Below are positions 1 through 43,105 of a stretch of DNA of 43,105 nucleotides, in pieces. The notes under the pieces were generated by a model that saw only the letters and a list, made by a program, of their open reading frames with translations, was not told the DNA's origin and ran no database searches. The position numbers and the translations under genes were made by a program. This DNA is from a bacterium. GTDB lineage: Bacteria; Cyanobacteriota; Vampirovibrionia; Gastranaerophilales; Gastranaerophilaceae. The stretch covers positions 1 through 43,105 of the forward strand of contig JAFVAR010000031.1 in assembly GCA_017480425.1 (NCBI GenBank). Direction: 5' to 3'. The number at the start of each line of letters is the position of its first letter. The stretch's first letter is position 1.

Positions 1-32
1 TCGTTTGTAATTTTGTTAGTTGTGAATAGCAT
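1..32 (-). CDS. 5' end of a gene running off the left edge
   Basis: Only about ten codons are inside the window, starting with ATG at 32 and reading MLFTTNKITN. The call rests mainly on position: the (A/G)GCAA-N17-ACTTTATA promoter motif at 72-101 points at this ATG and ends 40 nt from it, the same spacing as at four other genes here. A weak purine-rich stretch (gagagag) lies about 9 nt upstream. No function can be given. Confidence 0.35.
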   Translation of the reverse strand, partial: MLFTTNKITN

Positions 33-71
33 TTTTGTTTCTCTCTCTATATTAAATATCTCTTACATATA

Positions 72-101
72 TATAAAGTATTTAAGTTTTAAAAAATTGC
101 C
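72..101 (-). promoter_or_regulatory. Promoter motif A, GGCAA-N17-ACTTTATA
   Basis: On the minus strand the site reads GGCAA, 17 nt, ACTTTATA, followed by TATATG. It matches the four other copies at 13471, 16359, 33714 and 40978 in both boxes and in spacing. It faces the left edge, 40 nt before the ATG at 32. Calling it a promoter is inference from recurrence, spacing and position. Confidence 0.6.
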
Positions 102-227
102 TTTTTTGACTTATATTATTAAGAAATGTAAAGTTGAATTTTCTATGGCTGAAAATTAGTTATAATGCCGAATTAAATAAGGTGTGATAGAACAAACTTT
201 AATAGAAAAACATATTTATAACAAAAA

Positions 228-728
228 TTAGTTTCCTTTAATTCTGCAAAAGTTTTTTCTGACAATCAAAAAAATTATAGTTATTAAAGTTAATATAGGA
301 ATGCAAATATGAGTAAAATAGAATCTAGATATATTAGTATAGGGTAGTAGCAAGAATAATATACAAATACAAATACACAATATTAAAAATAACATTGAAA
401 CTCCATTCAAGACTTGAAATAAGGTTTTAAATGCTTTATTTTGTATAATTTTATTTCTAATTCTGAATGTTGGATTTTTATTTTCAATAATCCGTATAAT
501 GTGGAAAACATATGCAAAAAATATTATTAATACAGGTATTACCACAGAAGGCATATAACTGAATATTATTCCTAATATCATCCACCTGTAATAATCATCC
601 ATAGGTATTGGTGCAACTATTAATATTAATAGCATGGTAAATATCGCTAACACAATCATAGCAGCCAATATAAAAAAATAGCTGCTATATTTGTTTATTG
701 CTTTGTTCCAAAAGTTTTCAAAATTCAT
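228..728 (-). CDS. Small multi-pass membrane protein, unknown function
   Basis: A 166-residue hydrophobic protein with about four predicted membrane segments, roughly residues 17-39, 48-77, 105-130 and 140-158. The loop between the second and third segments is basic (around residues 82-100). I recognise no family. It is divergent from the lipase gene, with 55 bp between the two starts, and has no clear ribosome binding site. Its position at the left of a phage-like segment makes a phage cargo gene possible, but nothing in the sequence shows this. Confidence 0.5.
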   Translation of the reverse strand: MNFENFWNKAINKYSSYFFILAAMIVLAIFTMLLILIVAPIPMDDYYRWMILGIIFSYMPSVVIPVLIIFFAYVFHIIRIIENKNPTFRIRNKIIQNKAFKTLFQVLNGVSMLFLILCICICILFLLLPYTNISRFYFTHICIPILTLITIIFLIVRKNFCRIKGN

Positions 729-783
729 ATATATATACTAACAAATTATGTGATTAATTACAAATAAAAGAAAGGAGTACAAA

Positions 784-1614
784 ATGACAGCTTATTCACA
801 AATTAAAAAACACGAAGAGTACAAACAACTTTGTATAGCAAGTTATAAACCATATCAAAAAACTGTTCCTGATGGTTACAAACTCTGGGACACGATAGAC
901 GATAAAAACGGATTTTTTGCCTGTATTTATCAAAAAGGTGACGAAATGATTATTGTATACAGAGGTACACAAATTTTTGATAAAGAAGACATTAGAAACG
1001 ATAAACAAATGCTAAATCACATTCTTCCCGAACAATCAAAAAATGCGTTACAAGTATATGATATGGTAAATAACTTTTGCAAGGAAAATAATATGAAATT
1101 AATAGTTCTCGGTCACTCTTTGGGAGGTAGTCTTGCTCAAATAGTTAGTGCTTTCCGTAATGTTGCTGCGGTGACCTTTAATCCTTTTGGTGTAAAAGAC
1201 ATGTTGCCTAAAGATTTACCTTACTATAACGAAAATAATATTATTAACTATTGTAATGAGAATGATTATATTACTAAGATGAGAGCTTCAAATATTCTGG
1301 GGAAATGTTATAAGGTAAAATCTATAAATATTTGGCAACCGACTTATCATTTTCTTGAAAATATGGGAAGTTTATTTGAACGGGAAGAAACATATGGATG
1401 GTATTTGCAGCAACAATATGAAAAAGGAGAGCGCTCAAAAAAGGAATTTCAAGAATATAAAAAATATGGCAGAAAATTTATTAATATGCCGGGTGTTTAT
1501 TCCGAGGATAATAAGACAGGATGCTTGGGCAGTTATGCAGTAAGTGGCTATACTCGTGAAGATGGTACAAAGGTCGATAGTTATATAAGAACGTGTTTTA
1601 AGCACGGAAACTGA
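784..1614 (+). CDS. Class 3 lipase-like alpha/beta hydrolase
   Basis: A 276-residue protein with the lipase class 3 signature. An early strand ends in IIVYRGTQ (oxyanion-hole region, about residues 56-63) and the nucleophile elbow GHSLGG starts at residue 110, so Ser112 is the likely nucleophile. No signal peptide is visible, so it probably acts in the cytoplasm or is released by lysis. The last 25 residues contain a GYTREDGTKVDSYIRT-type tail, a short repeat-like motif I associate with the C-termini of assorted bacterial and phage-borne proteins. The start is fixed by AAAGGAG just upstream. The 17-nt leader AAATAAAAGAAAGGAGT is identical to that of the tail gene at 2279, linking it to the phage module. 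Substrate unknown. Confidence 0.7.
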   Translation: MTAYSQIKKHEEYKQLCIASYKPYQKTVPDGYKLWDTIDDKNGFFACIYQKGDEMIIVYRGTQIFDKEDIRNDKQMLNHILPEQSKNALQVYDMVNNFCKENNMKLIVLGHSLGGSLAQIVSAFRNVAAVTFNPFGVKDMLPKDLPYYNENNIINYCNENDYITKMRASNILGKCYKVKSINIWQPTYHFLENMGSLFEREETYGWYLQQQYEKGERSKKEFQEYKKYGRKFINMPGVYSEDNKTGCLGSYAVSGYTREDGTKVDSYIRTCFKHGN

Positions 1615-1645
1615 ATTTATCCGAACATAAAAAGTTTGTAATCCT

Positions 1646-1679
1646 TTGATGTAGTAAATCGTGAGATTTACTACATCAA
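1646..1679. other. Perfect 15-bp hairpin with GTGA loop
   Basis: TTGATGTAGTAAATC pairs perfectly with GATTTACTACATCAA around a GTGA (GNRA-type) tetraloop, 31 nt after the lipase stop. No T-run follows, so it is not a standard intrinsic terminator. It may protect the mRNA 3' end or terminate inefficiently. Confidence 0.55.
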
Positions 1680-2172
1680 TATAGTGTTTGATATATCCTT
1701 GATTCTGCGGTGAATTTTTAATTTGCCGCAAACTACCAGCTTTTGGTTTTATCCTTTAAGCTTTATAAATAGTACTATAAATGAGCATATAGGAGCAATA
1801 ATTCCAAATATAAACCAAAAGATTGTATAAAATGGGTCATATAATAAAAATTTATTTGAGTTCTATCTATATTATAAAATTTAATTTTAAGAATATATAT
1901 TGTAATTATTGTAATTATAAATATATTGACAGCAATGGTTGCATTTATAAATAGCATCATAAAAAATATGGTTTAAATTGTATTGCTACATCAGTGTTAT
2001 GAGCTGCAAACGGAGATGAAAGAATATAAGCTAACATAAATAGAAAAATATAGAAACATGGCAAAATGTGTAATTTTGCTGCTTCGAAACATTCTATATA
2101 CTGTAGAAATTTTATTAAAAATATTTTTTATCATTTATAAAATTATAAAACAAAAAGAAAGCGAGGTTTAGT

Positions 2173-2244
2173 ATGGTAAAACTTATGACTCGAGGATTTG
2201 GGCAAGGTTCAATGGCTATTATAGGAGGAATCCTTATTATATAA
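2173..2244 (+). CDS. 23-residue peptide with TRGFG motif
   Basis: A tiny ORF starting MVKLMTRGFGQGS and ending in a hydrophobic stretch, preceded by GCGAGG 7 nt before the ATG. Very short phage proteins carrying TRGFG-like repeats are familiar to me from head-tail gene regions, but that is memory, not a search. It could be the remnant of a longer phage protein. The upstream 200 nt show no other gene. Confidence 0.35.
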   Translation: MVKLMTRGFGQGSMAIIGGILII

Positions 2245-2278
2245 AATTCAAAAATAAAAAATAAAAGAAAGGAGTGTT

Positions 2279-3823
2279 ATGCAAAAGACGGCATTGATAT
2301 GTAACAATTTTTCAGGAATAAACAGAAGTTCATCGGTTTATTCCTCTTCCGTAATAACGGCATCAGATATCCAAAATGTCGAATTATACTCAACAGAGGT
2401 TAATTCCGGTGTTGGTATAAGAACAGCAAAGGGTAATGTGTCAGTTTGCGATTTAATTCCTAATGATGAACAGGTTATTAATATATTTGAAAGTATTCAG
2501 CGAGGTAAAAGTTGTTTTTTTGTTCATACGGAAAATGAAACAGAGGGCAAGATTTATCAATATTTAAAAGAGACAAATTCTCTTACAGAAAAAGTAAACG
2601 GGCTTACTGTAACAGGTGTATCTTGCGGAACGGATGTTTCGCAAGGGTGGTCAGACTTGTGGGTATTTTCAAATTCTGTTGAAATGCTTTCTATAGAACT
2701 CGACCATTATAACGAATTAGGTAATCTTGATGAAGTACAAATGATGGAGCTTACTGATACTGAAGGCAGAATTGTAAAAGGACTCGGGCTTGTAGTTTAT
2801 GCAGGCAGATTGTGGGTATTTGACGGACAAGTTTTAAGATATTCAAGGCAAGAGGATATATATGATTTTTCTACATCATCTGCAAGTGAAGCAACGTCAG
2901 CCGGTTATATTGAATTTTTAAAAAATATAACTGCGATATATCCTTATTTAGGATGTCTTGCTGTGTTCCATAAAGATTCATCCTGTATTATATCTCGCAA
3001 TGATTCGGACAATTCATTCTCTAAAACAATGGAATTCCCCGGGGGTTGTTCCGGTGTAAGGGCACTTGTTTTTCATGGTACTGAATTATATTTTTATGAC
3101 GATACCAAAAAAGGGATTTTCTGTTTCAGGCAGGTTGTAAACGGCGATAAAACTCTCGGAGAAAATATTGCTGTTGATATTCAACAAGAACTTTTGGATA
3201 TTTCATCAAGTATGGCATCAGATGTTAAAACCTTATCTATAGTTACTTCTGACAGAAATGAAGTTTGGTTTTTAATTCCAAGTCCGGATTCAAATTATTC
3301 GACAATATTAATTTATGACTATTTAAGGCGGGCTTGGGTAAAACGCAAATCTCAAAAAATCAGTTGTATTGCGATGGTGGACGGTAAATTGTATTCTGCA
3401 GGTAAAAAAATATATGAAGAATATGTGGGTAGCACTTTTGATGAGGAATTTATAGAGGCATTTTATATTTGTACTCCGTTCAATTTAGGCAGAGAAAACT
3501 CAATTAAAGCGTTTGGTTACCAGCCTAAAATTACATTAGATATGTATTATAATAATCATTTTTATGTTCAATATTCAAAAAATTATGATGATACAACTAA
3601 AAAAGAACGTTATATTAAATCTCAGACAAAAGGAAATTATTTGTATTTTGATATAGGTCATTGGGATAAGCATTATTATCCTCTTAAAAATATTAATTTA
3701 TCAAAAAGAATTCCTGTTTCTTATTTCAAAGCTCTCCAAATGGTATTTTTAACAAAAAATGACGGGGATGATTTTTGTATAAAGAGCATCGAATTTGAAA
3801 AAATAAAGGTTAAATCAATTTAA
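2279..3823 (+). CDS. Phage beta-propeller-type tail/stabilisation protein
   Basis: A 514-residue, beta-rich protein with no signal peptide or membrane segment. It contains blade-like repeats such as VVYAGRLWVFDGQVLRYS followed by YDFSTSS (about residues 177-210), ELYFYDDTKKGIFCF, VWFLIPSPDS and MVDGKLYSAGKKIYEEY. The pattern of a short strand, GRL(W/Y)V, and a downstream YDF resembles the gp10-like DNA-stabilisation/tail-hub propellers of podoviruses. It opens the collinear tail module with a good site, AAAGGAG. The family assignment is inference from repeat style and gene order. Other tail-tip proteins are possible. Confidence 0.55.
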   Translation: MQKTALICNNFSGINRSSSVYSSSVITASDIQNVELYSTEVNSGVGIRTAKGNVSVCDLIPNDEQVINIFESIQRGKSCFFVHTENETEGKIYQYLKETNSLTEKVNGLTVTGVSCGTDVSQGWSDLWVFSNSVEMLSIELDHYNELGNLDEVQMMELTDTEGRIVKGLGLVVYAGRLWVFDGQVLRYSRQEDIYDFSTSSASEATSAGYIEFLKNITAIYPYLGCLAVFHKDSSCIISRNDSDNSFSKTMEFPGGCSGVRALVFHGTELYFYDDTKKGIFCFRQVVNGDKTLGENIAVDIQQELLDISSSMASDVKTLSIVTSDRNEVWFLIPSPDSNYSTILIYDYLRRAWVKRKSQKISCIAMVDGKLYSAGKKIYEEYVGSTFDEEFIEAFYICTPFNLGRENSIKAFGYQPKITLDMYYNNHFYVQYSKNYDDTTKKERYIKSQTKGNYLYFDIGHWDKHYYPLKNINLSKRIPVSYFKALQMVFLTKNDGDDFCIKSIEFEKIKVKSI

Positions 3824-3843
3824 AAAAAGAAAGGAAAAATATT

Positions 3844-4449
3844 ATGGGTAAAAAATCACAAAAAACAACTTCAAAAACCGTGTACGGAAATACAACAACT
3901 ACAAATCCTTATGTTACGGCAACGACTAATAACAACGGCACAGTTGCAAATTTTCAACCGGGGACTGCTTTTGAGGCAATTTATAATAATGTAAACAGAG
4001 ATATGGGAAACTTGTTGGAGGAATATTTGAATCCGACTCTTAATTCTGTTACAAATCGTGCAAAATTGAATACGTTTAATGATGCATTAGCCGGTTCAAC
4101 AAGACAAAACTTGGAAAATAATATTATAAATCCTCTTTCTAATCGTAATATGCTTCGATCTTCTCAGGCTGCGGATTTATATAAAAATCTTTCAAATCAA
4201 AATAATGCATCTTTGGATAGTTATATTAGCAGTCTGTTGTCTGAATCTCAAGACAATACCGCAAGGATGATGTCTAATCTGTTAACAATGTATATGCAAG
4301 GTCTGGGAGCTTTGAATGATGTACAAAATCAATCATTGCAAACAAGCAGCGGTAATGCCACAAGGACAAATACAACAAAAACATCTTCTGACACTCTGTC
4401 AGATTTGTCAAGATTGGTATCTGTTTTGTCCGAAACATTTCGCAAGTAA
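3844..4449 (+). CDS. Helical phage structural protein, possibly ejection/internal protein
   Basis: A 201-residue protein, Asn/Thr/Ser-rich. It has a low-complexity N-terminus (residues 1-40, many T and N) followed by long amphipathic helices (about residues 45-160) and a second Thr/Ser-rich linker before a short C-terminal helix. This build and its place right after the propeller protein are typical of podovirus internal or tail-accessory proteins. No catalytic motif is visible. It starts 20 nt after the previous stop behind AGAAAGGAA and ends 12 nt before the next gene, so it is in the same operon. Confidence 0.5.
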   Translation: MGKKSQKTTSKTVYGNTTTTNPYVTATTNNNGTVANFQPGTAFEAIYNNVNRDMGNLLEEYLNPTLNSVTNRAKLNTFNDALAGSTRQNLENNIINPLSNRNMLRSSQAADLYKNLSNQNNASLDSYISSLLSESQDNTARMMSNLLTMYMQGLGALNDVQNQSLQTSSGNATRTNTTKTSSDTLSDLSRLVSVLSETFRK

Positions 4450-4461
4450 CGGAGGCGCTCA

Positions 4462-4722
4462 ATGGACAAGGATTTAATTTATAAATATGCTCCGATTTTG
4501 CTTGTCGGAATAGCAATTGTGTTTCAGTACAACCTCTTTGTAACACCTGAAAAATTGGAGCATACGCACAGAGAGATTCTCTCTGAAATTGCTCAGGTTT
4601 ATATTACAAAATCAGAGTTTGGAAATATGAAAGAGCAGCTTATTGATATTAATAAGAAAATTGATAAAATTTATGACACATTAATAAACGAAAGGAAACA
4701 AGATGGCTTTAATAAGAATTGA
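4462..4722 (+). CDS. Small single-pass membrane protein with coiled coil (holin/lysis-type?)
   Basis: 86 residues: an N-terminal membrane segment at about residues 9-28 followed by a helix with heptad-like spacing (residues 50-76, INKKIDKIYDTLINE). Size, topology and position among tail genes resemble haemolysin XhlA-like or holin-associated proteins. Its last 20 nt overlap the start of the collar gene, suggesting translational coupling. A GGAGG site lies 8 nt before the ATG. The lysis role is inference. No endolysin is seen nearby. Confidence 0.5.
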   Translation: MDKDLIYKYAPILLVGIAIVFQYNLFVTPEKLEHTHREILSEIAQVYITKSEFGNMKEQLIDINKKIDKIYDTLINERKQDGFNKN

Positions 4723-5329
4723 TTACGGGGCTTTAGCCTCTTCGGAAGTTATGAATAATAACTTTGATTATTTAGAGGAAAAAATAACGGATGTTGCAGA
4801 AAGTATAATAACAAATAATTCCGGTGTTTATTCAAATATTGCAAGTATTAACAACTTAATAGAAACGTTAGATAATACTGCAAGACCAATCGGGCAGCCG
4901 TTATTCAGGTTAGATAATACATTATTTGATGACGAAGTAAGATTGGAAGGAGATGAAGTCTCAAGAACAACATATTCAGATCTTTTCCATATTTATGGAA
5001 TCTTATATGGTGCAGGTGACGGTGTTTCAACCTTTATTTTACCGGATTTTAGAGACAGAGCTATTTGGGGCTCTAACTCTTTTGGCTATATTGCTGCAGG
5101 CTTACCTAATATTACTGGAGCAGCGAATTTTACTGATATGAGGACAAGTCGAAATTATACAGGTGCTTTCTATGATACAGGCTTAGGCGGTTCTAAGGAA
5201 GGTGGCGGCAGTAATTCTAATCTGCCTAACTTGGGTTTTGATGCTTCACGTTCAAGCAGTATTTACGGTAATTCTTCAACCGTTCAACCACCTGCAATAA
5301 AAGTAAGAGTTGTTACAAGGTATAAATAA
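4703..5329 (+). CDS. Phage tail collar domain protein
   Basis: 208 residues. The core at about residues 55-115 has the tail-collar signature seen in short tail fibres and microcystin-dependent-protein relatives: PIGQPLFRLD, then SRTTYSDLFHIYG, then FILPDFRDRAIWGSN. A glycine/serine-rich segment follows and the C-terminus reads PPAIKVRVVTRYK, typical of these fibre tips. The N-terminal 50 residues are helical and probably attach to the virion. It starts inside the preceding gene behind GAAAGGAA and is followed 11 nt later by the BppU-like gene with AGGAGG. Confidence 0.8.
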   Translation: MALIRIDYGALASSEVMNNNFDYLEEKITDVAESIITNNSGVYSNIASINNLIETLDNTARPIGQPLFRLDNTLFDDEVRLEGDEVSRTTYSDLFHIYGILYGAGDGVSTFILPDFRDRAIWGSNSFGYIAAGLPNITGAANFTDMRTSRNYTGAFYDTGLGGSKEGGGSNSNLPNLGFDASRSSSIYGNSSTVQPPAIKVRVVTRYK

Positions 5330-5340
5330 GGAGGTTTATT

Positions 5341-5712
5341 ATGGCATTTAATGTAGATAATTACGGAAATATAACACTAATTCAGGGCGATAGCGGTGAA
5401 TTGGTAATTGACGGAATTAATACTGATGGTGATTATGAAGTTTATATGGCAATTCAAGATAAAGCAAGAAAGCCTATCGGAACAGAACTTTGTGTACATA
5501 CTAACAGAAGAAGTTCGGTGGTTTTCATGTTGACCGGAGATTATACTGATTTACTAAAAGTTGATAAAAATGAAGCTTTTGCAATTTATTACTATGGTAT
5601 AAAAGTTTGTTCGGGAACTACTCTTTTGGAGGACACACTCATATTTGGCGACAGTGAGATTGGTGATGTAAATACAATAACAGTTTATCCGAAGAAAGTC
5701 GAGGGTATATAA
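5341..5712 (+). CDS. BppU N-terminal-like baseplate/fibre protein
   Basis: 123 residues, all beta. The pattern NITLIQGDSGELVIDGIN at the start, VYMAIQDKARKPIG in the middle and AIYYYGIKVCSG near residue 82 matches the N-terminal domain of phage baseplate upper proteins (BppU-like), which anchors receptor-binding proteins. Here the domain stands alone and the following gene, 1 nt away, encodes the long fibre, so the two probably assemble together. AGGAGG lies 7 nt before the ATG. Family assignment is by motif pattern only. Confidence 0.6.
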   Translation: MAFNVDNYGNITLIQGDSGELVIDGINTDGDYEVYMAIQDKARKPIGTELCVHTNRRSSVVFMLTGDYTDLLKVDKNEAFAIYYYGIKVCSGTTLLEDTLIFGDSEIGDVNTITVYPKKVEGI

Positions 5713-5713
5713 A

Positions 5714-7681
5714 ATGGTAAAAGTAAAACCTACAGTGAATAAAAACAGAGTGACGGCAACTTCAAAAAATAATCAAGTTGCCGTTACTGTTAATAGTGAT
5801 TCTGTCAAGTATTATAGCAATTTGGCAAAAGAGTGGGCTTGTAAGCTTCAAACGACTGTTGACGGAGCTGAATATTCCGCAAAATATTATATGGAAAAAA
5901 CTGCTCAAAAAGCAGCTGATTCAAAATCAGAGCTGGAACTGATATGCAGTCAAAATGTTGATGACATGTATGATATCAAAAATGCTGCAATAAGTGCACT
6001 TCAGCAGGAAGGCGATGGTATATTGGATGAAGTAAATGAAAAGTATAATGATATAGTAGATATACAAAGTGAACTTTCCGCAATTTCTTTTGATTTGGCT
6101 AATAAAGATTTATCAAACATAACAAATCAGGCGATTAATCGAATAGTAAACTATGCTCAGACAAAACAAATAGGTGAAATAGTAACGTCAACCCTTCCTC
6201 TATCGGATGCAGGATTACATCTTTTAGATGGTGCGTTGATATCGGGCAGTGGTATTTATGCGGATTTTGTTGATTATATTGCGGAATTATATAATGCAGA
6301 CCCGACAGCTAATTACTTCGCACAGTCGCAAGGCGAGATAGCTTGGGTTCAGCCTATCGCAACAGGTTCTACCACTGCTATAACAGGTGGGGATATGGTA
6401 ATCACTTCAAGTAGTTCATACTCTAATTATGATGCTTGGAAAGCAATGGACGGTGTGTATAGTGGTACTACCGCAACTACAGGATGGGGGATAAATAACA
6501 CAAGCGCAAACCAATGGTGGCAGTTGAAATTACCTTATCAAATCAGAATAACGGGTTTAAAAGGTTATCAAAGATACGATACAACACCTGCAAACGCAAA
6601 TACAATAGGCAGATTTTATACATCATCCGATATGACAACCCCTATTGGTGATACATATACGAATGCTTCCGGTATAAATTGGAATGCTGTTGAAGTGTCA
6701 GGAATTCCTGAAGAAGGAATAGTTACTGATACCATTTATTTTCAAAAGACAGGGGGCGGTAACTACGGAGGTTTAGGTGAATTAGTAATAACAGCCACAG
6801 TAGTTGGCTCTGGAAAGACAGCAGAACAGGTATGGCAACAGTCCGTAGCGGATTATGGTGTATGCGGTAAGTTTGTTTATGATAGTACAAATAATACTGT
6901 CAGATTGCCCAAACTAGGCAATCAGTTATATAGTACAAGTCTTACGACTGCACCTGTTTCAATTTTTGGTGATGGTTATGCTTTAGGGCTTAAAGCTAAT
7001 GGTTCAAATGACTTTGGTATGGGATTTTACACTGGTAGTACTCGTGTCACTATGGGTACTGGTTGGACTGATAAACCCCTTGGTACAACCAGTACGATTG
7101 GTAATATTCCTGCTGATAATCAACCTGTCGGATTAAACCCTAATCCTAATTTATCTCATATAAAAGGTATTGCTGATTTGTCAGAAGCTGCTCCTGTTGA
7201 TGTATTTTACTATATAGTAGTTGCAACAAGCGTTAAAACTGATATTCAGGTTGATATAGACGAAATTGCAACAGATTTGAACGGAAAAGCGGATGTTGAC
7301 GGTTCTAATATGGTTAATTCTGTTAAGAAATTTGACGGTCAATGGATAAACGACTGGATAACTGCTTTATCAGGTGTCACTGTTGATACAACTGAAACAG
7401 AAATTGACTTGTCTTCCTATTTGCCTAATGACGGATATTCATACACCGTTACAACTGTCGTGCAAGGGCAACCAGCACAAGCTAATGCAAATATACTTAT
7501 ACACACCGACTTGGTTGGTGAATATAGTTTTAGGGGAGTAGTTGCCAATGTTGTTACTGCTATTACTTATGACATACCTGTAAACTCTTCAAGGAAATTG
7601 TATATCCGAACATTTTCTTCTTCTTGGAATTCTACAAATATATACTTAAAAGGTTACAGACGTATAGGAACAAATAGTTAG
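5714..7681 (+). CDS. Long tail fibre with discoidin-like domain
   Basis: 655 residues. Residues about 30-65 carry the fibre-attachment pattern AKEWACKLQ...VDGAEYSAKYYMEKTAQKAA, seen at the N-terminus of many phage fibres, followed by a helical stalk to about residue 160. Residues about 220-360 look like an F5/8 type C (discoidin) carbohydrate-binding domain: SSYSNYDAWKAMDG, NQWWQLKLPYQIRITGLKGY and a closing strand near LGELVITA. Residues 365-500 resemble a further beta-rich fibre domain, and the C-terminal 120 residues form another beta-rich tip. This is the likely receptor-binding protein, perhaps for host surface glycan. Confidence 0.75.
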   Translation: MVKVKPTVNKNRVTATSKNNQVAVTVNSDSVKYYSNLAKEWACKLQTTVDGAEYSAKYYMEKTAQKAADSKSELELICSQNVDDMYDIKNAAISALQQEGDGILDEVNEKYNDIVDIQSELSAISFDLANKDLSNITNQAINRIVNYAQTKQIGEIVTSTLPLSDAGLHLLDGALISGSGIYADFVDYIAELYNADPTANYFAQSQGEIAWVQPIATGSTTAITGGDMVITSSSSYSNYDAWKAMDGVYSGTTATTGWGINNTSANQWWQLKLPYQIRITGLKGYQRYDTTPANANTIGRFYTSSDMTTPIGDTYTNASGINWNAVEVSGIPEEGIVTDTIYFQKTGGGNYGGLGELVITATVVGSGKTAEQVWQQSVADYGVCGKFVYDSTNNTVRLPKLGNQLYSTSLTTAPVSIFGDGYALGLKANGSNDFGMGFYTGSTRVTMGTGWTDKPLGTTSTIGNIPADNQPVGLNPNPNLSHIKGIADLSEAAPVDVFYYIVVATSVKTDIQVDIDEIATDLNGKADVDGSNMVNSVKKFDGQWINDWITALSGVTVDTTETEIDLSSYLPNDGYSYTVTTVVQGQPAQANANILIHTDLVGEYSFRGVVANVVTAITYDIPVNSSRKLYIRTFSSSWNSTNIYLKGYRRIGTNS

Positions 7682-7690
7682 GAGGAATTT

Positions 7691-8170
7691 ATGTATTACG
7701 CATTTATACAGAATAACAAAATTAATGGTGTCGGACAATGTATGCAGCTGACGCAAGGAGTTGAAAACTTTGAAATTTCAGAGGAAGTGTTTAACACAAT
7801 TGACCACTATATTTGGGATGGTGAAAATATTGTTTTAAATCCAAATTATGAAGAAGAGCAAGAAGAAAAAGAGCGTGAGCGGTTGGATTCATTGACCTTA
7901 ACACCAGCCGATGTCGAGCGTGCACTTTATAAAGCTAAGAGTATGGACTTCGAGGATTTGAAGGCATTGATTGCGGAACAAATCCCGACAGTTGACCTTA
8001 AAGGCTTAGCGATTGAATTCAGAGCAAAAGACTTTTATCGTGGCGCAATTGCTAACGGTATGAGGTTGTTTGATGTGGTGGGTGCTCTATTAGGGTACAC
8101 ACCGCAGGATATGGATTATCTTTTTGAACACAAAGAATTGCCGAATAAACCTATTGTGGAGGCGGAATAG
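7691..8170 (+). CDS. Fibre-associated phage protein, possibly assembly chaperone
   Basis: 159 residues. The N-terminal 60 residues are beta-rich (YYAFIQNNKINGVGQC, YIWDGENIVLNPNYE) and resemble the short N-terminal module of proteins encoded right after tail fibres. A charged helix follows (residues 57-68, EEEQEEKERERL), and then a helical domain LTPADVERALYKAKSMDFEDLKALI through LLGYTPQDMDYLFE. AGGAGG lies 6 nt before the ATG and the DUF1353 gene begins 1 nt after the stop. A tail-fibre assembly or attachment role is inferred from position. Confidence 0.5.
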   Translation: MYYAFIQNNKINGVGQCMQLTQGVENFEISEEVFNTIDHYIWDGENIVLNPNYEEEQEEKERERLDSLTLTPADVERALYKAKSMDFEDLKALIAEQIPTVDLKGLAIEFRAKDFYRGAIANGMRLFDVVGALLGYTPQDMDYLFEHKELPNKPIVEAE

Positions 8171-8171
8171 T

Positions 8172-8627
8172 ATGAAAAACTGGTATTTGGATAAGGAGGT
8201 CGGTATCTTCTTTGATAATATTCCGTTTGTAGGTATAAGGTATAGTATTCCTTCTATGACCAAAGAGGAAAGAATTTCTGTTGAAAAATATCCTTTTGTT
8301 TGTAAAAAGGAATTGAAAGTTAAGTTGGCAGATTATAAGAAAAATAAAACTTATACTTTTGTAATACCGAAAGGTTATTGCTATGACGGCGCTTCTATAC
8401 CAAGAGTATTTTGGCGTTTAATCGGGGCAAATACGGATAATCGTTTTTTGATTCCTGCGCTTATTCATGATGTTTTATGTGAGAATCATTCTTATATAGA
8501 TAATGACAGAGCTTTTTCAACCAGAATCTTTAATGCTCTTTTAAAATCCTCAAATGTTTCAGTGATAAAACGTTTTTGTATGAAAAATTCCGTAGGATTA
8601 TTTCAGACAATTTTTTGTAAATGGTAA
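8172..8627 (+). CDS. DUF1353 family phage protein
   Basis: 151 residues from the ATG at 8172, which has GGAGGCGG just upstream. A start 48 nt earlier is in frame but overlaps the previous gene and has no site. The DUF1353 hallmark is clear: FVIPKGYCYDGASIPRVFWRLIG followed by FLIPALIHDVLCE, then a helical region with N-D-R-AF. Members occur near lysis or tail genes of many phages and have no settled function. The conserved H-D in IHDVLC and the Y-D-G-AS motif look like potential catalytic or metal-binding residues. A strong terminator follows, 7 nt after the stop. Confidence 0.75.
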   Translation: MKNWYLDKEVGIFFDNIPFVGIRYSIPSMTKEERISVEKYPFVCKKELKVKLADYKKNKTYTFVIPKGYCYDGASIPRVFWRLIGANTDNRFLIPALIHDVLCENHSYIDNDRAFSTRIFNALLKSSNVSVIKRFCMKNSVGLFQTIFCKW

Positions 8628-8634
8628 AAATATA

Positions 8635-8663
8635 AAAGGGCTGCATTATAAAAGCAGCCCTTT
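8635..8663 (+). terminator. Intrinsic terminator-like hairpin before terminase gene
   Basis: AAAGGGCTGC (8635-8644), a 9-nt loop, and GCAGCCCTTT (8654-8663) form a 10-bp stem. It separates the tail module from the terminase gene, so terminase is either made by read-through or has its own promoter. Confidence 0.75.
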
Positions 8664-8684
8664 ATAACAAATAAGGAGGTTAGT

Positions 8685-9986
8685 TTGACAAAATATAAAT
8701 TACTTGATAAGCAAAAAGAATTCATAGAAATTCCGCATTCTAACGCTCTGGATGTAGCAATGTATCAAGGCGGATTCGGAAGCGGAAAAACTTGGTGCGG
8801 TTCGCTATTGGGTATATTGCTTGCAAAAAAATACCCCGGATGTAAAGGGCTTGTAGGAGCAAAAGAATATGAGCTTGTAAGAAAAACTACACTTGTTTCC
8901 TATTTGGAGCATTTGGAAAACTTTGGGTATGTGCAAGAAAAAGATTATACATATAATAAAATTGATAAAGTTATTAAATTTTCAAACGGCTCAGAAATAT
9001 TATTTTCCGCATTGGATGATCCTGAAAAATTCAAGTCATTGAATTTGCACTGGGCAGAAATAGAAGAAGCTTCTCAAATAAATGATTCGTCATTTAAGCA
9101 GTTGTTAGGACGGCTTAGAAATACATACAGGGGAAAAAATTGGGTTGATTTTCGTTATCGTTTATTCGGACATACAAACCCGCAAGCTGATAAGGGGTGG
9201 ATTTGGAACAGATTTGTGGAACATAAAAAAGAAAACTACAGATTGATTATAGCTCCGACCACTAACAATATTTATTTGCCTCCGCATTTTATTCAATCAA
9301 TGAAAGAGAGTTTTGATGAAGAGTATTATAAGATAAATGTTTTGGGTGAATTTGGTGATTATTCATCAGGGCTTGTAGTAAAAGGTTTTAATGAAGAAAA
9401 TAAATTAAAACTCAGATACAATGAAAATTTACCGCTTTATTTAACTTGTGATTTTAACGTTGATCCTATGTGCTGGGCAGTTGCTCACAAAGATGATGAA
9501 AACGTATATTTTATTGATGAAATAGTTATTGAAAATACATCAACTCAGCAGTGTATCGAGGAGTTTATAAGAAGATATCCTAAACATAAGGCAGAGATAA
9601 TTATTAACGGTGATGCTTCCGGAGATAACAGAAGTACTCAGAGCGAGTATACAAATTATGCAATTATAAAAAATGCACTAAATTTATACGGATATGAGAA
9701 TGTTAAATTTAGATTACGCAGTTACAACCCTCCAATAATGAACAGAATCTCTGCGTTTAATGCAAGGGTCAAAAATTCTAAAGGTGAGCGCCATTTATTT
9801 ATTGACCCAAGGAAATGCAAGTGGATTTTATATAATATTTATAATCTGTCTTTCAAGGAGGGAACAAGCATTGTGGATGTTCCTACTCATACTCAGATTA
9901 AGGCGAATAAAGAGTTTAAATTTTTGGAGCATCCGTTTGATGCAATAAGTTATTTAGTCGAATACTATTGGGCACTTAGGAGTTAA
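8685..9986 (+). CDS. terL: Phage terminase large subunit
   Basis: 433 residues from a TTG start with a near-perfect AAGGAGGT site 4 nt upstream. The ATPase domain shows Walker A GGFGSGKT (residues 29-36), Walker B-like HWAEIEEAS (about 122-130) and a coupling motif GHTNPQ (about 161). The RNase H-like nuclease domain shows LTCDFNVDP (about 254-262), INGDASGD (about 306-313) and HPFDAISYLVEYYW near the C-terminus, supplying the acidic metal ligands. It is close to the PBSX/Terminase_3-type family and looks intact. Terminase normally lies beside a small subunit and portal gene. Here it is last in the module, 3 bp from a convergent gene, with neither neighbour visible. Confidence 0.9.
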   Translation: MTKYKLLDKQKEFIEIPHSNALDVAMYQGGFGSGKTWCGSLLGILLAKKYPGCKGLVGAKEYELVRKTTLVSYLEHLENFGYVQEKDYTYNKIDKVIKFSNGSEILFSALDDPEKFKSLNLHWAEIEEASQINDSSFKQLLGRLRNTYRGKNWVDFRYRLFGHTNPQADKGWIWNRFVEHKKENYRLIIAPTTNNIYLPPHFIQSMKESFDEEYYKINVLGEFGDYSSGLVVKGFNEENKLKLRYNENLPLYLTCDFNVDPMCWAVAHKDDENVYFIDEIVIENTSTQQCIEEFIRRYPKHKAEIIINGDASGDNRSTQSEYTNYAIIKNALNLYGYENVKFRLRSYNPPIMNRISAFNARVKNSKGERHLFIDPRKCKWILYNIYNLSFKEGTSIVDVPTHTQIKANKEFKFLEHPFDAISYLVEYYWALRS

Positions 9987-9989
9987 GTT

Positions 9990-10691
9990 TTATATAACTT
10001 CAGCAATCGGAATCGGAACAAGCCTTGAATAAAATTTGTATTCATTAAAACTTTCGGGCATAGTGTTCCAGTATCGGTATATAGTGTATCCTTTTTTGGT
10101 TAAATCTTTTACTATTCTATCCGCTTCTTGTATGTTTTCAGCAAGTAGCGGGTAGCAAAACGGAAAACAGTTTTCATAATTTATTCTTCTTTTAATTTTT
10201 AATATATTCATGCCGGAATAAGTTTTGTCAAGTTTTATAAACTTATTCCGGCATTTTTTTTGCCATTCTCTGTTTACCGGAATTGAATATTCCGAATTCA
10301 TTGTTTCAGTATTCTTTATCCAGAGGTAAGCATTTTCTCCGTATCCGAATTTTATTCCGGAATTAAAGCAAGCGATTCCGAGAGGAGGATTATAGTATGC
10401 ATGCGCATTATCGACAATTAGTTTTGGATAAATACGCTCAAGTATCTTAACATTATTTTCGCATATGCCAAAATAATTTGGATATAGGATAAAACTGTTT
10501 TTGGGAAAATCACACGCCGGCATGAAATCGTCATTAATATGATAAAATACCGGTTTGCAATTCTCTTCAAATAAAGTATGTCTGATTACATCGCAGAGAT
10601 AGTAAGGAATGAACAACTCTTTAACCTTGAATACTTTAATCAGATGTTTGAGGCAATTTCTTCCCCTGTCAAAATTTAGTAATTTATACAT
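9990..10691 (-). CDS. Short DegT/DnrJ-like PLP fold protein
   Basis: 233 residues, against about 350-400 for the usual family. It begins with LNFDRGRNCLKHLIKVF and FIPYYLCDVI, then ILYPNYFGIC, LIVDNAHAYY (Asp expected to bind the PLP ring nitrogen) and NSGIKFGYGENAYLW, where the Lys could be the Schiff-base residue. A short C-terminal domain ends in SRLVPIPIAEVI. As I recall the family, the protein usually continues past the LxPIPI motif, so the tail may be cut, exactly at the junction with the phage segment (3 bp from the terminase stop). It lies 21 bp behind the secreted-protein gene, probably in one operon. No clear ribosome binding site. Confidence 0.55.
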   Translation of the reverse strand: MYKLLNFDRGRNCLKHLIKVFKVKELFIPYYLCDVIRHTLFEENCKPVFYHINDDFMPACDFPKNSFILYPNYFGICENNVKILERIYPKLIVDNAHAYYNPPLGIACFNSGIKFGYGENAYLWIKNTETMNSEYSIPVNREWQKKCRNKFIKLDKTYSGMNILKIKRRINYENCFPFCYPLLAENIQEADRIVKDLTKKGYTIYRYWNTMPESFNEYKFYSRLVPIPIAEVI

Positions 10692-10712
10692 ATAGGAATA
10701 GTCTGCCTTTTT

Positions 10713-11111
10713 TTAGTAATTCTTTATTGTAAATCCGGCGCCTGTTGCGGGACGTACAATAAATTCTCCGTGTGAGTGCGGGTTCCAACTTTTGGGATAA
10801 TAAAACCCTCTTGGGTAATATCTTCCGTTGCTGCCGTAAAATCCTGTAGTAAAAGAACCTATAGGGTTCATATTTTCATCATAAAGATATTGAGAGTATT
10901 GCGTAAGTGTTTTTTGACTTGGTGCATTCTGTATTAATGTTTCAGGATTTTCGACTTTTTTATCATTAAAATCATAAAGAACAAACTTATCTCCTTCTTT
11001 TCTGTATGTACCGACTCTGTTTCCCATTTCGTCATAAACTTTAACAGCATAAGCAAAAACAGATGCGGATGAGAATATAGATATTAAAAATAAAAGCAAA
11101 GTTTTTTTCAT
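10713..11111 (-). CDS. Secreted small protein of unknown function
   Basis: 132 residues with a clear signal peptide (MKKTLLLFLISIFSSASVFA, cleavage after about residue 20). The mature part has VYDEMGNRVGTYRKEG and LYDENMNPIGSFTTG, two related D-E/N-M-N-(R/P)-(V/I)-G units that look like a short internal repeat, then a Tyr/Gly-rich stretch (about residues 90-110). I recognise no family. Divergent from the deformylase gene with 107 bp between starts. Confidence 0.65.
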   Translation of the reverse strand: MKKTLLLFLISIFSSASVFAYAVKVYDEMGNRVGTYRKEGDKFVLYDFNDKKVENPETLIQNAPSQKTLTQYSQYLYDENMNPIGSFTTGFYGSNGRYYPRGFYYPKSWNPHSHGEFIVRPATGAGFTIKNY

Positions 11112-11218
11112 CGCAAGTACTCCGTATAGTTTGAAGATTTCCCTTATCTATCTAACGACAATTTTAACATCAAAGTTCATTTTCATGCTAGTATGTTGTT
11201 AGAATAGGGGAAGATATT

Positions 11219-11830
11219 ATGTCAATAAAAAAAGTTTTGAAATACGGAACGCCGTCATTAAGAGAACAGTCTAAAGAGGTTCATAAGGTATCACAAAAAA
11301 TTAAAGTTCTTGTAGATGACCTGCTGGATACAATGTATGCTCAAAACGGCGTAGGACTCGCAGCGCCTCAGATTGGTGAAAATTACAGAATATTTGTTAT
11401 AGATGTTTCTACAAATGATGAACCCCTCAATCCGATGGTATTTATAAACCCGAAAATTATAAAAAAATCGGGAGCTTGTATAAGCCATGAAGGATGTTTA
11501 AGCTTTCCTGAAGCGTTTACGGATGTAAAAAGATATTCAAATGTTATGGTAAAGGCACTTGACAGAAACGGACGCTCGTTTGTTTTGGAAGCTAAAGACG
11601 GCACCCTGCTTGCAAGGGCGATTCAGCACGAATTCGACCATTTGAACGGAATTCTTTTTATTGATCATGTAATTAACCGTTTTGAAGCAGAAGCGGAACT
11701 TCAAAAAAATAATTTGCCTCCGCTTCAGGTAGATAAAATATTGGAAGAACCTGAACTTACGGAACAGGTCAATGAATTGAAAAAACAACAAGTTGAAAAG
11801 GAAACAAAAGTTGAAAATTCCGGCGATTAA
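11219..11830 (+). CDS. def: Peptide deformylase
   Basis: 203 residues. It removes the formyl group from nascent N-terminal methionine. All three metalloenzyme motifs are present: GVGLAAPQIG (44-53), EGCLS (91-95, Cys metal ligand) and QHEFDH (136-141, two His ligands and the catalytic Glu). The C-terminus beyond about residue 160 is a charged helical extension, making the protein about 30 residues longer than typical. It is followed by the formyltransferase gene that adds the formyl group, so the pair handles initiator-Met formylation and deformylation. A GGGGAAG site precedes the ATG. Confidence 0.95.
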   Translation: MSIKKVLKYGTPSLREQSKEVHKVSQKIKVLVDDLLDTMYAQNGVGLAAPQIGENYRIFVIDVSTNDEPLNPMVFINPKIIKKSGACISHEGCLSFPEAFTDVKRYSNVMVKALDRNGRSFVLEAKDGTLLARAIQHEFDHLNGILFIDHVINRFEAEAELQKNNLPPLQVDKILEEPELTEQVNELKKQQVEKETKVENSGD

Positions 11831-12014
11831 CATTGGTAAACGAGAATTCTTGAATCTTCCCAAAAGACAACAGGGAATTTTAATGATGAAAGAGCGTATA
11901 AGGCAGCATTTTAATGAATGCTCTCAAGGTTTTGCAAAAATACAAGACCCGAAAACATATATAGGACAGTATGTGATGCAGTGTATCAAAGCTGAAAAGA
12001 GTACGATGATATAG
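11793..12014 (+). CDS. Small basic protein between def and fmt, start uncertain
   Basis: The frame from a TTG at 11793 gives 73 residues and overlaps the end of def. A shorter product of 43 residues from ATG ATG at 11884/11887 has AGGGAAT upstream and may be the true one. The protein is basic and helical (MKERIRQHFNECSQGFAKIQ, then GQYVMQCIKAEKSTMI). It fills the otherwise empty 199-bp gap between def and fmt. No family recognised. Confidence 0.4.
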   Translation: MKRKQKLKIPAINIGKREFLNLPKRQQGILMMKERIRQHFNECSQGFAKIQDPKTYIGQYVMQCIKAEKSTMI

Positions 12015-12029
12015 AATAGGAGAAAGCTT

Positions 12030-12959
12030 TTGACTGAAGAAATAAGTATTGTATATTTTGGTACACCTGATATCGGGTTGAAGTCGTTGGAATATTTCTA
12101 TAATTCCGAAAGATATAATGTTTTAGCTGTGGTAACACAGCCTGACAAACCATCGGGGAGAGGTAATAAGCTAACTCCAAGTCCAATAAAGAGCTTTGCA
12201 CTTGAACATAATATTAAAGTTTTTCAGCCAAAGTCGATAAGAAAAGAGCCGGATATTATAAATGCATTGAAGAATTTAAAACCGGATTTTTTTGTTACTT
12301 TTGCATTCGGGCAGATTTTATCACAAGAAGTTTTAGATATTCCGAAGTATGAAACAATAAATTTGCACGTTTCACTGCTCCCAAAATATCGAGGAGCAAA
12401 TCCTATCCAAAGAGCAATAATAAATGGAGACACAAAAACGGGTATTTGCACGATGATAACGGAATTAGGTTTGGACTGCGGTGATATTTGTATGACAGCC
12501 CCTATCGATATAACTCCGAATATGAATTGTGTTGAGCTTTTTGAAATATGTGCTTCTCGTTCGCCTGAATTACTGGATAAAACTCTAGTAGGAATTAAAG
12601 ACGGTACATTAGTACCTGTAAAACAGTGTGAAGAAGGGCTCTGTTTTGCAGATAAACTTAAAAAAGAAGAGTGTGAAATCGATTGGACAAAATCTGCTCA
12701 GGAAATTCATAATCTTGTGCGTGGAGTGTATAAATGTCCGGGGGCTTTCTTTAAGTATCAGGATAAAATAGTAAAAGTAATGGAAACAGAGCCGTTAAAT
12801 GAATCCTTAGAAGGAGGAAATATAGGTGAATTTGTAAAATTTTCAAAATTCGGTATAGACGTAAAAACCGGCTCCGGAATTCTTCGTTTAATAAAAGTAA
12901 AACCTGAAGGTAAGGCTGAAATGCTTGCAAAGGATTGGGCAAACGGGCTTAGAAAATAA
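12030..12959 (+). CDS. fmt: Methionyl-tRNA formyltransferase
   Basis: 309 residues, normal length, from a TTG start with AGGAG about 8 nt upstream. It transfers a formyl group from 10-formyl-THF to initiator Met-tRNA. Visible features are the N-terminal IVYFGTPDIG, the catalytic Asn111 and His113 in INLHVSLLPKYRGANPIQ, the catalytic Asp149 in ELGLDCGD, and a C-terminal tRNA-binding OB domain (about residues 205-309). It shares the operon with def. The 3' end meets a convergent gene with 1 bp between stops. Confidence 0.95.
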   Translation: MTEEISIVYFGTPDIGLKSLEYFYNSERYNVLAVVTQPDKPSGRGNKLTPSPIKSFALEHNIKVFQPKSIRKEPDIINALKNLKPDFFVTFAFGQILSQEVLDIPKYETINLHVSLLPKYRGANPIQRAIINGDTKTGICTMITELGLDCGDICMTAPIDITPNMNCVELFEICASRSPELLDKTLVGIKDGTLVPVKQCEEGLCFADKLKKEECEIDWTKSAQEIHNLVRGVYKCPGAFFKYQDKIVKVMETEPLNESLEGGNIGEFVKFSKFGIDVKTGSGILRLIKVKPEGKAEMLAKDWANGLRK

Positions 12960-12960
12960 C

Positions 12961-13392
12961 TTAAAAAGCTTTTACTAAGAATAATTTAATTTCGCTTTCA
13001 AGACGTTCTATCCTTTTAACGTACCTGTAATCGGCAGGTGAAGTCAAAATCAAAACTACAGCAGGATTTTTACCTGTTAATTTTGAGTAATACAGAGCCT
13101 GTCCAATACTTTCAGCCCATTTTTTCGCAAAATCAAATTCAATTGCGTAATCTTTTGAAAGGCAGTCAACTCTGGTCATATCCCAAAGGATAGCTTCTTT
13201 TCTTCCAAAATCCGGAGTACACCACTGGTCTACATAGTATGATTCAACTTGATTCGGCATCATTGTTTGAGTTTCATACCATTTTTGCGGAACATAATTA
13301 AGACCGAGATAATAAATTCCCGATGCCATTAAAATTAATGTTATAACAAAGTGCAAAACTCTGTTTTTCCCGAAATTTTGTCTCTTTCTCAT
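12961..13392 (-). CDS. Membrane-anchored PD-(D/E)xK nuclease-like protein
   Basis: 143 residues: a basic N-terminus, one membrane segment (about residues 13-31) and a soluble domain. The core RVDCLSKDYAIEFDFAKKWA (Asp76, Glu85, Asp87, Lys90/91) followed by ESIGQALYYSKLTGK and the strand AVVLIL has the alpha-beta pattern of restriction-endonuclease-fold domains. Proteins with this core are widespread and uncharacterised as far as I recall. The N-in topology predicted from the basic N-terminus would place the domain outside the cytoplasm. Nuclease function is inference. Confidence 0.5.
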   Translation of the reverse strand: MRKRQNFGKNRVLHFVITLILMASGIYYLGLNYVPQKWYETQTMMPNQVESYYVDQWCTPDFGRKEAILWDMTRVDCLSKDYAIEFDFAKKWAESIGQALYYSKLTGKNPAVVLILTSPADYRYVKRIERLESEIKLFLVKAF

Positions 13393-13435
13393 AATTTTAT
13401 TTTATAACAATAAAAATATGATTTAAATTTTAGCG

Positions 13436-13453
13436 TTATGTAAATTTTTGTAA
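13436..13453 (+). promoter_or_regulatory. 18-nt upstream element shared with 16314-16331
   Basis: TTATGTAAATTTTTGTAA occurs identically at 16314-16331. Both copies lie upstream of the same promoter motif, 17 and 27 nt before its first box, a difference of about one helical turn. It may be an activator site or an AT-rich UP-type element. Confidence 0.4.
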
Positions 13454-13470
13454 ACAAAAAAACAAAAAAT

Positions 13471-13500
13471 AGCAAGTATACTCTATTTAAATACTTTATA
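13471..13500 (+). promoter_or_regulatory. Promoter motif D, AGCAA-N17-ACTTTATA
   Basis: AGCAA at 13471-13475, 17 nt, ACTTTATA at 13493-13500 and then TATACATC, 34 nt before the ATG at 13534. It differs from the other copies only in the first base of the upstream box. Confidence 0.6.
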
Positions 13501-13533
13501 TATACATCAGGTATTTAATAAGGAGAAAGTAGT

Positions 13534-13872
13534 ATGGTACAAGTAAATTCAAAAGATAACAGAATGTTTAATCATCCAAATACACATTTTTTAAATTGTA
13601 CTGAAACACAGTCGAAAAACAGGCAAAAATTGCGGCAGTGGCTGGATAATCTTGATGCGCAGGATGGTTTGCGTGATGGTTGTATAGAGCACAGCGTTTG
13701 GTCAAAATACGAAAAAACAATGGGAATTAAGTCAGCAGAATTTTCCAAATTGGTGCGTAATCCAAATTTAGAAGGCAATTGTCCTGTTTTGCCCCAAAAA
13801 TATTTTGGTGTGAGGGTAAGCGATGTTTTCAGTCAGTGTGTAAAGAATAATAAGAAAAAATACGGTGAGTAA
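13534..13872 (+). CDS. Small orphan protein controlled by the shared promoter motif
   Basis: 112 residues, soluble, basic at the C-terminus, with no signal peptide or membrane segment. Recognisable pieces are a polar helix (QSKNRQKLRQWLDNLDAQDG, about residues 29-48) and HSVWSKYEKTMGIKSAEFSKLV. There are four cysteines. I know no family. A consensus AAGGAGAAAG site precedes the ATG, and the gene is a single unit between motif D and the terminator at 13886-13914. Confidence 0.65.
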   Translation: MVQVNSKDNRMFNHPNTHFLNCTETQSKNRQKLRQWLDNLDAQDGLRDGCIEHSVWSKYEKTMGIKSAEFSKLVRNPNLEGNCPVLPQKYFGVRVSDVFSQCVKNNKKKYGE

Positions 13873-13885
13873 ATTTTAATAAAAA

Positions 13886-13914
13886 AAGAAATCGCTTTAA
13901 TTAAGCGATTTCTT
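13886..13914. terminator. Bidirectional intrinsic terminator
   Basis: AAGAAATCGCTT pairs with AAGCGATTTCTT around a 5-nt loop, with A-runs on the left and T-runs on the right so that it works on both strands. It serves the 112-residue gene and the convergent decarboxylase gene, whose stop codon lies inside it. Confidence 0.85.
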
Positions 13915-15352
13915 TTTTACTTACAACTTCTAATGTTTCATAATCATTAAGGTATGGTAAATGCTCTTTTGTTATAAGCTCTCCGGGGAGTAAAATAGAA
14001 ATTCCCGGAGGACATTCCGCAACAACTTCAGCGGAGATTCTTCCGACGGCATCTTCTTTTTTTATTCGTTCTTTATCGGCATAAAATGCATCTCTTAAGC
14101 TCATCTTAATTTGCGGTTCTAACATTGGCATATGTTTGCGTTTTTCTAAATAATATACATCGTGATAGTGGGTTGATGCGATTTTTTCTAATGCATCGGC
14201 CAGATATACAAAGTCAGAACGCTTATTACCAAGATTGCAGAGAATCAAAACCCCTATATCAGAAGCAGATTCCACTTCTATCTTAAAGTCAATTTCCAGA
14301 ATTGATTCTAATCGTTTACCGGAAAGTCCGTCTATTTTAATAAAAACTTTTGTAACATCAGTTTTATAACCGAAATCGGCTTTTATTTGGTGAAGATTTG
14401 GTATGTTGTCTAATCTTTTTCTTAAATATTTTGCGTTATTAATTGCACTTTGTAAGAGTTTTTTTCCTGCTTGGGATTGAAGATTGGCTCTTGCTGCATC
14501 CAAACTCGCAAGCAACAATAATGACGGGCTTGTAGAGTGCAGTAATTTTAAAGCTTTTTCCACAGATACTTCATCAAGACAAGAGTCTTTTGAAATATGC
14601 AGCATAGAAGTTTGGCTCATACTTCCGCCGGTTTTATGTAGAGAATGAACAACTGCATCAGCGCCAAGTTTTAGTGCGGTTTCAGGAAGATGTTTGTTAA
14701 AGTTCCAAAGGCATCCGTGTGCTTCATCAACTATAAGCGGAACACCATATTTTTTACAAACTGCACTAATTGATTTTATGTCAGATACAACTCCTTCATA
14801 AGTCGGGTTTGTAATCCAAACCAGAGAAATATCTTTATCTTTTTTGAGCATTTCTTCAATTTTAGAAGCTTCAATGTTTCCCCATATAGACCAATCATCA
14901 ATCCTGTTCGGGCAAACCCAAACCGGTTCTGCACCTGATATGATTAAGCCGGTTAAAATAGAACGATGGCAATTCCTGTTTACAATTACCTTTTGCCCCT
15001 TTTTTGTATAAGCCATGGCTACAGCAAGGTTACCTGCCGTTGAGCCGTTTAAAAGGAAAAATGTTTTCTTTGCCCCGAAAGCTTCCGCAGCAAGCTCTTG
15101 AGCTTCTTTAATAGGGCCTGTTGCAGGGTGCAATGTCCCTAAGTTGTCAAATTCATCAGTAGTATCTATATTTAATACTTTGCTTCCTATAAGAGTTTTA
15201 AAATCTTTAAAAATAGCTTTGCCTTTTGTATGTCCGGGAATATGAAATTGATATGTAGGATTTTCATATGCTGTCTGTAAAGCTTCTACAATAGGGGCTT
15301 TTATTTTTTCATTTGTTTCTTTTTGAATTTGTTTTTTTGTATTTTTTTCCAA
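13901..15352 (-). CDS. Orn/Lys/Arg decarboxylase (SpeA/YaaO-type)
   Basis: 483 residues from a TTG start with AAGGGA about 9 nt upstream. A fold-type I PLP enzyme that decarboxylates a basic amino acid to a polyamine precursor. Motifs in order: FHIPGH (36-41), NGSTAGNLA (102-110), CHRSI, VDEAHG (208-213) with the PLP-nitrogen Asp, and the Schiff-base Lys240 in SLHKTGGSMSQTS. The C-terminal domain has ECPPGISILLPGE. Length and motif order fit the short Bacillus/cyanobacterial group, which contains arginine and lysine decarboxylases. Substrate cannot be read from sequence alone. The gene is monocistronic and ends in a shared terminator. Confidence 0.88.
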   Translation of the reverse strand: MEKNTKKQIQKETNEKIKAPIVEALQTAYENPTYQFHIPGHTKGKAIFKDFKTLIGSKVLNIDTTDEFDNLGTLHPATGPIKEAQELAAEAFGAKKTFFLLNGSTAGNLAVAMAYTKKGQKVIVNRNCHRSILTGLIISGAEPVWVCPNRIDDWSIWGNIEASKIEEMLKKDKDISLVWITNPTYEGVVSDIKSISAVCKKYGVPLIVDEAHGCLWNFNKHLPETALKLGADAVVHSLHKTGGSMSQTSMLHISKDSCLDEVSVEKALKLLHSTSPSLLLLASLDAARANLQSQAGKKLLQSAINNAKYLRKRLDNIPNLHQIKADFGYKTDVTKVFIKIDGLSGKRLESILEIDFKIEVESASDIGVLILCNLGNKRSDFVYLADALEKIASTHYHDVYYLEKRKHMPMLEPQIKMSLRDAFYADKERIKKEDAVGRISAEVVAECPPGISILLPGELITKEHLPYLNDYETLEVVSKKEIA

Positions 15353-15534
15353 TTCTTATTTCCCTTTAAACAGATTTATGTGTTTAGTCTACACTTGATA
15401 TTTACTAATCAGTATAATAACCGAAAAAAAATTTTTTTGCTAATAAAAAATTAGTCTATTGGCTAAAAATATACATCAAATGGATGTTATCACAAATTTT
15501 TAAATTAGGTACTATATGATACAGGGAGAGGATT

Positions 15535-16305
15535 ATGCAAATTAATGTAAAGGGAAGCAAGAATCTTGTTCAGGTATCAAACACAGTAACAAAGCCGAAT
15601 AATTCACGCTCATATAATTTGTGTGTTAAGGCGGATGCTTTAAGATTCTCTAAAATGTACAGAGAGGCAGTACAGACTTATTTACAGGCATTAATGTTGG
15701 ATAGAAATGAAATTAAAGCGTATTTTGGTCTTGCTTCTGCATATAAGTATTTGAAAGAATACAAAAAAGCTATAAATACTCTTCTTAAACTTGCGTTGAC
15801 AGATGAAAATAATGATGAGTGCTATTTTGAACTAGGGGTTTGCTATTTGTCTGACGGACAACCGGAAGAAGCAATTAAATGTTTAATAAAGTCAATTATT
15901 ATTAATAAAGAAAATTTGGAAGCTCAAATTCAGCTTGCAATTGCACATGAGCTTGTTGAGGAAACAGATTTGTCGCTGATGATTTATAACAAAATTATTG
16001 AGACAAATCCTGATTTTCTGAAGGCTTATTATAATAAAGCTGCAATGCTTATGGGAATGGGCGATTATATGGAAGCTTCAAGGACATTTTTCCAATTAAT
16101 AAAGCGCAATCCTGATTATTATAAGGCTTATTTCGGAATCGCAATGAGCTTTGATAAAATGGCAAAATATAAAGATGCTATTCGTTATTATAAAAAGTTT
16201 TTGTCTTTGAAAAAATTCTCTGATGATGCGGTTTTCGCTCGTAACAGATTAAACGAATTAAGAGCGGAACATTTTTCAAGTGAAAACAGATTTACTCTTG
16301 TTTAA
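15535..16305 (+). CDS. TPR-repeat protein
   Basis: 256 residues with about six tetratricopeptide repeats from residue 28 on, each with the A/G-Y/F-P spacing: YREAVQTYLQALMLDRNE, YKKAINTLLKLALTDENN, PEEAIKCLIKSIIINKEN, TDLSLMIYNKIIETNPDF, YMEASRTFFQLIKRNPDY, YKDAIRYYKKFLSLKK. No signal peptide, so probably a cytoplasmic scaffold. A GGGAGAGG site precedes the ATG. The upstream 180 bp contain a poor relative of the promoter motif that I do not count. Partner proteins are unknown. Confidence 0.8.
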   Translation: MQINVKGSKNLVQVSNTVTKPNNSRSYNLCVKADALRFSKMYREAVQTYLQALMLDRNEIKAYFGLASAYKYLKEYKKAINTLLKLALTDENNDECYFELGVCYLSDGQPEEAIKCLIKSIIINKENLEAQIQLAIAHELVEETDLSLMIYNKIIETNPDFLKAYYNKAAMLMGMGDYMEASRTFFQLIKRNPDYYKAYFGIAMSFDKMAKYKDAIRYYKKFLSLKKFSDDAVFARNRLNELRAEHFSSENRFTLV

Positions 16306-16313
16306 ATTATTAA

Positions 16314-16331
16314 TTATGTAAATTTTTGTAA
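16314..16331 (+). promoter_or_regulatory. 18-nt upstream element shared with 13436-13453
   Basis: TTATGTAAATTTTTGTAA, identical to the copy upstream of motif D, here 27 nt before the GGCAA box of motif E. It is followed by CAAAG, giving TTTGTAACAAA, a sequence also found on the minus strand upstream of motif C (around 41021-41032). Confidence 0.4.
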
Positions 16332-16358
16332 CAAAGCGCCAAAATCTCTAAGTTTATT

Positions 16359-16388
16359 GGCAAATTTTTATTTTTTATTTACTTTATA
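16359..16388 (+). promoter_or_regulatory. Promoter motif E, GGCAA-N17-ACTTTATA
   Basis: GGCAA at 16359-16363, 17 nt of A/T, ACTTTATA at 16381-16388 and then GATATAG, 36 nt before the ATG at 16424. Confidence 0.6.
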
Positions 16389-16423
16389 GATATAGATACT
16401 AAGATTGATAAGGGGAATTTATT

Positions 16424-17608
16424 ATGAGAATAAATATGCGAACAGCTTTAATTGGCGGCACTTTGCTCGCTGCATCAGCTTTTGGGCTATATCAATGTGA
16501 AAAGAAAAAAAGTGCTGAAGATGCTGCTCGGATTGAGCAAATGAATGCAGATGCATTTAAAAAAGCAGATGAGTACAGTTTTTATGTAACAACCGGTGTA
16601 ACCGTTGATGATATTAAAAAAAGTACAAATATCGGAGATACTCTTCGTCAAAACCTTGTACAAATGTTTGACGTAAATAATAACGGAGTATTTGAAAGAA
16701 GTGAAGCAAATGTTTTCAATTCAACAAGAATTATTGAAAATCCAAACAATGAAGATGAATTAATATTACATACCGCACTAAAAGACGGAACAACAAAAGA
16801 ATCAACCGTATTACGAAAAGATGCAGACTCGTTTAAATATAAATTGGATGAATCACTTGTTGCAAATTGGCGCAAACTGCCGGTTGTAAAGTTACTTAAA
16901 AATATAGACAATATCATTAACCCGAATATCCCGACAATTGCAAATGTTTATTTCAGAGATAATAATTCAGGAAAATATGCATTTGCGGAAACTGAAACAT
17001 TTGAAGGGAACGGTAATGACAGAATTTACAAAAGTACAAAATACTATGGGGACGGATATCCGTATACATCGACAGAATACAGAAGTTCGGATGCGACTAC
17101 TATTACAACTCATGTGTACAGTGAGGAAACAGTAAAAGAATTTTTTAAAAATGATGAACGTTACAGAACAGAAACATATATAAATAATAAACTTAGACTT
17201 ATAGAAGAAAATGGTGTTTGTACGGATTATGCAGATGGGCGATTATTTAAGACTACCAAAGATTTAGGTAATGATAAAGTTTTGGTAACAGAATATTATC
17301 CTAACGGAAGAAAAAAATCAGAGGAAAAAGGGTATAAAGATGGTGATGGTAAGGTGGTTATAAATGATATCTGTGAAATGAAATATTATGACGAAGATGG
17401 TCACTTGATAAAAGAAATCTACGGGGATCCGTATTATGATGGCGCAGGAAAATTAATTGAATATTATCCAAACGGTAAAGTTAAAAAAACGAGTACAAGT
17501 GCTTGGGACCCAAATAATGAATACATAAGCATCAGAACTATAAAAACATATGATGAAAAAGGCAATCAAACTTCATGCGAAACACAAGAATGTACTCACT
17601 GTCATTAA
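16424..17608 (+). CDS. Exported EF-hand and MORN-like repeat protein
   Basis: 394 residues. The N-terminus (basic start, hydrophobic residues 8-22, then Cys25) looks like a signal or anchor sequence, though LYQC is not a canonical lipobox. A calcium-loop pattern DVNNNGVFERSE sits at residues 83-94 with acidic/Asn residues at loop positions 1, 3, 5 and 12. The C-terminal half carries MORN_2/YwqK-like repeats such as TEYYPNGRKKSEEKG, MKYYDEDGHLIKEIYG, IEYYPNGKVKKTS and KTYDEKGNQTSC. The last residues are cysteine- and histidine-rich (CETQECTHCH). AAGGGG precedes the ATG. Likely periplasmic or surface located. Function unknown. Confidence 0.65.
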   Translation: MRINMRTALIGGTLLAASAFGLYQCEKKKSAEDAARIEQMNADAFKKADEYSFYVTTGVTVDDIKKSTNIGDTLRQNLVQMFDVNNNGVFERSEANVFNSTRIIENPNNEDELILHTALKDGTTKESTVLRKDADSFKYKLDESLVANWRKLPVVKLLKNIDNIINPNIPTIANVYFRDNNSGKYAFAETETFEGNGNDRIYKSTKYYGDGYPYTSTEYRSSDATTITTHVYSEETVKEFFKNDERYRTETYINNKLRLIEENGVCTDYADGRLFKTTKDLGNDKVLVTEYYPNGRKKSEEKGYKDGDGKVVINDICEMKYYDEDGHLIKEIYGDPYYDGAGKLIEYYPNGKVKKTSTSAWDPNNEYISIRTIKTYDEKGNQTSCETQECTHCH

Positions 17609-17620
17609 TCTAATGCGATT

Positions 17621-18190
17621 TTAATACGAACTGATTAATTTATTATAGTTATCCAAATAAGTTTGGGCGAGTTTATCCTTGCCCAACTTTTTGTATACAT
17701 AAGCTAAATTGTAGTGAAATTCCGGAACAGTGGACTTATACATAATAGCCTTATTTAAGTTCGCTTTTGCTTGACCCAGATTGTTTGTTTTTATATATGT
17801 AGTTGCTAAATTATAGTATATATAAGGATTATCTGATTTAATTTTTATGGCTTTTTTGTAGTGCCCGATTGCTAAATCAAATTGTCCTCTTGAAACATAG
17901 TAGTTCCCTAAATTGTAGTACGCTTTATACGCTTTTGGGTCATTTTCAATAGCTTTCTGGTACATATATACTGCGTTATCAATTTCACCTTTATCTGCAA
18001 GGACATTTCCTAAAAGGACCCAGTCTTGCGCAGTACGGTCATTTTCATTGATTTGCAGAATTAAATCCATCGTGCGTGTGTGGTTGTTGTCGCTATAAAA
18101 AGCCGTTGCCTGTCTCGAAAGTCCGTTTTCATCGGCAAAAACAGCTGATGTAAACAAAAAACAAATTAAAAATAAAATAAATCTCTTCAT
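17621..18190 (-). CDS. Exported TPR protein
   Basis: 189 residues with a signal peptide (MKRFILFLICFLFTSAVFA, cleaved after about residue 19) and four TPR units: WVLLGNVLADKGEIDNAVYM, AYYNLGNYYVSRGQFDLAIG, IYYNLATTYIKTNNLGQAKA and FHYNLAYVYKKLGKDKLAQT. Probably a periplasmic or envelope adaptor. It lies downstream of amylomaltase but is separated from it by a strong terminator, so it has its own promoter. Convergent with the EF-hand/MORN gene. Confidence 0.8.
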   Translation of the reverse strand: MKRFILFLICFLFTSAVFADENGLSRQATAFYSDNNHTRTMDLILQINENDRTAQDWVLLGNVLADKGEIDNAVYMYQKAIENDPKAYKAYYNLGNYYVSRGQFDLAIGHYKKAIKIKSDNPYIYYNLATTYIKTNNLGQAKANLNKAIMYKSTVPEFHYNLAYVYKKLGKDKLAQTYLDNYNKLISSY

Positions 18191-18253
18191 ACTTCTATTA
18201 TATCTAAAATTGAAAAACTTATCAAAATAAACAGAATTATTAAAAAATATATC

Positions 18254-18288
18254 AAAAAAGCGGATGGCAATTTGCCATCCGCTTTTTT
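18254..18288 (-). terminator. Intrinsic terminator after amylomaltase gene
   Basis: GCGGATGGC (18260-18268), loop AATTT, GCCATCCGC (18274-18282), flanked by an A-run on the left that gives the T-run on the minus strand. It ends the minus-strand transcription unit that includes the amylomaltase gene. Confidence 0.85.
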
Positions 18289-18296
18289 GTTTTAGA

Positions 18297-20168
18297 TTAT
18301 CCTAATTTTTCCAGCAAGCTTTTGTGTTTACTTGCAAATTCAGAACCTCTTGCGATTATTGCAGCTTTTAGTATTGCTTGCAAATCAATCGGTTCAAGAG
18401 CATCTTGATAATTGTTCGGAAGTCTTAGCGACCAATTTTGATCTCCTGAAGTTCCGGGAGTATTGTATGTTTCTTTAATTTGGAAGAAATCGGTAAAGAA
18501 TATTTGAACGTTCTTTGCTTTAGAAGCAAAAATTTCCGTTAACTTAACGAATGTTAAATATTCTTTATCATTAGTTAATCTTACGATTATATCGTCTTTG
18601 TTATCAGCTTCAGCAAACAAGTCCTCAACCAAATTTTTTGCGTGTAAATATCCTTCATGGGTATTAATCATGCTCTCTGCCCATTTCGCAATCGGGTTAT
18701 TATCATGAGTTCCAACCATGTTCCATACATTTTCCGTAATATTTTTACATCTGTATGGGTGTTCAGGTTTTTCCGGAACAACAAATTGAGTTAATCTCAT
18801 ACCCTGAAGTCCGTATTTTTTCATAACTGCATCCACAGGATTTGTAAGAGTACCCAAATCTTCGCAAACAATCGCATTTTTATCCAAACCGCATTCTTTT
18901 GCCGCAGCTATAACGATTTTTTCAATTAATCTGCCGTACAGAGTAATTTGTTCATCAGATAAAGATTTAACTCTTTTTTCTTTATCAGCCTCCAATGTCC
19001 AATCTAAATCTTCTTTACGAGCAATTGCGTATTTGGAAAGTTCCGGATGCTCAGGAGAAGAATATAATCTTCCTGCACCTTCTTCACACATAGGCTTTTT
19101 GCCTGCTTTGTATACCCAAGGGTCAATTAAGCCGACGATATGGTCAATTCTTACACCGCCGGGGTTTTCTTGGAACATCTTTTTATACAGATGTTTCATT
19201 AATATACCGCCTTCGCCCAGTGTGCCGTCAGCATTGAACATTTTTTCCGGATCCATTACAGGAAATCCCCATGCTTGTCCGTCTTTAGAGAAGTAATCAG
19301 GAGGACATCCCAAGTACCATCCGTCCAAGAATAGTGATTGATATGCCCATGCATCTCTGTCTGAGAATGCAACTTGACGGTCTGCTATCATTTTGATTCC
19401 TTTTGACAGTGCAAATTTCTTTGTTTCTTCGTTTTGTTTTTCAAGTACGAACTGACAGAATTTATAAAACTCTATTTCATCTTCGTATTTTTTCTTTATA
19501 TCCTCTATTCTTGATGCAAATATTTTCTTTTCTTCATCATTTTTAGGGTTTAAAAGTCGTTTGTCTGTGTCGTTTTTCCAGCTATACCAGTAGTCACCGC
19601 CATTTTCTATAGATAGAGCTTCATATAGCGAATCGTTTTCTAACCAGAAAGAGTTTTCTTTCTTGAAGTGTTCAAATTCTTTCATTAAATGAGAACCTAG
19701 GATTCCGCCTTTTTCTTTCTTTTTAAAGTTCCCCCAAGCCTCTTTTAATGCCTCGTTCTGGGCATTAATTATGTATGAATAAGCCGTTCTTCCTTGATTT
19801 TGTTTTGGGTTAGAAATAACAATGTTATTAAATGTTTCATCAGAAAGAATGCAGTCCCATTTTTTTTCGGTTAGTTGTTTTAGGTCTATAAACAAAGGAT
19901 TTCCTGAAAAAATTGTCCCTGTATACGGAGATGAATCTTTGCATTTAGTTTTTCCTGCAGGTCCAAGCTGTATTGCATTGAATATTCCTGAAGCATAATC
20001 AATAAGCTCATGTCCTGCTTCTGAATTAAATGTTCCAAAGCCTGTATCTTCTCCGATTGTTGAAGGGAAACTGCTACCGTGTATTATAAGTGCCAAATTC
20101 TCTTTCCCAAGAACTTTAAGTGCTTCTGATACAAGTTTAGTATCATTTTTTGTTGTTAAACAGACCAT
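18297..20168 (-). CDS. malQ: 4-alpha-glucanotransferase (amylomaltase, GH77)
   Basis: 623 residues, a little longer than the common 500-residue form. It transfers glucan segments between alpha-1,4-glucans during glycogen/maltodextrin metabolism. GH77 landmarks: GPAGKTK and SPYTGTIFSGNPLFIDL (70-96), nucleophile Asp342 in VRIDHIVG, acid/base Glu436 in VCEDLGT and Asp489 in VGTHDN. AAGGAG lies before the ATG. No signal peptide, so cytoplasmic. It follows the HD-GYP gene by 83 bp on the same strand and is closed by a strong terminator. Confidence 0.93.
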   Translation of the reverse strand: MVCLTTKNDTKLVSEALKVLGKENLALIIHGSSFPSTIGEDTGFGTFNSEAGHELIDYASGIFNAIQLGPAGKTKCKDSSPYTGTIFSGNPLFIDLKQLTEKKWDCILSDETFNNIVISNPKQNQGRTAYSYIINAQNEALKEAWGNFKKKEKGGILGSHLMKEFEHFKKENSFWLENDSLYEALSIENGGDYWYSWKNDTDKRLLNPKNDEEKKIFASRIEDIKKKYEDEIEFYKFCQFVLEKQNEETKKFALSKGIKMIADRQVAFSDRDAWAYQSLFLDGWYLGCPPDYFSKDGQAWGFPVMDPEKMFNADGTLGEGGILMKHLYKKMFQENPGGVRIDHIVGLIDPWVYKAGKKPMCEEGAGRLYSSPEHPELSKYAIARKEDLDWTLEADKEKRVKSLSDEQITLYGRLIEKIVIAAAKECGLDKNAIVCEDLGTLTNPVDAVMKKYGLQGMRLTQFVVPEKPEHPYRCKNITENVWNMVGTHDNNPIAKWAESMINTHEGYLHAKNLVEDLFAEADNKDDIIVRLTNDKEYLTFVKLTEIFASKAKNVQIFFTDFFQIKETYNTPGTSGDQNWSLRLPNNYQDALEPIDLQAILKAAIIARGSEFASKHKSLLEKLG

Positions 20169-20251
20169 AAAATATACTCCTTATCTTCTCTTCTATAGTC
20201 GAGTCTAACAGAATCAAAATAAGATTTCAATAAGATGTTAAGATAGTTTGA

Positions 20252-21250
20252 TTAAACCATCATATCGTTGAATTCTTTTAGGTCGTCATAATTAAACATG
20301 TGGATAAATGTGTAAAGCATTTTTGCGGAAAATCTTTTAGTTCCGACTTCTAACATAGCTCTTAAAGCTTCTTTATTGTTTGTAACAAGGATATGAGTTC
20401 TGTTGAATGCTAAATTATCATAATAGTTAGCTACATTTACAATTTGACCGTATTCTGATATAAAATCATTTGAAAGTCCTTGCGGATATCCGGAACCGTC
20501 GTTATTTTCGTGGTGTTCAAGTGCAACTTTTGCAATCTCATCTGACAAGCCAAATTTTTCTTTAATAAGTTTGTATCCGAGGACGGTATGGTCTTTTATT
20601 TCGTCTTCATTAAGAGTTAATAATGTTGATTCTCCCGGCAATGAAATTTCCAATTTACCTATGTCATGCAGAAGTGCTGCAAACAGGATTTCATCAACAT
20701 TTCTTGGGGGATATTCCAGTTTTCGTGCAATAAGACCGGATACAACTGCAACATTAAGCGGATGACAAAGTTCATACTCTCCCATAAAGCGGATTTGTGA
20801 ACCTTTGTCTGACTTATGAATTTGTTTGTACACTTCATTTTTTAATATGTTTACAAGGGTTTGAATCTTAATGATACCCTCGGTATAATGCTTCTTCAAG
20901 AATAAATCGAGTATTTTTTTGTAGAAGTATTTTATTTTAACTTGCGCATCCATCTTTAGGCAAGCATCTCGATTTACAACAGTATCAAAATCAGACGTAT
21001 CAAGTGTTTCGTATGAAAAATTTGCCATTTGAAGTTCTGAATTTTGTGCTCCGTCTTTGTTAATAGGCTCAAACGTTCCTTTTTCATTACGAAAATCTTC
21101 AGTATATATTTTTACATAGTTTTTTAGCATAATAAGCTTCCCCGGAGTCAGAACTTCGCCTGCCTCGAGGATTTTGCTATTATTTTCCGTGTACAAATCA
21201 AACGGTAAAACTTTATAATTACTTAATTCGCTATTAGTTACAATTCTCAT
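20252..21250 (-). CDS. HD-GYP domain protein, probable c-di-GMP phosphodiesterase
   Basis: 332 residues. A non-membrane N-terminal region (1-100) precedes the HD-GYP domain, with the metal-binding HD at 195-196 (LLHDIGK), HH at 246-247 (ALEHHENNDG) and the GYP signature in GSGYPQGL (252-259). All catalytic landmarks are present, so hydrolysis of cyclic di-GMP is likely. No receiver domain or transmembrane segment. It lies 57 bp after proB and may be co-transcribed with it. With the GGDEF protein at 33811 the window encodes both halves of a possible c-di-GMP switch, relevant to the nearby flagellar genes. Confidence 0.85.
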   Translation of the reverse strand: MRIVTNSELSNYKVLPFDLYTENNSKILEAGEVLTPGKLIMLKNYVKIYTEDFRNEKGTFEPINKDGAQNSELQMANFSYETLDTSDFDTVVNRDACLKMDAQVKIKYFYKKILDLFLKKHYTEGIIKIQTLVNILKNEVYKQIHKSDKGSQIRFMGEYELCHPLNVAVVSGLIARKLEYPPRNVDEILFAALLHDIGKLEISLPGESTLLTLNEDEIKDHTVLGYKLIKEKFGLSDEIAKVALEHHENNDGSGYPQGLSNDFISEYGQIVNVANYYDNLAFNRTHILVTNNKEALRAMLEVGTKRFSAKMLYTFIHMFNYDDLKEFNDMMV

Positions 21251-21307
21251 AACAGTAATTATATATGTTTTTGAAAAATTTTACATACTATATTTGAAGG
21301 AAAGATT

Positions 21308-22453
21308 TTATATGAGTTCTGTAATATTATCCCTTGTAATAACTGCATCATAGTTTTTATAACCGAGAATATTTTCAATGTCGTTGGAGTGAGACCCTAC
21401 TATTTTGCGGCATTCGGCAGAACTGTAGTTTGCCATACCTCTTGCAAATTCAACGTTGTTTTCATCCATTATAGAAACAACTTCACCTTGTTTAAATTCA
21501 TTTATTACGCTAACAATACCGATTGGAAGAAGACTTGAAAACTGTTCGAGGATTGCTTTTTTTGCACCGTCATTGACGACAAGTCCGCCGAAAATATTAG
21601 TAGCGTAGCCTATCCAGCGTTTTTTATCGGCAAGATTTTCTGTAGAAGGTAAAAACATTGTGCCTATTTCTTCCTGATTAAATATTTTAGAAATTACATA
21701 AGGAATTTTACCGTTTGCAATTAGAACTTTACCGCCAAAACGTGTTACTAATTTTGCAGCTTCAAGCTTTGTGCGCATGCCGCCTCTCCCGCCCTCAGAC
21801 GGGTCTGTCCCCAGCTTCATAATATCTTCTGTTACCGTTTCAACTTCTTTGATAAGTTCAGCATCAGGATTTTCTTTTGGATTTGACGTGTAAAGTCCGT
21901 TAATATCAGATAATAATATCAATAAATCAGCATCTAATTCACTTGCTACAAGTGCTGAAAGCTTATCGTTATCTGAAAAATTTACTTTCATTCCGGCATT
22001 TACACCGCTTGACAATATTGGGGTTACGGTATCATTTTGATTAATAATAGGAACAACTCCAAACTCAAGAATTTTATTCATGGTTGTTCTTAAGCTCAAA
22101 TATTTGTGCCTTAGTGAAAAGTCATCTTCAGTCAAAAGTATTTGAGCGATGGGAATGTCATACACACCAAAACCGCTTTCATAAAAGGACATTAATTTCG
22201 ATTGTCCTATTGCTGCGCAAGCCTGTTTTACACCTTCATCCGCAGTTGAATCAAGATTTAATTTCTTTTTCCCTAATCCTACTGCGCCTGATGTTACAAG
22301 GATTACTTCTTTGCCTTGCTTAACAAGTTTAGAAATATCTTCTATAAAAGAGTATATTCTTGAAAGTGCAACTTCACCGTTTTCATTTCTTATAATATTT
22401 GTTCCGAGTTTTATTACAACTCGTTTTGCATTTATAAATTCCGCTCTTTGCAT
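21308..22453 (-). CDS. proB: Glutamate 5-kinase
   Basis: 381 residues, full length. First enzyme of proline synthesis, phosphorylating glutamate. The amino-acid-kinase domain shows VVIKLGTNI (12-20), VTSGAVGLG (53-61), INQNDTV (137-143), FSDNDKLSALVA (159-170) and GGRGGMRTKLEAA (221-233). A C-terminal PUA domain spans about 283-365. The start overlaps nothing but lies 1 bp from the end of thrC, so translation is probably coupled. The partner proA is not in the window. Confidence 0.93.
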   Translation of the reverse strand: MQRAEFINAKRVVIKLGTNIIRNENGEVALSRIYSFIEDISKLVKQGKEVILVTSGAVGLGKKKLNLDSTADEGVKQACAAIGQSKLMSFYESGFGVYDIPIAQILLTEDDFSLRHKYLSLRTTMNKILEFGVVPIINQNDTVTPILSSGVNAGMKVNFSDNDKLSALVASELDADLLILLSDINGLYTSNPKENPDAELIKEVETVTEDIMKLGTDPSEGGRGGMRTKLEAAKLVTRFGGKVLIANGKIPYVISKIFNQEEIGTMFLPSTENLADKKRWIGYATNIFGGLVVNDGAKKAILEQFSSLLPIGIVSVINEFKQGEVVSIMDENNVEFARGMANYSSAECRKIVGSHSNDIENILGYKNYDAVITRDNITELI

Positions 22454-22454
22454 T

Positions 22455-23513
22455 TTATATCCCCATTGCTTTTAATACGTCATTTAAGTCGGAAGATGTT
22501 TTCTTAACATTTGCATTTGAATATTTTATTGCATTATCAGGGTCTTTTAAACCGTTCCCTGTCAAAATGCAAACAATATCGCTCCCTTCTTTTATTATAC
22601 CTAATTCTTTGGATTGAATTAAACCGGCAACTGATGCTGCACTTGCAGGCTCACACAGTATTCCTTCTGATGAAGCTAAAAGTTTATATGCTTCAACAAT
22701 TTTTTCGTCCGTTACGCATCCGATTTTGCCGTTGCTTTCGTCTCTTGCTGCTTCTGCTTGTTTCCAGCTTGCAGGATTCCCTATTCTTATAGCGGTAGCC
22801 AAAGTTTCAGGATTGTAAATTCTTTCTCCTCTGACAATTGCAGCAGCTCCTTCAGCCTCAAAACCCATCATTTTAGGTAAATTTTTTATAATTCCGTTTT
22901 GGTTATATTCTTTGTATCCTTTCCAGTATGCGGTTATGTTGCCTGCATTTCCCACAGGAATAAAATGGTAATCAGGGGCTTTGCCAAGAGCATCACATAT
23001 TTCAAATGCTCCTGTTTTTTGTCCTTCAATTCTATACGGATTTACGGAGTTAACAAGCGTGATAGGGTGAGTTGAAGAAATTTCTCTGACACATTCAAGA
23101 GCTTGGTCAAAATTGCCTTGAATTGCAATAATTTCCGCACCGTACATCATTGCTTGAGAAAGTTTGCCAAGTGCAATATATCCGTCAGGAATAAGTACAA
23201 AAGTTTTAATACCTGCTTTTGCTCCGTATGCAGCAGCTGATGCGGAAGTGTTACCTGTTGATGCACAAATTATAGCTCCTGCGCCTTCTTCTTTTGCTTT
23301 AGTGACAGCCATTGTCATTCCTCTGTCTTTAAAGCTTCCTGTCGGATTGCATCCTTCAAACTTTAAATATATATTTGCATCAATTCCTATTTTTTTAGCC
23401 AAATTATCTGCTTTAATAAGCGGTGTGTTACCTTCATTTAAGGTAACAATCGGCGTATTATCGTTAACCGGCAGGTATTTTCTGTATTTATTTATCAATC
23501 CTTGGTAATGCAT
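22455..23513 (-). CDS. thrC: Threonine synthase
   Basis: 352 residues, the short bacterial form. Converts O-phosphohomoserine to threonine with PLP. The Schiff-base Lys62 sits in [11 protein letters not shown]. The glycine-rich phosphate loop is at about 188-192 (VGNAGN), and LTGNGLKDP near residue 317 closes the active site. It lies 18 bp after hom. Homoserine kinase (thrB), which would supply its substrate, is not beside it. A related fold-type II lyase is unlikely given the LTGNGLKDP motif. Confidence 0.93.
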
Positions 23514-23531
23514 TATGACTCCTCTACCATT

Positions 23532-24791
23532 TTACCCTTCTGCTACTCTTATTAAACTGTTAACTGTACAGTTATCAAGTTCATTAACAACTTCTTTTAT
23601 TAGTCTTTCCTGACATTTTTCCGTAATAACTGTAATATTTGCGGTATTATTCTCTAAAACTTCTTTTTGCATTATGCTTGCAAGACTAATGTTTTTGTTA
23701 GCACAAATGGTGCCTATTTTTGCTATAACACCTATAGCGTTTGGCGCTGTTATTGAAATATAGTATTTGTTAAATGTATCATCAATGTTTACAGGATTAG
23801 CTTTTGCGCTATGGTGGCATCTCATCATTGGAAGCATATAATCAGTTTTTCCGAATTCTGCTTGAATAGCTAATATGTCTCCAACCACAGAACTTGCTGT
23901 AGGGAATTCTCCGGCTCCCGGGCCTGAAAGTACAATGTTTCCAATCGGATGTCCGCTCATTGCAACTGCATTTGTAACATAATCTATATGAGCGAGCATT
24001 GTCTTTTGAGAAACAAGCATGGGATGTACTCTAACATCTGCATTTCCGTTATCATCTATTGAGGCATTTGCAATTAATTTAATTTTATATCCCAATTCGC
24101 TTGCTTCTTTCATGTCTTCTTTGCGAACTTTTGAAATTCCTTCCCTGTATACGTTTTCAATTTTAATCCTTTGCTTAAATGCAATTGTTGCGAGAGTTGT
24201 AATTTTATAAGCTGCATCATATCCTTCAACGTCGCCTGTAGGATCAGTTTCAGCGTATCCTAGCTCTTGCGCTTCTTTAAGCACATCTTCGTATGAAGCA
24301 CCGTTAGCATCCATTTTTGTAAGGATGTAATTTGTTGTGCCGTTTAAAATGGCTTGTATTTTGTTTATTTTATTTCCTGCAAGAATTGTTTTAATAGGCA
24401 TGATGATAGGAATGCCACCTGCGATAGCAGCTTCATACAGGCAAACTCTGTTATGTTCTTCAGCAAGATTAAATAATTCTTCGCCTTTTTTTGCGAGAAG
24501 TTCTTTATTTGCGGTTACTATGTGTTTGCCGTTTTTTATTGATGCGGAAATATATTCCCATGCCGGTTCAACTCCTCCTATCAATTCAACAACGACATCA
24601 ATATCAGGGTTATTAATGATATCGTAAGGATTATCAGTTAAAATCCCTTGCGAAAGTTCAACCCCGCGAGGTTTGTTAATGTTTTTAACCGCTATTTTAA
24701 CAATTTCAACAGAATCAACATTTTTTAATGTTTTGACAACCCCTGTCCCTACTGTACCAAGCCCTATTATACCTATTTTTAATTTATTCAT
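23532..24791 (-). CDS. hom: Homoserine dehydrogenase
   Basis: 419 residues from the ATG at 24791, which has GGAGAG upstream. A start 60 nt earlier adds 20 residues outside the family fold and lacks a site. Reduces aspartate semialdehyde to homoserine. The Rossmann motif GIIGLGTVG (7-15), the catalytic region ILNGTTNYILTKM (about 168-180) with PTGDVEGYDAAYK, and a C-terminal ACT domain (about 340-410) that usually mediates threonine feedback are all visible. First gene of a hom-thrC-proB run. Confidence 0.93.
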   Translation of the reverse strand: MNKLKIGIIGLGTVGTGVVKTLKNVDSVEIVKIAVKNINKPRGVELSQGILTDNPYDIINNPDIDVVVELIGGVEPAWEYISASIKNGKHIVTANKELLAKKGEELFNLAEEHNRVCLYEAAIAGGIPIIMPIKTILAGNKINKIQAILNGTTNYILTKMDANGASYEDVLKEAQELGYAETDPTGDVEGYDAAYKITTLATIAFKQRIKIENVYREGISKVRKEDMKEASELGYKIKLIANASIDDNGNADVRVHPMLVSQKTMLAHIDYVTNAVAMSGHPIGNIVLSGPGAGEFPTASSVVGDILAIQAEFGKTDYMLPMMRCHHSAKANPVNIDDTFNKYYISITAPNAIGVIAKIGTICANKNISLASIMQKEVLENNTANITVITEKCQERLIKEVVNELDNCTVNSLIRVAEG

Positions 24792-24874
24792 TAAGTACTC
24801 TCCGCAATATTCTATCTCCTCAATTATATCAAATAAATATTGCCATGTCATCAGTAATATTCAGGATACAAAAA

Positions 24875-24901
24875 GAAGGGCAGAACTACATTCTGCCCTT
24901 C
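24875..24901 (-). terminator. Intrinsic terminator of the HU gene
   Basis: GAAGGGCAGAA pairs perfectly with TTCTGCCCTTC around a CTACA loop. On the minus strand it is followed by TTTTTG. It separates the HU gene from hom. Confidence 0.88.
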
Positions 24902-24924
24902 CGAAATCTATTTCAGGTTTCTGA

Positions 24925-25203
24925 TTACTTGCCGTTAACAACTTCTTTGAATTTCTTACCAGCTGAGAATACAGGAACTGTCTTTGCAGGAATCTTAATA
25001 GCTTTACCTGTTTGAGGGTTTCTGCCGTTTCTAGCAGCTCTCTTACGAGGTTCCCAAGTACCAAAACCGACTAAAGTTACTTTTTTACCCTTAGAAACTG
25101 TTTTTTGAACTGTTTCAATTAAAGCTGACAATACTTCGTTAGCTTCTTTTTGAGTAACTTTTGATTTTTTTGAAATTTCTGCTACTAATTCTTCTTTGTT
25201 CAT
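24925..25203 (-). CDS. hup: HU-family DNA-binding protein
   Basis: 92 residues, standard HU length. A nucleoid protein that bends DNA. Visible are the N-terminal NKEELVAEISKKSKVTQKEA, the hydrophobic GFGTWEPRKRAARNGRNPQTG leading into the DNA-binding arm (about residues 46-70), and PAKTVPVFSAGKKFKEVVN at the end. AAAGGAG precedes the ATG and a sigma70-like promoter lies at 25236-25263. Single-gene unit ending in a strong terminator. HU rather than IHF is favoured by the arm sequence. Confidence 0.95.
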   Translation of the reverse strand: MNKEELVAEISKKSKVTQKEANEVLSALIETVQKTVSKGKKVTLVGFGTWEPRKRAARNGRNPQTGKAIKIPAKTVPVFSAGKKFKEVVNGK

Positions 25204-25235
25204 TATAAAACTCCTTTCTTAAGTCTACAAGAACT

Positions 25236-25263
25236 ATTATACAAACTCCACAAAAGAATGCAA
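25236..25263 (-). promoter_or_regulatory. Sigma70-like promoter of the HU gene
   Basis: On the minus strand: TTGCAT (25263-25258), 16 nt, TATAAT (25241-25236), 33 nt before the ATG. It serves as the local housekeeping reference and looks quite different from the shared GGCAA-N17-ACTTTATA motif. Confidence 0.7.
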
Positions 25264-25450
25264 GTACTTTTTTCTTGAAAACGTTGATGTCTCAATAGTT
25301 TTGCCGTGTAATACCTATTTTTAAACAATCGTAGTCTTTGTTTGCGAGTGAAAGCACATAATATAAGACTCTTTGCCGAGTTTGTAGAGAGCTCGTTGTG
25401 CGCAAATTCTTTAATAATAATGAAAATCAGCTTTTTAACAGAGCTTAATA

Positions 25451-26446
25451 TTATTTAAGATATTTGTAAAAAGATTCTGTTTTTCTGATTTTTATCTTTA
25501 TTCCAAGAAAATGGATTATATAGTGTTGGTAGTTCCTTGTGTATCCGCTACAAAACTTTTTAATTGAAAATAGTTTATCCCAAAAATTAAAATATGTAAT
25601 GTCTCCTGAATATGTTTGTGAACATATTGCTTTAGAATTTTGTTTGTATTTATATTTCCCGCCTCCAAGATAAATGTTGTTGATACCTCTTGCAATAAGT
25701 TTTTCCAGTGAATAATAATACAATAAATTACCTACATTCAATTTTGAAAAACTTGTGTCATATGCCATATTTTCGCAATATCCTGTTGATTTATCAATAA
25801 TGCTGTAAAATATTATTGCAATAAGTTTATTATTTGCTCTTAGTGTATATGTATCTGTAATGCAGAAGTAATTTGTCAAAAAATTTTTTAAATCAACATT
25901 TTCGTAATAGGATTTCATTTTTTCAGTTTTTAATTTAATAAATTCTTCAATCAGTGCTTCTGTAAGTTCCTCTTTTTTTATGTGTGTCCATTCGCATTTG
26001 TATTGTTTTTCAAGATTTTTTTTGTAATAGTTCCTGTTATATCTTGTTTTTGATGAAAAAAGATTATTATATTTTTCAAATGTGTCAGGTAGCTTCAAAA
26101 ACCAGTGAATTCCTGTTTTTAATCCCCTGTAACTGTTTATTGATTGTGTTATATGTATTTGGTTTACGTTATAATTTTTTTTTATATAATTTATAGCTGC
26201 ATTGAAAACTTCTTGAGCTATTTCCATCATGTATACGCCAAGAAAGCAGGTATTATCACAAATAAAAAATGCAATATAATTGGTTTTATTATTAAAGTTA
26301 ATTTCTAAAAGCTGAAAATCGTTGCCAAACTTAATGTCAAATCTATTATATATAATATTTGGCTTTACATTTTTTATTTTTTCAAACTTTTCAAAATCAT
26401 CAACTAATTTTATCTGTATTAAATTTTTAGACATATTTTTTAACAT
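25451..26446 (-). CDS. FemAB/BioF2-like GNAT transferase of the glycan cassette
   Basis: 331 residues. The C-terminal half (about 140-290) resembles GNAT-fold transferases of the FemAB/CelD type: SSKTRYNRNYYKKNLEKQY, RANNKLIAIIFYSIID, YDTSFSKLNVGNLLYYYSLEKLIARGINNIYLGGG. Such proteins add aminoacyl or acyl groups to cell-wall or surface polymers. The last 20 residues contain IHFLGIKIKIRK, a short tag also seen in the LicD protein of this cassette. The frame overlaps the end of the nucleotidyltransferase gene by a few nucleotides. Met5 is an alternative start. The acyl donor and acceptor are unknown. Confidence 0.6.
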   Translation of the reverse strand: MLKNMSKNLIQIKLVDDFEKFEKIKNVKPNIIYNRFDIKFGNDFQLLEINFNNKTNYIAFFICDNTCFLGVYMMEIAQEVFNAAINYIKKNYNVNQIHITQSINSYRGLKTGIHWFLKLPDTFEKYNNLFSSKTRYNRNYYKKNLEKQYKCEWTHIKKEELTEALIEEFIKLKTEKMKSYYENVDLKNFLTNYFCITDTYTLRANNKLIAIIFYSIIDKSTGYCENMAYDTSFSKLNVGNLLYYYSLEKLIARGINNIYLGGGKYKYKQNSKAICSQTYSGDITYFNFWDKLFSIKKFCSGYTRNYQHYIIHFLGIKIKIRKTESFYKYLK

Positions 26447-26904
26447 TCTTTTACTACAATATCGCTAGGCAAGTGATTGTCTACTTTCTCTTGTAATTTT
26501 TTGTAATTGTTGTAAATTTTCTTTTTAAGACTTGAAGAGCTTATTCCTTCTCCATACGGAAAATAAATAACCTGAACGCCTAAATCTTTTAAGTAATCGT
26601 ATTTTCCTGCCCAATCATCACCTACTACGAAAATATCAAAATTCAAATTTTTAACTTTTTCAGTATGGTCTAAAGAACGCTGTGGAATAACAATATCAGG
26701 TCCTTTTATAGCTTTTAACAGAGCGAGTCTTTCTTCAAAAGGAATAATAGGAGTGGATTTGTATGTTGCAACGAGTTCATCTGTATTAACTCCGACAATT
26801 AATATGTCTCCCAATGCTCTTGCATATTCTATCATTTTTAAATGATTGATATGGAGCATGTCGAATGTTCCTGATGTATATACTACCGTTTTATTTCCAA
26901 TCAT
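26440..26904 (-). CDS. CTP-type cytidylyltransferase-like protein
   Basis: 154 residues, close to the TagD/glycerol-3-phosphate cytidylyltransferase size. Motifs: SGTFDMLHINHL (11-22), where the family's HxGH reads HINH, GDILIVGVNTDEL, PFEERLALLKAI, and a C-terminal ISSSSLKKKI in place of the usual RT..IS(T/S)T motif. It should join a small phosphate compound to CMP (or AMP). An AGAGGTG site precedes the ATG. It lies 63 bp after the aminotransferase gene and next to LicD, whose family uses CDP-activated donors. The substrate is not readable. Phosphoethanolamine, aminoethylphosphonate and glycerol phosphate are all possible. Confidence 0.75.
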   Translation of the reverse strand: MIGNKTVVYTSGTFDMLHINHLKMIEYARALGDILIVGVNTDELVATYKSTPIIPFEERLALLKAIKGPDIVIPQRSLDHTEKVKNLNFDIFVVGDDWAGKYDYLKDLGVQVIYFPYGEGISSSSLKKKIYNNYKKLQEKVDNHLPSDIVVKEC

Positions 26905-26967
26905 TATTACACCTCTGTATGTTCCTTCTTCTACATCTCGCTTATATTTGCCATAGTTTGTTTTTTC

Positions 26968-28080
26968 TTAAATAACATTTACACAATTTCTTTCTCTTAC
27001 CTCTTTTATTGATAACTGAATTTTTTCAATTAATTCATCAAAATCAGTCAAGCTTGTGTTACCTATATGCGCTACCCTGAACATTCTGTTTCCAAGTTTT
27101 CCCCCGCAAGGATTTACGCATATTTTATAATTTTCTCGCAGATATTTCACAACTTCATTGGCGTTAACTCCTTCTTCCAACAGAACCGGAGTCACTGTGT
27201 AAGATTTTGGATAATCAGGAATTGTTAATCCATATTCTGCAGCTTTTTTTCTGAAATAATTTGCTTTTTCTTGAACAATTTTTATCCAAGCATCTTTTCC
27301 GCCCGATTTTTCAATAAGTTCAAGCATATCTTTTAATTCGTACATTATTGAAACAGTTGTAGTAAATGGAGTTTGTCCTCTTTCAATATTCTTAAAATAT
27401 GGTTTAAAATCGAAATAATATGAATTTGGCTTTCCTTTTCTATTAATCTTATCAACCATTCTCCGACTAAAAGAAATAATTGACATCCCGGGTGATAAGC
27501 AAAGACCTTTTTGTGAACTAATAATAGTTACATCAATCCCCCACTTTTCCATATCATAGTCATCAGCTAAAAATGTTGAAATAGCATCAACTATTAGATA
27601 CATATTATTTCTTTTGCAAAAATCACTAAGCAAATGTATATCATATAATTTGCCGGAAGACGTTTCATCAAGATTTACAAATAAAGCTGTATATCCTTTA
27701 TTCTCATAAGGCTCTAAATCTTTTGCGGTAACTACTTCATTCCAATCTAAATCAATTGAATCGTACGGAACATTATACCATTTTAACAGTTCACAAAACC
27801 TATGCCCGAAGCTTCCACCATTTATTACTAACGCTTTATCATTGCCTCCTTTATTTATCCCCCCCATGCAATTATCAACTACCGCATCCATTGCCCCTGT
27901 ACCTGAAGCAGCTAAATATATTGTAGTAGAATGCTCTGCTCCCATCATTTCGGCAACTTTTGTTAAGCATTCTTTTGCCATGTCTCCGTATTCTTGAGTT
28001 CTAAAATATGTATATCCCTTCTCCAGTACATTTTTTGTACTTGGGTACATTTCGACAGGTCCTACTATAAAATGTTTCAT
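26968..28080 (-). CDS. Class V aminotransferase of the glycan cassette
   Basis: 370 residues. A fold-type I PLP enzyme of class V, in the group that contains alanine-glyoxylate and 2-aminoethylphosphonate-pyruvate transaminases. It begins IVGPVEMYPSTKNVLE, has the AASGTGAMDA phosphate-binding loop (57-66), the PLP-nitrogen Asp165 in LIVDAISTFLAD and the Schiff-base Lys191 in SSQKGLCLSPG. The ATG overlaps the LicD stop codon (TAATG), so the two are translationally coupled. It probably makes the amino group of a small moiety that the neighbouring cytidylyltransferase activates and LicD transfers. This is inference. Confidence 0.8.
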   Translation of the reverse strand: MKHFIVGPVEMYPSTKNVLEKGYTYFRTQEYGDMAKECLTKVAEMMGAEHSTTIYLAASGTGAMDAVVDNCMGGINKGGNDKALVINGGSFGHRFCELLKWYNVPYDSIDLDWNEVVTAKDLEPYENKGYTALFVNLDETSSGKLYDIHLLSDFCKRNNMYLIVDAISTFLADDYDMEKWGIDVTIISSQKGLCLSPGMSIISFSRRMVDKINRKGKPNSYYFDFKPYFKNIERGQTPFTTTVSIMYELKDMLELIEKSGGKDAWIKIVQEKANYFRKKAAEYGLTIPDYPKSYTVTPVLLEEGVNANEVVKYLRENYKICVNPCGGKLGNRMFRVAHIGNTSLTDFDELIEKIQLSIKEVRERNCVNVI

Positions 28081-28991
28081 TAATCATCCTCTGAATATAT
28101 ATGCAGATTATTTCGGTAATCCTTATAATAATGTCTGATTTGACCGATTCCTGTCGGAACTTTTTCCCAATCTTTCCAAAGGTGTGATAAATATTCTTCT
28201 GATTTATTCGGAATGTATACTTTTAAATCTTCAAAAAAAGTTTCTTTCAACGGGAAAATTTCATCATACGGCATTACAATATAATTTTCTTCATATGGAA
28301 ATTCAATACCTCTTATCAGTATAGAATTCTCATCTAAACTGTATTTTGTATTTTGTTTATTCCATTTTATTATCTCATTTTGTGCTTTTTTAAAATTTAA
28401 TTTTTTATGTTTTTTATTAAAATCCGCTCTGTCTTTTTTTATATTTTTAGCTATGCGTTCTGCTTCCTGCTGAGTGTAACCGGAGTCATTACTTATATGC
28501 ATAGGGAAAATATCAAAACCGGCATTATAGTTTTTGTGTCGAATTCTTATTTGATAATTATTACACGTGATAGCGTGTTCTCTTACTGTAAAGTTACTGT
28601 TTTCAAATTCAGTTTTTAGTATGGGCAAAAGTTTTTCTATATCTTTTTGAAGCATGCTTACATCAATATCATCATCCCAAGGAATAAAGCCCTTATGACG
28701 AAAAGTACCAAGAAGTGTTCCAAAGTCTACCCAGTATTTAATTCCGTTTTCTCTGCATATTTTGTCAACAATTTTAAATATATCGAGGCATTCCATTTGC
28801 CATTGCCGAAATTCACCTTCTGCCGGAGGAATATTTTTTGCGCCAAAATAATTTACAATTTTATTGAGGTAATTTATTTCGTCCTTAAGAATCCCGATTT
28901 TATCTTTTTTGGATATTTTAAAACCTAAAAATTTGTATGTTATGTGTTTGGTTTTGACGTTATATGTTTTTGAAAATATAAAATTACTCAC
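28080..28991 (-). CDS. LicD family phosphotransferase
   Basis: 303 residues from a GTG start. LicD proteins transfer phosphocholine, glycerol-phosphate or related groups from CDP donors to surface glycans. The hallmark WVDFGTLLGTFRHKGFIPWD followed by DDID (106-110) is intact, as are IRIRHKNYNAGFDIFP and the C-terminal KDYR...LHIY. The N-terminus bears ITYKFLGFKISKKDK, a short tag that recurs at the C-terminus of the FemAB-like protein. First gene of the cassette; the spacing and overlaps with the next three genes indicate one operon. Confidence 0.85.
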   Translation of the reverse strand: MSNFIFSKTYNVKTKHITYKFLGFKISKKDKIGILKDEINYLNKIVNYFGAKNIPPAEGEFRQWQMECLDIFKIVDKICRENGIKYWVDFGTLLGTFRHKGFIPWDDDIDVSMLQKDIEKLLPILKTEFENSNFTVREHAITCNNYQIRIRHKNYNAGFDIFPMHISNDSGYTQQEAERIAKNIKKDRADFNKKHKKLNFKKAQNEIIKWNKQNTKYSLDENSILIRGIEFPYEENYIVMPYDEIFPLKETFFEDLKVYIPNKSEEYLSHLWKDWEKVPTGIGQIRHYYKDYRNNLHIYSEDD

Positions 28992-29161
28992 TATAAACTT
29001 TCTAATTTATCTTGTATATGTCTCTTTTTAATAATAGTTCGGCTAATTATATTTGTCAACGCAAGCACAGAAAATTAATAAATAAGTACACATGTGGGGT
29101 TAATATATCAATGTACGCATTGTATTTTTAAAAAAGGTGTTACAAGTATACAGGGGTAAAT

Positions 29162-29503
29162 ATGATTTTTGAGGATAGAGTTTATATCGGCAATAAAATT
29201 CGTGTTGCTCGTAGAGAACGTATTTTTACACAGGAAAAATTGGCAGAACTTGCAGGAATCACTTCAAAACAGCTTTCAAGAATAGAAACCGGCGAATATA
29301 TGCCGTCTTTGCCAACTTTTTTCAAATTGATATCTGCTCTGGAACTTGATATATCAGAATTTGGTCTTTCGCACAAACAAAAACTCAGCAGAATACAAGA
29401 AAAGTTTATAAAATTAATTAACAGTACTTCGGAAAAAGAGTTGGAATATTGTTATAACGTATTAGAAACAATTTTAGAAAATATAAAATTAATATCAAAT
29501 TAA
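29162..29503 (+). CDS. XRE-family transcriptional regulator
   Basis: 113 residues. An N-terminal Cro/CI helix-turn-helix at about residues 10-64 (KIRVARRERIFTQEKLAELA, then ITSKQLSRIETGEYMPSLPT) is followed by a helical C-terminal segment (70-110) probably for dimerisation. AGGGG precedes the ATG. It is divergent from the LicD cassette with 170 bp between them, so it may regulate that operon and itself. Convergent with the flagellar genes on the other side. Confidence 0.8.
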   Translation: MIFEDRVYIGNKIRVARRERIFTQEKLAELAGITSKQLSRIETGEYMPSLPTFFKLISALELDISEFGLSHKQKLSRIQEKFIKLINSTSEKELEYCYNVLETILENIKLISN

Positions 29504-29508
29504 ATTTT

Positions 29509-29883
29509 CTATTCTTCTATGTTAATAATACTTCCAGGGGCATCAATATCTACGTCATAGGCTTGTTGAATCTTTTGATTCTTTTGAGCCTTAACAAGTT
29601 CTGTTTTTACTTCATCCAGACCTTTTTCTAATTTTATTATATTTTGCATTTCAAGGTCTTTTATTTCTTCAACCAGAGAATCAACTTCTTTCTGCTGAAC
29701 AGGTGTAAGTTCAAGATATCTGCGCATGTTTTTGCAATTTGTAAAAATCGGTTCACGGGATTTTAGCATGGTAATTGCACTGTCATAATCTTCAGATTCA
29801 ATCATTCTTGCTATATCTTCTGCGCCGTTTTTAAGTTGAGTGTATTGCAGAATTAGTTGTTCATACTGCTTCTCATCCTGCAT
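29509..29883 (-). CDS. FliT-like flagellar chaperone candidate
   Basis: 124 residues, entirely helical and charged. It begins QYEQLILQYTQLKNGAEDIARMI and has a long helix LVEEIKDLEMQNIIKLEKGLDEVK. There is no sequence signature strong enough to name it, but size, helical content and position right after fliS (11-bp overlap) are those of FliT/FlgN-type export chaperones. Third gene of flaG-fliS-fliT-like order. Confidence 0.5.
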   Translation of the reverse strand: MQDEKQYEQLILQYTQLKNGAEDIARMIESEDYDSAITMLKSREPIFTNCKNMRRYLELTPVQQKEVDSLVEEIKDLEMQNIIKLEKGLDEVKTELVKAQKNQKIQQAYDVDIDAPGSIINIEE

Positions 29884-30373
29884 TCTGGCTCTCCTCTTGA
29901 GATATAGTTTGGTTTAAAACAGGATTTACGGACTCAGGTTCAGATGCCATTTGCTCTTTCATAACCTCTTCTACCGTAGTAATACCGCTCTGTATCTCAA
30001 TAGCCTTTTGGAATCCCCATCTTATGTTAGTTAAGTCTGTAATAACTTCATCTACTTTTTCAGTACTTCTTTGGACGTTCGCCTTAATCAGGTTCATTGC
30101 CATGCGGTTGTATAGCCTGAAAAGACGCTTAGAAACGTCATTTCCGTTTTCTAAATCAATAGTGCGCATAAGCTCACGAATGATTTTTCTTGCTCCTTCA
30201 ATATTCTGAGAGCGTTCTTGATAATTATTTTCATTAATACAGGTTTTTGCCTTCTGTAAGAACTGAATAGCTCCGTCAAATAATAAAATCATCAATTTTT
30301 CAGGAGTTGCAGTATTAACATTGTTTGCCTGATATTGTTTAATGTATTTGTTGTATGGATTTACTGGTGGCAT
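29873..30373 (-). CDS. fliS: Flagellin export chaperone FliS
   Basis: 166 residues. FliS binds the C-terminal helices of flagellin in the cytoplasm and keeps it unpolymerised until export. The N-terminus NPYNKYIKQYQANNVNTATP, then EKLMILLFDGAIQFLQKAK, is diagnostic. The four-helix core ends near residue 130 and a 35-residue Glu/Gln-rich tail follows, longer than usual. It follows the FlaG-like gene by 3 bp. The flagellin client is encoded 11 kb away at 41240. Confidence 0.92.
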   Translation of the reverse strand: MPPVNPYNKYIKQYQANNVNTATPEKLMILLFDGAIQFLQKAKTCINENNYQERSQNIEGARKIIRELMRTIDLENGNDVSKRLFRLYNRMAMNLIKANVQRSTEKVDEVITDLTNIRWGFQKAIEIQSGITTVEEVMKEQMASEPESVNPVLNQTISQEESQNAG

Positions 30374-30376
30374 TTA

Positions 30377-30844
30377 TTATACCTTCTTGTTTACGAAAAT
30401 CCCTGACGCCATGTTGAGTTTTTGTACTAATTCACCAAGTTCGTCTCCTGAGATTGTTTCGATTAACCTTTCATTTGTACTATCATATAATTCTATTATA
30501 TCATCTTTTACATTAAGTTTAACATAAAATTCTTTATCTGAGTTTTCAATGTCTTCTGCATCAATTTCTTCAATGTCATTTTCGTCTTCAGAATCATTTT
30601 CTTCTTCAACAAGTCCGTCTTCAAAAGTATCTTCTAAATTTTGTCCTCTGCCTTTTCTTCCTTCCTTGTTTTCTTCGTCTTCTTCTTTTTCCCGTACTCT
30701 TTGGTTTGTACTTGTTCCCTGAACTTGCCGGGAAGAATTTGCAGGGTCACTGTTGATTGCTTGTTCAGCTCTATTTGTGATTTCTGCAGATGTCTGCTCT
30801 TTTATGATGCCTGTATTGGCAATTGATATGCCATCCATTCCCAT
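30377..30844 (-). CDS. FlaG-like protein with an acidic linker
   Basis: 155 residues. The C-terminal 50 residues (FYVKLNVKDDIIELYDSTNE, then RLIETISGDELGELVQKL) match the FlaG/YvyC fold, which is encoded beside fliD and fliS and affects filament length. The preceding 60 residues are extremely charged, dominated by Glu and Asp (about 50-105). The N-terminus is polar. It leads the flaG-fliS-fliT-like operon and is divergent from the gene at 30937. No fliD is in the window. Confidence 0.7.
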   Translation of the reverse strand: MGMDGISIANTGIIKEQTSAEITNRAEQAINSDPANSSRQVQGTSTNQRVREKEEDEENKEGRKGRGQNLEDTFEDGLVEEENDSEDENDIEEIDAEDIENSDKEFYVKLNVKDDIIELYDSTNERLIETISGDELGELVQKLNMASGIFVNKKV

Positions 30845-30936
30845 GAGTGTATGAAGCTTCCTTTACATATTCTAACTTTTAATATCTTATGATATAATTT
30901 ACATATTGGCAATCATATAAAAGAAGGGTTATTTTT

Positions 30937-31686
30937 ATGAGTAAGAGCGTCTTTGTTGACTATATGGAAAAAATGCTTGGTTTTCCTCTTTGGATAAAGC
31001 AGACAATATTTTTAAATCTGTCAAATGATTTGACTAATTATTTAAGTAATGAATTCTTAGATGTTAAAGAAAGTGAATTATTCCATATATATAAGCCGGC
31101 TCTTTCCGATTTGGGGCAAAATGAATTAATGACAAAAGAGTCTAATTTTGATGAAAGTATTTATTCTTTTATGAATTGCTGTGCAAAGGGCATGTCACTA
31201 ATAGAAATAGCTATAGAAAACAGTTTTACAATGGAAGAAGTTGCAAAAGCGTTTACATTTTGTAAAACGTCAAAGTTTTTTTCTAACGAAGTTCCGAACC
31301 TTATAAGCGCCATAGCCGGATTTATTGCCGGAAACTATAGAACCGGTGAATATTTTATTCGTGCCGGCAAAATGACTATTGAACAGTTGGATGAAGTTTT
31401 GGATAAGCAGCAGGAAATTAATGCATCAGGTAAACACGTTTTCATTGCGGAGCTTATGGTACAAATGGGATTTGTAAAAGAGTCGGACGTTAAAAGTATT
31501 ATCTTTATGAAAGAAGAGGCCGGCAAACATTTCTCTCTGAATCCGGATGATTTGCCGAATGTTGCTCTTGAAAAAGAAAGTTATGATATAAGGGTTGAAA
31601 ACACTCGTTTAAAGGAAGAAAACGAGATTTTAAAGCAAAAACTTGAAAATATTTTAACTTATATCAAAGAACATAAAGAGGCATAA
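30937..31686 (+). CDS. MshEN-like domain protein, unknown function
   Basis: 249 residues. Residues about 125-185 (AGKMTIEQLDEVLDKQQE, then FIAELMVQMGFVKESDVKSI) resemble the N-terminal domain of GspE/MshE ATPases, a fold that in some proteins binds c-di-GMP. The N-terminal 110 residues are helical and unrecognised, and the C-terminus (210-245) is a coiled coil rich in Glu and Lys. No ATPase domain is attached. AGAAGGG precedes the ATG. It lies 6 bp before the asparaginase gene, probably in one operon, although the functions look unrelated. Confidence 0.5.
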   Translation: MSKSVFVDYMEKMLGFPLWIKQTIFLNLSNDLTNYLSNEFLDVKESELFHIYKPALSDLGQNELMTKESNFDESIYSFMNCCAKGMSLIEIAIENSFTMEEVAKAFTFCKTSKFFSNEVPNLISAIAGFIAGNYRTGEYFIRAGKMTIEQLDEVLDKQQEINASGKHVFIAELMVQMGFVKESDVKSIIFMKEEAGKHFSLNPDDLPNVALEKESYDIRVENTRLKEENEILKQKLENILTYIKEHKEA

Positions 31687-31692
31687 TTTCAA

Positions 31693-32601
31693 TTGAAAAT
31701 TGAAAGCGGAAAATGGAAAATCAATTATGTTCGTGACGGATTAGTCGAAGAATCCCATCAGGGTGTTTTTAGTTTTAATGATACGGAATGCTCTAAAACG
31801 CCTTATTATCTGAGATCATGTGCAAAACCACTGCAGGCGACGCTTTTGATTGATTATGGAATTGATTTGACTGATGAGGAATTAGCATTATGCTGCGGCT
31901 CACATGCGGGAGAAGAATGTCACATCAGGATTGCAAAAAATCTGCTGAATAAATTAGGTATTAGTGAAACAAACTTAAAATGCGGTGTTCATGCTCCGCT
32001 TTCAAGAACTATGCAGGATAAAATGCTTTTAAACGGTGAAAAGCCTGCACAAATTCACAACAATTGTTCAGGAAAGCATATAGGTTTTCTTGCAATCTGC
32101 AAAAAAATGGGATGGGACATGCAAAGTTATGATTCCCCGTCTCATCCGCTTCAAATTGCCGTAAAAAATAAGATAAATTCAATGTGTAAAATTGAGTCAA
32201 ATTATCCGATGACTACTGACGGATGCGGAGTTCCAATATTAAGCATGCCATTATATAATATGGCACAAGGGTTTGTTAATTTGCTGAAATATCCGCAAAT
32301 AGTAAGTGCAATAAAGAATAATCCGTATATATTTGGCGGTGAAAACAGAACTGATACGGAGATTATTCAAAAATCAGATAAGCTTATTGCAAAAGTAGGA
32401 GCCGGAGGGCTTTGTGTTGTATTAAATATTTGTGAAAAAAAAGCTTTTGCACTTAAAATTGATGACTGTTCAATGGATGCAAGGCGTATAGCGATATTTG
32501 AAATTCTTAAAAAATTGAGTTGGGCTGAAATTGAATATGATGACAAAATAAGGACATTATCAGGAAAAGAAGTCGGTAAGATTGTATTTGAATTTGCATA
32601 A
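31693..32601 (+). CDS. L-asparaginase, Rhizobium etli (ReAV/AnsA) type
   Basis: 302 residues from a TTG start with AGAGG upstream. This family hydrolyses asparagine and is unrelated to the E. coli type. The expected pairs are present: Ser42 and Lys45 in RSCAKPLQA, Cys125 and Lys128 in HNNCSGKH, and Asp176/Cys178 in TDGCGVP, corresponding to the catalytic Ser-Lys and the Cys/Lys metal site of the R. etli enzyme. It is slightly shorter than the usual 330-360. No signal peptide, so cytoplasmic. Confidence 0.85.
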   Translation: MKIESGKWKINYVRDGLVEESHQGVFSFNDTECSKTPYYLRSCAKPLQATLLIDYGIDLTDEELALCCGSHAGEECHIRIAKNLLNKLGISETNLKCGVHAPLSRTMQDKMLLNGEKPAQIHNNCSGKHIGFLAICKKMGWDMQSYDSPSHPLQIAVKNKINSMCKIESNYPMTTDGCGVPILSMPLYNMAQGFVNLLKYPQIVSAIKNNPYIFGGENRTDTEIIQKSDKLIAKVGAGGLCVVLNICEKKAFALKIDDCSMDARRIAIFEILKKLSWAEIEYDDKIRTLSGKEVGKIVFEFA

Positions 32602-32647
32602 CTGACGTGTTTTTGATAGTATAAGCACATTAAGAAAAGGAGTATGT

Positions 32648-33109
32648 ATGTTTAAGAATTTAGGAAAAGAACTAAGAGATTTCATTTTACGTGGAAACGT
32701 AATGGACATGGCTGTCGGTATTATTATCGGTGCTGCATTTGGTAAAATAGTTGATTCTTTGGTAAAAGATATCATTATGCCGCCAATCGGTTTTGTTTTG
32801 GGAAAAGTAGATTTTTCAAACTTATACTTCACATTGTATCCGCTTGGTGAAAAATATGATTCTTTGGATGCGGCAAGCGCTGCCGGTGCAGTAACTATTA
32901 ATTACGGCTTATTTATTAATACTGTGATAAGTTTCTTAATTGTAGCTTGTGCGATTTTTGCAATTGTAAAAGCTGTTAATACAATTAAAGACAAAGCCTG
33001 CAAAGAAGAAGAAGCTGAAGCAGCAGCAACTGAAAAACAGTGTCCTCATTGCTGTACAATGATTCCGATTAATGCTCATAAATGTCCTAACTGTACATCT
33101 GATTTATAA
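32648..33109 (+). CDS. mscL: Large-conductance mechanosensitive channel with zinc ribbon
   Basis: 153 residues. MscL opens under membrane tension to release solutes. The N-terminal helix and TM1 ([30 protein letters not shown], residues 12-41), the periplasmic loop, and TM2 (about 88-112) are typical. Instead of ending in the usual helical bundle, the protein continues through an acidic/Ala linker to CPHC...CPNC (Cys132, 135, 146, 149), a zinc-ribbon motif. AAGGAG precedes the ATG and a bidirectional terminator follows. Confidence 0.93.
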
Positions 33110-33120
33110 TGAGAATAATT

Positions 33121-33150
33121 AAAAAAGCCTGAATTTATTTCAGGCTTTTT
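33121..33150. terminator. Bidirectional terminator after mscL
   Basis: AAAAAGCCTGAA, loop TTTAT, TTCAGGCTTTTT. It lies between mscL and the end of the convergent beta-barrel gene and has A-runs and T-runs suited to both strands. Confidence 0.88.
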
Positions 33151-33153
33151 AAT

Positions 33154-33684
33154 TTAAAACTTATAAGTAATTCCGATATTACCTGAATATCTACCGTTAT
33201 CCCAGTCATTCATCGTGACATTTTGAGTGCTGAAGTTTTTTTGAAACGGTTCTGCCCACACAGAAAGATGTTTATTAATTTTATAATCTGCGCCAACCCA
33301 AAAACCAAAGGAATCCTTACCTTCTTCAAATTTGGTAGTGTAGTGTCCGTCAGCATAAAATGATAATTTATCATTGATAGGTATGCTTGCACCTGCTGCA
33401 ATTCTGAGTTGGTCTACATCCCTGTCATAATGTCTATATCTGGCATATGCTCTAAAATTGTTTCCGAAATTTTGTTTATATTTTGTTTCAAATGCAGGTG
33501 ACGGTTGAGAGCTTGTACCATTTGATAAATTTATGTTTGTATTAATCCCAAAATCAGCACTGAGTGTTCCTCCTTTAACGACATTTGCGGATACTCTTAC
33601 AGTATTCAAATTCTGCAATACTCCGTCAGATGACAAATAATTTGAAGAAGCAACGCATATATTGGGTGAAAATTCTCCTGTCAT
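33154..33684 (-). CDS. Beta-barrel outer-membrane-type protein lacking a signal peptide
   Basis: 176 residues made of alternating amphipathic strands: NTVRVSANVVKGGTLSADFG, NFRAYARYRHYD, DQLRIAAGASI, KLSFYADGHYTTKF, FGFWVGADYKINKHLSVWAEPF and a final GNIGITYKF. The C-terminal Phe and strand pattern are those of small outer-membrane barrels. No signal peptide is visible at the N-terminus (MTGEFSPNICVASSNYL). The start is supported by AAGGGAC and by promoter motif B 30 nt upstream, so the absence of a leader is probably real. Function unknown. Confidence 0.6.
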   Translation of the reverse strand: MTGEFSPNICVASSNYLSSDGVLQNLNTVRVSANVVKGGTLSADFGINTNINLSNGTSSQPSPAFETKYKQNFGNNFRAYARYRHYDRDVDQLRIAAGASIPINDKLSFYADGHYTTKFEEGKDSFGFWVGADYKINKHLSVWAEPFQKNFSTQNVTMNDWDNGRYSGNIGITYKF

Positions 33685-33713
33685 ATATGTCCCTTTATTT
33701 AATATCCTATTTA

Positions 33714-33743
33714 TATAAAGTATTTTTATTTAAAAAAATTGCC
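33714..33743 (-). promoter_or_regulatory. Promoter motif B, GGCAA-N17-ACTTTATA
   Basis: On the minus strand GGCAA (33743-33739), 17 nt, ACTTTATA (33721-33714), then TAAATAGG, 30 nt before the ATG of the beta-barrel gene. The upstream box directly abuts the terminator of the GGDEF gene. Confidence 0.6.
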
Positions 33744-33746
33744 TTA

Positions 33747-33790
33747 AAACAGGAGTTGCGCAAAATTTCAGTTTTGCGCAACTCCTGTTT
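33747..33790 (-). terminator. Long 19-bp terminator hairpin after the GGDEF gene
   Basis: AAACAGGAGTTGCGCAAAA (33747-33765) pairs perfectly with TTTTGCGCAACTCCTGTTT (33772-33790) around a 6-nt loop. On the minus strand it is followed by TAAGGCAATTTTTTT, so its T-tract coincides with promoter motif B. Confidence 0.8.
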
Positions 33791-33810
33791 ATACTGTTTA
33801 ACTTTTATAC

Positions 33811-34683
33811 TTACATCTCAAGATTCATTTGAGAGAATTGAACTATTTTATTTTTACCTCTGTGCTTTGCGTTGTATAGAGCATGCTCAGCGTATCTAAT
33901 AACTGTATTAGCGTCTTCTTCAACATCTTGCATACAAGGATATGTAGAAATACCGCCTGAAATTGTAACTTTGTGTGCTTCTTCTTCTCCAGCAGGAATA
34001 AATTCCATTTTTTCAACTTCTCTGCGGAATCTTTCTCCAAATAGGAATGCATTTTCTTCTGATGTATTCGGAAGAACCAGCAAAAATTCTTCATCTCCGT
34101 AACGTGTTAAAATATCTTCTTTACGAACCATTGCGTTTAATTTATTTGCGATGTTCTTAAGAAGAATATCTCCCCATTCGTATCCGTACATGTCGTTAAC
34201 AACTTTGAAAAAGTCAAGGTCAAATAATATGCAAGACAACTTCGTTCCGTATCTTCTGGAACGTGAAATCTCTTCTTCCAGACGCTCCTGAAGATATTTT
34301 CTGTTGTGTAAACCTGTTAAGTCGTCAGTTGTAGAAACTGTTTCCAATTTATCTTTGTTTGATTTGATTTTTAACAAAGCATTAACACGGACTATTAATT
34401 CATCTGTATTATTAATATCTTGTATAAAATCAAAGCCTTCAGCTCTTACGGTAATATCTCTCCTTGCCGGTCCTATAAAAAGAATGGGACAAGAAAACTT
34501 ATTTGTCATAAGTGCATCAACTGCATCTTCAATGTTTTCGATAATAATTAATGACGGATTGAGAACCTTGTATTCATTTAGTTGCTCAATAGCAATCGCT
34601 CTTATATCCGTGTCATCAAGTTCAGCTAATTTGGCTTGCAAATCTTCCATAGGCTTTTTGGAATAAATAACAATATTGTTCAT
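33811..34683 (-). CDS. GGDEF-domain protein with divergent GDEEF signature
   Basis: 290 residues. Residues 1-105 look like a degenerate receiver domain (strands IVIYS, SLIII, CPILFIG) without a clear phospho-acceptor Asp. The GGDEF domain covers about 118-285: DDLTGLHNRKYL, CILFDLDFFKVVND, the I-site RKED (187-190), and the active-site loop GDEEF (196-200) where GG(D/E)EF is expected. The second Gly is thus Asp. It may be a weak or inactive cyclase acting as a c-di-GMP sensor through the intact I-site. A small hairpin (34706-34727) lies in the leader before AAGAGGAAAG. Confidence 0.82.
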   Translation of the reverse strand: MNNIVIYSKKPMEDLQAKLAELDDTDIRAIAIEQLNEYKVLNPSLIIIENIEDAVDALMTNKFSCPILFIGPARRDITVRAEGFDFIQDINNTDELIVRVNALLKIKSNKDKLETVSTTDDLTGLHNRKYLQERLEEEISRSRRYGTKLSCILFDLDFFKVVNDMYGYEWGDILLKNIANKLNAMVRKEDILTRYGDEEFLLVLPNTSEENAFLFGERFRREVEKMEFIPAGEEEAHKVTISGGISTYPCMQDVEEDANTVIRYAEHALYNAKHRGKNKIVQFSQMNLEM

Positions 34684-34810
34684 GACTTTCCTCTTAAAAC
34701 TCTCTCTGCTTATGTTTTATTAAGCAGTTCTTTGATGATATTCATAAATCACCATATAATACAAGTAGATTATATCAAATTTCTTAATAAAACTCAATAT
34801 TAGTTTGAAA

Positions 34811-35734
34811 TTAAAGATTTATTATATGTTTGTAAAATGAATTCTTGTATGGATTACGGTGCAAATTTTTGTGAGTAAGTTTGTGTATGTTACTCTGTTT
34901 ACAAATGTTTTTAAAGAGTTGTTCATCATAGGGTTCAAATAATGTGTTTTGAAGCAGCATAATGTTAGGTATGTAGTATTCAGGCATGTCTAAAAATTGT
35001 TTTTTTAACTCCGGATTGCTAAACAGTGTCCAAGCAAAGCACTGATCGAAGAACAAATAATTAATTACCCTGTCTTCATACTTCCAATACTCCAAAATCA
35101 TGTTTAAAATATTATTAATAATTTTATTTCCTTTTTGGGCGGATATAAAGAATGAAGATTCCGGAGAGATTGCTTTATTAAAATAATTGTTGTAAATTTG
35201 GAATTCTTTTTCTGACGATATATTTTTAAAGATATTACTTTCATAACTTCTAAATGTAAAAAATTCAGCATTAATTATTTCATCAGGAATCTCTCCGGTT
35301 AAATATATTGTTGCATCAACCCAACAACCTCCATATTTTGCAAGAAGCATTAATCTGCATATATCTGAAAAATGTGCATCGGAAATGATTCTTTTTTTAT
35401 ATTTTTCTAAAATATAATCAGGAATTGTAATATATTCATATATTGTTTTATTGTCAAGTAAAATAGTTTTATCAGGGTGATATTTTTTTACGGAATCCGT
35501 GCATACTTTTACTATTTGCGGCATGCAATTTTTACCTTGCAGCCAGCATTGCCAGATTCTGCCATTAGAGCTTTCAGCTGGTTGGACAGACGCTTCTTTT
35601 TTAAGCGCAGATGTATATTTTTTCAAGTATTCAAAAGTATTTGTATATTGTTTCTTTTTTTTGCTCAATAAAATACCGTTAACAAGTCCTATATAATCAT
35701 AATTCAAGCTTCCGAATTTATGAAAAAAGCGCAT
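34811..35734 (-). CDS. GT32/capsular polysaccharide-type glycosyltransferase
   Basis: 307 residues, no membrane segment. The region WQCWLQGKNCMPQIVKVC (61-78) and AHFSDICRLMLLAKYGGCWV (120-139) followed by DATIYL (140-145) is the pattern of the Caps_synth/GT32 group, where the Asp of DATIYL replaces the DxD metal site. Proteins of this group build surface or capsular glycans. A GGGAG site lies before the ATG. It is a single-gene unit between the GGDEF gene and a divergent XRE regulator, close to other glycan genes. Confidence 0.78.
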   Translation of the reverse strand: MRFFHKFGSLNYDYIGLVNGILLSKKKKQYTNTFEYLKKYTSALKKEASVQPAESSNGRIWQCWLQGKNCMPQIVKVCTDSVKKYHPDKTILLDNKTIYEYITIPDYILEKYKKRIISDAHFSDICRLMLLAKYGGCWVDATIYLTGEIPDEIINAEFFTFRSYESNIFKNISSEKEFQIYNNYFNKAISPESSFFISAQKGNKIINNILNMILEYWKYEDRVINYLFFDQCFAWTLFSNPELKKQFLDMPEYYIPNIMLLQNTLFEPYDEQLFKNICKQSNIHKLTHKNLHRNPYKNSFYKHIINL

Positions 35735-35797
35735 TACATTCTCCCTTTTTAATTATAAAGAATTTGAAAATATAAATAAATCAGCAAAACGGCTTAT

Positions 35798-35856
35798 ATT
35801 GAGCCTATTGATATTTCTCAATGACTTAGAAATTATTATACAAGATAATTGAGAAA
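35798..35856 (+). promoter_or_regulatory. ATTGA half-site cluster before XRE gene
   Basis: ATTGAG (35798), ATTGA (35807), TTTCTCAAT (35814-35822) and ATTGAGAAA (35848-35856) form inverted and direct half-sites. The outer TTTCTCAAT/ATTGAGAAA pair is a perfect 9-bp inverted repeat that flanks an AT-rich -10-like stretch and abuts the ATG. Probably the regulator's own operator. Confidence 0.5.
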
Positions 35857-36093
35857 ATGCAATATAAAAATCTCGGATTGTTTATAAAAAATAGACGCTT
35901 GGATGCAGGATATACATTAAATAGTTTTGCTATTCAAAACGATATTGAGCCTGCAATATTGTCACGTATTGAAAACATAAAGCAAGATATAAAATTGGGA
36001 GTATTAATTAAAATTGCTGCCGGTTTTAAACAAACTCCGTCAGAGTTTTTGTTAGAATTTGAAAATTATATTCAAGCAAAAAAGCACAGATAA
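35857..36093 (+). CDS. Small XRE-type DNA-binding protein
   Basis: 78 residues, essentially one helix-turn-helix domain: LGLFIKNRRLDAGYTLNSFA, then IEPAILSRIENIKQDIKLGV and a final helix. The recognition helix lies around SRIEN. The ATG is immediately preceded by an ATTGAGAAA half-site with no classical ribosome binding site, so repressor binding and translation initiation share the same DNA. It is divergent from the glycosyltransferase gene (122 bp between starts) and may control it. Ends in a shared terminator. Confidence 0.75.
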   Translation: MQYKNLGLFIKNRRLDAGYTLNSFAIQNDIEPAILSRIENIKQDIKLGVLIKIAAGFKQTPSEFLLEFENYIQAKKHR

Positions 36094-36110
36094 GATAATC
36101 TGTGCTTTTT
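36079..36110. terminator. Bidirectional terminator
   Basis: AAAAAGCACAGAT, loop AAGATA, ATCTGTGCTTTTT. It overlaps the stop of the small XRE gene and lies 20 bp beyond the stop of the convergent DegT-family gene. Confidence 0.88.
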
Positions 36111-36129
36111 CCATGTGTTTTGTTGTTTG

Positions 36130-37248
36130 TTATACTAATGCTTTTGATTTTTCTACGCAGCTGATAAGTGTAGATGCGATTGTTTTTTGTTCTTCTAATG
36201 TAAGTTCAGGGAACATAGGAAGAGAGATTACGCATTCTGTATTCTTTTCAGTAATTGGTAAATCACCCATTTTGTAACCTAAGTGAGCGTGAACTTTTTG
36301 CATGTGAAGAGGAATCGGATAATATAACATAGCTCCGATACCTGAGTCTTGAAGCATTTTATGAATTTCATCTCTGTTAGGAATTTTTACTGTGTATTGG
36401 TGGTATACGCAATATGTATCAGCTAATTCTTTTGGTGTTTGAATGTCAGGACATCCTGAGAATAATTCTGTATATGTTGCTGCGTGTGCTCTTCTTAGCT
36501 TATTCCATTCATCAATGTAATTTAATTTTACTCTCAAAATTGCTGCCTGAATTTCATCTAAACGTGAATTAACACCTATTTCATCATGATGGTAACGAAC
36601 AGCGCCGCCATGGTTACGTAAAGCAACTATTCTGTTTTTAAGGTTTTCGCTATTTACTGTAATTAAGCCGCCGTCACCCATTGTACCAAGGTTCTTGGTC
36701 GGGTAGAAACTATAGCATCCGATATCACCGAAAGTACCGACTCTCTTTCCTTTGTATTCAGCGCCGATTGCCTGACAGCAATCTTCAATTACATATAAAT
36801 TGTGGCGTTTTGCGATATCCATAATTTTGTCCATATCGCATGGCTGTCCGTACAAGTGAACAGGCATGATTGCCTTCGTACGTGGTGTTATAAGTTCTTC
36901 AATTTTATTTGCATCAATATTGAATGTATCCGGATCTATGTCACAGAATACAGGTGTTGCTCCGACGATTTCGATAGACTCTGTTGTTGCAACAAATGTA
37001 AATGCAGTTGTGATAACTTCGTCACCTGCTCCTATATCTAAAGCTCTTAGTGCAATATGAAGAGCATCAGTTCCGGAGTTTAGTGCAACTGTATAATTGC
37101 ATCCGATATATTTTGCAAGTTCCATTTCTAATGCTTTTACATTCGGTCCTAGAATGTAAGAACCTGAACGTAATACCTCTAATACAGCTTTTTCGATTTC
37201 GCTGCCGATTTGTTGATATTGTCTTTTTGAATCAAAAATTGGAATCAT
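36130..37248 (-). CDS. DegT/DnrJ/EryC1/StrS sugar aminotransferase
   Basis: 372 residues, full length. These PLP enzymes aminate nucleotide-activated keto-sugars for surface glycans. Motifs: NSGTDALHIAL (57-67), EDCCQAIGA (155-163) with the PLP-nitrogen Asp, and the Schiff-base Lys185 in FYPTKNLGTMGDGG. TAGGAGGG gives a strong start. The sugar product cannot be read from sequence. No dehydratase or epimerase lies beside it, so the rest of the pathway must be elsewhere. It contrasts with the short homologue at 9990. Confidence 0.9.
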   Translation of the reverse strand: MIPIFDSKRQYQQIGSEIEKAVLEVLRSGSYILGPNVKALEMELAKYIGCNYTVALNSGTDALHIALRALDIGAGDEVITTAFTFVATTESIEIVGATPVFCDIDPDTFNIDANKIEELITPRTKAIMPVHLYGQPCDMDKIMDIAKRHNLYVIEDCCQAIGAEYKGKRVGTFGDIGCYSFYPTKNLGTMGDGGLITVNSENLKNRIVALRNHGGAVRYHHDEIGVNSRLDEIQAAILRVKLNYIDEWNKLRRAHAATYTELFSGCPDIQTPKELADTYCVYHQYTVKIPNRDEIHKMLQDSGIGAMLYYPIPLHMQKVHAHLGYKMGDLPITEKNTECVISLPMFPELTLEEQKTIASTLISCVEKSKALV

Positions 37249-37349
37249 ATTTCCCTCCTAATTATTCTACTCTCGGGTCTATTTCCCCTAATTCAAGTTT
37301 ACCATACAATTTGGGTGTCTTTATATAATCTTGATAATTCAGGGCATGG

Positions 37350-37859
37350 CTATTGTGTTATGACTGAATCAAGCGCTATATCGTGTTTTTCCGGATATAT
37401 TGTTTCAAACATTAATTCTTTTGGAATGCATGTGATTTTTGTTCCGTTAAAATCCCTCAAAAATCTGTCATAAAATCCCCCTCCGTATCCGAGGCGAAAG
37501 TTGTTTTTATCGCAGGCAAGAGCCGGTGCAATAACCATATTAATTTGGTTTTTGGAGCAGGGTTCGCTCAATGGTTCGCAAGTTTTAAAGCAGGATAGAC
37601 AAGTTCTGTCACCTGATTTATAAGGACAGCATAACAAATTTTTGCCATTAATTTTAGGCAGATAAAAATTTTTTGAGTTATCATTGAGTAAATCTAAGAG
37701 GTTGACTTCATCCTTTAGCGGGTAAAAAATCATAATATTTTTAGAGTTTTTATATTCTGATGTATTTTTAACTTTTATAATAAGTTCCGAACTTATTTTA
37801 TTCATATCGAGCCTGCTGCGTATGGCTTTTGCCTGTTTTCGTATAGCTTCCTTACTCAT
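37350..37859 (-). CDS. 5-formyltetrahydrofolate cyclo-ligase
   Basis: 169 residues. Converts 5-formyl-THF to 5,10-methenyl-THF using ATP. KEAIRKQAKAIRSRL at the N-terminus, IMIFYPLKDEVN, and the signature RLGYGGGFYDRFL near residue 122 identify it. Its start overlaps the ilvD stop by one base, so it is translationally coupled to ilvD. A Cys-rich stretch in the middle (CCPYKSGDRTCLSCFKTCEP) is unusual for the family. Confidence 0.88.
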   Translation of the reverse strand: MSKEAIRKQAKAIRSRLDMNKISSELIIKVKNTSEYKNSKNIMIFYPLKDEVNLLDLLNDNSKNFYLPKINGKNLLCCPYKSGDRTCLSCFKTCEPLSEPCSKNQINMVIAPALACDKNNFRLGYGGGFYDRFLRDFNGTKITCIPKELMFETIYPEKHDIALDSVITQ

Positions 37860-39538
37860 TACACAATAGCTCCATGTGAAGCATCAGAAACGGTTCTTGC
37901 GTATTTTCCCAAAAAGCCTTTAGATTTGATTTCAAACGGCTTAAGGTTTTTTCTTCGTTCCGTTAAAGTTTTTTCATCGACTAATAAATCAAGAGTTCGT
38001 TTGTTAATATCAATTCTTATCCTGTCACCGTCTTCTATTAATGCGATAACTCCGCCATCTGCAGCTTCCGGACAGATATGCCCTACACAGATTCCTCTTG
38101 TGCCTCCCGAGAATCTTCCGTCTGTAATCAACGCAGCTTTTGTTCCGAGTCCTTTTCCGACAAGAAGTGATGTCGGAGCAAGCATCTCTCTCATTCCCGG
38201 CCCGCCTTTCGGTCCTTCGTAACGAATTACAATAACATCACCTTCTTTAATTTTGTCAGATTCAAGTGCTTGCATAGCTTCTTCTTCTGAATTAAACGTC
38301 TTTGCAATTCCTTCAAACTCATAACAACTTTTGTCTACTGCCGATATTTTGATAACAGATCCGTTCGGAGCAATATTGCCCCTCAAAATTCCAAGCCCCG
38401 GTTTTGTCGTAAACGGTTCGGAATAATCATGGATTATCGATTTATCGGAATATGCATTTTTAACGATTTTGCTTGTTTTTGACAGACTAACTCCTTCTAA
38501 ATCTTTAAAATCAGGAACGCTTTTAAGCAGTTCTTTTAAAACTGCATTAACGCCGCCGGCTTTGTGAAATTCTGTCATAGTAATGTTATTTGAAGGTTCT
38601 AATTTTACAAATTGATGAATTTTTGCTGAAAGTTCATCAAAGTCATCTAATGTCACTTCACTACTATTTTTTAAGGTGCTAGGAGCAGTGTTCAATGCGT
38701 TTGATATTGCTAAAATATGCAAAAATGAATTTGTAGAGCCGCCCATTGCAAGGTCTGCAATGATTGCGTTTCGTAAAGAATCTCTATTTATTATGTCCCT
38801 TGGACATTTGTTTTTTCGTACCAGCTCAACTATTTGCATTCCGCTGTCAAATGCTATTCTGCGCTTTTCTGAGGATACTGCTGCTGCGGTTGCGCAATGC
38901 GGAAGGCTCATGCCCATTACTTCCGTCAGACAAGCCATTGTATTTGCGGTGTATAATCCCTGACAAGCTCCTGCTGAAGGGCAGGAAGCTTCTTCTAATT
39001 CCAAAAGTCTTTCTTCTGTAATTTCACCATTGCGATATTTGCCGATAGCTTCAAAAGCGCCCTTTATCATTGTTAATTTTTCGCATCTGCTTTCTCCGTC
39101 AAGCATCGGACCTGCTGTGACAATTATAGTCGGGATATTAATTCTTGCTGAGGCAATAAGCATTCCCGGTGTAATCTTATCGCAGTTGGAAAGTAATACA
39201 AGACCATCCAATTGGTGTGCTTCGGCCACAGTTTCAATGCAATCGGCAATCAAATCTCTTGAAGGAAGAGAATACCTCATTCCTGAATGGCCCATTGCAA
39301 TCCCGTCACAAACTGCGGGAACTCCGAATATAAAAGCTTGTCCTCCGCCTGTATGAATTCCTTTTTCAATTTGCCTTTCCAAATCCCTCAGTCCGATATG
39401 CCCCGGAACCAGATCTGAAAAAGAGCTTGCAATACCGATAAACGGAGAATCCATATTTTTTCTTGAAACACCTGTTGCCATCAAAAGACTTCTGTGCGGT
39501 GTTTTTGAAATACCTTTTTTAATATTGTCACTTCTCAT
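37859..39538 (-). CDS. ilvD: Dihydroxy-acid dehydratase
   Basis: 559 residues, full length. Fe-S enzyme of valine/isoleucine synthesis that dehydrates 2,3-dihydroxy acids. Motifs: NCDKITPGM (about 120-128) and [19 protein letters not shown] (about 191-209) contain cluster cysteines, [10 protein letters not shown] lies near 272 and [21 protein letters not shown] near 470. AAGGGAT precedes the ATG. No other ilv gene is adjacent. No leader attenuator is seen in the short upstream region. Confidence 0.95.
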
Positions 39539-39609
39539 AAAAATAAATCCCTTCGTACATATTTTAGCACGAAAGGAAGGTTAATTAATAAGGTATTTAT
39601 GATTTTTAT

Positions 39610-40938
39610 TTACGCATAAGTATTAATTACTTTATTTAAGACTGCGTTTGTTTGCTTATCTGTTTTTCCTTCTTGAGCCTTTTGAAGCGCAAATTCGAGT
39701 AATTGAGTTTGACCTTCTTCTGTTTTTGTCATGTTTTTAGCTTCAACTTTATCTGCAACGTCAGTGCCAAATATCTTTTCGCCTAGTTCATGTCCTGCCC
39801 ACATACCGATTGAACCTACTGTGAAACCGATTAATGCGCCTATTGCAGTGCCCGCTCCCGGGCAAATGGCTGTTCCTATTGCGGCACCTGCTTTCGCCCC
39901 CAACCAGGTTCCTGCTGCACGTCCAACGCACCAACCTGCTGTTCCGAGTGCCGATTTCCCTATAGATTGACCTGTCTGCTTCATACCTGTAGTTGAATCT
40001 TTTTGGAATGCGGTAGTTATCTTGCCTATATTGAACAATGTTTCAAATGCTAAGAATCCGAAGAAATCTTTTTTGAATGCACTTTTAACAAGTCCGCCAA
40101 ATTTATTTTTAATGACGCTTTCGTTCATTTGGACAAGTCTTTTAGCGCCATTTTCAATGTGTTCAGTTTTACTTGCAAGTCTTTCTGCAACTGTCTTTCT
40201 TCCTGTAAGAGTTCCTGCAATTCTACCGTCCATACCTCTTGCAGCTTGCAAACGTTCTGTAGCTTTTGCAATTTGTTCAACATTGCCACTGCGAAGTGCT
40301 GCTTTCATTTCTTCTACAAGCGGTTCAATTGCGGCTTTATCAAGCGGTCTTCTTAACCATTTAGACCACCATCCTTTTTTGCCGGTATCTCTGACAGCTT
40401 GTTGAACTGCAATTTGTGCTTCCTGAAGGAGGGCAGAATTTGTTTTTGCAAATTCTTTCGGAACATTTTTGAATATTGCTTCAGCTTCCTTTGCTCCTTT
40501 CCATGCATTTTTAGGGTGGAATACGGATTGTAAATGCTCAAATGCTAACCAAGATAAGCCTCCCATTGCAGCACCTGCAAATCCTTCTTCAAGAACATTA
40601 TTTTTTGCATAATAATCTGCAAGCTTATCCATGTCCTCTTGAGTTACACCTTGAAAGGCTGTTGTGCTTTGCTGTGATGCTTTTGTCTGTATCGGTTGTT
40701 GGCCGTAGCTTGGATTAAAACTGTCATAAATAGAATTTCCTTGGAAAGTGGGATTAAAACCTCCTCCGTATTGATAAGGGAACATTCCTTGTGTCAGATA
40801 CGGGTTCATAACATTATTCATGGCACTTGTTCCTCTGTATCCGTTAAGATAACTCGGACAAGTTCCGTTTAGCCCTGACGTTCCGCCGTAGAGCATAAAC
40901 TCCATATTTGCCAGTGAATTTATTGCAGGTAAACCCAT
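39610..40938 (-). CDS. Glycine-zipper protein of unknown function
   Basis: 442 residues. The N-terminal 100 residues are Gly/Tyr/Asn/Pro/Gln-rich and low-complexity (around GTSGLNGTCPSYLNGYRG). A helical middle (105-330) contains basic, Ala-rich helices. Residues about 345-395 form a glycine zipper (GTWLGAKAGAAIGTAICPGA, GTAIGALIGFTVGSIG), a pattern found in membrane-embedded or pore-forming helices. No signal peptide. It is transcribed from promoter motif C 40 nt upstream and is divergent from flagellin. The family looks lineage-specific. Function unknown. Confidence 0.65.
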   Translation of the reverse strand: MGLPAINSLANMEFMLYGGTSGLNGTCPSYLNGYRGTSAMNNVMNPYLTQGMFPYQYGGGFNPTFQGNSIYDSFNPSYGQQPIQTKASQQSTTAFQGVTQEDMDKLADYYAKNNVLEEGFAGAAMGGLSWLAFEHLQSVFHPKNAWKGAKEAEAIFKNVPKEFAKTNSALLQEAQIAVQQAVRDTGKKGWWSKWLRRPLDKAAIEPLVEEMKAALRSGNVEQIAKATERLQAARGMDGRIAGTLTGRKTVAERLASKTEHIENGAKRLVQMNESVIKNKFGGLVKSAFKKDFFGFLAFETLFNIGKITTAFQKDSTTGMKQTGQSIGKSALGTAGWCVGRAAGTWLGAKAGAAIGTAICPGAGTAIGALIGFTVGSIGMWAGHELGEKIFGTDVADKVEAKNMTKTEEGQTQLLEFALQKAQEGKTDKQTNAVLNKVINTYA

Positions 40939-40977
40939 AAAATTAACCTAACCTTTTTATTAAACTAACCTTATATA

Positions 40978-41007
40978 TATAAAGTTTTTTTTCTTTACAG
41001 AATTGCC
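40978..41007 (-). promoter_or_regulatory. Promoter motif C, GGCAA-N17-ACTTTATA
   Basis: On the minus strand GGCAA (41007-41003), 17 nt, ACTTTATA (40985-40978), then TATATAAGG, 40 nt before the ATG of the glycine-zipper gene. Upstream on the same strand is TTTTGTAACAAA, related to the element before motifs D and E. Confidence 0.6.
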
Positions 41008-41062
41008 CCCTATGTAAAGTTTTGTTACAAAAAATTTTTTAAGTGTTATAGAATTAATTTTT

Positions 41063-41113
41063 TGTGGCACATGTCACATGTAAGGATGCATAAGGTTAAT
41101 TTGACATGTCACA
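41063..41113. promoter_or_regulatory. Two ACATGTCACA repeats, CRP/FNR-like
   Basis: ACATGTCACA occurs at 41069-41078 and 41104-41113, 35 bp apart centre to centre. The first lies in TGTGG-N6-TCACA (41063-41078), close to the CRP consensus TGTGA-N6-TCACA. The second lies over the palindrome TGACATGTCA (41102-41111). They sit between the divergent glycine-zipper and flagellin genes. Operator role is inferred. Confidence 0.4.
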
Positions 41114-41246
41114 AATAATAGAGCAGAGCATAAATACGTTTTTGCCTGTATTAGAAATGAGTTCTAATGCAGTGTTAGCCATGCTTTTCGGGGAGGGTAA
41201 CCCTAGAACATTCTTACAAAAAGGATTCGGAGGTAACATATGGTAA
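41106..41246 (+). CDS. 46-residue upstream ORF overlapping the flagellin start
   Basis: ATG at 41106, reading MSQIIEQSINTFLPVLEMSS and ending GGNIW with TAA at 41244-41246, 7 nt inside the flagellin coding region. Helical, slightly acidic and hydrophobic in the middle. AAGG lies about 11 nt upstream, a weak site. The flagellin SD (GGAGG, 41229-41233) lies within this ORF, so its translation could control access to that site. Whether the peptide is made is unknown. Confidence 0.4.
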   Translation: MSQIIEQSINTFLPVLEMSSNAVLAMLFGEGNPRTFLQKGFGGNIW

Positions 41247-43105
41247 GTATTAATACAAACCTCCAATCATTAATAGTGCAGAAAAACCTTACGAAATCAA
41301 CCAATGCTTTGGATAAGGCGATAGAGAGATTAACAACGGGTTATAAAATCAACCATGCATCAGATAACGCAGCGAACTATTCAATAACAAGGAATATGTC
41401 GTCGCAGTTGTCATCATACTTACAGGCGGAAGAGAATACAAGTATGGGTTTAGACCTAATACAGACGCAATCATCGACCTTGGATACAATCCAGAACCTT
41501 ACAACAAGACTGCGAGCGTTAGCAGAACAGGCTCACAACGGCACATACGGAGCGCAATCCTTACAGGCAATCAATCAGGAAGCGGGAGCAATAGTGGACG
41601 AGATTTGCCGTATTACGGGAAATACGGAATATAACGGAATTGACTTGATGGGCTCAACAATGCAGGATACATTTAAGGACTCATATGGTGAGACTATCGG
41701 ACTGGATGAGTATGAAGACATATCAATCAAATCAAACGGGCTAATTAATGAGGTAGAAGAATTTGTCGATCCAAATAATGGATTTGTACTAAAAATATCA
41801 AATGTAGATGAAAATATTAATCTTAATAGTGTTGGTGCAACATTTATTATTTCTTCGGCAGAAGATTTTAAAAAATTTTCATATATGATGAACAACGGTC
41901 ATTTATGTAATAATGATCATCACAAGTTTGTATTAACAAATGATATAGATTTATCAGAATATTCCGATGGTGAAGGTTTTGCACCTATAAACTTTAAAGG
42001 TACTTTTGACGGAAACGGTCACACTATATCAAATCTGTATATAAACAGACCCGATGAAGATAATGTTGGGTTGTTCCGTAGTGCAGTAAATGAAGGAGAG
42101 TCAGGTACGATAAAAAATTTACGGCTTGAAAACGTGAATATAACAGGGGATTCATATGTTGGTGCTGTATGTGATCGTAACGTTAAAATAGAGAATGTAG
42201 CTGTTACCGGAGAAGTCAAGGCAAACGGTGATTATGCCGGAATGATTGCTGGCGGTGACTGTTCTGAAATCACAAACTCATATTCAAAAGGCAAAGTCGA
42301 AGGAGCAAACAATATCGGAGGTCTGTCAGGTCAATGTAAAAGAATGGAAAATTGTTTTTCAACGGCGGATGTTATTGCAAGCGGAGATAACATAGGCGGA
42401 TTAACAGGTGTTTGTGACGTTAAAATTGAAAATTGTTATTCTGTAGGAAATGTCAAATCTGATGGCGATTGTGTAGGTGGTATATGCGGCTTACTTTCAA
42501 GGGGTAGCATTGGTAATGTTTATTCAACAGGCAACATATCCGGAGTTACAAATGTCGGTGGTTTAATAGGATGTAGTGATATTAGTATAAGGAATGCCAG
42601 TATAGAATATTCATATTTTTTAGGTGACGTTTCATCAACTCTTTCGGACGGAGTGGTTGGCTCTTTTGTAGGCTCATATTTAGGCGGAAAAACGGTGCGG
42701 ATAAATACTTGTATTTACAACGGGTCAAGCGCCGGAATTAATGCTGTAGGAATGGATGGTAATGTGAATATTAATGATTGTACGGATATTTCAGCATCAT
42801 ATAACCGAGTAATTCAAGTCGGTATAAGCGGTTCAGACGATTCGCAATTGTCATTTAATACATTCTTTTCAGGTTTGGATATAAAATATATAAGCGAGAT
42901 GGGAATGGAGTCATACGGTTCTTTAGAGCGTATTGATAGGTTTATGAATAAAGTTAATAATATGCAGACAAAACTTGGCGCAATCGAGAATCGCTTGATG
43001 AGCAATCTTGAAAGTATCAGCGTAAATATTGAGAATTTAACTTCTTCCCGTTCTACATTGCAGGACGCTGATGTTGCAAAAGAATCAAGTAATTTTATAA
43101 AATCA
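41240..43105 (+). CDS. Flagellin with GLUG-repeat insertion, 3' end missing
   Basis: 622 codons are in the window and roughly 25-35 C-terminal residues are missing. The N-terminal D0/D1 region (1-140) is classical flagellin: SINTNLQSLIVQKNLTKSTN, LTTGYKINHASDNAANYSIT, EYNGIDLMG. The C-terminal D1/D0 (about 545-622) is too: LGAIENRLMSNLESISVNIE, SRSTLQDADVAKESSNFI. Between them, about residues 215-525, is a run of GLUG-type repeats: FKGTFDGNGHTISNLYI, NIGGLSGQCKRMENCFST, NIGGLTGVCDVKIENCYSVG, CVGGICGLL, NVGGLIGCSD. Such repeats are best known from surface adhesins. GGAGG lies 6 nt before the ATG. The nearby fliS product is its likely chaperone. Confidence 0.92.
   Translation, partial: MVSINTNLQSLIVQKNLTKSTNALDKAIERLTTGYKINHASDNAANYSITRNMSSQLSSYLQAEENTSMGLDLIQTQSSTLDTIQNLTTRLRALAEQAHNGTYGAQSLQAINQEAGAIVDEICRITGNTEYNGIDLMGSTMQDTFKDSYGETIGLDEYEDISIKSNGLINEVEEFVDPNNGFVLKISNVDENINLNSVGATFIISSAEDFKKFSYMMNNGHLCNNDHHKFVLTNDIDLSEYSDGEGFAPINFKGTFDGNGHTISNLYINRPDEDNVGLFRSAVNEGESGTIKNLRLENVNITGDSYVGAVCDRNVKIENVAVTGEVKANGDYAGMIAGGDCSEITNSYSKGKVEGANNIGGLSGQCKRMENCFSTADVIASGDNIGGLTGVCDVKIENCYSVGNVKSDGDCVGGICGLLSRGSIGNVYSTGNISGVTNVGGLIGCSDISIRNASIEYSYFLGDVSSTLSDGVVGSFVGSYLGGKTVRINTCIYNGSSAGINAVGMDGNVNINDCTDISASYNRVIQVGISGSDDSQLSFNTFFSGLDIKYISEMGMESYGSLERIDRFMNKVNNMQTKLGAIENRLMSNLESISVNIENLTSSRSTLQDADVAKESSNFIKS

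Follow-up and report, generated by a model that had tools for sequence, protein, structure and literature searches.

The window analysed here is a whole contig, C24, of 43,105 bp, from a metagenome-assembled genome of 1.54 Mb in 52 contigs that is 70% complete. The last gene on this contig is a flagellin ORF with a GLUG-type insert, the features of which are given in Table 1. The other genes of the window are non-flagellar (dihydroxy-acid dehydratase, 5-FTHF cyclo-ligase, an aminotransferase, capsule synthesis and LicD proteins), and this neighbourhood gave no hint of function.

Table 1. Coordinates of the GLUG-flagellin gene and its features in the window
Feature	Position	Strand	Evidence or remark
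GLUG-flagellin ORF, 622 aa	41240..43105	+	in frame to contig end; last codons on another contig
N-terminal D0/D1 helices, Flagellin_N, residues 1-140	41240..41659	+	Pfam; AF2 helices; C42 DNA identity
Beta-helix insert, residues ~183-545, GLUG/IgA1-protease type, replaces outer domains	41786..42874	+	AF2; fold comparison; Glug and Peptidase_M26_N
Beta-helix preamble, residues 210-324, with DIDLS and FKGTFDGNGHTISNL	41867..42211	+	Peptidase_M26_N positions 140-250
Best single GLUG motif match, residues 411-434	42470..42541	+	Pfam
Start of C-terminal D1/D0 helix, Flagellin_C positions 2-59/86	42926..43105	+	Pfam; model helix 561-621
Ribosome-binding site GGAGG	41229..41233	+	direct reading
Interrupted G tract GGGGAGGG, context CATGCTTTTC-G(n), 42 bp before start codon	41190..41197	+	direct reading

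The Pfam search of the window protein matched Flagellin_N at residues 4-137 (3.8e-27) and Flagellin_C at residues 563-620 (5.5e-11), the final ~27 positions of the latter model being missing at the contig end; relatives have this C-terminal helix in full. The intact D0/D1 ends of the original prediction were therefore found on the N-terminal side, while the C-terminal side is cut. Glug scored 21.6 bits in three stretches, above its cut-off of 20.5, and Peptidase_M26_N scored 23.9 bits, below its cut-off of 27.7. The presence of both flagellin ends and Glug in one chain, with which the structure prediction agrees, confirmed that a flagellin with a GLUG insert is real. The insert, first put at about 300 residues, is present but larger. 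The FKGTFDGNGHTISNLYI preamble said to accompany the repeats sits within the span of the beta-helix, and its GNG columns are invariant or almost so in the family alignments A1 and A2. A frameshift or an assembly join inside the gene was ruled out by the open frame and by the recurrence of the same architecture inside contigs of other assemblies.

Contig C24 ends in this gene because the flagellin ends are common to at least three loci, so that the assembly breaks at a repeat. Contigs C5 and C20 start with the ~90 nt that close C24, and the frame stays open in both until a normal flagellin C-terminus is reached. The same 46 N-terminal codons stand at the ends of C4 and C46, and C42 starts inside the same type of gene. 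The gene on C42 is a second GLUG-flagellin, whose N-terminal DNA is ~99% identical to that of C24 over the first shared part and whose insert is different. It carries one in-frame TAG ahead of the last helix, and some copies of the family may therefore be non-functional. At the end of contig C4 (L009) the start-codon region of a flagellin is duplicated, a first ATG and a few codons being followed by ~100 bp with TTACAGGAGAGGGTAGGGGTGAGG-type sequence and then by an intact start.

The window's genome also encodes ordinary flagellins and FlhA-type export proteins. Two full-length and one or two partial genes of the FlhA/FHIPEP family were found (G000:C52:4901-6892, C19:37583-39559 and C46:26028-27074; L161 and L162), which suggests that there is more than one export apparatus or that FlhA has paralogues.

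Fold of the insert and its kinship to IgA1 proteases

Structure prediction had been proposed as a check of the fusion, and the AF2 model obtained with a 44-row alignment (mean pLDDT 81) placed helical flagellin ends around a beta-helix, with a pLDDT mostly of 80-97 in the insert and low values at residues 316-341. A model of the insert on its own, for which no alignment was supplied, reached a mean pLDDT of just 57 and was set aside. Comparison of the insert model with solved structures (VIA) gave 3n6z as the best match, with Z 27.8 over 268 residues at 3.3 A; this structure is a fragment of a putative IgA1 protease of Bacteroides ovatus. The M26 IgA1 proteases 7uvk, 6xja, 7uvl and 6xjb followed with Z 26-27, and 7jgj with Z 23, the matches to 3n6z and the M26 beta-helices aligning 265-286 residues. 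The D0/D1 ends matched filament flagellins with Z ~19. Three D1 residues, R90, L94 and E114, which correspond to the TLR5 contact site, are kept in the window protein and almost throughout the alignment. The A1 family profile matched 3n6z in the PDB at 2.3e-26, and phmmer with the insert alone against the PDB gave chance matches only.

The insert thus has its beta-helix fold in common with 3n6z and with the M26 IgA1 proteases of Streptococcus pneumoniae (6xja/6xjb) and Gemella haemolysans (7uvk/7uvl). The repeats had been linked to autotransporter-like adhesins and IgA-protease-related proteins; the second kinship held in sequence and in structure, whereas among solved structures the insert comes closest to the gating beta-helix of M26 enzymes and not to an autotransporter adhesin. 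No C-terminal autotransporter beta-barrel was matched by Pfam in the window protein up to E 10, and its C-terminus is that of a flagellin.

The similarity to Peptidase_M26_N, together with the 17 flagellins labelled 'Peptidase_M26' in PMC5595980, could be read as pointing to a proteolytic, IgA1-protease-like flagellin. We consider this exceedingly improbable, since the match is confined to the non-catalytic N-terminal beta-helix. In the IgA1 protease of S. pneumoniae, that beta-helix is a gating domain, and it is the middle and C-terminal domains that carry the catalytic residues (PMC7695701). These M26 domains were not found in the GLUG flagellins, which have flagellin ends in their place. 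The HExxH motif was present in 0 of 63 family members and was not seen on reading the window protein, which rules out a simple protease reading, and Pfam matched no Gluzincin/M9 metallopeptidase insert in the window protein.

Family spread and variation of ends and inserts

The survey of spread covered whole genomes of the Cyanobacteria/Melainabacteria phylum. The single window protein gave no match when used as query of the genome contigs; an alignment used as query matched relatives. A search for GLUG and the flagellin N and C domains in one chain, which had been suggested as a further check, showed that the architecture recurs inside contigs in dozens of assemblies. At least 80 relatives of the same architecture were found in gut genomes of Gastranaerophilales, mostly contig-internal, and the insert was matched in 42 of 65 genomes of the genus, many of the matches lying in frames of 520-820 codons. 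When the fetched loci were translated, flagellin N, insert and flagellin C were in one frame in most of them, and the proteins mostly ended in ...SIALQLL or similar. Full-length members include proteins of 586-606 aa on L057 and L045. Loci L050-L159 gave 90 frames with all three parts, some of which are the same gene from two collections. Flagellin_N and Flagellin_C were present in 44 of 44 aligned members, Glug in 34 and Peptidase_M26_N in 23 (E 0.01), with Glug scores of up to 8.5e-28 in the aligned members and 1e-58 in L195. The profile of 16 family proteins found full-length relatives in several further genera of the family, and a full-length relative also occurs in another family of the same order (L160). 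The named matches were mostly Candidatus Gastranaerophilales or Melainabacteria MAGs, with labels including horse faeces, roe deer rectum and yak colon. No plasmid record was matched by tblastn over 80% of the query length, the listed matches being GLUG-type proteins or flagellins.

Twelve near-complete genomes of the genus contained 6-12 Flagellin_N matches each, a count that takes in hook-associated relatives; some of these genomes had 4-5 insert-bearing flagellins and others none. On a tree of the flagellin ends, sampled by similarity to GLUG flagellins, the GLUG label needed 4 changes against a shuffled mean of 35, which is suggestive of a few stable subfamilies and not of scattered fusions. 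Protein length ranged from ~520 to 2,085 residues and repeat number was very variable across the family. Ribosome-binding sites of the GGAGG type preceded 32 of 57 family genes. Upstream consensus promoters for sigma-28, sigma-70 and sigma-54 were weak or absent, with sigma-28-like sequences at 4 of 57 genes against 0.75 expected.

Several larger proteins were met in these searches. The longest flagellin (L195:613-6867, minus strand; 2,085 aa) has both ends, Peptidase_M26_N and a very long GLUG region, and flagellins of 1,342-1,450 aa with N and C ends around long inserts were found as whole frames in L193, L197 and L201 and also in L194. DUF3060 was matched in L193 and L197 and weakly in L201, and RTX HemolysinCabind in L197. 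Upstream of L196 (809 aa, N-terminal part only) and of L197 there are tracts of 14 and 11 G, respectively. In another family of the same order, a frame of 951 aa (L200:360-3212, plus strand; G533) combines Flagellin_N with nine GLUG stretches and has no Flagellin_C match. Within the genus and family, GLUG was also matched in very long open frames, of 2,000-11,000 codons. Those of L029, L032, L034, L044, G126:C5, G172:C1 and G226:C15 measure about 3,600-11,000 codons, and scanning of the fetched parts of L029, L032, L034 and L044 found no flagellin ends. The giant frames presumably encode giant surface proteins, and they may have served as source or partner for the cassettes of the flagellins.

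Broken copies were also seen. The GLUG-flagellin at L125:4602-4663, apparently the same gene as L158, is frameshifted at a run of eight T in the preamble, either by slippage or by an assembly error. In L198 (G018:C8:70500-75500), two copies in a tandem array of ordinary flagellins are split into an N-terminal part of 95-97 aa and a C-terminal part of 203-215 aa, with intact copies alongside.

Ends and inserts behaved differently when copies were compared. The four GLUG-flagellins of BRZ_DT__bin26 are 97-100% identical in DNA over about the first 175 codons and about 91-100% identical over the last ~190; in between, identity is only 33-65% in most windows of 25 codons. The same pattern of a near-identical N-terminus and a different insert separates C24 from C42. 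Between two genomes, L081 and L084 share 97-100% identity in most of the N-terminal part, a figure that drops to 54-60% across much of the insert; the mean insert identity between genomes was 46%. In only 26 of 88 members did the closest partner in the ends coincide with the closest in the insert (Spearman correlation of end and insert, 0.22), and for L135, L139 and L142 the end scores were 0.92-0.96 while the inserts ranked 43rd to 71st. As judged from sequence comparison, this decoupling is most simply explained by cassette exchange or gene conversion; individual junctions are provisional, since the shared ends also break assemblies.

G tracts upstream of the flagellin genes

Upstream poly-G tracts are a mark of phase-variable genes. 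G/C runs of seven or more within 250 bp upstream were found for 20 of 87 GLUG flagellins. The corresponding counts were 1 of 38 for standard flagellins (Fisher p 0.004) and 6 of 358 for other ORFs (Fisher p 8e-11); at least one of these six other ORFs owes its run to the reverse-complement view of the CTTGTAGTCATGCTTTTCGGGG context of an adjoining GLUG-flagellin. When runs of six or more within 600 bp were counted, 33 of 85 GLUG flagellins had one, of length 6-15 and often after ATGCTTTTC or similar, and ~60% had none. The genome G051 (99% complete) contains exactly three tracts of nine or more G, at the loci C1:122645, C7:3922 and C10:32304, and each of the three precedes a GLUG-flagellin by no more than 170 bp; G047 has tracts at C8:3674 and C8:28022. 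In the six genomes with a complete set of matches there were 19 insert-bearing flagellins, and 10 of 56 such tracts were situated no further than 600 bp upstream of one of them, against an expectation of 0.06; two of the 19 genes encode other long-insert flagellins of the RTX/DUF3060 type.

Many tracts of nine or more G also lie away from insert-bearing flagellins, in G041 (20), G062 (more), G060, G002 and G047, a hint that contingency loci may be more widespread in Gastranaerophilales; some of them are at contig ends and may be artefacts. Interior tracts with conserved flanks are hard to put down to two-colour sequencing artefacts, but contig-end tracts are to be discounted. Tract lengths are the values of one assembly per genome, in which variation between cells is not visible.

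The tract of the window gene is interrupted, whereas relatives have pure runs of 6-15 G in the same or a similar context. No long uninterrupted homopolymer tract was found at the window gene, and the single G8 run of its genome lies elsewhere than at the flagellin gene. For these reasons, phase variation is proposed for the family and not for the window copy. The contingency genes of Campylobacter likewise carry long G runs as putative phase-variation switches (PMC6321876). In Campylobacter, phase variation is known in cultured pathogens, whereas the tracts described here precede flagellin genes of uncultured Gastranaerophilales and were read from sequence.

Known flagellins and interpretation of the family

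Eckhard et al. (2017) listed 61 domain types in flagellin hypervariable regions, and 'Peptidase_M26' appears in their Table 1, among domains presented as putative enzymes (PMC5595980). As in our family, Flagellin N and C ends surround an M26-annotated region in those sequences; the architecture is probably the same, because GLUG beta-helices score against Peptidase_M26_N, and that entry was probably the first sight of it. In the accessible part of the paper the entry is a label, given without organism, structure, family spread, cassette exchange or poly-G. Flagellinolysins (PMC5595980, PMC7643111) are M9-like metallopeptidase flagellins that likewise display on the filament a complete foreign domain in the hypervariable region; they keep HExxH and are active proteases, whereas the GLUG insert is a beta-helix without HExxH. 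The sheath or screw-like outer domains of EHEC H7, EPEC H6, Achromobacter and Sinorhizobium are also large, non-conserved domains on conserved D0/D1, and some are adhesins (PMC8931119). In the fold comparison our insert matched IgA1-protease beta-helices and not these outer domains, and the sheath or screw-like flagellins are not described in that paper as a multigene family preceded by poly-G. Outer domains of flagellins are known as adhesins, sheaths and immune modulators (PMC8931119), general flagellin diversity was treated by Hu and Reeves (2020), in whose text neither GLUG nor M26 was found (PMC7018530), and Melainabacteria flagella with predicted TLR5 recognition were noted in 2013 (PMC3787301). 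No relevant paper combining flagellin and GLUG was found in the open-access literature. Flagellins with inserted domains are thus known, but this beta-helix, its cassette-like variation and its association with poly-G appear to be undescribed in the searchable literature.

Three observations went beyond the original prediction of a polyvalent adhesin or protective coat: the genes form a multigene family, inserts appear to be exchanged on near-constant ends, and many members have upstream poly-G. Together they point to a variable surface module rather than a fixed adhesin. We regard it as fairly probable that the genes form a multigene, cassette-diversified, poly-G-switched family of filament surface modules built on structural flagellin. 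In such a family, D0/D1 would build the filament in the usual flagellin manner, and the beta-helix, which faces outward because of its place in the flagellin fold, would project from the filament surface. The proteins would be exported through the flagellar system, for which FlhA-type genes are present, and would be incorporated beside the flagellins of 280-400 aa. The ends would be kept similar while the beta-helix was diversified by cassette exchange or gene conversion, and many copies would be turned on and off by slipped-strand mispairing at the upstream poly-G, so that the filament surface varied from cell to cell.

Gut-bacterial flagella are prime targets of IgA and TLR5. We give about even chances to antigenic or binding variation on the Gastranaerophilales filament, in which near-constant D0/D1, interchangeable cassettes (GLUG, and other repeat types in the giant relatives of 1,300-1,450 aa) and poly-G switching would give cells differing coats. 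Ligand binding or antigenic variation is what we infer here; the selective reason may be changing ligands (mucus or food glycans, other cells), escape from secretory IgA or phages, or both.

A fixed polyvalent adhesin, with a beta-helix binding one host, plant-fibre or microbial glycan and with incidental variation, seems rather unlikely to us. GLUG does occur in the giant frames, presumably surface proteins, and other flagellin outer domains work as adhesins (PMC8931119), but differing inserts on near-identical ends in one genome are unexpected for one conserved ligand, and no conserved surface pocket was identified. The wide range of protein length and the variable repeat number are in turn a poor fit to a regular sheath, in which packed beta-helices would stiffen the filament or hide D1 from TLR5 and proteases and the sequence would be free to drift, and the very different inserts on near-identical ends suggest selection on the exposed part. 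We therefore consider such a mechanical or shielding role unlikely, even though outer-domain sheaths exist in enteric bacteria of viscous niches (PMC8931119), a beta-helix is rigid, and the retention in D1 of the residues corresponding to R90, L94 and E114 leaves something to hide. It is quite improbable that most insert-bearing flagellins are decaying copies or silent donor cassettes and that the filament consists of the 280-400 aa flagellins: the TAG in C42, the breaks in L125/L158 and L109 and the N-terminal fragments in L198 would fit, but in the great majority of copies the ends are conserved and the frame stays open for 520-820 codons, and more than half of those inspected have a GGAGG-type ribosome-binding site.

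If the reading as a switched, cassette-diversified family is true, these flagellins would offer a natural example, in a commensal lineage, of variation at the surface of the filament itself, by a route distinct from Hin inversion in Salmonella and from glycan switching in Campylobacter, and its predictions are testable in existing metagenome reads. The label 'Peptidase_M26' on a flagellin need not mean an enzyme.
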